From the IMG/VR virus record IMGVR_UViG_3300018868_000018, positions 1 to 39,730 of that record: 39,730 nucleotides of DNA. One strand, 5' to 3'. Source of the stretch: a virus. Below, in pieces: positions 1 to 39,730 of the stretch. The position numbers and the translations under genes are program-made. The notes under the pieces were generated by a model. It worked only from the letters and a program-made list of their open reading frames with translations. It was not told the DNA's origin and searched no databases. Every line of letters starts with the position of its first letter. Within the stretch, counting starts at the first letter, position 1.

Positions 1-1
1 C

Positions 2-310
2 TCCAGACGTCAAATGAAAATTCCACGACCACCAGGCACAACTACCCGTGCAATAAACTCATCACAAAATAGCTATGATGCTGTAATACCTGATGCATAC
101 ATTATTAAGATAAGCCTTAAAGCATTAATTGCTGAATCGAGAAACTTCATGTATCATATGTTATCACCTGACGGTCCTGTGCAGGTCTTAACTAAGCAAG
201 CGGCAGATAATGATGTGATTGATAAGCAATATCAACAACAATTGGACATGATTAATGTCAATCCAAATATTGAAATACTGAATAATACAGGAACACAATT
301 ATTAGCTTAA
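2..310 (+). CDS. C-terminal part of a phage structural protein (5' end outside window)
   Basis: The reading frame is open from the first bases of the window through the ATG at 14 to the TAA ending at 310, so this is probably the end of a longer gene starting to the left; about 102 residues are visible. The segment PDAYIIKISLKALIAESRNF resembles the C-terminal strand pattern (P-x-x-Y, alternating hydrophobic strand, then E-S-x-N-F) of some tail-tube or baseplate-tube proteins of the T4 gp48/gp54 type. That comparison is from memory and weak. The neighbours downstream are hub genes, which fits a tail or baseplate role. A short complete gene starting at ATG 14 cannot be excluded, but no Shine-Dalgarno sequence or promoter is visible before it. 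Confidence 0.5.
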   Translation, partial: SRRQMKIPRPPGTTTRAINSSQNSYDAVIPDAYIIKISLKALIAESRNFMYHMLSPDGPVQVLTKQAADNDVIDKQYQQQLDMINVNPNIEILNNTGTQLLA

Positions 311-321
311 GAAAAACTGCT

Positions 322-329
322 AATAAATA
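322..329 (+). promoter_or_regulatory. T4-like late promoter (AATAAATA)
   Basis: AATAAATA is followed by 6 bases and then the ATG at 336. It differs from the T4 late consensus TATAAATA at the first base only. The stretch AATAAATATAATATATG is identical to the one before the gene at 20881. No Shine-Dalgarno sequence lies between the promoter and the ATG. Confidence 0.75.
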
Positions 330-335
330 TAATAT

Positions 336-701
336 ATGGAGGGTACATACCAAAACAACATTCCTAGTCTACAATCTTTAGGTGAATCGAGATATGAAAA
401 TATCTTTAAAATGTACAAAACAGAAGATAATCAATATTACTATAATATTTCAAAAGCCATATCTCTAGGAAACTACGAAGTAGATGATACAAAGGTGGCG
501 TTAATTCAAGTTAAAAAGCGCGCTCCCTGGACAACAATAAGCTTCAATATATATAAATCGATAGAATTATGGTGGTTAATTTGCATTGTTAATAAAATAA
601 ACAATCCTGTACTGATACCTGCACAAGGCACCTATATTAAAGTTGTCAAGGCCGAGTATGTTAAACAAGTTTTAGATGATATTAAAAAAGCATTGATTTA
701 A
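336..701 (+). CDS. Small baseplate protein, LysM/gp53-like
   Basis: A 121-residue protein. The C-terminal half (about residues 65-115) has the pattern ISFNIYKSIELWWLICIVN, then INNP, then IPAQGTYIKV. This resembles the tail protein X/LysM-like fold found in baseplate proteins such as T4 gp53 and P2 gpX: a hydrophobic helix with Y-x-x-x-x-L-W-W-x-I, an N-x-I-x-x-P turn, and a strand at a Pro-Ala-Gln-Gly turn. In such proteins this domain helps join the hub and the wedges. The start at 336 is set by the late promoter ending 6 bases upstream. The gene leads an operon with the hub genes at 714 and 2464. The family assignment rests on pattern and position; the baseplate role is more secure than the exact homologue. 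Confidence 0.65.
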   Translation: MEGTYQNNIPSLQSLGESRYENIFKMYKTEDNQYYYNISKAISLGNYEVDDTKVALIQVKKRAPWTTISFNIYKSIELWWLICIVNKINNPVLIPAQGTYIKVVKAEYVKQVLDDIKKALI

Positions 702-704
702 ATA
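697..704 (+). promoter_or_regulatory. Possible weak late promoter (TTTAAATA)
   Basis: TTTAAATA overlaps the stop codon of the previous gene and sits 9 bases before the ATG at 714, further than the 5-6 bases typical here. The gene at 714 has no visible Shine-Dalgarno sequence, so the site may matter, but it matches the consensus less well than the others. Confidence 0.3.
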
Positions 705-713
705 ACCACATAT

Positions 714-2462
714 ATGGCAACCGATTATTATCATATTTTACCAATTGATATGCCGCTTGACGGTATACCTACTCCACAGGACTATTTAATTGACCCAAGC
801 CAAGCTCTCGAGAGAGCTCTTCCTACAGGAAGAACGAGCATTAAAATACCGGATCAAAGCAAGAAGACTAATAATAATCTTGAACCTAACGTTGTTAATT
901 TCACTAATACAGAAGGTACACCTCATACAATGGCCATTACAATTGTTACAACAGCCAACCGGTATATACAGATAAGACCCGCTTCAATTAAACAACTAGT
1001 ACTCGTAGATGACGCACTAGGTCCATTTCACAATGGTTATTTGGTTATTGATAACACACTAGATATCCTAGAAAGACATATTGATGCTATAAATGAACAA
1101 AAAAATCCAGATGATGCACCTTCCAAAGGATTTTTATTCAAAGGTGATGCAAGAGATTTTATCTATATTGACATATTTCCTAACCTAACAACTGATGCTG
1201 CAGCTGCAGCAAAAGATGATCAACGTGAACTCATTAACAAATACTTTCGTATCAATCTGCAGTGCGCAATATATAATACTGAGGATATTATTGACAGTGA
1301 GGCACCTAGCGTAAAATATAAAAAATTATATTTTAGAGATCTTTACGAACAAATCCTACATGAAAAAAGCAGTTTCTACAGTACAGCTAATTTTTGTGAA
1401 AATAAAGATTTTACTAATATAAGCAATGCACAACGCTCAATACCTACACATGTTGCTATTAAAACTTTTTTAGAGAGTTTTTTTAATCAGGAGGACGGGT
1501 ACCCCGTTACAATCACTAATGATAAAGAATTGTTTGACGTTGGCTCTTCACGAATCTTCTTTTCATCACCAGCTAATTACAAAGGCATTGATACTCTTAC
1601 ATATCTTCTTGAAAAGCATACATCGACTGCAGAAAACAATTATGATTTTGCACTTTTACAGCTCGATAGATGCACAAGAACCTTTACTTTGGAGAGCATT
1701 ACCAGTATCTTTAAAAAGGCATTACAAAAATCTAGTGTTGCACCAGGCATACCTGGTCCATACTATCTTGAGACCTTTCTTCTTGGTGGGTATACTGATC
1801 TTTTTAATGACAGAGTACAGAATTCAACACAGCTACATCTATACGCACCATATCAAAATGTAGTCTTTATGAAGACAGCAGGTGTTATTAATAATTTTAC
1901 ATGTGATATGATGCCTGGTGAGCATACACAGGCTGCTGTAAATGCCAGTGTTGTACATAGCTACAATCACAACACCAAAGAATTTTCAATGGATATTACT
2001 GAGAATACATATGATGCATCATATGATGCATATGCAAAAAATTACGTGCAAACACTTAACAGCATTTACAATGCTAATTTTATACCTGGTACACATAAAC
2101 AGACATCAAAAAACTATCGTAATGCGTTTACTGTGACAGCAGATGATGAAGACATATCAACACAAGCCAAGCTTCAACGGTTCAGCTGCGGCAGAAATAA
2201 GTTTTTAAAGTCGAGTATTTTTCTAAATCAAGTTGTTGCATTCAAAGTACCAGGCAGTACACACAGACAATCTAATCGATTCATGGGTGTGACCAGAAAT
2301 TCTTCACTTCCTATCAGTGAATTCGATCAAAAAATGCTTGGAACATATTACATTACAGAGGTTAAACATATTTTTACAGGCGGTGAATATGCTAACGAAA
2401 TAAAAGCCGTTAAAACATACAATCCTCAAAATATGAACACTGGAGATATAACAGGAATATAA
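714..2462 (+). CDS. Baseplate hub protein, T4 gp27-like
   Basis: A 582-residue protein. The C-terminal region (about residues 515-575) reads R-Q-S-N-R-F-M-G-V, then LGTYYITEVKHIFTGGEY-x-N-E-I-K-A-V-K. This is the usual end of gp27/gpD/VgrG-type hub proteins: a small barrel in which a processed G-x-Y-x-I-x-x-V-x-H-x-F strand pair is followed by N-x-I-x-x-x-K. Hub proteins form the central ring of the baseplate, link it to the tail tube, and hold the puncturing spike. The protein is longer than T4 gp27 (about 390 residues), with extra sequence in the first 350 residues. The gene lies between a LysM/gp53-like gene and another large structural gene. No lysozyme domain (as in gp5) is visible. It starts 12 bases after the previous stop, without a clear Shine-Dalgarno sequence. 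Confidence 0.65.
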   Translation: MATDYYHILPIDMPLDGIPTPQDYLIDPSQALERALPTGRTSIKIPDQSKKTNNNLEPNVVNFTNTEGTPHTMAITIVTTANRYIQIRPASIKQLVLVDDALGPFHNGYLVIDNTLDILERHIDAINEQKNPDDAPSKGFLFKGDARDFIYIDIFPNLTTDAAAAAKDDQRELINKYFRINLQCAIYNTEDIIDSEAPSVKYKKLYFRDLYEQILHEKSSFYSTANFCENKDFTNISNAQRSIPTHVAIKTFLESFFNQEDGYPVTITNDKELFDVGSSRIFFSSPANYKGIDTLTYLLEKHTSTAENNYDFALLQLDRCTRTFTLESITSIFKKALQKSSVAPGIPGPYYLETFLLGGYTDLFNDRVQNSTQLHLYAPYQNVVFMKTAGVINNFTCDMMPGEHTQAAVNASVVHSYNHNTKEFSMDITENTYDASYDAYAKNYVQTLNSIYNANFIPGTHKQTSKNYRNAFTVTADDEDISTQAKLQRFSCGRNKFLKSSIFLNQVVAFKVPGSTHRQSNRFMGVTRNSSLPISEFDQKMLGTYYITEVKHIFTGGEYANEIKAVKTYNPQNMNTGDITGI

Positions 2463-2463
2463 T

Positions 2464-4296
2464 ATGGCTACAAGTAATACACAAGGGATTGACTGGGAGA
2501 TATTCGACGCAGAACTGGCAAAGCGCATTAAAGAAGCAAATTTAGCACCAGTCCCCGATATCTTTGCAACTAATACCACTACAACAAAGGTTAATGATAT
2601 AAAAGCACAGGCCGAACAAATATCTACAAAGTTGAGTAAAGATGTTGAGAAAAATTACCCCGACTTGAATGATGAGACAGCTAGTATATCTGCAAAACTC
2701 AATCAAAGCACAACCAAAGTCTCCGGTAAAAAGGTAGTAAGGACAACCCGACCTGAATTAACTTTTATAAACTATACAAATAGTATTAATTGCACCAAAG
2801 AATGTACAAATTTTTTAGATCTTGTAATCAATCTTACAAATGAAACAAAAATTGCAATTGACTTCTTTAACTGCCTCACATCACCTGATCCTATATCATG
2901 TCAAGTAGAGTTTTTTAAAAAACTTGAGCACGAAGATTTTAAGACTCTTGATAATGAATTTGTTTTTTTCTGGTACAAAAGATTTAAAAACACAATTGAC
3001 GAAATCCAAGGCCTAGTTGAAAGTAATTTAGGCTTTAAACTTGGATTTTTTGCCGATTTTAGCGACAGTATTGGGACAATGTGTAATGCATCCTATAAAA
3101 TCGATGATTCTACTGTACCAGTTGCTGATATGACGTGTTCTTTATATGGCCCACCGGCAGTCATCCATCCAACTCTTAATAGTAAAATAAGCGATACAAC
3201 GAGATCTCTAATGACAGAAATGAGCCGCAAAAATACTGCAGTCATGAGAAGAAATTTAATCAGAATACAGAAGACTACTGATCTATATAATATCTTAATT
3301 GATTCAACCAAACCACATGGGCTGAATCTTGTAGCAGACATAAATTTCCTTACAAATTTTCAAGGATATTTACCAGATTTAGTTAATGGACTAAAACAGC
3401 TTCTAGACAAAACGTATGACTTTGTATTGTTTCTCAGCAATATTGATGATACAACAGCTTATAATCCTCGATTAATAGGCTCTGTACGTACAGGAGCAAA
3501 TTTACAAAAAATTACTACACAGCATATTAAACTCAGTGTTGAAAACCGCATGCACTATGTTGATCTCTTGTTGAAAAAAATTAATAAATCATGTAGCGAT
3601 AGATCTACCAATAAGACTCTTGTGGCCACAACAACACAAAAGACAAGAGATTCAAGCCTCAGTAATCTTACTAACCCTCAACTCAACAACACATCTGCAG
3701 TTAATAATAATATGTTTGGTGTAGCAAATCCAGAGTTTGTATATCAATCACTTCAGAATTTAACAGAGATTAGAGAAGATAATGCCATGACAACAGTAAT
3801 AAACGGATTGCAAAAGTACATACCTTACACTAACTTCATAGGCGGATTAGGTAATTTAGGTAGTTTAGGCAGTCTTGGTAGCATATCTATCAGAGACCTC
3901 GGTTTACCTGGCGGATTTAACTTACCTACATCTATACCATCTTTGAGCCCCACATCATTTACGTCGTTTCAACCACTAGAAATGTCACAATCACTCTTTT
4001 CAATTGGTCAACAGTTCGCGGGATTCTCTCTCCCAGCATTGCCCATCGGTAACTTCCAGTCACTGTTATCTTTTGCCACTACAAACTTTGGATTCAAGCA
4101 ATTGAACGTCATGCCCAAAGTATCAATCACAGGGTTCTTGAGTCTCATATCGCAATTTGCATCACTCATACCAGGAGCAGGGTTCATTGGACAAATACTA
4201 TCATCCATAGGTTCACTCTTTGGTGGTGGAGCAGGATCAGGTACAGCTAAAGGTGGACTTGAAAAACTTCACGAAGGTTTCAACAACCAAGATTAA
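2464..4296 (+). CDS. Structural protein of unknown family in the baseplate hub operon
   Basis: A 610-residue protein that I do not recognise. The first 400 residues look mainly helical, with a cysteine cluster near residues 105-145 (N-C-T-K-E-C-T, then F-F-N-C-L, then S-C-Q). From about residue 460 the composition changes to Gly/Ser/Leu/Phe-rich low-complexity sequence (GGLGNLGSLGSLGSI, then many S-L, P-S and F-x-S steps). It ends in a hydrophobic Gly-rich segment (P-G-A-G-F-I-G-Q-I-L-S-S-I-G-S-L-F-G-G-G). That tail could insert into a membrane or line a channel, which fits a hub or injection component, but this is inference. An AGGA about 9 bases upstream supports the ATG at 2464. The stop codon overlaps the stop of the opposite-strand gene at 4293. 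Confidence 0.6.
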   Translation: MATSNTQGIDWEIFDAELAKRIKEANLAPVPDIFATNTTTTKVNDIKAQAEQISTKLSKDVEKNYPDLNDETASISAKLNQSTTKVSGKKVVRTTRPELTFINYTNSINCTKECTNFLDLVINLTNETKIAIDFFNCLTSPDPISCQVEFFKKLEHEDFKTLDNEFVFFWYKRFKNTIDEIQGLVESNLGFKLGFFADFSDSIGTMCNASYKIDDSTVPVADMTCSLYGPPAVIHPTLNSKISDTTRSLMTEMSRKNTAVMRRNLIRIQKTTDLYNILIDSTKPHGLNLVADINFLTNFQGYLPDLVNGLKQLLDKTYDFVLFLSNIDDTTAYNPRLIGSVRTGANLQKITTQHIKLSVENRMHYVDLLLKKINKSCSDRSTNKTLVATTTQKTRDSSLSNLTNPQLNNTSAVNNNMFGVANPEFVYQSLQNLTEIREDNAMTTVINGLQKYIPYTNFIGGLGNLGSLGSLGSISIRDLGLPGGFNLPTSIPSLSPTSFTSFQPLEMSQSLFSIGQQFAGFSLPALPIGNFQSLLSFATTNFGFKQLNVMPKVSITGFLSLISQFASLIPGAGFIGQILSSIGSLFGGGAGSGTAKGGLEKLHEGFNNQD

Positions 4297-4793
4297 CTTT
4301 CAATATGTTTAACTTCTGTTTTCTCAGGAACAACTTGTGTCTGTGTCTCAATTGCATTTAAATTCTCAACAGCTTGTGCCATTAACGCTTTAAATACTTC
4401 TTCTCGTGTCGCTAAAAGCTTAGTATTATGTGTTGTCTCCGCCAAGTCTTTTCGTGACTCAATATCCATTGTTTTTGCTTTAATAATTGTCTCATTACGT
4501 TTTTCTGCTACTATAAGCTTATTGAGCGTCTCAATAGCGGAAGCTGTAGCGTTTATTAACTCTGACAATGATGATATGTCTCGAGATTCTGGCGCAGAAC
4601 TCACAAAATCTTTCATGTTATTCACCACGTCTAAACTTTCCTCTACCAATCTACCTGCCTTTTCAATAACAAACTTTTCCATTGTCTCTTTTGTGAGTGG
4701 ATCTGACACCTTCTTTACCAATTCAACCTTCTTATTGGCGTCTTCTAATTGATTCAGAAGATCTCCCACCATTTCATTGAGTTCATCGCTCAT
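4293..4793 (-). CDS. Coiled-coil protein, possible small terminase subunit (gp16-like)
   Basis: A 166-residue protein, almost entirely charged and helical. The middle (about residues 45-105) has a helix ending in S-S-A-P-E-S-R-D, followed by a helix S-L-S-E-L-I-N-A-T-x-x-A-I-E-T-L-N-K-L. This is similar in layout to the small terminase subunit gp16 of T4-like phages, which carries helix, S-x-P-R-x-x-E-V, then I/L-rich helix, and has a similar length (about 140-165 residues). Gp16 forms rings that help the large subunit recognise DNA for packaging. The match is by pattern only, and another coiled-coil virion or assembly protein is possible. The start is supported by a perfect TATAAATA late promoter 5 bases upstream on this strand. 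The gene opposes the surrounding plus-strand genes. Confidence 0.5.
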   Translation of the reverse strand: MSDELNEMVGDLLNQLEDANKKVELVKKVSDPLTKETMEKFVIEKAGRLVEESLDVVNNMKDFVSSAPESRDISSLSELINATASAIETLNKLIVAEKRNETIIKAKTMDIESRKDLAETTHNTKLLATREEVFKALMAQAVENLNAIETQTQVVPEKTEVKHIES

Positions 4794-4798
4794 ACTAG

Positions 4799-4806
4799 TA
4801 TTTATA
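4799..4806 (-). promoter_or_regulatory. T4-like late promoter (TATAAATA), minus strand
   Basis: Read on the minus strand, TATAAATA is followed by CTAGT and then the ATG at 4793. It is a perfect match to the T4 late consensus with a 5-base spacing, so the transcript would start at or next to the start codon. Confidence 0.85.
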
Positions 4807-4811
4807 CACTA

Positions 4812-4839
4812 TTGATTTTTATATACATGTAGTTATACT
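4812..4839 (+). promoter_or_regulatory. Possible sigma70-like promoter for the dUTPase/clamp-loader pair
   Basis: TTGATT (4812-4817) and TATACT (4834-4839) are separated by 16 bases. The -10 box ends 6 bases before the ATG at 4846. No late-promoter motif is present on this strand. This would give host-polymerase (early or middle) transcription of the two DNA-metabolism genes, unlike the late genes on both sides. Confidence 0.45.
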
Positions 4840-4845
4840 ACAACT

Positions 4846-5310
4846 ATGCAAGCAACAGACGCGAATGATCCAAATCTTATGTATCTACCAGTATTAAAAT
4901 TTGAAAAAACACACGAACTGGCAAAGCTACCTACAAAAAACAACACTTCAGATACAGGTTATGATGTATATTCTATTGAATCTAAAGTTGTACCAGCAAG
5001 AGGATCGGCAATCATTGCTGTTGGGTTAAAATTTGCTGATATACCAGAAGGATATTGGGTGAAGGTTGAAAGTCGAAGTGGCTTGGGAGTCAAGCATGGG
5101 ATCTTTGCACATCCTGGTATTATTGATAATGGCTACAGAGGCGATGCTGGGGTGAAGCTATATAACCTTGCAGACGCTGATTATCAGGTCAATATCGGTG
5201 ATAGAATTGCACAATTTGTCATATACATGAACATACACATGGATATTGTGTGGGGAACAACGACAGAGTCTTCTCGTGGTGAGAAAGGCTTTGGATCATC
5301 AGGTAAATAA
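4846..5310 (+). CDS. dut: dUTP diphosphatase (dUTPase)
   Basis: A 154-residue trimeric-type dUTPase, which hydrolyses dUTP to dUMP and pyrophosphate. This keeps uracil out of phage DNA and supplies dUMP for thymidylate synthesis. All five motifs are visible in order: motif I D-T-G-Y-D-V-Y-S (36-43), motif II R-S-G-L (77-80), motif III I-D-N-G-Y-R-G-D (93-100) with the expected catalytic Asp94 and uracil-contacting Tyr97, motif IV G-D-R-I-A-Q (118-123), and the P-loop-like motif V R-G-E-K-G-F-G-S-S-G (144-153). The length is normal for the family. The ATG at 4846 is preceded by a sigma70-like -10 box; the ATG at 4877-4879 (Met12) is an alternative. The stop overlaps the start of the clamp-loader gene (TAATG), so the two are translationally coupled. 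Confidence 0.95.
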   Translation: MQATDANDPNLMYLPVLKFEKTHELAKLPTKNNTSDTGYDVYSIESKVVPARGSAIIAVGLKFADIPEGYWVKVESRSGLGVKHGIFAHPGIIDNGYRGDAGVKLYNLADADYQVNIGDRIAQFVIYMNIHMDIVWGTTTESSRGEKGFGSSGK

Positions 5311-6248
5311 TGTCAAACTTTAATAATCTGTGGGTGGAGAAGTATAGGCCAAAAAGTCTGGCTGATCTTGTTGTTTCACCAAAAAATAAACTTAGCATTG
5401 AATCGTTCAAGGAAAAGCAAGAAATACCAAATCTGTTATTTCTTGGTACCCCTGGTCTTGGTAAAACTACTCTGGCAAAAATCATAGTAAATGACATTCT
5501 AAATTGTCAGTATCTGTATATTAACGCAAGTGATGAAAACGGCATTGATACAATTCGCAATAAAGTAACATGTTTTGCACAAACAAAAAGTCTAGATGGT
5601 AAGATTAAAGTCATTATTCTGGACGAGACCGACGGATTATCTTTTGATGCACAACGTGCTTTAAGAAATACCATTGAAGAGTATGCAAAGATAACCAGAT
5701 TCATCTTAACAGCAAATTATAAATACAAAGTTATACCAGCACTGCAGAGCAGATGTCAGTCATTTGATTTGACACCACCAATTGAGGGAGTGGTGCGCCG
5801 TTGTGTAGATATTCTCAAGACTGAGAAGATTGAGATTGGTTCAGTACAAAAAACTAAACTGTTAGAATTCGTTAAATCAAACTACCCTGACCTACGCAAA
5901 TGCATAAATGAATTACAGAAAAATTCTTCAAGTGGTTCCCTACAATTAAATGACACAGATCATAATAATATCATTGAGTTAATTGTTACTGCCATTACTG
6001 AAAAAAATATCAACAATCTTCGCAAAGCATTAATTGAAAATGAAGCTCATTTCAATGCTGACTATGTGTCCTTACTGCGCAATATGTTCAATTACATTGA
6101 CAAGAATGTGTCTGATGGCAATTCAAAGAAGATTTGTTTACTTACAATTGCAGAATTTTTATACCGCAGTGCATTTGTTGTTGATCAAGAGATAAACTGC
6201 TATAGCTGCCTGATTACGCTAGCAGATAAGAATTTACTTCTTAGGTAA
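5310..6248 (+). CDS. 44: Sliding-clamp loader ATPase subunit, T4 gp44 / RFC-small-like
   Basis: A 312-residue AAA+ ATPase that loads the ring-shaped processivity clamp onto primed DNA. Visible motifs are the N-terminal W-V-E-K-Y-R-P box (8-14), Walker A G-T-P-G-L-G-K-T-T (46-54), Walker B V-I-I-L-D-E-T-D (101-108), sensor 1 around T-A-N (134-136), and the S-R-C motif with the arginine finger (147-149). The length agrees with T4 gp44 (319) and archaeal RFC small subunits. In T4 the complex also needs gp62, which is not in this window. The clamp is also the activator of T4 late promoters, so this gene ties replication to the late promoters seen here. It overlaps dut by one base and converges with the minus-strand gene at 6234, overlapping it by 15 bases. 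Confidence 0.93.
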   Translation: MSNFNNLWVEKYRPKSLADLVVSPKNKLSIESFKEKQEIPNLLFLGTPGLGKTTLAKIIVNDILNCQYLYINASDENGIDTIRNKVTCFAQTKSLDGKIKVIILDETDGLSFDAQRALRNTIEEYAKITRFILTANYKYKVIPALQSRCQSFDLTPPIEGVVRRCVDILKTEKIEIGSVQKTKLLEFVKSNYPDLRKCINELQKNSSSGSLQLNDTDHNNIIELIVTAITEKNINNLRKALIENEAHFNADYVSLLRNMFNYIDKNVSDGNSKKICLLTIAEFLYRSAFVVDQEINCYSCLITLADKNLLLR

Positions 6249-6839
6249 ATAATTTGCTGTATATTTTGCAGGGTCTCTTTGACCTTCTGCTGGGCTAGCG
6301 GGGATTTTAATATTTTTATTTGTTAACTCACGGTCACCCTTGACATTCTTTTTTGCACCATGATCAGAAAGCCTTGTTTGACTCTCAGGCTTCAAGAAAG
6401 GCACATCATTGGCTTCACTTTCCACTTCTTTGGGCTTAATATGTGTAGTATCTGGTCTAACGAAAGCTGCAGGTACAGACGGAAGATTAATACCATCATC
6501 TTTTCGCTTTAAAAGATTAGCAGGCACCACAAGTATGTCTTGACTGTAGCGCCCTGGAGCAGTTTCCTTTACAACTTCAATAGCAAAGCTATACCCATTA
6601 TAATCTGGGTTGCCTGCACCCTGTACAGCAGGAAAGGTTGATTTTACAGATTTTACACGTAGATTTAACCCTGAATCCATGAAGGATTTAGCTAATTCCT
6701 TGATTTGCTCTGGTTGTTCAGAAAAAAATTTATCCTTTAAAGCATTCTCTGCAAATTCAACTACATCAGAGGCCAAGAACCCACCAAATTGATACCTTCC
6801 CATGGCAGATTCATATAACTCAACAAAACGCTTCTTCAT
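6234..6839 (-). CDS. Phage protein of unknown function
   Basis: A 201-residue protein. The N-terminal 70 residues are helical (KKRFVELYESAMGRYQFGGF, then D-V-V-E-F). A mixed region with Y-S-F-A-I-E-V-V-K and D-I-L-V-V-P-A follows, and the last 80 residues are a Lys/Asp/Pro-rich, probably disordered tail. I believe similar N-termini occur in other large myophages as proteins of unknown function, but I cannot name the family. The start is taken at the ATG at 6839 rather than the TTG one codon upstream, because a late promoter (ATTAAATA) ends 6 bases before that ATG on this strand. It is therefore probably a late, assembly-related gene. It is divergent from gp25 and convergent with the clamp loader. 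Confidence 0.75.
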   Translation of the reverse strand: MKKRFVELYESAMGRYQFGGFLASDVVEFAENALKDKFFSEQPEQIKELAKSFMDSGLNLRVKSVKSTFPAVQGAGNPDYNGYSFAIEVVKETAPGRYSQDILVVPANLLKRKDDGINLPSVPAAFVRPDTTHIKPKEVESEANDVPFLKPESQTRLSDHGAKKNVKGDRELTNKNIKIPASPAEGQRDPAKYTANYLPKK

Positions 6840-6845
6840 CAAAAT

Positions 6846-6853
6846 TATTTAAT
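6846..6853 (-). promoter_or_regulatory. T4-like late promoter (ATTAAATA), minus strand
   Basis: On the minus strand ATTAAATA is followed by ATTTTG and the ATG at 6839, a 6-base spacing. It is divergent from the plus-strand late promoter 28 bases away. Confidence 0.7.
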
Positions 6854-6881
6854 GGTCCTTGTTTCATAATATAGTTTTTTC

Positions 6882-6889
6882 TATAAATA
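6882..6889 (+). promoter_or_regulatory. T4-like late promoter (TATAAATA)
   Basis: A perfect TATAAATA followed by five T residues and a GTG at 6895. The promoter lies inside the longest open frame of the downstream gene, so upstream starts in that frame would not be transcribed from it. It therefore decides the start codon of the gp25-like gene. Confidence 0.85.
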
Positions 6890-6894
6890 TTTTT

Positions 6895-7383
6895 GTGGCT
6901 AATGTTAATCTAACAACCCTTCGTAAAGAAGAATCTACACTGGATACACAGTATACATACACAGATCTAGCTCTTGATTTGACATTTGAATATTCAAGAG
7001 GTGATGGACTTTTTAGAAAGAAAACAATAAAGGATCTTAAGAATGATAAAGACTATGCTGCAATACGCAATTCCATCTTTAACATCCTGACAACCACACC
7101 TGGTCAGAAGATATTGAACCCATATTTTGGCTGCAATTTGATGCAATACCTCTTTGCACCTGTAAACCAGACAGTCGCAAAACAAGTTGGTGATGAGGTA
7201 TACCAAGCAATTACTGCTTGGGAGCCTCGTGTCAATGTTGAGAAGATACAGGTCATTATGGACGAAGATGAGCACCAATACACTATTAATCTGTTTGTAA
7301 AAATACCACAACTAAGAGGAGGTGTGATAAAGTTAACCGGTACATTAAGTAATTCCGGGTTTTACTACACATCTACTACATAA
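6895..7383 (+). CDS. 25: Baseplate wedge protein, gp25/GPW family
   Basis: A 162-residue protein from the GTG at 6895. It has the gp25/gpW hallmarks: a helix ending F-N-I-L-T-T-T-P-G-Q-K, then N-P-Y-F-G (75-79), L-F-A-P (87-90), a helix, and the conserved E-P-R-V (110-113) followed by two amphipathic strands. Gp25 sits at the inner end of each wedge, next to the sheath, and is required for sheath assembly. T4 gp25 is 132 residues, so this protein has a short N-terminal extension. I chose GTG 6895 over upstream TTG 6859 because a perfect late promoter ends 5 bases before the GTG and overlaps the longer frame; the product then begins M-A-N-V-N-L. The gp6-like gene follows 3 bases after its stop, as in many myophage baseplate operons. 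Confidence 0.9.
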   Translation: MANVNLTTLRKEESTLDTQYTYTDLALDLTFEYSRGDGLFRKKTIKDLKNDKDYAAIRNSIFNILTTTPGQKILNPYFGCNLMQYLFAPVNQTVAKQVGDEVYQAITAWEPRVNVEKIQVIMDEDEHQYTINLFVKIPQLRGGVIKLTGTLSNSGFYYTSTT

Positions 7384-7386
7384 TTT

Positions 7387-9246
7387 ATGTCCACAAAGTT
7401 TAATGATTATAGTTTAAATGCTGACGCTTATACAGCTTTTGATGCGCTTAGTTTAAAGAGCCTTCTTGTTAAACGTCTCAACGATACTGGTATTTTTACA
7501 GATCAAAACTTTGAGGGAAGCAATATTTCTGCATTTATAGATATTATTGCATATGCATATCACGTTCTCATTTTTTATCTCAATCAAACAAGCTCTGAAA
7601 GTACATTCTCTACTGCACAATTATATGAAAACATTAATAAGATTGTCAAACTTATTAATTACAAGCCTATAGGTTATCAAACTGCCATCTTACCCTTTAA
7701 AGCTGTGTCGACCGAAGTATTACCTCAAGGAATCTACACAATACCAAGATATTCATATTTTACTCTCAACGGAATTCATTATACATTTACAAAAGATACA
7801 ACATTCTCAAAGCTCACTGAAGCCATTGAACCTCTCACCTCCTTGCAAGACGAAAACGTCCTATATCAAGGTACAATTAATGAATATCCAATATATACAG
7901 CTACTGGTGTGCCATTTGAAGTATTGACTATGGTGCTTGTGAATAATAACGGTGACAACATTCCCATTGATCACTTCAATATTGATGTGTATGTTAAAAA
8001 CAATACTATATTAAACCCTGTTTGGGAAAAATGGGAACCAACTGAATCTTCTTTTTTGGAGAGAAGCAATTCAAAGACATATGAAATAAGGCTCAATGAA
8101 GATGAAAGATATGAGATAAAATTTGGCAATGGCATTAACGGAAAAAAACTATCTGCTGGTGATCAAGTTGCAGTCATGTATCTAAGAACAGATGGTACGT
8201 TAGGTGAAATAGGACCAGGTGTGTTGAACAACAATACTCTTTTTTATTATAGAACTCCATTATCACAAGCCATACTAACTGATACTGTTGCAACAGATTT
8301 AAATCTTTTGCCAAATGAACTAGTTTCTGCGTTGACATTTTCTAATGTTGATCCCTCAACGCCTTTTGTGACCCGCGAAACTGCTGCTAGTATTAAAGCT
8401 AATGCCACAAATACTTTCAGAAGCCAATACAGACTAATAACAGTCAGTGATTTTGCTAATTATATTAACAAAAATTATAGTAACTTGATAGCATCTGTGC
8501 AAGTAGTTAATAACTGGGACTACCTCACTGGTCATATGAAGTATTATTTTGACATGGGCATCACTAATCCAAGCCTGGAGTCCCGTGTGCTATTCAACCA
8601 GGTAAAATTTGCTGATTCTTGTAACTTCAATAACATATACATTTATGCTGTTCCACGATTAGAAAAACTCACAAGTTATGTTACCCGCACAAACTACCTC
8701 AATAGCTCATTGAAGCAATTAATAATGAATGATATGCAAGGTATAAAGCTTGCCACAGCAGAAATTATTGTTAATGATCCAGTTTACATGGCGTTTGATT
8801 TTGGAATTAGAAGCCCTGGTGAAGATCTATCTCCTAGCATAGCTGATACCTCATATTTTGAAGTAACACGCGATGTATATGCAAAAAGAAATCCACAATC
8901 AATACAAAATTCTGTCTATAATATATTTAAATCATACTTCTCAACAACAAAAGATAATTTAGGTACAACAATTAAAATTACTGATTTAACTAATTCTATT
9001 CTCGCAATTGAAGGTGTAAAAGATATCAATACAAAGCGTAAAATCGGCAATACTATTATTACCACCCCAGGCATTAGTTTCATTGTGTATAATCCTGTTT
9101 ATCCTAACAAGGATATTGATATAGTATCACAAAATCTACAATTACCCTATTACAAATATCCTTATATTCATAATGTCCTTGATTTTATTAATAAAATAAC
9201 TGTAGTTACACCCTCGTTGCAACAAATCACAACTACGGAGTATTAA
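7387..9246 (+). CDS. 6: Baseplate wedge protein, gp6 / baseplate J-like
   Basis: A 619-residue protein. The N-terminal signature (about residues 22-90) is typical of T4 gp6 and phage baseplate J proteins: L-L-V-K-R-L, then F-T-D-Q-N-F-E-G-S-N-I-S-A-F-I-D-I-I-A-Y, then a Y-L-N-Q-T-S-S-E-S helix, then A-Q-L-Y-E-N, and I-N-Y-K-P. Gp6 forms the inner wedge ring that dilates when the baseplate switches. A middle domain (about 170-270, V-Y-V-K-N, then Y-E-I-R-L-N-E-D-E-R-Y-E-I-K-F-G-N-G-I-N-G-K) matches the usual J-protein beta domain with its F-G-x-G-x-x-G-x-x turn. The size is close to T4 gp6 (660). It follows gp25 directly and is followed 2 bases later by the large gene at 9249, which takes the place of T4 gene 7. 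Confidence 0.92.
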   Translation: MSTKFNDYSLNADAYTAFDALSLKSLLVKRLNDTGIFTDQNFEGSNISAFIDIIAYAYHVLIFYLNQTSSESTFSTAQLYENINKIVKLINYKPIGYQTAILPFKAVSTEVLPQGIYTIPRYSYFTLNGIHYTFTKDTTFSKLTEAIEPLTSLQDENVLYQGTINEYPIYTATGVPFEVLTMVLVNNNGDNIPIDHFNIDVYVKNNTILNPVWEKWEPTESSFLERSNSKTYEIRLNEDERYEIKFGNGINGKKLSAGDQVAVMYLRTDGTLGEIGPGVLNNNTLFYYRTPLSQAILTDTVATDLNLLPNELVSALTFSNVDPSTPFVTRETAASIKANATNTFRSQYRLITVSDFANYINKNYSNLIASVQVVNNWDYLTGHMKYYFDMGITNPSLESRVLFNQVKFADSCNFNNIYIYAVPRLEKLTSYVTRTNYLNSSLKQLIMNDMQGIKLATAEIIVNDPVYMAFDFGIRSPGEDLSPSIADTSYFEVTRDVYAKRNPQSIQNSVYNIFKSYFSTTKDNLGTTIKITDLTNSILAIEGVKDINTKRKIGNTIITTPGISFIVYNPVYPNKDIDIVSQNLQLPYYKYPYIHNVLDFINKITVVTPSLQQITTTEY

Positions 9247-9248
9247 TT

Positions 9249-12200
9249 ATGCCAAGTTTTGATGCAACAAACGCAGCAAAGCCCAGTTTTGCATACGTAT
9301 ATTTCGATATTTTTGATTATACAAATACTTCTACTACTTCGAGCTACTCATTTCAACAGACACCGTTAAGCTTTGTTCCTGATATTACAAATATTAGTGT
9401 GTTATCAGGTAAAGTAATATCCAATAAATCTATACTGTGGGATTTTGGTGATGGTGTAACATCCCGCGAGTTTACTCCAACACATTGGTACAAATGGCCT
9501 GGACGATACACAGTTAGTCTAACTATTTTTGATGAAAAAAATACGCCATATAGAAGTCTCTACATACCTACAGTGACCATTCATAACTTTGTACCAGATG
9601 CAATTGATTTCGCTACAACGAAAAAATTTCTATATGACATGCCTGCAAGTAGCTTTACTGATCCAATTAGAGTTAATATGTTTCGAAGCTGGCAACAAAC
9701 TAGAAATCTAAGCTCATATGGATTTACTGTAAATCTTTATGCATCAGGTGCTGCAGCCAACTATGCAAATGTTGAAGAGTATTATAATGATAAATGGGCT
9801 CACTTAAAATCTTTAAGCCGGTTTTACGAACGTAGAAAGTTTAAAGACAGTAACAGCGAGCAATACATTGTAACAAATCAATTAACAGCTTATGATGATA
9901 TTCTTTATGGTGTTGTATCAGGCGGAGAAATAAAAAAATGCTCTGCAGATATTGAAGGAAGTTTTGTTATTGGCAGTTCTGCTACTGCTATTTTTTATTA
10001 TGTTGATGATCGGCCTAAAGCCTTTACTGCAAGACAGCTCCCTATTATTATTTTCGCGACCTTGGACAACAGCAATGTTATTGACCGTTTTACAATTTAT
10101 AATGATCAGTATATCAATACAAATCCTGCTCCGTACAGCTATTTAAACACCAGGCCTGCAGTATTACCTATCATTAAAGTGCGCCATAACCCTGCCACCA
10201 CACTATCAATAACTACTAATGGTATTGACGGTGAAGGTGATCTTAAAATTAGCTCTTTCTATTTACCTGAAATAAGCTTTCAAAACACCCAAATACCTGT
10301 CACTGTTCGAATGAAAGATGTACATGGATTTACCACAAAAACATATCCACCGCTCTATTGCACGCAGCAAGCTGCAACATCTGCAGATATTTATGACACA
10401 CAGATTGGTCTTGTAAAAATTGACAATGACGGCAATCGAATAGCGGTGCCGAATATTAAAATGTATGATGATTTTGATAATGACGCTCCCCGTGAAATTG
10501 GTGCGTTTTACAAAGGATACATGGTAGCTAATACTGCCACTACAAATTGTATTCTTACTGCTTCACTATCAATTAAAGATCCACTTAACTTCCCTTCAGA
10601 TTGCTTACTTGGCTGGATTGCGGCGCCTAATAATGATTCTGTAATTAGATTCTTTAGACAATTTTATTTTGATTTTTGTAACGGGTCTCTAAACGTAACA
10701 TTTTCTGCAATACAAGATTCATATAATGTGAACGGGTTGCGCGATATTTACTCCATTCAGGTTGCCCCATCTGGTGCTGGTGATGGCAATGATTATCAGA
10801 CTTGGATGGCTGATGGTGTCCGTGATCAAATTATTAAACTGAGTATTTACGGTGAATTACTCTCTGCATTTTCGCTTTCTGCCATGCCAACAGCCATATA
10901 TAAACCACTGCAGAACACATATGATGTGGTACCAATCGACTATCGTTCACGTGATATTAATAGTGCTGCACCAGGTAGCATGGTACTAGATGGTAAAAAT
11001 AATCTGTGGGTTGCATTGTTTGACAGTGTTTCGTGTATAAAAATCGACTCAAGCAAAGGCCTTGTAACACATATCGCTGTACCTGATTCCATGTTGCCAG
11101 GCTTTGAAAATTATGCGTTAACTGCAAGTGAACTATATAATCTACCTGCGCTGAGCGGTTTTGCCGGTGAAAATTTATTTTTACCAGCTAGTATTGACAC
11201 AGATTATGAGAATAATTTGTATGTTGCATACACACATCCTGTAGCAAACGTGTTGGTAAAATATGATACCACAGGAAAGCAATTAAGCAGCACTTGGTTA
11301 CCATGGGTAGAACAACCAGCCGGAATAATCGTTGATCGTGATTCAAACGTTTGGGTAGCAGTAATAAACCTGCATACCAATGAAACATCTCTAACAGCTC
11401 GTAATGACTTTTTATACAAATTCGACACCAATCTAGATTTAGTACAAGGGTATCCGCTTACAGGGTTCAAAGGCATTGGTGATTTGACTCTTGATGGTAA
11501 CCAAAACCTTTGGACATTTCATGACCGCGAGACTATTGTAAAGATAGATGCACAAACAAACGAACGCACAGAGTACCCTGGTGGCTCAGGATCAAATCAA
11601 TCAAGTTACATTCAAAGCATTGGTGCCATAGCAGCTGATACTTCCGATTACATATGGGTAGTCAATTCACTTGAAGGTAAAATTTACTTAATAGACACAT
11701 ATAGCAGCCCATATGTCACTGTTGATGACTATATTACAAGTGATTTATATGCAATTCCAGGATATACATCCTTTAAAGTAACATCTGCTTATTCTGAAAA
11801 AGCGTTCGTTGGGTATGGTGATTGGTTAGGACACAGATGGGTTAACAAGTATATGACATATACAACTCTTCAACGTGTCATTACAGGCGAGACACCCGTA
11901 TTCAATATATACCCTTTAAGTGGCCAACAAAGCATCATGAGTGTTAACGAGAACTTTGATGCATTAGATTTTTACAAAAACCTTGCATATCAAAACATAT
12001 TAATTGATAAAAAGGTACTTTTTGATAATTTCATTGGATCTGCTATTGGTAGCTTGGCATCAACACCCAATACCCTAGGCAAGGTTGTATATAGTAAGAT
12101 TGCTAATTTCACTGACAGTGTAGCAAATGTAGATACTGCAAATCTCAACCAATTAATTTCATTCTGTCAAGAACTAGCGGTTGATTTTGAATCATATAAT

Positions 12201-12770
12201 TACCCGTTCCCCCCAGAGCTTCGAAGAATCATTGACTTATGCTCCATAAATCAAAAAAGATTGTGGGGTGAAAAAAACCAATTCAATCTTGATTTTGATA
12301 TCAAGCAAACATACACAGAAGATTCACCTTATGGTAAAAACATAGGTGTGCAGGTATCGATACTGTCAGGATTGGTTGCAACAGGTGAACCCATTGTTGC
12401 TCGTGAGCTCTTCACTGACAGATACAATCTCGTCAATGTGCCTGCTATTTCAACCAATCCATTTGGACAAATTGTGCCTTTATCATCATGGAATGACAGT
12501 TGGGGGTGGGGACTCATAACAGCTCCACAGATATCTGGTGCTATGATTAAAGATTTCTACAAGTTCTACAGATATAAGACATATACACCAGATGTTGTCT
12601 TTAACAATGTCATTGACTGGGCAAACCCTAGAAACACACTTACATTCAACAACAGCTCATATGAAATGTGGTCGAAAGACAATGGACTTGTGCAGAGTCT
12701 CATTACATATGAACTAACAAAAGGATTGCGGTTATTTTTGAGCGGTAGTAACTTAGCATATAATAATTAA
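9249..12770 (+). CDS. Giant baseplate/virion protein with PKD domain and NHL-type propeller
   Basis: A 1173-residue protein. Residues about 45-115 form a PKD domain: W-D-F-G-D-G (near 64-69), then the [15 protein letters not shown] strand. Residues about 570-830 contain at least five NHL/SMP-30-like propeller strands of the form D-x-x-x-N-x-W-V-A, for example [31 protein letters not shown] and [12 protein letters not shown], with intervening K-I-D or K-F-D. Residues 830-1173 are of unknown fold. The position right after gp6 is that of T4 gp7, the wedge protein that bridges to the periphery, so a gp7-like role is an inference from order and size. PKD and NHL modules suggest surface-exposed binding functions. 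GGAG 8 bases upstream supports the ATG. Confidence 0.8.
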
Positions 12771-12773
12771 ATA
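12766..12773 (+). promoter_or_regulatory. T4-like late promoter (ATTAAATA)
   Basis: ATTAAATA is followed by TTTCA and the ATG at 12779, a 5-base spacing. It overlaps the stop codon of the preceding gene, and there is no Shine-Dalgarno sequence. Confidence 0.7.
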
Positions 12774-12778
12774 TTTCA

Positions 12779-15700
12779 ATGCAACAGTTTACAGGCTATA
12801 TTAAGGATACTGTTGAGAATTCCATTATTGCAGATCCACAGAATTTATATGCTGTTGATAACAATAAACCATTGCCGTTTACTGCTTGGCTCTCGTACAA
12901 CAATGCACTCTATGAAGATACAGGTTCATATTTAAAGAATTATCAAGCGTACGTAAATGATTGGTTTGCTGCTAATAGCAGTAAATCTGATGGTAGGGGT
13001 GATTTTACACGCTCACTGTATGTTGATTTAATAAAAGAAATTTCAATAAATTTCACAACACCAGACGAAAAACGGTTTTTAACTAATCTTAATTTTACGA
13101 ATAGTAGAGACATGGCAACAGCTCTGCCTTTCTTCTCAAAGAAAATAAAAGATGTATGCTTGTACTTCTCAAGTGTACGGGATCATGTCAAACATGCATC
13201 TGTGCAGCATAACCTAAGAGGTTCAACGTTTGGTATAGAGACTGTTCTCTATAATGAATTGCTCAGATATCTGAGCACAGAAGACAGCTACATCACACTC
13301 CGTTCATTAGGAATGTCATTAACAGCCATTCGTGATTCACTCTCATTTAAAATAGAAGAGTTATATGATAGATACAGCAACTATTTTGATGTCAATCCTC
13401 AGACCCCTTTATCAGCATATGACAGCAGTTACGGGACAAGAAAAGAGTTTTTTGGTGCAAATGTAATTGATGTTGATCCTTATTTGTTTACCAATCTGGA
13501 GGGCACGATATCCACAGCAATCACTAACGCAATCACTGCATACCCTTTTTATCTCAATGAGCTGGGAACACTGTTCACAGTTAATCCCAAAGTAAGCGCT
13601 GATCAGCTCTATTACTTGCAAGATAGTGACTTTATTAGCACAATAAATGATGCATCATTGGAGAATCTCAACATTTTAAACAAACGCTTACTCACACAGA
13701 AATTCATAGGCACAGATTACTACTATCTTTCTACAGGCAATACAGCTACAAGTATTGTTTCAGGCTTATTATTCAAAGCAGCTAACGACTATGCAAATTT
13801 TGCAAACAAAAGATACCCCTCTATTGCAGCTGTACCAAGTAATAAATTTTTAATTAAGCCCACAGAACTCGGACTATTCTTTAAGCCCGATAAATTGGGC
13901 ATTCTAACCTTTACTAATTTTAACTTTTACCCAACAATCGATATAGAGAAACTCGCACCCAACTCTTTATATGTGTTTCCAGATCCCTTCAAACAAGGAA
14001 ACATTTCAGCTGAAACTGGCTCAGTGTTTGATACACCATTAAAGTTTGTTGAAGATATAACTCTAACAAAATCTGATGCATCTAATAACTATAGTTTTGG
14101 TGACATCATTTCTGATAGTAAATTGCAACTGTTCAGAGGATACCAATCTCGTGAACAGACTTTGGAATATTCTCATCAAGGACTATCTCGATATACTGAC
14201 CCAACAGATTTCTTTCAAGGTGAACGAAAGAACTTATGGGCCAATAATGATATCTTTCCTCAAAAACCTGCAGGGTTTTATGACATTGATGCGCGCACAA
14301 AAGCACTTCTACCCATAAATGAAACACTTGTGCAATACAAGAGTGATGTTTTCGGTAATGACTACGGGTTATATAAAAAGATATACAAAAATAAAGATTT
14401 AACAAGAGCACAGTCATTAGTTGATCAAGGTATATTTAGAAGCGATGCAACGATTTGTCTTATAGCTAATGGACACACATTTTATGATGCAATCTCTGGA
14501 TATAATTTTGATTATACTACATATGATCCTCTACGCAAATACTCAGGCATAATTACAAAAACAGCACCAACCCTGCAAGGGTTAGACGAACATTGGACAA
14601 AAGATCTTTCACTGTACAAGAATGGGCCACCCATATTAACACTCTCAGGTGTACATGTTGATTTTATACTATCTCAAAGATTTCAACCAGACTTATTTTG
14701 CGATAGTTCAAACTATATTTATAATAATTTTGATTGCAGTATATATGATTGTGTTTCGTTTGTACCGAGTACATCATCAATGTATCATGATCCATTAACA
14801 GATACATCTGAATTTGTATCTGATGACAGTCTTTTATACTACAACACTTTAATTGACGGAGCAGCAAGTCGCCGATCTTCTCCTCCAACCTACCGCCCTA
14901 GTTATCTTTACCGCCCAGACTTCACTTTCATGCCATCTGGCAGCACTGTGGGCCTGATGGATGGGTTCTACATGACAGTTGCAAGTGCTGATCCTTGCAC
15001 AGACATATATAGGTATCCAGATCCATACTTCCTTAAGAGCCCATTCTTTAATGTACCCACAAACAACAGACTATCAAAATACAACACAACGTTACCAGAA
15101 GTTACAGAAGCTGAGTCATTATATGAGGCAAGAAACAAGGTGTATGGTAGTTTTTACTTTAGAAACAACAATTCATCCACACTTCTGCCAGTTTCTGCAG
15201 CCTTGAGCGGTGTATTCATAAAATACAATTCTGAAATTCGTGAAGATGTTAACAACCGCATTATTAATTTTGACATGTTTTATGACTTGCTCTTCATTGA
15301 AACAGAGAATTATGTGTTGTTTGAAAAGCTTTACTTTAACTATGAAGATAACATGCTCTATGGTAATGCAAGAGCTGATACTGTAATATACAAGGGTGAT
15401 CATCGCGACTTTGAAGATATTTCATTGCCTTGGCTAAATGAAGCAAGAAAAGAACTGTTTTTTGTCAAGACAACATTATTTCATGATTTAAGTTGTTCCA
15501 ATCAAAAAATTGTGTATCCTGAGATTTATACTGTCAATATTAACAGCGGTGATGTGGTAAAGCTTTACCCTTTTAACAAGCATGTAACACGTGAAGATGT
15601 CAATACATATTCGTTGATTGAAACTGATCCTTATGTTAAGATTAATATTGTTGAAACTGAGAAGCCACTTATCAACTACAATGATGATACAAATTATTAT

Positions 15701-17926
15701 GTCATCTCCTTCTTAGGCAAAGATGTATCAAATCTGTTCTACGTGTACAGAACATCATTCAAGTACATTGTTGATAAGCTTGAAATTGTTGAAAATAGCT
15801 TCTTCAAGCCACGCGTTGATGTATATTCAGAAAATTTTTGTGACCCTGTAACAGGTCGTTATTTTAGAGAATACACTAACAAGTTTGATAATAAGGACGC
15901 AGGATACATTGATGATGATGGTACATTCACATTCAATATTGAAAATCCTGATCCGTTCCCTCCACATACCCCCACAATGACTGCAACACAGACACCCACT
16001 GTGACGCCAACACCTACACAGACACCCACAATAACTGTTACCCGTACTGTGACAATGACACCCACCAAGACACCTACTGTTACGCCAACTTACACCAGAC
16101 CTGCAACACCCACACCCACACCAACTATTACAAGTACATTGACATATTCTGTAACACCTACCAAGACACCTACACAAACAGTCACAATGACTGATAATCC
16201 AGATCCTCTGCTTGAACCGACACCACCACCTACTCGTACACCCACCAAGACACCCACTGTGACACCCACAATGACAAGTACACCCACCAACACACCCACC
16301 ATAACATACACATCCACACCCACATTGACCATTTCCGTGACCCCCACACGTACAGTTACAGGTTCTGTGCAACCTACACGCACTCCAACCATCACACCCA
16401 CTATGACACCCACACGAACACCCACATCCACCATTACACCAACTGCATCTGTAACATCTTCACCTACCGCCACACCGACGCGAACAACAACACCTACTGT
16501 GACACCTACTGTGACGCCCACACAAACTGTGACACCCACACACATTGTAATTGTTGAGCCTATACTTGATTTAGTTGCCACATACCAACCTACAGTGCCT
16601 TGTGTTAGAAACTTTATTACAAACAATTGCACAAACGGAGGATTTCAAGTTATTGTTGATGCTGGTGCATACAATCTTGTTGATGCCACTCAAGTAACAC
16701 TAATTATCAATGGCGGCATACACTCAACAGCCAACGTTATTAATGGGTATGCAACATTTACTCTTCTACAATTTGACGGCAATATGGCAGTTCGTGTGCA
16801 AGCGCAAAATAACTTTGGATACATAAGCAATATGCTCACTGTTGTTGTACCAGCTTATCCTGATACTGTGGCTGAGCCACCTGTAATAGCAGAACCGCCA
16901 ACTGTTCAAGTTGTATCTGTTAAAGCGCCAAGAACACCTTGTGGCGTCAACCCATATACAAATAAGTGTAGTTACGGAAGCACACGTCTACTTGTATATG
17001 CTGGCAAGCTATGGCAAAGCACTGAAAGACGCGCATCAAAAGTTACACTATACATCAACGACGTGCCATACGGGACAATTAACTGCACACAAAGCAATTC
17101 TTCCGGTAATTATAATTATGTTGATATCAACGAATACCTAGGATTTGATAGCGATACACAATATGCAATAAGAGCAGTTAATGAATTTAATACTCTTAGT
17201 CAGATAACATATGTGAAGATTCCTTCATATCCGTTCCCACCACCGCTCCCACCTGCGCCTCCCGTACCTTCTGTATCTTATACAATACTTAGAAATAATA
17301 ATTTAAACCTAAGAGAGCTTTATCTATCCATGTCTGGAGATAAAACTAATAAACCAGTAAATGCGACATTTAATATCAGCAACGACATTGGCAGTACTGC
17401 CATTAGTTCACCTGCAATATATACTGGCTCATGGCCTCAAGGATCAACTTTAACAATTAATAATAATAGTTACATTACTGGAAGAGGTGGTGATGGAGGT
17501 GCAGTCGCGACGTCAGGTAATCCAGGTGGACCTGCCATAATCCTACAGTATACTGCCACAATTAATAATTATGGCGTCATAGGCGGTGGCGGAGGTGGAG
17601 GTGGAGGCGGGAGACACAACAGTAGCTCATCATTCGCAGCGGCACTCTACAAGCCAGGCGGTGGTGGCGGTGGAGCTGGTATAGTACCGGGCTCTGGTGG
17701 CACTGGTAGTGGTGGATCAGGGGCCGCAGGAACAAAAACAGCTGGCGGAGCTGGAGCGGGGGGAAGAACCTTCGGAGGTGCTGGTGGCGCCCTCGGTCAA
17801 CCTGGTGCCGGGTCCTCCAGTGGCATAACTGCAGGAGGTGCCGCTGGTGCAGCTATTGTTCGAAACGGATTTGGACTAACACTTAATAACATAGGATCAG
17901 GAGTCGTATATGGTAGTACATCATAA
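12779..17926 (+). CDS. Giant virion protein: structural core, Thr-Pro linker, two Ig-like domains, glycine-rich adhesin tip
   Basis: A 1715-residue protein. The first ~1050 residues resemble, as I recall them, large baseplate-associated virion proteins of big myophages (near residue 85: [15 protein letters not shown]; near 100: K-R-F-L-T-N-L-N-F; near 120: [10 protein letters not shown]). Residues ~1061-1256 are a Thr-Pro linker. Residues ~1270-1360 and ~1377-1486 are two related beta domains, each starting with a P-C-x8-C pair and ending in V-P-A-Y-P or I-P-S-Y-P. Residues ~1500-1715 form a glycine-rich tip (R-G-G-D-G-G, then N-N-Y-G-V-I-G followed by ten Gly, then G-G-A-G repeats). The tip resembles the polyglycine-sandwich receptor-binding domain of T-even gp38-type adhesins. 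The protein probably anchors at the baseplate and carries a receptor-binding tip. It starts 5 bases after a late promoter. Confidence 0.8.
15962..16545 (+). repeat. Thr-Pro linker tract, interrupted
   Basis: About 195 residues of T-P-T-x and T-x-T-P units, coded by alternating ACN and CCN codons with almost no G on this strand. It is interrupted near 16183-16230 by an acidic/proline segment ([11 protein letters not shown]). It separates the structural core from the Ig-like and adhesin part of the same protein. Confidence 0.95.
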
Positions 17927-17931
17927 TAAAT

Positions 17932-17939
17932 CTTAAATA
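17932..17939 (+). promoter_or_regulatory. Probable late promoter (CTTAAATA)
   Basis: CTTAAATA lies 12 bases before the ATG at 17952, in the 25-base gap between two fibre genes. The same octamer precedes the gene at 24555. It is weaker and further from the start than the other late promoters. Confidence 0.45.
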
Positions 17940-17951
17940 TAGAAAAATAAT

Positions 17952-20861
17952 ATGTCATACAACATTTTAACTGATAATGCAGAGGCGATTCTGACAGATC
18001 CACCTAGTCTGCAGAACATTGTGGTGGAGTACATGACGCCTACACCCACGCCAACAATTACCAGAACTGCCACCCCAACACGTACACCCACACCGTTTCC
18101 AACAAGAACGGTAACTCCAACACCAACACTCACTTATACTACCACACCAACATACACACCATCAGAAACACATCCACCTACACGTACACCCACTCCAACA
18201 CGCACACGTGCATCCACACCCACTCCTTCACCATCTCATTCACCATCACCCACACCCACTGTCAATGTTTGTTTGGACATGGCAATTGACAGCCGATCAC
18301 TTGATTGCTATTCAGGTGATGGTGGTTCTGGTGATTATGTTCGTGATCTGTCACCAGCCGGAAGCAACGGGCTTATCATAAACCGTGTTGGTATGGACGA
18401 ACATAGATTCTTTGCATTATCATCCACCACAAAATCATCTCTAACCAGTTACACTGGCATTGAAACAGATTTTAATTTCGATATGGAAAATTTCACCTTG
18501 GCAGTTGTTGTGTCTGGTGAATATTCAAATATGCTCAAGCGTTACATAGGAAAAGGTGCATGGAACTTTGAACCTGGATATGCAATTAAACAACAAGGGC
18601 GCAAGGTTATTGTTCAATTGGGCTCCAGTTCAACATTTTATAACATATATCACAAAACACAAAACGACGTTTTATTTGGAAGCAATTTTTATCACATAAC
18701 GTTCACAGTGGATAACTATAGTTTGTATAAAGCTCGGCTTTACATCAACGGCATACAACAATATCTCATACCTTACAGTCAAGATCTGCAAGATCAATAT
18801 CGCATCCTGCCAGTGAGTGGATATGAGCTCGATTTATCAGGCAATCAATTTGATTTGAATGGCATTTCAAACACTCCATTTGCCATTGGGGCAACGCTCA
18901 ATGCAAATGATTTCTTCAACATAGAAGGGTTTGATGGATTGATTGCTGGTGTTAAAACGTTTGATTGTGCAATTAGTGAAAGTGACGTATTAGCAGATTT
19001 AGCTAATTTTTCCAGCATCACAACACCCACACCCACACCAACGTTAACCATGACCCCAACCCCGTCACCCACTGTGACAAGCACAACATTTATAATTCCA
19101 AACACAAGGCTCTGTGTGCGCAATGCTGGTAGCAGGGAGATGAACGGGACATACACTTTAATACCCAACAATTCATACTACACACAAGATGGTTCAAGCA
19201 CAGCAATTCTTTACTTTGGCTCATGGGATGCCCCCAATTGGCAGTTTTACAAAGGTAATCTCAAATATTCGAACCCCTCCAATACACCATATGTTGTTCC
19301 GAATTTTGGATGGGTACAGGAGCTGGGGGATTGGCCACCACCTGATGTCGCTCTAGGTGCATGTGCAGCCACACCTACACCTACACGGTCATTGACACCC
19401 ACACAGACACCAACATTGTCACGAACACCCACACAGACGCCGTTTGGCACCCCAACTGTAACACCAACAATTACTATAACGCCAAGCATGACACCCACCA
19501 TTACACACACGCAGTTTATGACCATGGAGTACATGTTAACATCGTACCCAGGTGCCATCTACCTAGATCAACAACTGGATACACATAAGGACATTGTCAT
19601 CACCTTTGAATATTCATGCTATGGCTCACAGGTGTCTGGTGGGGAAGGATTCTGCTTATCCTTTGTGGATTCCTTCTTATCTCCACTCACTGGTGGCGGG
19701 CCCGGACCTTCATTAGGTTATTCTAAGCTTGATGTGTATCGTGAAGATGATAATTTGTTAAGCCGTGCATTATTTACCGGAATACCTTTTGGTGTGCTGG
19801 GCATCGGGTTTGATCTCACAGGAACATTTTCAACATCTGGTTATGGATTGCATGGATTTGCAAACCCCATACCCAACACAGTAGGTGTCAGAGGACCAAC
19901 AAACAGATATTTTATACCTGAGCCTGCACCATCAGGCACACCCACACCCACAGTAACGCCAGTGACACCCACACCAACTATTACATCCATCACACCCACA
20001 CCGACACCCACTCTTACTACAACAAGAGAACCACAACCCACATTCACATTGACTGTGACACAAACAAACACTGCAACAAGCAAATCCACACCCACACCGA
20101 CAGCGACACCCACATTGTCCCTAACAAGAACACCTACACAAACTTTAACACAAACAAATACACCCACAGCTTCTGTGTCACCAACACAGTCTGCCACTGC
20201 CACACCAACATTGACAATAACAAACACTGCTACACCCACAGTAACGCCTTCTGTGACTTGTACACCAGGAATGACACCAACAATAACACCAACCTACACA
20301 CTTACATCTACTGCCACACCAACACAAACTATAACAAGCACTGTATCAGTAACACCCACAATGACACCTACAAAGACTTTTATACCCACACCCACAATAT
20401 CTGTTACAAGAACACCCACACAAACACCTACATTTACACAGACAAGCGGTTTGACACCTACCCCCACACCGACGATGACCATGACACATACTGCAGTGTA
20501 TGGTATACGACCACGTGTGGGTACAATGCATAGTTCCAACAATGGCACTACATGGACATGGAAAGTGAAAAATTTATCTCTTGATTGTACTCAAGTTACA
20601 CTAATGTATACAGCAGACGGCATAAACTGGAATACTATTAAAGGTGATGACAGCAGCACAAGAATCACACAGCTAGCCACGGTACAAGACACATTCTATA
20701 CTGTACAATTGATTGAAGGAGATGGTAGCCGTAAGTCTGCATCTACACCAGCAAGGTTTAACCCTGTTAAGAACATATTCATTCCCGGTTTAATAGATCC
20801 AACCACCGATAGAGAGAGAGGACCAACAACAGGTGAAGATGATGTCCTTTTAGAGCTATAA
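17952..20861 (+). CDS. Multi-lectin fibre protein on Thr-Pro linkers
   Basis: A 969-residue protein built as beads on a string. A short N-terminal anchor (1-27) is followed by Thr-Pro linker 1 (29-104). A LamG/concanavalin-like domain follows (about 105-355; F-D-M-E-N-F-T-L-A-V-V-V, then H-I-T-F-T-V-D, R-L-Y-I-N-G-I, F-A-I-G-A, F-D-G-L-I-A-G-V-K). After linker 2 comes a small Trp-rich domain with terminal Cys (about 381-472). After linker 3 comes an L-type-lectin-like domain (about 525-655; G-E-G-F-C-L-S-F-V-D, then G-G-G-P-G-P-S-L-G-Y, then G-I-G-F-D-L-T-G-T-F). Linker 4 (660-846) leads to a C-terminal beta domain with an acidic end. The folds suggest carbohydrate binding at the host surface. 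The anchor is too short to tell what it attaches to. No protease or glycanase motif is visible. Confidence 0.85.
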   Translation: MSYNILTDNAEAILTDPPSLQNIVVEYMTPTPTPTITRTATPTRTPTPFPTRTVTPTPTLTYTTTPTYTPSETHPPTRTPTPTRTRASTPTPSPSHSPSPTPTVNVCLDMAIDSRSLDCYSGDGGSGDYVRDLSPAGSNGLIINRVGMDEHRFFALSSTTKSSLTSYTGIETDFNFDMENFTLAVVVSGEYSNMLKRYIGKGAWNFEPGYAIKQQGRKVIVQLGSSSTFYNIYHKTQNDVLFGSNFYHITFTVDNYSLYKARLYINGIQQYLIPYSQDLQDQYRILPVSGYELDLSGNQFDLNGISNTPFAIGATLNANDFFNIEGFDGLIAGVKTFDCAISESDVLADLANFSSITTPTPTPTLTMTPTPSPTVTSTTFIIPNTRLCVRNAGSREMNGTYTLIPNNSYYTQDGSSTAILYFGSWDAPNWQFYKGNLKYSNPSNTPYVVPNFGWVQELGDWPPPDVALGACAATPTPTRSLTPTQTPTLSRTPTQTPFGTPTVTPTITITPSMTPTITHTQFMTMEYMLTSYPGAIYLDQQLDTHKDIVITFEYSCYGSQVSGGEGFCLSFVDSFLSPLTGGGPGPSLGYSKLDVYREDDNLLSRALFTGIPFGVLGIGFDLTGTFSTSGYGLHGFANPIPNTVGVRGPTNRYFIPEPAPSGTPTPTVTPVTPTPTITSITPTPTPTLTTTREPQPTFTLTVTQTNTATSKSTPTPTATPTLSLTRTPTQTLTQTNTPTASVSPTQSATATPTLTITNTATPTVTPSVTCTPGMTPTITPTYTLTSTATPTQTITSTVSVTPTMTPTKTFIPTPTISVTRTPTQTPTFTQTSGLTPTPTPTMTMTHTAVYGIRPRVGTMHSSNNGTTWTWKVKNLSLDCTQVTLMYTADGINWNTIKGDDSSTRITQLATVQDTFYTVQLIEGDGSRKSASTPARFNPVKNIFIPGLIDPTTDRERGPTTGEDDVLLEL
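18036..18265 (+). repeat. Thr-Pro linker tract 1 of the multi-lectin fibre
   Basis: About 76 residues of T-P-T-x units between the N-terminal anchor and the LamG-like domain, becoming S-P-S-P towards the end. ACN/CCN codons alternate. Confidence 0.9.
19021..19089 (+). repeat. Thr-Pro linker tract 2 of the multi-lectin fibre
   Basis: A short tract of about 23 residues (T-T-P-T-P-T-P-T-L-T-M-T-P) joining the LamG-like domain to the small Trp-rich domain. Confidence 0.9.
19366..19515 (+). repeat. Thr-Pro linker tract 3 of the multi-lectin fibre
   Basis: About 49 residues of T-P-T-x units joining the small Trp-rich domain to the L-type-lectin-like domain. Confidence 0.9.
19936..20490 (+). repeat. 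Thr-Pro linker tract 4 of the multi-lectin fibre
   Basis: About 185 residues of T-P-T-x units after the L-type-lectin-like domain, the longest linker in this protein. Confidence 0.9.
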
Positions 20862-20866
20862 GCAAC

Positions 20867-20874
20867 AATAAATA
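20867..20874 (+). promoter_or_regulatory. T4-like late promoter (AATAAATA)
   Basis: AATAAATA, 6 bases, then ATG at 20881. The sequence through the ATG is identical to that before the gene at 336. No Shine-Dalgarno sequence is present. Confidence 0.8.
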
Positions 20875-20880
20875 TAATAT

Positions 20881-22566
20881 ATGTCAAATGTGATTAAAAT
20901 TACCAATCTTCCTCAACTAATGGGACCACCTCTGGCTAGTGACTTTCTTATTCTTCAAGGAGATACAGCAACATATAGAATTTCTGTTAATGATTTTCTT
21001 ACAAAATGGGATGAACAGAAGCTTAGTGATAATGAAGCAATAATGTCAATATCATCAGATAATCCTGGAATTTATGTGCGGCGCAATGGCAATGATGTCA
21101 CTCTATCAAACCATGGTGTTTTAACCCTTTCAGCCGGTGATGGCATTACCCTTTCAAACTCAACTGGAAATATCAAAGTATCCACCACAACATCTTCTTA
21201 TCAAACTCTCAAGGCTGCAACCATACAAGGATTGCCGAGAAATGCAGGTGCTTATGATTATAATGCTCTTATTTCTGCAGATTACAGTCATATTTTATTC
21301 GCTGGCAATAGCAAGAGCATGGGACTGTCACAGACACGAGAAGGCAGTTGCACTTTTAACATCATAGACCCCAGCGGTGACATGACAGATAAACATGCAT
21401 ACGATTGGTCATGTGTGTACAACGGTCATCAATACTGGGCTGGTCTAACTACTGAAAATCGAATTTTCTTAGGTGGCTCGTGGACACAAGGCAACGGAAA
21501 AGGGGTTACCCCTGAATATGTTTATTTTGATGTTGCTGAGAGCATTAGCCGCGTGGAGCTTGGCACTAATCCAAGAAATATCTTTGTACCATTCCACACA
21601 AGGGGTAATTTTGCGACAATGTTTATCATAGGTGACAATACTGAATTATATGGCTTTGGCCATAACCCATATGGCTGGCTTGCAACTAATACCACAGCAC
21701 CCAAAGCAACTGCAACATCTCTTGGCATCAGCGGTGTTAGAGACGTTGCTGCAAAAGGTGGCACTGTTCTTGTATTACAGAGCAATGGACAAATAAAAGC
21801 TGCTGGATATGGAGCAAATGGCGAAATGGGGGATGGTGGCAGAGCGCCAACTAATTCAACATGGCACACAGTGCAAAGTGATATTAACAAATATCCTTTA
21901 ACAAATGTCTCAACAATTGCAATTGAAAGCGCGGATACTGGCGCTTCATGTTTTGCAGTGGACACAGGCAATACTCTATGGGCTTGGGGCACTAATATCT
22001 ATGGGCAGCTTGGCAACAATACAACATCTGAATTAACGCGCGCGACTGTAGTAGCTAATAATGTTCACAAAGTTTATACTGGTGGTGGAGATTTTCCTAG
22101 CACATACTATGTGACAACAGATCGATTGAAGTTGTATGCATGTGGATACAATGGGTACGGGCAACTTGGCAATGGACTTGATGATGGCATCAGACGCAGC
22201 TTTATGAATGTATTTGATGCATCAAATTATGACAGTACAATAGCTACAGTTGCATGTGGTGGCACAAATAAATTCACAACAACACTGGTATTGCTTGAAA
22301 ATGGAAGGCTGTTTGCAGCTGGTTATATGCCTGGTGCCAAGGGGCTAGGAGATCATAGAGGCTGGTTGGAGGTTAACCCACCATTTGACTATAAAAATAA
22401 TGCCAAAACTGTAGATGTTGCAATCAATGGGGTTAGCAACGAATACACTATGTTTGCTATCAGCTCTGATGGCAATGTTGCAATTGCAGGGTTCAATAGA
22501 TCACTAAAACTTGGATCCACAGTATTGCCTGATCAATGGATCCCATCCTGGACTCTTATAAAATAA
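20881..22566 (+). CDS. Tail fibre protein with RCC1-type beta-propeller
   Basis: A 561-residue protein. The N-terminal ~115 residues look like a tail-fibre attachment region (K-I-T-N-L-P-Q-L, then Y-R-I-S-V-N-D-F-L, then L-S-A-G-D-G-I-T-L-S-N-S-T-G). From about residue 130 to the end there are eight strands of RCC1 type, x-x-x-x-G-x-N-x-x-G-Q-L-G. Examples are L-W-A-W-G-T-N-I-Y-G-Q-L-G (near 365), L-Y-A-C-G-Y-N-G-Y-G-Q-L-G (near 417) and I-K-A-A-G-Y-G-A-N-G-E-M-G (near 303). This suggests a seven-bladed propeller plus a closing strand. RCC1 propellers are protein- or ligand-binding platforms; on a fibre the likely role is receptor contact. It has no Thr-Pro linker, unlike its neighbours, and forms a single-gene cassette with its own late promoter. 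Confidence 0.88.
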   Translation: MSNVIKITNLPQLMGPPLASDFLILQGDTATYRISVNDFLTKWDEQKLSDNEAIMSISSDNPGIYVRRNGNDVTLSNHGVLTLSAGDGITLSNSTGNIKVSTTTSSYQTLKAATIQGLPRNAGAYDYNALISADYSHILFAGNSKSMGLSQTREGSCTFNIIDPSGDMTDKHAYDWSCVYNGHQYWAGLTTENRIFLGGSWTQGNGKGVTPEYVYFDVAESISRVELGTNPRNIFVPFHTRGNFATMFIIGDNTELYGFGHNPYGWLATNTTAPKATATSLGISGVRDVAAKGGTVLVLQSNGQIKAAGYGANGEMGDGGRAPTNSTWHTVQSDINKYPLTNVSTIAIESADTGASCFAVDTGNTLWAWGTNIYGQLGNNTTSELTRATVVANNVHKVYTGGGDFPSTYYVTTDRLKLYACGYNGYGQLGNGLDDGIRRSFMNVFDASNYDSTIATVACGGTNKFTTTLVLLENGRLFAAGYMPGAKGLGDHRGWLEVNPPFDYKNNAKTVDVAINGVSNEYTMFAISSDGNVAIAGFNRSLKLGSTVLPDQWIPSWTLIK

Positions 22567-22572
22567 CAACTT

Positions 22573-22594
22573 AGACCTTTAAAGATTAAAGTCT
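22573..22594 (+). terminator. Weak stem-loop after the RCC1 fibre gene
   Basis: AGAC-C-TTTAA and TTAAA-GTCT can pair around an AGA loop with one bulged C, 7 bases after the stop codon. It is AT-rich and has no T-run, so terminator function is doubtful. Confidence 0.3.
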
Positions 22595-22597
22595 TAT

Positions 22598-22605
22598 ATT
22601 AAATA
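22598..22605 (+). promoter_or_regulatory. Probable late promoter (ATTAAATA)
   Basis: ATTAAATA lies 13 bases before the ATG at 22619, which opens only a 10-codon frame. The Thr-Pro fibre gene starts at GTG 22630 or ATG 22648. The spacing differs from the 5-6 bases seen elsewhere, perhaps because of local rearrangement. Confidence 0.45.
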
Positions 22606-22612
22606 ATATAGT

Positions 22613-22630
22613 AATTCTATGAATTCTATG
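22613..22630 (+). repeat. Tandem duplication of AATTCTATG
   Basis: AATTCTATG occurs twice back to back (22613-22621 and 22622-22630). The same nonamer ends the promoter/start region of the gene at 27657 (27651-27659). Each copy provides an ATG, but both ATGs run into a TGA at 22649-22651, out of frame with the fibre gene. Confidence 0.85.
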
Positions 22631-22647
22631 TGGGAGAACTTGTTAAT

Positions 22648-22857
22648 ATGACGCCTACGCCTACCCAGACGCTTACATCCACCCCGACAACTACACTTAC
22701 CCCGTTGCCTACACGCACAGCTACTGTGACCTGGACACCAACTGTAACCCCAACCATTTCATACACAACAACATTTCAAGTTACTAACACACCAACCAAC
22801 ACAAAAACTGCTCGTCCTACACGGACACCCACTCCAACAATCAATACAACACCTACA
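22648..22857 (+). repeat. Thr-Pro tract at the N-terminus
   Basis: About 70 residues of T-P-T-x units right from the start codon, ahead of the first unknown domain. Confidence 0.9.
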
Positions 22858-24537
22858 ATCTCTCAATTTTTTGAAAATGAACTGCTCTTTCGTACAGAAA
22901 ACTTATTAAATTCGTCGTTTGCTGAACCATTCAGTCTGTACCGTCAAGCACTTGAATATCATATTGAAAGTAAACTCAATATTGTGCCTGAAATGCGTGC
23001 GTTTAGAATCAGACTCACAAACCATTGCCGCACATTGCATGTGGAACATAAAATTAAGGATAAATTTATTACCCTATTTACTAAGGATCTAAGAGATAAA
23101 ATTAAATTTCCCCCTAGTGTATATCCTGTAATATCGTTCGCAAAACCACTTTTTGATCCAACAGATACAATGCTTAAAATTAAGAGTTTAAATTCAAATT
23201 CTTTCTTTACTGATGTGAAGTCGGAGTTTACTCCCACCCCCATGCCTACAATCACCCCAACAGAAACAAATCTTGTCATGACTGCCACCCCAACAAGTAC
23301 ACGACCACTTACACCAACACCAACTGTCACCGTTACATTAACTCCAGGATTGACAAGGACTGTTCCTCCACCAACTGTGACACCCACAGTAACAAGAACG
23401 TTGACAATGACACCTGGATTGACACAAACCTATACACCCACAGCCACACCTACACCTACAAATTCCAACACCCCCACTGTCACACCTACTGGGACACCAA
23501 TGCGTACTGCCACCCCAACACCAACAGTGACAAAGACTTTGACCCCTACAAGAACAGCAGTCCCGACTCCAACAATAACCAAGACTGTCACATTAACACC
23601 CACACCAACCATGACAGTGTCACAAAGCCCAACACTTACACCTACAACCACATCTACTCTAACCATTACACCTACCATAACCATAACAAATACACCCACA
23701 GAAACCATAACAAGCACACCCACAGAAACACCAGCCTTTACATCTACCAACACTGCTACACCTACTCAGACACCAACATTAACTATCACAAGCACCACGA
23801 CCCCAGAACCAACAGTAACAGGCTCACCCACCCCGACTCCAACACCTACCCCACCTGCAGACGTTATGTTCCGTGCAGGAGCAAATCTGCATGGCCAGGT
23901 TGGTATTGATGTACCACAACCTACAAATTCTAACACTCCAGATGTAACTGTTACACCGACAAACACACAAACCATAACATCATCACCTACACCAACCATA
24001 ACATCCACATTGACGCCCACAGCCACAGTCACTGATACACCGGTCCCAACACCTACGCCATCTGTGACTTGCACTCTAACGCTCACTGTTACAGACAGTT
24101 CAACACCCACACAAACACCAACAGTAACAGTGACTCCAACACCTTCTGTAACATGTACTGTCACCCCAATGGAAGAGCTAGTAATTACTCCAACACCAAC
24201 AGCATTTACTGATAGCTACATTGCTGGCCTCAATTTTATTGCTGCACAGGATTCAACAGTGCTTGGTTTGTACACAAGATCCAGTGATGCTGATCCGTTT
24301 GCCAGCTTCACAGGACCTAATGACAATACAATTTCATGGCAAATAATTTCTACTTCTTCATCAACGGACTTAAGTGCATGGGTATTGTTTGATGCGGCAA
24401 GTAATTCTAACTTATACTATAATGTTTCTGAAGTGTTTGATCCAGCTGAATGGAATTCGTTAACAGATAAAGGCAACCCGACTGTGGTAAATGTAACTGC
24501 ACCAAGGGTAACCCCAACACCCACAGGGAGCCCTTAA
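22648..24537 (+). CDS. Thr-Pro-linker fibre protein with two unknown domains and an orphan RCC1 motif
   Basis: A 629-residue protein from ATG 22648; GTG 22630 would add six residues. I prefer the ATG because GGGAG lies 11 bases upstream. It begins directly in a Thr-Pro tract. An unknown, partly helical ~120-residue domain follows (nt 22864-23229; F-F-E-N-E-L-L-F-R-T-E-N-L-L-N-S). Next come a long Thr-Pro tract, one isolated RCC1-like motif (F-R-A-G-A-N-L-H-G-Q-V-G, nt 23851-23925), more Thr-Pro, and a C-terminal beta domain (nt 24211-24510). It ends in a short T-P-T-P-T-G-S-P. Unlike most neighbours it has no recognisable anchor domain, and the start region holds a 9-bp duplication in another frame, so the true N-terminus may have been lost. 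It is probably an accessory fibre. Confidence 0.75.
   Translation: MTPTPTQTLTSTPTTTLTPLPTRTATVTWTPTVTPTISYTTTFQVTNTPTNTKTARPTRTPTPTINTTPTISQFFENELLFRTENLLNSSFAEPFSLYRQALEYHIESKLNIVPEMRAFRIRLTNHCRTLHVEHKIKDKFITLFTKDLRDKIKFPPSVYPVISFAKPLFDPTDTMLKIKSLNSNSFFTDVKSEFTPTPMPTITPTETNLVMTATPTSTRPLTPTPTVTVTLTPGLTRTVPPPTVTPTVTRTLTMTPGLTQTYTPTATPTPTNSNTPTVTPTGTPMRTATPTPTVTKTLTPTRTAVPTPTITKTVTLTPTPTMTVSQSPTLTPTTTSTLTITPTITITNTPTETITSTPTETPAFTSTNTATPTQTPTLTITSTTTPEPTVTGSPTPTPTPTPPADVMFRAGANLHGQVGIDVPQPTNSNTPDVTVTPTNTQTITSSPTPTITSTLTPTATVTDTPVPTPTPSVTCTLTLTVTDSSTPTQTPTVTVTPTPSVTCTVTPMEELVITPTPTAFTDSYIAGLNFIAAQDSTVLGLYTRSSDADPFASFTGPNDNTISWQIISTSSSTDLSAWVLFDAASNSNLYYNVSEVFDPAEWNSLTDKGNPTVVNVTAPRVTPTPTGSP
23230..23850 (+). 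repeat. Thr-Pro tract, long
   Basis: About 207 residues of T-P-T-x units between the first unknown domain and the isolated RCC1-like motif. Confidence 0.9.
23842..23891 (+). repeat. 50-bp exact direct repeat, copy 1
   Basis: Identical over 50 bases to 26016-26065 in the next gene. It codes the end of a Thr-Pro tract plus P-P-A-D-V-M-F-R-A-G-A-N-L, the start of an RCC1-like motif. Outside the repeat the sequences diverge (H-G-Q-V-G-I-D versus Q-G-Q-I-G-V-D). Confidence 0.95.
23926..24213 (+). repeat. Thr-Pro tract after the orphan RCC1 motif
   Basis: About 95 residues of T-P-T-x units leading to the C-terminal beta domain. Confidence 0.88.
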
Positions 24538-24540
24538 ATA
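24533..24540 (+). promoter_or_regulatory. Probable late promoter (CTTAAATA)
   Basis: CTTAAATA overlaps the preceding stop codon and lies 14 bases before the ATG at 24555. The same octamer precedes the gene at 17952. An AGGTGA between promoter and ATG could serve as a Shine-Dalgarno sequence if transcription starts upstream of it. Confidence 0.45.
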
Positions 24541-24554
24541 CAGGTGATTTATAA

Positions 24555-26390
24555 ATGAATACTCTTGCTGTTCTATTATCTTCGAGCGTACCATATCTAG
24601 AGAACGAGTTTCTCAATGGTTATCTCTTTATTGATCCTGTTTATGAAGATCTAATAGAGTATCCTTTATCTGCCACAGGCGACAACATTGAAACATTATC
24701 TGGTGCCTATACAAAGAGAGCTAATGCTGGCTTATTCTTTCCATATGGGTATCCTATTATTGACACTGTTACATGGGTAGATTTACCATTATGCAAGGGT
24801 GACACAACCATCGTCTTCATGCCATCTGCACTTGAAGCTTCAACCTTTGCCATCTTAAAGATAGTATATAATTTCGGTGATGGTGAAATGACAGAGATTA
24901 ATAAAGATATTATTGAGAATATTAATCAAGTTGATCCTAAGCAAGCCTTATCTCCAAATTATGTCAATGTATCACATTTATACAAACAAACAGGCAGCTA
25001 CATAGCTACATATTCTCCTTCAATCAGTGTTATCAATGGTAACATGACACAGAATACTTTTAATTTTAGACTGTGTGTATTGCAAGACTCTCTTTATGAA
25101 ATTGAAAATATACATCTTCTAGAAGCCAGACAATTACCATTCAGTCGTGTCAATAATAGAACTTATGAGAATGATTTGATGGTTTATGAGTTAAAGGGGT
25201 TAAATTATCTCTCTAATGTTACGATTTCTGATGAGATTGTCACGCCTACCCCGACACTTACAATAACAAATACACCTACCCTTACACCCACTATTACATT
25301 GACACGCACATTGACACCGTCCCTAACATTTACACCAACTATTACTCCAACCTTGACAATGACTGGTACAGTCACACCTACACGCACCATGACACCTACT
25401 GTAACACCTACAGTCACCATTACCCGCACTGCAGTGCCTACACAGACACCAACAACAACAGTCACAACAACACCTACTTTGACAAGAACACAAACTGTTA
25501 CACCTACAATGACACGTACTATTACACCTACAATGACACCTACCAACACACTAACAGAGACACAAACACCAACTGTAACGCCTACAAATACAAAGACAAG
25601 TACACCGACACTATCACCAACAAGCACTGTCACAGTATCGGTCACAACCACAGTGACGATGACACCTACACCTACACCACCTGCAACGCCAACAGAAACC
25701 AATGCACCAACCAGCACACCTACCAATACACTTACAGAGACACTGACACCAACTGTGACCCCCACACCCACAGTCACAAATACAGTCACAGTGACATCTA
25801 CCAACACACCTACAGAGACACCCACATCAACACCTACACAGACATTCACACCTACACAGACATTCACACCGACACAGACACCTACAGTTACAGATACACC
25901 GACGCAGACACCGACACTGACTATGACACCCACTGCGACACCTACACCTACAGTTACAGATACAGCCACACCTACGCAGACAGTGACACCTACAAACACA
26001 CCCACACTGACCATGACACCTACCCCACCTGCAGACGTTATGTTCCGTGCAGGAGCAAATCTGCAAGGTCAAATTGGTGTAGATATACGTGCTGTGACAC
26101 CGACATCAACGCTCACACTAACAGTGACACCTACCAACACGCCTACAAAGACAGTGACACCTACCAATACACCTACACTGACTAATACACTTACTCAGAC
26201 CATGACACCTACACAGACACCCACAATCTCGCAGACTGCCACAAATACACCTACCAACACTGTCACAAATACAGTCACAAACACACCTACTAACACACTC
26301 TCCAACACACCTACGCTGACACTCACAATTTCACCCACACAGTCACCCACACTTACCCCAACACTAACACAATCAACCCCAGTAGAATAA
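24555..26390 (+). CDS. Thr-Pro-linker fibre protein with N-terminal PKD-like domain
   Basis: A 611-residue protein. Residues 1-225 form a folded N-terminal region with a PKD-like core (I-V-Y-N-F-G-D-G-E-M near 113-122, then V-S-H-L-Y-K-Q-T-G-S-Y-I-A-T near 138-151). The remainder, from about residue 228 to the end, is almost pure Thr-Pro repeat, broken only by one RCC1-like motif P-P-A-D-V-M-F-R-A-G-A-N-L-Q-G-Q-I-G (nt 26026-26085). There is no C-terminal globular head, so the protein ends in the repeat (T-Q-S-T-P-V-E). This could be a truncated fibre that lost its tip, or a stalk that presents a partner such as the separately encoded RCC1 protein directly downstream. Start at ATG 24555. Confidence 0.82.
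   Translation: MNTLAVLLSSSVPYLENEFLNGYLFIDPVYEDLIEYPLSATGDNIETLSGAYTKRANAGLFFPYGYPIIDTVTWVDLPLCKGDTTIVFMPSALEASTFAILKIVYNFGDGEMTEINKDIIENINQVDPKQALSPNYVNVSHLYKQTGSYIATYSPSISVINGNMTQNTFNFRLCVLQDSLYEIENIHLLEARQLPFSRVNNRTYENDLMVYELKGLNYLSNVTISDEIVTPTPTLTITNTPTLTPTITLTRTLTPSLTFTPTITPTLTMTGTVTPTRTMTPTVTPTVTITRTAVPTQTPTTTVTTTPTLTRTQTVTPTMTRTITPTMTPTNTLTETQTPTVTPTNTKTSTPTLSPTSTVTVSVTTTVTMTPTPTPPATPTETNAPTSTPTNTLTETLTPTVTPTPTVTNTVTVTSTNTPTETPTSTPTQTFTPTQTFTPTQTPTVTDTPTQTPTLTMTPTATPTPTVTDTATPTQTVTPTNTPTLTMTPTPPADVMFRAGANLQGQIGVDIRAVTPTSTLTLTVTPTNTPTKTVTPTNTPTLTNTLTQTMTPTQTPTISQTATNTPTNTVTNTVTNTPTNTLSNTPTLTLTISPTQSPTLTPTLTQSTPVE
25240..26025 (+). repeat. Thr-Pro tract, longest in the window
   Basis: About 262 residues of T-P-T-x units in one run, including S-T-P-T-Q-T-F-T-P-T-Q-T-F-T-P-T-Q-T repeats. 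The coding strand is nearly free of G for about 800 bases. Confidence 0.95.
26016..26065 (+). repeat. 50-bp exact direct repeat, copy 2
   Basis: Identical to 23842-23891, 2174 bases apart, in the same orientation and reading frame context (end of Thr-Pro tract and start of an RCC1-like motif). Confidence 0.95.
26092..26385 (+). repeat. Thr-Pro tract, C-terminal
   Basis: About 98 residues of T-P-T-x and N-T-P-T units running to the C-terminus with no following domain. Confidence 0.9.
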
Positions 26391-26400
26391 CCATAAGCTA

Positions 26401-26408
26401 AATAAATA
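26401..26408 (+). promoter_or_regulatory. T4-like late promoter (AATAAATACTATT)
   Basis: AATAAATA followed by CTATT and the ATG at 26414, a 5-base spacing. The downstream CTATT resembles bases that often follow TATAAATA in T4 late promoters. There is no Shine-Dalgarno sequence. Confidence 0.82.
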
Positions 26409-26413
26409 CTATT

Positions 26414-27631
26414 ATGAACCAGCCATTTGAAACAAACTTTCTAGCAAACACTGGATTATGGGATTCCATTGATGGCAGTGTATATCATACATTAGCTATT
26501 GATTCAATTGATAGACTGCATGGTACTGGATCCAATGATCTACGCAATCTGCAAGCAGATGTTAGATTAGATAATATCGGCGTAATTACCACATCAGAAA
26601 ATTTTGTTGGCAGTCTGCTGGGTTTAGATGCTACTCCTTCAACCACACACTTTTATCTGGTCAGTTCCTTTAGTCTCATACCACAAGTTTCATCCACAAT
26701 GTATCAAGATGTTACAACAGCACGAACTGCAACACCATTTTTCAATAAAGTCGCCTGCGGACTAGTACATTCAGTCGGACTTGCTGGTACAACCATGTAT
26801 GTCACCGGGTACAATGGCCAAGGTCAACTTGGCCTTGGTCCTAATGTGCTGAGCACATCAATGTGGACACCCATCACAGGTAACTGGATGGATATAGCTG
26901 CAGGCCTTCTGCATACAGCAGCTCTAAGCAGCGACGGTACATTGCTATGTACTGGTCTCAATCAAGATGGTCAGTGTGGGCAACCAACAACTGAACCAAC
27001 TCTCAATATATTTACACCAGTAAGAAATACTCGAGTATTTTTAACTGATAATTCTGTACCAATCACACCACCGAGATTCAATAAAGTTCATTGCGGTGGA
27101 TATCACACCATTACCTTGTCTGCTGCTGGCCCTGCAAGTTCCTACAACATGTTTACAATGGGCAATAATCTCAGTGGACAAATTGGTTTAGGTGTTGGCA
27201 TATCTAATACCGCGTATCTACAGGGTGATACAAGCAATAAAAATTGGGCAGCTGTAGCTACAAAACATGTGCATTCCTTGGCACTTGATAATACCGGTAA
27301 AGTATACAGCACAGGTTACAACAATAGAGGACAATTAGGTACAAATGATACCACAACACGCTATGTCTGGACCGATCTCGGCACAAGCAATCCTTGGAAC
27401 ACATTGTCCATCAAATCAATTGCTGCAGGATATGAGCATTCCATTGTTATTGATGCAGAGAATCATGCATATTCGGTTGGAAGAAATCTAGAAGGTCAGC
27501 TTGGAAATAACGGTGATTTTAGTGAACAAGAAACTGCATGGCAAGTGCTTTCCGGTTCATTTAAAGCAGCTTATACTGGCGCTTTCACTTCTTTCTTAAT
27601 ATACGGGCCATATTTAGGTTCTATTAGATAA
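26414..27631 (+). CDS. RCC1-repeat (beta-propeller) fibre-associated protein
   Basis: A 405-residue protein with at least five RCC1 repeats: M-Y-V-T-G-Y-N-G-Q-G-Q-L-G (near 129), L-L-C-T-G-L-N-Q-D-G-Q-C-G (near 177), M-F-T-M-G-N-N-L-S-G-Q-I-G (near 248), V-Y-S-T-G-Y-N-N-R-G-Q-L-G (near 296) and A-Y-S-V-G-R-N-L-E-G-Q-L-G (near 351). Each is preceded by the usual A-A-G-x-x-H-S/T-x-x-L strand. About 95 residues precede the propeller and may attach it to the virion. There is no Thr-Pro linker. It follows the headless Thr-Pro stalk gene and has its own late promoter. A likely role is a receptor-binding or decoration propeller; no enzymatic function is suggested. Confidence 0.88.
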   Translation: MNQPFETNFLANTGLWDSIDGSVYHTLAIDSIDRLHGTGSNDLRNLQADVRLDNIGVITTSENFVGSLLGLDATPSTTHFYLVSSFSLIPQVSSTMYQDVTTARTATPFFNKVACGLVHSVGLAGTTMYVTGYNGQGQLGLGPNVLSTSMWTPITGNWMDIAAGLLHTAALSSDGTLLCTGLNQDGQCGQPTTEPTLNIFTPVRNTRVFLTDNSVPITPPRFNKVHCGGYHTITLSAAGPASSYNMFTMGNNLSGQIGLGVGISNTAYLQGDTSNKNWAAVATKHVHSLALDNTGKVYSTGYNNRGQLGTNDTTTRYVWTDLGTSNPWNTLSIKSIAAGYEHSIVIDAENHAYSVGRNLEGQLGNNGDFSEQETAWQVLSGSFKAAYTGAFTSFLIYGPYLGSIR

Positions 27632-27643
27632 TTAGAGCTTCTT

Positions 27644-27651
27644 AATAAATA
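27644..27651 (+). promoter_or_regulatory. T4-like late promoter (AATAAATA)
   Basis: AATAAATA followed by ATTCT and the ATG at 27657, a 5-base spacing. There is no Shine-Dalgarno sequence. It leads a three-gene operon (27657, 31038, 32810). Confidence 0.8.
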
Positions 27652-27656
27652 ATTCT

Positions 27657-30600
27657 ATGGTTGTTAAGGAGTTCACGCCTGCTACATTTAAGCCGCTATC
27701 TGCTGTATATACACCTGATCCAACAGTCAAGTTTAATGAACGCATATTCTTTAGCGAGAATAATGTAGCATTTCCGTTGAATCAGGTTTTTTATAAATCA
27801 AACGATAATGCTATTAATAATTTTTCCAATTTGTTTCTAACACGAAACGACTCAATTGGGAGCAACATATATGTTGAGAATTTAAAACCATTGCCTGATG
27901 AAGGGTTTTCAACATATCTCGTTGCAAATGCATTACTAGGCATCAATGTCTTCTCGCGGTACTGGGTTGTCGATGAACCTGACATTGATATAAAAACCGC
28001 GACAATCTCACTCACCGGAAGATCTGAATACATTGATAACAGATACTTTTTCGACATAACACTCCTTGACGATAAGTTTTGCAAAATTTCCCATGAAAAT
28101 TTTAATATTACAAGATATCTAACAGTTGACTATTTGGGTAATTTGATATTTTGTAAAGATTCACAGTCTGATTATCTTGGTCGATACAGTCCACAAATAT
28201 TTTACTACTTGTATGATAGAGATTCTGATTACATTGTAATATATAAAAATGTTAATGATATCGCAAAATACTTGACAATAAATGAACAAGACAATCTCGT
28301 TCTGACTGACCCCGTCACAGGCTTTGCAGTGCCGTTTGATTTAAAATCAATTTTTAAATGCATTCAACGCTCTGATCCAGCAAATGTATCGAAAATATAT
28401 GACTCATGGGTAAGTTATGAGAAAACATTTAAAACAAACTCGACAGAAATTAATGACATAAACAGTTATGATGATCTTAAATCAAACCTTCTTGTTAACA
28501 GTGAATTCTACGGTATTACAGGAAACGAATTGCCAGTTAATATTTTATCTCTTAAAAATACATTTACACCAGATCATTTACAGGCCAGAAATGCTCCTTT
28601 TTATGATGAAGACCTTGTTAATTTCAGAGACTATAAGAAAATCTTTTCTGGCTCTCGCCAAAACTATGGTAATGATAATATTTCTTTTAGCTTTGAGACA
28701 TTCTCAACAAAAATCTTAATTAAAAATGATAAAATAACTTATTTCCATATGCCTACTGACACATATCCGTTTGATCGAATCAATATTCGTGATGCGGGGT
28801 TAATTGAGGCAGGTGCAACTGCTGCTGATCATCCACTTAAATCAGATTTAATATTTAAAAAGCGCGGAGATTACAAAAACTCTTCATATTTTGGTGATTC
28901 AATTGATGAACAGACAGGTGATTTCTTATGTAGCTGGCTTTCAGGCAATGGAGATATTAATGCGCGACCCATATGGGTGGATAGGTATTACAATCCTAAG
29001 AAAGTTTCTTTCTATAATGCTCTCACAGCAGATAATTTTAAAGCAATGTATTATGTACAGGAATTTGATTGCCGATTGGAAAAAATACCAGCTGCACAAT
29101 ATTATGATGTATTTGATGTACCGTCAGCAATGGTATTTGAACCTGGTTGCTATTATGCATACTATAAGATTGGTCCACAGGGAGTAACGCAACGCATCAG
29201 CTCATTAAAAAATAATTTAATACAACGCAATCTTAATAACTTCAAAACCACAAATAACATTGATGTATTTGAAGTAATTGAACCAGATACAGAGTATGTG
29301 TTTGATGGCAATCGATACAGTGTAACAGAAAGCCTCTCAACAATTGGTGAAAGTTCAGAATTCACACTCATTTTTGATCTGTATAACAACGATTGGTCAA
29401 AGCCTTTTGGCAATCAAATCATAGGCAATCTCGACAAATATGGCTTTAGCGTATACAATTATGTACCGAATACTTCATTATTATTCTTAGCCAGTAATAA
29501 TGAACTCAACATAACTAATACTGATTTTAAATCTCTGCGCAAAATAACGTTTGATACACCTATCAAATACATATTTAAAACTCACGATTTTACTGACTAT
29601 CATATTCTTTTTGAAGATGGTAGTATTAAGAAATACAATGCTAACAATGTTCATGTCACAACAAAAAGCATCTATGGCAATACAACAGACATAAAAGATT
29701 ATGATACGTATGGTCATATAGTTTTAATGTTATCAGCAAATGACAGCGGACCATTAGGCAGACAAGGCAGAACAGCAATTGATGTGCAAGGTTATAATCT
29801 ACTTACTGATGAACAGTATGACAACCTAACTAAGAATTATAATTCTATACGCTTTGTCCCTGGTTTGTCGTTTACAAGAAATATTTCAAGCGCTAATACA
29901 ATTCACGCCGCTACAGTTCAAGAAAGCGATATACTTTTCATAACTGATGGTGATAAAGCAGAGAGACGAGGAGAGCAGATCTATTATCTAAAAGATAACA
30001 GTATTATGTACTGGAATCTAAGTACAAATAATGTGCAACTAGTTCATTATGCAAAAACAATAGATGATTTTAGTATCGATTTAGATGGGTATATTTGGGC
30101 TCTTGATAATAAAACTAATTATCTCAAGATTGATCCTAGTACTTTTACAGTAATGTTTTCTGGTATCTTTCCTAGTGAATACAACAATCAAAAAATTAAT
30201 TTTATTAGCGAATTTGAAAAGAGCGATGTAAACAATAGAGCTGTATTCACAAGAGCAAATAGCTTAAGCTCCAATATAATCGAGTATGTTATAATGCCTG
30301 TGCACAGCAACGCATACACCACAACATACATGTCAGGCATGACAGGATCATTTGGTAAGATAACAAACAGTGAGTATATGCGCGAGTATATCCATGATTA
30401 TTATCCAGCAAGCACTCTGATCATCAAAGCAGTGGTCGCCACATACAATAATTATAATGATATTATTCTGCCAGAGGTTAAGTTTGACTTGACACAACTG
30501 GACCCTGGGTATCATAATTTTGCCATAAGATTCAACTGCAATATTGGTCAACTTGATCTGTTTGTCAATGGCATGACAACAAACACAACACGGTTTATGC

Positions 30601-31037
30601 CAGCAAAATATACCATGAAAGAGTTTATTCATAAACCGTTTCTTGTGGGGTCATCGAGTGCTGCTTATTCTGTACCACTTTTTAAATATCTCAAGAAAAA
30701 TACTAACTTAGCAGAAGGAATAAAGCTTAAAAATTTTTATCTGTACAATAAAGCACTTCTTACATATGACATTATTAACCATTCAAAAGTAAACATGAAG
30801 ATTAGAGACATTAATTTCCATGTTCCATGTGGTAAGAAGAATTTTGTTGAAGAAATAGAGAGATTTTTCAAGTTTAACATACCTGGTCACAAGGCTAATG
30901 TCATTAATCTTAATATCAATAATAGTAGAATTACAGATACTGAACTTAAATCTGATTTAGAAGCCAAGATTCGTGTGATAGCAAGTAAATTGATACCCGC
31001 ACATGTTAAGTTAAATACAATTAACTGGAGCAATTAA
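27657..31037 (+). CDS. Large virion structural protein with a LamG-like domain split by a propeller-like insert
   Basis: A 1126-residue protein. Residues 1-550 look like the core of a structural family that I recall from large myophages (F-S-F-E-T-F-S-T-K near 345, D-A-G-L-I-E-A-G near 380, D-H-P-L-K-S-D near 390, L-C-S-W-L-S-G-N-G near 423, W-V-D-R-Y-Y-N-P-K-K near 440). A LamG-like fold seems to begin near 567 (F-T-L-I-F-D-L-Y-N-N-D-W, G-N-Q-I-I-G-N) and to resume near 950 (G-Y-H-N-F-A-I-R-F-N, L-D-L-F-V-N-G, F-L-V-G-S). The segment between, about 640-930, has propeller-like repeats such as L-D-G-Y-I-W-A-L-D. The C-terminus (1055-1126) is helical and ends I-P-A-H-V-K-L-N-T-I-N-W, as in several tail or baseplate proteins. 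Function beyond virion structure is not certain. Confidence 0.78.
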   Translation: MVVKEFTPATFKPLSAVYTPDPTVKFNERIFFSENNVAFPLNQVFYKSNDNAINNFSNLFLTRNDSIGSNIYVENLKPLPDEGFSTYLVANALLGINVFSRYWVVDEPDIDIKTATISLTGRSEYIDNRYFFDITLLDDKFCKISHENFNITRYLTVDYLGNLIFCKDSQSDYLGRYSPQIFYYLYDRDSDYIVIYKNVNDIAKYLTINEQDNLVLTDPVTGFAVPFDLKSIFKCIQRSDPANVSKIYDSWVSYEKTFKTNSTEINDINSYDDLKSNLLVNSEFYGITGNELPVNILSLKNTFTPDHLQARNAPFYDEDLVNFRDYKKIFSGSRQNYGNDNISFSFETFSTKILIKNDKITYFHMPTDTYPFDRINIRDAGLIEAGATAADHPLKSDLIFKKRGDYKNSSYFGDSIDEQTGDFLCSWLSGNGDINARPIWVDRYYNPKKVSFYNALTADNFKAMYYVQEFDCRLEKIPAAQYYDVFDVPSAMVFEPGCYYAYYKIGPQGVTQRISSLKNNLIQRNLNNFKTTNNIDVFEVIEPDTEYVFDGNRYSVTESLSTIGESSEFTLIFDLYNNDWSKPFGNQIIGNLDKYGFSVYNYVPNTSLLFLASNNELNITNTDFKSLRKITFDTPIKYIFKTHDFTDYHILFEDGSIKKYNANNVHVTTKSIYGNTTDIKDYDTYGHIVLMLSANDSGPLGRQGRTAIDVQGYNLLTDEQYDNLTKNYNSIRFVPGLSFTRNISSANTIHAATVQESDILFITDGDKAERRGEQIYYLKDNSIMYWNLSTNNVQLVHYAKTIDDFSIDLDGYIWALDNKTNYLKIDPSTFTVMFSGIFPSEYNNQKINFISEFEKSDVNNRAVFTRANSLSSNIIEYVIMPVHSNAYTTTYMSGMTGSFGKITNSEYMREYIHDYYPASTLIIKAVVATYNNYNDIILPEVKFDLTQLDPGYHNFAIRFNCNIGQLDLFVNGMTTNTTRFMPAKYTMKEFIHKPFLVGSSSAAYSVPLFKYLKKNTNLAEGIKLKNFYLYNKALLTYDIINHSKVNMKIRDINFHVPCGKKNFVEEIERFFKFNIPGHKANVINLNINNSRITDTELKSDLEAKIRVIASKLIPAHVKLNTINWSN

Positions 31038-32813
31038 ATGAGAATCTATGAAAAAGTTAAAAGTTCTGGCCTATTCTTTGATAGATATATTAATAAACCA
31101 TTAATACTTCCAAATTTATTTGAAGACATAAAAATACCTGTCAATGAAACTGTTACGGCAGATTCAATTAATGTCAGGCTTGATAAATTATATGAAAATT
31201 TAGTTTATTTGTATGAGCATGCACGTATTGCTTCAAACGTTGTACCAGTATCATGCATAGCCATAGCCGGGTTGAGTGCATACCCCAGACAAACTCTTAC
31301 TGTCACGCAGACACCTACTATCACACCCACAATGACACAGACACACACAAATACACCGACAACCACACCTACAGTCACAGTAACAAGAACTATTACTCCA
31401 ACACCAACTCGCACTCCCACCATTTCATTGACACAATCTGTGACACCAACGCAGACTGTAACACCAACACAGACTGTAACATTGACTAAAACTGTAACTC
31501 CTAACATTACACCAACATACACACCAACACTCACAGTAACAAGGACACAGCAACCATCAAGAACACCAACACCGTCCATTACAAACACAACAACACCCAC
31601 CTTGACGCGCACACCAACTGTCACGCCAACGAAGACACCACCTTTATTGACACAGACACCAACCAACACACCAACTTTGACACAAACAATCACACCCACC
31701 ATGACGTTAACTGTTTCTGTGCCTCTGGAGTTCATTGACATAGAGATCGGATCTTATGGTACCCTAACTCTCAATGTGAACTTGTTTGAATACATGATGG
31801 CGAAGCTTAACAGAAAAGCCGATTCATTTGTCCGTCCAATCATGGCAACATTCTACAACAGAGGTGTCATTGGTGGCATAAGAGGAGGTGGCCCTGCACT
31901 ACGCACTGGTGTTGGCTGGCCTGTTGGTAGCGAAATAACATTGATTAATCCTCAAGTAGTAGGAACTCAGCGAGCTCAACCACAAATGTCTGTATACAGC
32001 AAGCCAACCAATGGTGCAACTAATTATTGTGCAGAAAATGGTCAAGCAGGCAATACGAACTACCCTGCACAAGGTCTTATTGTTGGTTATGGACAAGACA
32101 GTTCAAATGTTCAAAATGGACTGGCCACAGCGTTCTTGTACGGTAAATGCCGTTCATCACGCTTAGATAATGTACTTTCAGATTGGGAGAAATATTATAA
32201 GATCAACGGAACCTCTGTTGACAATGCTGGTGACGCCATACATCTTGATTATAATCTAAAAATTATCAATGATGGCATCATAGCCGGTGGAGGAGGACGT
32301 GGAGAAATGAATGATACCAATTATTGGTGGGATAAATTTGAAAATAAAGACGGTGCTTCTTTGGTTGGAGGTGCTGGCGCTGGTGCCGCCAATGCTAGAG
32401 GCATTAATTTCTGTGTGTCTAACACTGCATGGAAGAGTACACAAGCTTGCTCTGACAAAGCAGTTGAACGAGGCGGGACAGCATGGACTGAGTGTTATAA
32501 TTACTGGTTAAATAATGGTTGTCAACCACAAACATGTGGCGTACTGCAAGAACAACAGAACAGTTCATGGCTAATTGGCGCCACATGCGGTGAATTTTGT
32601 TATGGAGCTGGAGATGGTGGTAGCATAGGTAATTGGGGCTATGGACAAAACAATACCGGTAGTGCTGGTGAACCAGGGTATGCATGCAGAACCAACGGAT
32701 ACACCTATTCCTTCATAGGTGGCGACCACAGATATTTTCATGGTGGCGGAACAGGAAATCAAAACCCACTAGCAGCAAATTATCCAAAAATGGGGAGAGT
32801 TTTAGACATATGA
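31038..32813 (+). CDS. Cysteine-rich, glycine-rich adhesin on a Thr-Pro linker
   Basis: A 591-residue protein. The N-terminal ~85 residues form an anchor region (Y-E-K-V-K-S-S-G, L-D-K-L-Y-E-N-L-V-Y-L-Y-E-H). A Thr-Pro linker of about 140 residues follows. Residues ~230-591 form a glycine-rich tip resembling the one at the end of the 12779 protein (I-I-N-D-G-I-I-A-G-G-G-G-R-G, G-G-A-G-A-G-A-A-N, G-A-G-D-G-G-S-I-G-N). The tip has ten cysteines, which is unusual for a protein folded in the cytoplasm, and many Asn/Trp/Tyr. This suggests receptor binding, with disulfides forming after release or a bound metal. GGAG 8 bases upstream supports the ATG at 31038, directly after the previous stop. The stop overlaps the next start (ATGA). 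Confidence 0.83.
   Translation: MRIYEKVKSSGLFFDRYINKPLILPNLFEDIKIPVNETVTADSINVRLDKLYENLVYLYEHARIASNVVPVSCIAIAGLSAYPRQTLTVTQTPTITPTMTQTHTNTPTTTPTVTVTRTITPTPTRTPTISLTQSVTPTQTVTPTQTVTLTKTVTPNITPTYTPTLTVTRTQQPSRTPTPSITNTTTPTLTRTPTVTPTKTPPLLTQTPTNTPTLTQTITPTMTLTVSVPLEFIDIEIGSYGTLTLNVNLFEYMMAKLNRKADSFVRPIMATFYNRGVIGGIRGGGPALRTGVGWPVGSEITLINPQVVGTQRAQPQMSVYSKPTNGATNYCAENGQAGNTNYPAQGLIVGYGQDSSNVQNGLATAFLYGKCRSSRLDNVLSDWEKYYKINGTSVDNAGDAIHLDYNLKIINDGIIAGGGGRGEMNDTNYWWDKFENKDGASLVGGAGAGAANARGINFCVSNTAWKSTQACSDKAVERGGTAWTECYNYWLNNGCQPQTCGVLQEQQNSSWLIGATCGEFCYGAGDGGSIGNWGYGQNNTGSAGEPGYACRTNGYTYSFIGGDHRYFHGGGTGNQNPLAANYPKMGRVLDI
31291..31710 (+). repeat. Thr-Pro tract of the cysteine-rich adhesin
   Basis: About 140 residues of T-P-T-x units between the anchor and the glycine-rich tip. 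It includes an exact small repeat (V-T-P-T-Q-T twice, near 31440-31475). Confidence 0.92.
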
Positions 32814-34231
32814 GTTTAGATTTTACCGGCGTACAGAATTTCTCGTGGCTAACAACACTCAGTACTAGTGAATACCTGCCACTTCGCGAAGGGTTTTATG
32901 ATAATCTTGATGACATTAACGTAATAAAGTTTATTAGAAATGATACTGGAGATAGATTGTATATTGCAACATCTAAGGGCAATGATATTTGCATCTTTGA
33001 ATCACCATTCGATCTATCATCCATGACACTCGTACTAAGCACTAATGAAATTTTTACAAATTCAAATACATTCTTCAGTAATATCACAGCGTTCAATGTT
33101 ATTGGTGATAATTTTTATGTTCTTGATGCTGGTACCTCACAATTGCACTCTTATAGTATAAGAGGGTTTACAACAGAAGACAACACACTCAAACATAAAC
33201 TACTCTATATCAATACAATTGGCGATACCGGTAATTTTTCTGATAAAACATCGTTTAATTCACCAAGAAGTTTCTGTACACAAGACAGATCCCTGCTTGT
33301 GCTCGACTCTTCAAATAACTGCATTAAGAAATTTGATGAGAATTTAAACTGGCAGTATACATACCTGTTAACAAAAGATTTTCTTTCTGCATATCCAATC
33401 TTTATTAACACAACTAACGATGGAGTTGTATGTGTGATAACAAGCAATCAAAAATTATTCATGTACGAAGATAATTTTAACAATAAAGTGGTTATAGATA
33501 TAAAAGAGTTAACATATGACATGCCACCCAATGAATACTTCAAACAAATTACCTTCTCTCCATCTGACAGCAGTATATGTTATCTAATCACAGATGATAA
33601 CATATACAAAAAATTTACAAATTACCCATTTTATACTATTGGCAAGTATTTATTTTATCTCTTTCAATACAACACCACAGAAAAAATCAGATGTTTTGAT
33701 TCAACAGGCATTGCTGGTCAAGATTATAACATAATGTTTTCTAAGGATCAGAACGACGCTGGTAAGTTCAGTTTATTTTACGATAATATTAATCTGTTTG
33801 ACGTTCTTGCTGTACCAGATTTTGATGTGTATACCAGTGATGACATCCACATCGGTGAAGATGAGTATGTACAAAATTGGGTTATTAACAAAGCTTTAGC
33901 TAAGCTTTTGATCAATCACATGAGATTTCGCGACCAAATAACAGGAAAATTTCTGCAGCTTAAAGATAATAAGGGCAATTATCTGTTTAAAGGCACACGT
34001 TATTTCAATGAGAAAGAATTACAGCAATTGATATATCAACAGGACATAGAAAACTTCATTGGTGAGAATGAATTAGTTACAAATTTCGTAATGAATAGAG
34101 TGCTGAAACGCATATATGACATACAGCAATTGTTATTAAACGCTCTAACTGTTGAAAACTACCTAAATACGACACAAGGCTTTGTGAAAAAGAGTGTATC
34201 TCAAGGCACTCCAGCAACTATACCTTCATAA
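32810..34231 (+). CDS. Virion protein with NHL-like propeller and helical C-terminus
   Basis: A 473-residue protein from ATG 32810, which overlaps the previous stop (ATGA); a longer frame starting at 32684 would overlap the adhesin gene by 130 bases and is unlikely. GGGAG lies about 13 bases upstream. Residues ~35-290 have strands of propeller type (D-R-L-Y-I-A-T-S-K-G-N-D-I, N-F-Y-V-L-D-A-G-T-S-Q-L, S-L-L-V-L-D-S-S-N-N-C-I-K-K-F-D, D-G-V-V-C-V-I). Residues ~340-455 are helical (V-I-N-K-A-L-A-K-L-L-I-N-H-M, V-M-N-R-V-L-K-R-I-Y-D-I-Q-Q-L-L-L). It is the last gene of the 27657 operon and probably forms a complex with those products. The propeller resembles that in the 9249 protein, so this may be a related peripheral baseplate or fibre-connector component. 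No specific family recognised. Confidence 0.78.
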   Translation: MSLDFTGVQNFSWLTTLSTSEYLPLREGFYDNLDDINVIKFIRNDTGDRLYIATSKGNDICIFESPFDLSSMTLVLSTNEIFTNSNTFFSNITAFNVIGDNFYVLDAGTSQLHSYSIRGFTTEDNTLKHKLLYINTIGDTGNFSDKTSFNSPRSFCTQDRSLLVLDSSNNCIKKFDENLNWQYTYLLTKDFLSAYPIFINTTNDGVVCVITSNQKLFMYEDNFNNKVVIDIKELTYDMPPNEYFKQITFSPSDSSICYLITDDNIYKKFTNYPFYTIGKYLFYLFQYNTTEKIRCFDSTGIAGQDYNIMFSKDQNDAGKFSLFYDNINLFDVLAVPDFDVYTSDDIHIGEDEYVQNWVINKALAKLLINHMRFRDQITGKFLQLKDNKGNYLFKGTRYFNEKELQQLIYQQDIENFIGENELVTNFVMNRVLKRIYDIQQLLLNALTVENYLNTTQGFVKKSVSQGTPATIPS

Positions 34232-34256
34232 TTTTTATTGTAATCTACAGTAATTT

Positions 34257-34264
34257 AATAAATA
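34257..34264 (+). promoter_or_regulatory. T4-like late promoter (AATAAATA)
   Basis: AATAAATA, 6 bases (ATTGTA), then the ATG at 34271. No Shine-Dalgarno sequence. It leads an operon of 34271, 34905 and 37413. Confidence 0.8.
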
Positions 34265-34270
34265 ATTGTA

Positions 34271-34900
34271 ATGGCTACAGTTTCCATAGCTAAGATAAAG
34301 ATAAGAAGAGGTACTGATTATGAGAGAAAGCTTATTATTCTTGATAATGGTGAACTTGGATATGTAACGGATCCACCTTCCAGGCGGCTTTTCGTAGGCG
34401 ACGGCGCTACACCTGGAGGTAACCCAGCAGGAATGAAGCTTTACACAGGTCGTATTGATCAACTGACTAACAACCCTACAATTCAAGTAGGCGATCTTCT
34501 ATATGATCAGAGCACCAGTCGTTTGTTTGCTTTAACTGGCTACAACGAAAATTTATTTCCTGATTACAACAACAGACAAGCATATACACAGTTATCGCCA
34601 CAAACAGACGAAACGACATTGACATATCCAATGGGAAGTCTTTTGAGAGTCAAAGAAGTGGGGTTAAGTGCCATACATATTTCTAATAATCTGTTTGATT
34701 TTGACAATGGCATAGCTCGCACTGACGAGGGCTCATCAATCCGTGTGAGTTATGATGGCATATCATTGAAAATTAACAATGAAAAGAAACTTTATGTAGA
34801 TATATCTGCCCTAAATACAAATGTTCTTGGATACTTCAATCCCGGACCAGGAAGGCTTTACATTAACCCGCAAACAAGAGCTTTAACAGTAGGAGTATAA
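34271..34900 (+). CDS. Short fibre protein with Mtd-like N-terminal domain
   Basis: A 209-residue protein. The N-terminus (residues 8-55) has the pattern I-K-I-R-R-G-T-D-Y-E-R, I-L-D-N-G-E-L-G-Y-V-T-D, R-R-L-F-V-G-D-G-A-T-P-G-G. This matches the phage-tail N-terminal domain of the Bordetella phage Mtd type, which joins fibres to the baseplate (R-R-G-T, L-x-x-G-E-x-G, G-D-G-x-T). A second block V-G-D-L-L-Y-D-Q-S-T-S-R-L (72-84) is also paralogous to the next gene. The C-terminal 90 residues are beta-rich with I-R-V-S-Y-D-G-I-S-L-K. There is no receptor-binding tip of the Mtd C-lectin type, so it may be a collar or adaptor for the longer fibre at 34905. Confidence 0.8.
   Translation: MATVSIAKIKIRRGTDYERKLIILDNGELGYVTDPPSRRLFVGDGATPGGNPAGMKLYTGRIDQLTNNPTIQVGDLLYDQSTSRLFALTGYNENLFPDYNNRQAYTQLSPQTDETTLTYPMGSLLRVKEVGLSAIHISNNLFDFDNGIARTDEGSSIRVSYDGISLKINNEKKLYVDISALNTNVLGYFNPGPGRLYINPQTRALTVGV
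34891..34895 (+). promoter_or_regulatory. Shine-Dalgarno sequence AGGAG before the S74 fibre gene
   Basis: A full AGGAG ends 9 bases before the ATG at 34905. It is the clearest ribosome binding site in the window, at an internal gene of an operon, in contrast to the promoter-proximal genes, which have none. Confidence 0.85.
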
Positions 34901-34904
34901 TACA

Positions 34905-37409
34905 ATGGCCGTAGAAATTACAAATGATACAGTAGTAAAGATAATTGTTCGCCGTGGACAAGAATCTGAGCGATTAAAAGTGATCTTATCAGAAGGTGAA
35001 GTTGGTTATACTGTGGATCAGGCTCGTCTTTACGTTGGTGACGGAGTCACACCTGGTGGTCATGTTGTTGGCCAGCGTAATTTTGGACCAGTACCAGTGC
35101 CCGGTGAATATATACCCTTCTTAAGGGACGGTGATTTGATTTACAATTCAAATACGAAAGATTTCTTAAGTTATCAAAAAGGTGCTGGTTTATATTCCTT
35201 GCAGCCACAGCCGTATGCGGGAAGTATCGAACGTGGCTATACTGGTGAGTTCCGAGTTGCTGCTGCTCTGCTTGGACCTGCTTTTTCTCTGGCATACCGT
35301 GACAGTGGTACAATCACACCATCTTCAATTACAAAAACATACAATCAAATAGATTTTGACTCGCGCTACATGTCTCTCAGCGCACCGTATGGCAGTGTCT
35401 ACATTGGAAATGTACACCGCCGCACAGTAACAAACAATTTAAGTGCAAAGCTCAATGTACAAGAAAATATTTTTGTAAATAGCAACTCAAACAGTTATCA
35501 GTTGCAAATGTATGGCTATAATGCCAAAGCATTGGGTACAACTATTGATGCTATTAGTGGTAATTTCCACATTCGTGGCACAGACGACCTCACCTTACGC
35601 GCCGGGCGTTTGAGTTTCACGGAGCAGCCTCAGTTTACCATCACACAAGGTGGATTTATTGCCTTAAATCCAACTGCACCATTTCAAACATATCCAAATG
35701 CAGGGTTAAAAGTGTATGGAATAACAAGGCACCATGATGATACCTTTGTTGATGGCATGCTTTCTGCTACTGAAATTCTAGCTGACGATGGTACCATTAA
35801 TAACAACTTCACTATCCATGGCAATCTCTCAGTTCTTGGTACAACGACATACCTAGATACAACTGTGACAACAACCAGTGCTCTTAGTGTGCTCAATTAC
35901 AATGAGAACATGTGCGCCATGCTTGTACGTCAGGGATCACCGACAGCTAATCAAACATTAGCGAGATTCGAAAGCTCTGCTGGTAATAATCCTGTGGTAT
36001 CAATCAAAGACGGGCCATATTTTGGCTTCAATACCGATCCACAACAAACATTCATACAAGGATCTGACACAGCAAACTTCTGTGTGTCAGGTAGCTTCTT
36101 CATTTCACCAAATCCACAAGTAACAAACAGCAGAGTTATCATTAGAACTGGTCTTGCAGGTTCAATCAATCTGCAGTGTGCAGGCAACAAGGTTGTACTC
36201 AATAATGATCAACGTGGTTTAGAGTTAACAGGCAATTTTAAAGCTACTGGTAACTCCGAAATTCAAGGCAACGAGACTGTTCTTGGAAATATGACAGTTT
36301 ATGGTACAACAACACTAGGCAATGCTGCTGAAGACAGCGTTGTTGCCAATGGCATTGTAACAGCGACATCAAATGTATCTATTTACGGCACAACCACCTG
36401 TTATAGCCCCGTCACAATTCAATCTTCACTTGATGTGCGTGAAACAAGTTATCTTGGAGCTGATGTTGCAGATCAATGCATTGTGACTGGCACTCTCATC
36501 ACCCGCGGTGCAGGTACAACAAATATAGGTGGCAATTTAACAGTCGCTGGGCCATCAGAGTTCACTGGCGCAGTTAGAGTAAAAAATAACATTACTATTG
36601 ACAATACAATGTATGCTGGTCAAGGCAGAGTGTATGGGAACATGGTGGTTGATGCACAAATTCAAGCTAATACTGGCAGCATTACTGGTCTCCTGCAGTC
36701 TGGTAGTCTCACAAGCATGGGCAACGTAAGCTTGGGCAGCTCAGTAAATGCAGTAACAGTTAATGGCAATTTAAATGCCACAACTGGCAGAATTACAAGT
36801 TTAAATTTAACTGTTAACAATCTTGCAACTATAAATTCTCTTGGTGTCAATACAACTGCTAATATTGCTGGTGCAACTACTATTGGTGGTGCAGTCACAA
36901 TTGCTAGCACTGCAAATATTAGTGGTGCAACTACCATTGGGGGTATATGCTCAATTGCTGGTAGCACAGGTATTGGTGGTGCAGTTACAATCGCCGGTGC
37001 CACAGGCATTAGCGGTGCACTAGCCACTGAATCATCCACAAGATTTGGATATAATGGTGGTAATTCACCTTGTATTATACATGGTGATACAACAGTCAAT
37101 GGGTATCTCAATGTAAAGTATGATGTCACAGCATATTCAACATCAGATATCAAGTTAAAGAAGAACATCAGATGCATTGACAGTGCACTTGACAAAGTTG
37201 AAAAGTTGAGAGGCGTTAATTTCGAGTGGAACGAGAATTCTGAAGTCTTTACAGGCAAGGATATTGGTTTAATTGCACAAGAAGTTGAAAACATTTTGCC
37301 TGAAATTGTTGTAACACGAGATACTGGCTACAAAGCCATCAGATATGAAAAAGTAATTCCGCTGCTAGTAGAGGCCATCAAAGAGTTGCGAAAAAAAATC
37401 AAGGAATAA
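34905..37409 (+). CDS. Tail fibre with Mtd-like N-terminus and C-terminal self-cleaving S74 chaperone
   Basis: An 834-residue protein. Residues ~10-50 repeat the Mtd-like block (I-I-V-R-R-G-Q-E-S-E-R, L-S-E-G-E-V-G-Y-T-V-D, A-R-L-Y-V-G-D-G-V-T-P-G-G). The middle 300-730 is a beta-rich shaft with many hexad-like strands (N-L-S-V-L-G-T-T-T, N-M-T-V-Y-G-T-T-T, and a run of A-T-T-I-G-G-A-V-T-I-A units near 645-705). The last 89 residues are an intramolecular chaperone (peptidase S74, endosialidase-type): S-D-I-K-L-K-K-N-I with the expected catalytic dyad Ser747/Lys752, then G-V-N-F-E-W, D-I-G-L-I-A-Q-E-V, and a trimeric coiled-coil end. It should trimerise the shaft and then cut itself off before Ser747. 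AGGAG 9 bases upstream supports the start. Confidence 0.93.
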   Translation: MAVEITNDTVVKIIVRRGQESERLKVILSEGEVGYTVDQARLYVGDGVTPGGHVVGQRNFGPVPVPGEYIPFLRDGDLIYNSNTKDFLSYQKGAGLYSLQPQPYAGSIERGYTGEFRVAAALLGPAFSLAYRDSGTITPSSITKTYNQIDFDSRYMSLSAPYGSVYIGNVHRRTVTNNLSAKLNVQENIFVNSNSNSYQLQMYGYNAKALGTTIDAISGNFHIRGTDDLTLRAGRLSFTEQPQFTITQGGFIALNPTAPFQTYPNAGLKVYGITRHHDDTFVDGMLSATEILADDGTINNNFTIHGNLSVLGTTTYLDTTVTTTSALSVLNYNENMCAMLVRQGSPTANQTLARFESSAGNNPVVSIKDGPYFGFNTDPQQTFIQGSDTANFCVSGSFFISPNPQVTNSRVIIRTGLAGSINLQCAGNKVVLNNDQRGLELTGNFKATGNSEIQGNETVLGNMTVYGTTTLGNAAEDSVVANGIVTATSNVSIYGTTTCYSPVTIQSSLDVRETSYLGADVADQCIVTGTLITRGAGTTNIGGNLTVAGPSEFTGAVRVKNNITIDNTMYAGQGRVYGNMVVDAQIQANTGSITGLLQSGSLTSMGNVSLGSSVNAVTVNGNLNATTGRITSLNLTVNNLATINSLGVNTTANIAGATTIGGAVTIASTANISGATTIGGICSIAGSTGIGGAVTIAGATGISGALATESSTRFGYNGGNSPCIIHGDTTVNGYLNVKYDVTAYSTSDIKLKKNIRCIDSALDKVEKLRGVNFEWNENSEVFTGKDIGLIAQEVENILPEIVVTRDTGYKAIRYEKVIPLLVEAIKELRKKIKE

Positions 37410-37412
37410 TTT

Positions 37413-38186
37413 ATGCCTAATCCTGTTAATTTAAGTCTCAATTTACTTAAGACAGCTACAGGGGCAGCTACCCGTTCTCTTGCTGCATGCAATGGTGGTT
37501 CTGCAGCTAATATTAAAATGTCTGACTTTACTATTCAAAGTGTTGGTAATCTCACCATAAGCAATGAAAATCCTGCATATGGTGAAGTGGTTACTGCGAC
37601 TTTAGCGTTTGGCGGTGAAGGAGCACGCTTCAATCGCATTAAAACATATACAAACAACTACACTTGGACAGCACCTGCAGAATTTACTGCAATTAGTGAC
37701 AGTGGATACACAAGATCATGGAGAAATGATTATAACCCTCAAGGGCAAGCTTGTTCATCACAAGCAAGCAGAGCTGTAACTGTCAAATTCAATGATGGTG
37801 GTTACAACAGCGCAGCAACCGGAAACTTTAACACCACATTAACCAAAGCTGTAACACTAAAAACACCACCAAGACCTGTTATTAATGTGGTACTTCTCAC
37901 ATCACCACCGCGTCCTTGTGTTGGTGGAGCGTTTCCTACATGGTATTGTGTTGGGGGCAAAATTAAAATCAATGTTGACATGGGATCATATGGTGGTGTT
38001 GTTGCCACAAGTGCAACTATTTACAGAAATGGTGCAGTACACTCAACCATTACTTCAAATCGAGATGTTGAGATTGGTGGCCTGACTGCAGGCACCTCTC
38101 ATAACATTCACGTTGTTAATAATTTTGGTTGCCGCGATGCAAATAACTTGGCCACTGTCACAGTGCCAGCATACATATACCCTTAA
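37413..38186 (+). CDS. Fibre-associated protein with the cysteine-paired Ig-like domain
   Basis: A 257-residue protein. The N-terminal 150 residues are beta-rich and of unknown fold (F-T-I-Q-S-V-G-N-L-T-I-S, N-N-Y-T-W-T-A-P-A-E-F). The C-terminal ~95 residues match the two Ig-like domains of the 12779 protein: R-P-C-V-x8-C-V-G-G, I-N-V-D-M-G-S-Y, A-T-I-Y-R-N-G-A-V-H-S-T, V-V-N-N-F-G-C, V-T-V-P-A-Y. The domain probably mediates attachment or binding. AAGGA about 6 bases before the ATG and the position 3 bases after the S74 fibre stop indicate translation from the same late mRNA. It could be a tip or decoration replacing the S74 chaperone after cleavage, which is speculation. Confidence 0.8.
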   Translation: MPNPVNLSLNLLKTATGAATRSLAACNGGSAANIKMSDFTIQSVGNLTISNENPAYGEVVTATLAFGGEGARFNRIKTYTNNYTWTAPAEFTAISDSGYTRSWRNDYNPQGQACSSQASRAVTVKFNDGGYNSAATGNFNTTLTKAVTLKTPPRPVINVVLLTSPPRPCVGGAFPTWYCVGGKIKINVDMGSYGGVVATSATIYRNGAVHSTITSNRDVEIGGLTAGTSHNIHVVNNFGCRDANNLATVTVPAYIYP

Positions 38187-38211
38187 TCGGTAGATTTTAT
38201 CATTCATAGAA

Positions 38212-38225
38212 TTATGTATACATAA
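38212..38225 (+). promoter_or_regulatory. Perfect 14-bp palindrome, possible promoter/operator
   Basis: TTATGTATACATAA is its own reverse complement and ends one base before the ATG at 38227. It contains a -10-like TATACA. No late-promoter octamer or Shine-Dalgarno sequence precedes this gene, so it is the only candidate expression signal seen. Confidence 0.45.
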
Positions 38226-38226
38226 G

Positions 38227-39126
38227 ATGGTACAGATTTTTTCTCAATTTGAAGAAGTGCTCAAGTCATTCAAAGTAGGGTCCATTGTTCGTGGCATATA
38301 CACAAAAGACGATAAAGAATGCTTTAAATTCATACAAAAAACAAAAAATGGCTTTGCAGATTGTATTACCCGCACGCCGATTACTGACTTATCACAATTC
38401 CCGCGCATTGATTACATAAAGACAAAGCCTAGTATTATAAAATATTTCCGGAAGTTGTACTACCAAGGCAAATATAGTAATGATTTTGAGTTCACTTACA
38501 CCATAGAAAACAATATCATAGATGGTTCTCTGTATATTTTAAGATTTTTTAACCTCACAATTGAGGAATTGTATCGGGACACACCAGATGTAATTAAGAC
38601 TGTTGCTCAGAAGTGGGGAAAAGTGGTCAATAGATACATTAAAGACAAGAATCTTGTTGATAAGATGGTGAGAGAACTAGAACAGTTGGACAGTCTCAAT
38701 CTTATCTTTTCATATTGGCCAATAGAAATTAATGATGACGTCAAGCCACCCTTTTGGTTGAGCGATCTTTTCGTTTTTCGGTATTTTGAGAATTTGCAGT
38801 ACTATAATACTTTTAAAATTAAAGATCTTTTGCTAGCTGATTATGAGAAGCCAAATGAACCTGCAGTATTGCCACTTCGCGAAGCTGTTAAAGTGCGAGT
38901 TATGGAGAAATTTAACGAAGCCACACAAATTTTAAATGATGAATTGAAGTCTGCAAGTGAGGTTTCAGATGATGATAGCATATTTGAGATTAATACTGTA
39001 TTGGATATGTTCAACAAAGAGATGAACAGTTTAGATGACATATTAATCAAAAGAAATACTGTGAATTCGCTTCTAAGTTATTGGCCAGAATTGTTGTTCC
39101 CTGCACCTAAATATGTTAAAATATGA
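38227..39126 (+). CDS. Protein of unknown function with duplicated SYWP motif
   Basis: A 299-residue, mostly helical, charged protein that I do not recognise. Two segments are alike: N-L-I-F-S-Y-W-P-I-E (near residue 157) and N-S-L-L-S-Y-W-P-E-L (near 279), each preceded by a helix rich in Leu/Asp. This suggests two copies of a helical module. There is no signal peptide, membrane segment, nucleotide-binding motif or Thr-Pro repeat. It lies outside the fibre operons and lacks the late promoter found at the neighbouring genes. Instead it has a palindrome at its start, so it may be expressed earlier or under separate control. Confidence 0.75.
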   Translation: MVQIFSQFEEVLKSFKVGSIVRGIYTKDDKECFKFIQKTKNGFADCITRTPITDLSQFPRIDYIKTKPSIIKYFRKLYYQGKYSNDFEFTYTIENNIIDGSLYILRFFNLTIEELYRDTPDVIKTVAQKWGKVVNRYIKDKNLVDKMVRELEQLDSLNLIFSYWPIEINDDVKPPFWLSDLFVFRYFENLQYYNTFKIKDLLLADYEKPNEPAVLPLREAVKVRVMEKFNEATQILNDELKSASEVSDDDSIFEINTVLDMFNKEMNSLDDILIKRNTVNSLLSYWPELLFPAPKYVKI

Positions 39127-39165
39127 AATTTTTCATGAAAACAGTAGATTTTAACTAATAAAGAT

Positions 39166-39173
39166 TATAAATA
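39166..39173 (+). promoter_or_regulatory. T4-like late promoter (TATAAATA)
   Basis: A perfect TATAAATA followed by CTTAC and the ATG at 39179, a 5-base spacing, with no Shine-Dalgarno sequence. Confidence 0.87.
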
Positions 39174-39178
39174 CTTAC

Positions 39179-39679
39179 ATGACAGATCAAGAACTAAAAG
39201 ATATACTAATTGAACATGCAGAAGAATGGAGCGCTCTTGCAGGTTATGCAGCATCTCGTAACTCCGATGCTCTTGCCCTTGTCAAGAGTAATGCTGGGTT
39301 TGTTCCTTTTGACTTGGTTGATCTGGACCGTGATGGCATGATCAGCTTTACAGAATGGAATGCTCAAGGGCATCCTTTTTGCCATGGCAAGTTCAACGAT
39401 ATAGTACCTGAAAAATTCTACACCAACACAACTGAAGTCTTTGGTAGTGCAGAAAAAGCCTATACATATAAACATTATGCTTATGAGCTCTTCTGGCATC
39501 TCGGTACTGATAGCACAAGTGATCTCATTAACTCCACACAATATAGCACTGTGCTAAGTAATCTAGGCAATCTCATTACAATTAATGAAGATCGGTCTGT
39601 TACTTATAAAGGTAATAACCCTGTGAAAGCTGCTGCTGTTGATCTTTTTAATACAAAGGTCCGTGCATTATTTACCTAA
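39179..39679 (+). CDS. Small EF-hand (calcium-binding type) phage protein
   Basis: A 166-residue protein with one canonical EF-hand or dockerin-like loop, D48-L-D-R-D-G-M-I-S-F-T-E59. It has Asp at loop positions 1, 3 and 5, Gly at 6, Ile at 8, Ser at 9 and Glu at 12, exactly the calcium-ligand pattern. The flanking segments (F-D-L-V-D before, W-N-A-Q-G after) fit short EF helices. The remainder is helical with a second half (F-G-S-A-E-K-A-Y-T-Y-K-H-Y-A-Y-E-L-F-W-H) of unknown fold; no second EF loop is visible. A perfect late promoter points to a late, possibly virion-associated role, such as a Ca-dependent structural or adsorption protein. That role is inference. Confidence 0.85.
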   Translation: MTDQELKDILIEHAEEWSALAGYAASRNSDALALVKSNAGFVPFDLVDLDRDGMISFTEWNAQGHPFCHGKFNDIVPEKFYTNTTEVFGSAEKAYTYKHYAYELFWHLGTDSTSDLINSTQYSTVLSNLGNLITINEDRSVTYKGNNPVKAAAVDLFNTKVRALFT

Positions 39680-39730
39680 TAGAGCAACAGGGTTCTAATC
39701 CGTATGATTAGTGGGTTTACGCTCGGTGAA
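39680..39730 (+). other. Non-coding end of the window with a short hairpin
   Basis: CTAATC (39695-39700) and GATTAG (39706-39711) can pair around a 5-base loop, 15 bases after the EF-hand stop codon. There is no T-run directly after it. It may be a weak terminator or an RNA element; the next gene is outside the window. Confidence 0.35.

Follow-up and report, generated by a model that had tools for sequence, protein, structure and literature searches.

Recombination between conserved motifs has been described for the distal tail-fibre loci of T-even phages, to go by the title under which PMC3797505 lists Tetart et al. (1998). Two further systems bear on the locus considered here, namely concerted evolution between paralogous segments and the RCC1 repeat or propeller (PF00415, PF25390). 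The locus consists of two neighbouring fibre genes, here called A and B, of an uncultured T4-like virus, and the two share an exact 50-bp direct repeat. We propose, as the probable history of this repeat, that an old pair of motifs has been kept by selection, one in each gene, that conversion recently copied about 50 bp between genes A and B, and that the identity of the DNA is a by-product.

Two fibre genes and an exact repeat

The window, by which we mean the whole stretch of DNA that was analysed, is a complete IMG/VR record of 39,730 bases. In it, genes for a T4-like clamp loader and baseplate wedge precede a series of large fibre-type genes. The N-terminal domains of genes A and B are unlike, each is joined to a long Thr/Pro linker, and this linker and the motif MFRAGxNxxGxxGxD are all that the two genes have in common (Table 1). 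A tblastn search of annotated phages gave no matches for gene A, for the motif or for the gene at 27657. Among the other genes of the window, 12779-17926 encodes a large Thr/Pro-rich fibre protein that has at its C-terminus (residues 1500-1714) an adhesin domain of the T-even gp38 type (PF05268, E 9e-13), and the product of 34905-37409 combines a C-terminal Peptidase_S74 chaperone (PF13884) with a major tropism determinant domain at its N-terminus (PF18454, E 7e-8).

Table 1. Features of the fibre locus, in window coordinates.
Feature	Position	Strand	Description
RCC1-like protein, second	20881..22566	+	Upstream of gene A; Pfam
Gene A	22648..24537	+	Thr/Pro-rich linker protein with N-terminal and C-terminal domains; pieces 74% and 51% identical to the relative's orthologue
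Exact repeat, copy A	23842..23891	+	50 bp; encodes TPTPPADVMFRAGANL
Motif in gene A, MFRAGANLHGQVGID	23866..23910	+	From aa 407; same position in the relative's orthologue
Gene B	24555..26390	+	Thr/Pro-rich linker protein; its N-terminal domain of 228 aa is 75% identical in the relative's orthologue
Exact repeat, copy B	26016..26065	+	50 bp, identical to copy A
Motif in gene B, MFRAGANLQGQIGVD	26040..26084	+	From aa 496; aa 485 in the relative's orthologue
RCC1 beta-propeller protein	26414..27631	+	Directly downstream of gene B; Pfam PF25390 E 2e-44, PF00415 E 3e-24
RCC1 strand, MFTMGNNLSGQIGL	27149..27190	+	Sole other window match to the four-copy motif profile, E 0.009

An earlier, sequence-only reading had described the repeat as joining the two fibre genes in register, and this is borne out: the copies are identical, and both lie in reading phase 0 of their own genes. 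The repeat is maximal, the copies differing already at the adjoining base on either side, and it is more than twofold longer than any other exact repeat in the window (the next measures 23 bp). The other maximal exact repeats of at least 22 bp are 22-23 bp long and lie within Thr/Pro low-complexity DNA. When up to 3 mismatches were allowed, a 26-nt core was found at only 2 sites in the window, which are copies A and B, against 0 expected (100 shuffles). The 50-bp identity is thus far above chance level.

The repeat starts in Thr/Pro linker DNA, its bulk encodes PPADVMFRAGANL, and it includes the front half of the motif. The flanking sequences, which had been read as different, do diverge, but not entirely, as the 9 codons 3' of the repeat remain homologous (HGQVGIDV / QGQIGVDI, 67% at the nucleotide level). 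It had also been pointed out that recombination between the copies would delete 2174 bp in frame. This holds on paper: although 2174 is not a multiple of three, the shared phase 0 of the two copies means that the deletion would preserve the frame.

A collinear relative and the age of the motif pair

Searching IMG/VR with the N-terminal domain of gene B identified a single relative, a 56,939-bp contig. Between window positions 14 and 39126 the two are collinear, and their proteins, compared one by one, are mostly 55-90% identical. Genes A and B are both intact in the relative, and their order is unchanged. Its A orthologue carries EVMFRAGQNRFGEVGVDIP and its B orthologue EAMFRAGINMHGQLGLDIP, the same island in two copies that are not identical to each other, and none of its exact repeats is longer than 22 bp. 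Because the motif is present in both of the relative's orthologues at nearly the same positions, and because the copies there are not identical, the motif pair is older than the split of the two phages, and only the window phage has the 50-bp identity.

The motif forms an island within the Thr/Pro-rich linker of each fibre gene, and a motif scan finds one strand-sized island per gene. Across the four copies (A and B of the window, A and B of the relative) 9 residues are invariant, those given as letters in MFRAGxNxxGxxGxD, and we infer that selection acts on the motif. Degenerate motif patterns searched against IMG/VR found only the relative, ordinary RCC1 proteins and one chance match (L017); the motif was not found in bacterial and archaeal genomes, nor in other fibre genes of the window, apart from ordinary RCC1 propeller strands. 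Distant gp6 relatives led to 47 further loci, whose available flanks were screened for frames rich in Thr/Pro or of RCC1 type; the screen retained only this same phage and the relative already known. The relative's gene B (L003:8001-10304) also contains a second short island twice, as GEDESKNYR in the linker and DEAKNY at the C-terminus, which was not seen in the window's gene B.

Probable gene conversion and its rivals

With the motif pair being old, what made the two copies identical at the DNA level? Over the 9 codons around MFRAG, copies A and B of the window are 100% identical, the window and its relative's orthologues are 63-67% identical, and the relative's own two copies are 70% alike. 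Perhaps some older homogenisation took place in the relative as well. Elsewhere, in four orthologous fibre-region proteins compared between window and relative, the same codon is used at only 0.41-0.52 of identical amino acids. Under the window's codon usage alone, the probability that 16 of 16 codons would be identical is about 2e-7. The comparison of the four copies rests on two genomes and few informative sites, and within it 8 sites with a 2:2 pattern group by genome (3 of them in the loosely alignable Thr/Pro linker), 0 by gene and 1 crosswise; at synonymous sites in invariant residues, the counts are 3 by genome and 0 by gene (P about 0.02 under codon usage alone). Within a genome the copies therefore resemble each other more closely than they do their orthologues, more weakly so at synonymous sites alone, at two loci that both predate the divergence of the window phage and its relative.

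The improbable codon match and the grouping by genome together argue for gene conversion as the process behind the 50-bp identity. The idea of recent gene conversion, already raised in the sequence-only reading, gains support in that the motif pair is old and found in both of the relative's orthologues, with the DNA identity confined to the window phage. As to mechanism, each of the two genes in this T4-like phage would have held one old motif copy within a Thr/Pro-rich fibre linker, with protein-level selection preserving the motif in both. In the window lineage, homologous recombination between the copies, probably by the phage's or the host's own machinery, would then have copied about 50 bp from one gene into the other without exchange of the flanks. 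On this mechanism the DNA identity would be a by-product of copying, as opposed to a dedicated signal for recombination. The genome fragments examined, from which most of the genome is absent, showed no RecA-type recombinase.

The same grouping by genome would also follow from late duplication, in which only one gene had the motif at first and each lineage separately acquired it in the other. We regard this as unlikely, since the two A genes both have the motif from aa 407 onward, the two B genes have it from aa 496 and aa 485, and two independent insertions at such matching positions are improbable.

Another explanation is that the 50-mer is kept identical as an active shuffling point, by recombination that swaps or fuses fibre genes between phages. 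Such a role is reasonable in kind: genes A and B could, on paper, fuse in frame, and the T-even fibre loci cited above recombine at conserved motifs. Here, however, the proposal finds no support and we judge it quite unlikely. The relative is intact and collinear across the region, and neither a fusion gene nor the 50-mer was found in IMG/VR. An exact search of IMG/VR with a 47-nt core gave no match, and no chimeric A/B fibre genes joined at the shared segment occur among the IMG/VR matches. Moreover, the DNA of the 50-mer is not conserved in the relative, and hence no DNA-level signal has been preserved.

A technical origin, in which reads from two similar but differing copies were collapsed to one consensus at both sites, must be weighed too, given that the record is an IMG/VR contig. 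We consider such an assembly artefact very unlikely, as the gene order around both copies is that of an independent contig and the flanks differ a few bases away from the repeat. A second record, IMGVR_UViG_3300019093_001236 (L021), is the same phage (99.975% over 16,150 bp) and ends at window position 16150, before the repeat. At its other end it reaches 1240 bp upstream of the window.

Finally, preservation of the 50 bp as a DNA or RNA signal, either a hairpin or a diversity-generating template, is highly improbable. A 6-bp hairpin (CCTGCA/TGCAGG, z -2.1) can be drawn in the repeat, but we reject it as the cause of the identity because the relative's copies do not have it. The relative already shows the motif with free synonymous change, and a reverse transcriptase, the mark of a diversity-generating retroelement, was sought in the genome fragments and not found. 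Gene conversion remains our preferred reading, and the 50-bp identity is likely to be a fairly ordinary instance of it, without sign of a switch or deletion function.

The motif, its RCC1 neighbours and known systems

What might the motif itself do? Our best guess is that it is a docking or structural peptide. Seven RCC1 matches (Pfam) are spread over the gene directly downstream of gene B and the gene upstream of gene A, and in the relative the sole extra match to the motif profile is the orthologous RCC1 strand (E 0.003). Even when hits with E as high as 1 are allowed, the Pfam RCC1 model PF00415 matches neither gene A nor gene B, and it does not match the 37-aa pieces either; because it fails on them, the islands are classed as RCC1-strand-like and not as RCC1 repeats. 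A propeller has several blades, and each gene holds a single strand-sized island. AlphaFold modelled the downstream RCC1 protein with a mean pLDDT of 36, too poor to judge blade completeness.

The motif may dock to, or mimic, the neighbouring RCC1 propeller. In a fuller version of this idea, speculative and in our view improbable, each Thr/Pro fibre would use its orphan RCC1-like strand as a docking peptide, either inserting it into the adjacent propeller or mimicking one of the propeller's blades with it; three neighbouring fibre proteins would assemble via the shared strand, and conversion would keep the copies compatible. Should the motif prove to be a docking element, the assembly of such unusual fibres would be partly explained. 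In any case, our findings draw attention to MFRAGxNxxGxxGxD as an uncharacterised motif of Thr/Pro-rich fibres beside RCC1 propellers.

How does the locus compare with known systems? It shares with the T-even distal tail-fibre loci the presence of short conserved segments in variable T4-like fibre genes, with evidence of recombination there. It differs in that what the evidence favours here is copying between adjacent genes of one genome, with no host-range domain swap seen. As to RCC1 repeats and propellers, the GxNxxGQxGx part of the motif is similar to a single strand of an RCC1 blade, and true RCC1 proteins are encoded by the genes adjoining A and B; the difference is that each Thr/Pro linker holds one strand-sized piece that Pfam does not recognise. 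Concerted evolution between paralogous segments offers the same likeness of copies within a genome over that between orthologues, although here the tract is very short (about 50 bp) and the host genes have unlike N-terminal domains. The locus shows that a very short motif can be common to two fibre genes whose N-terminal domains differ, and can be homogenised between them.
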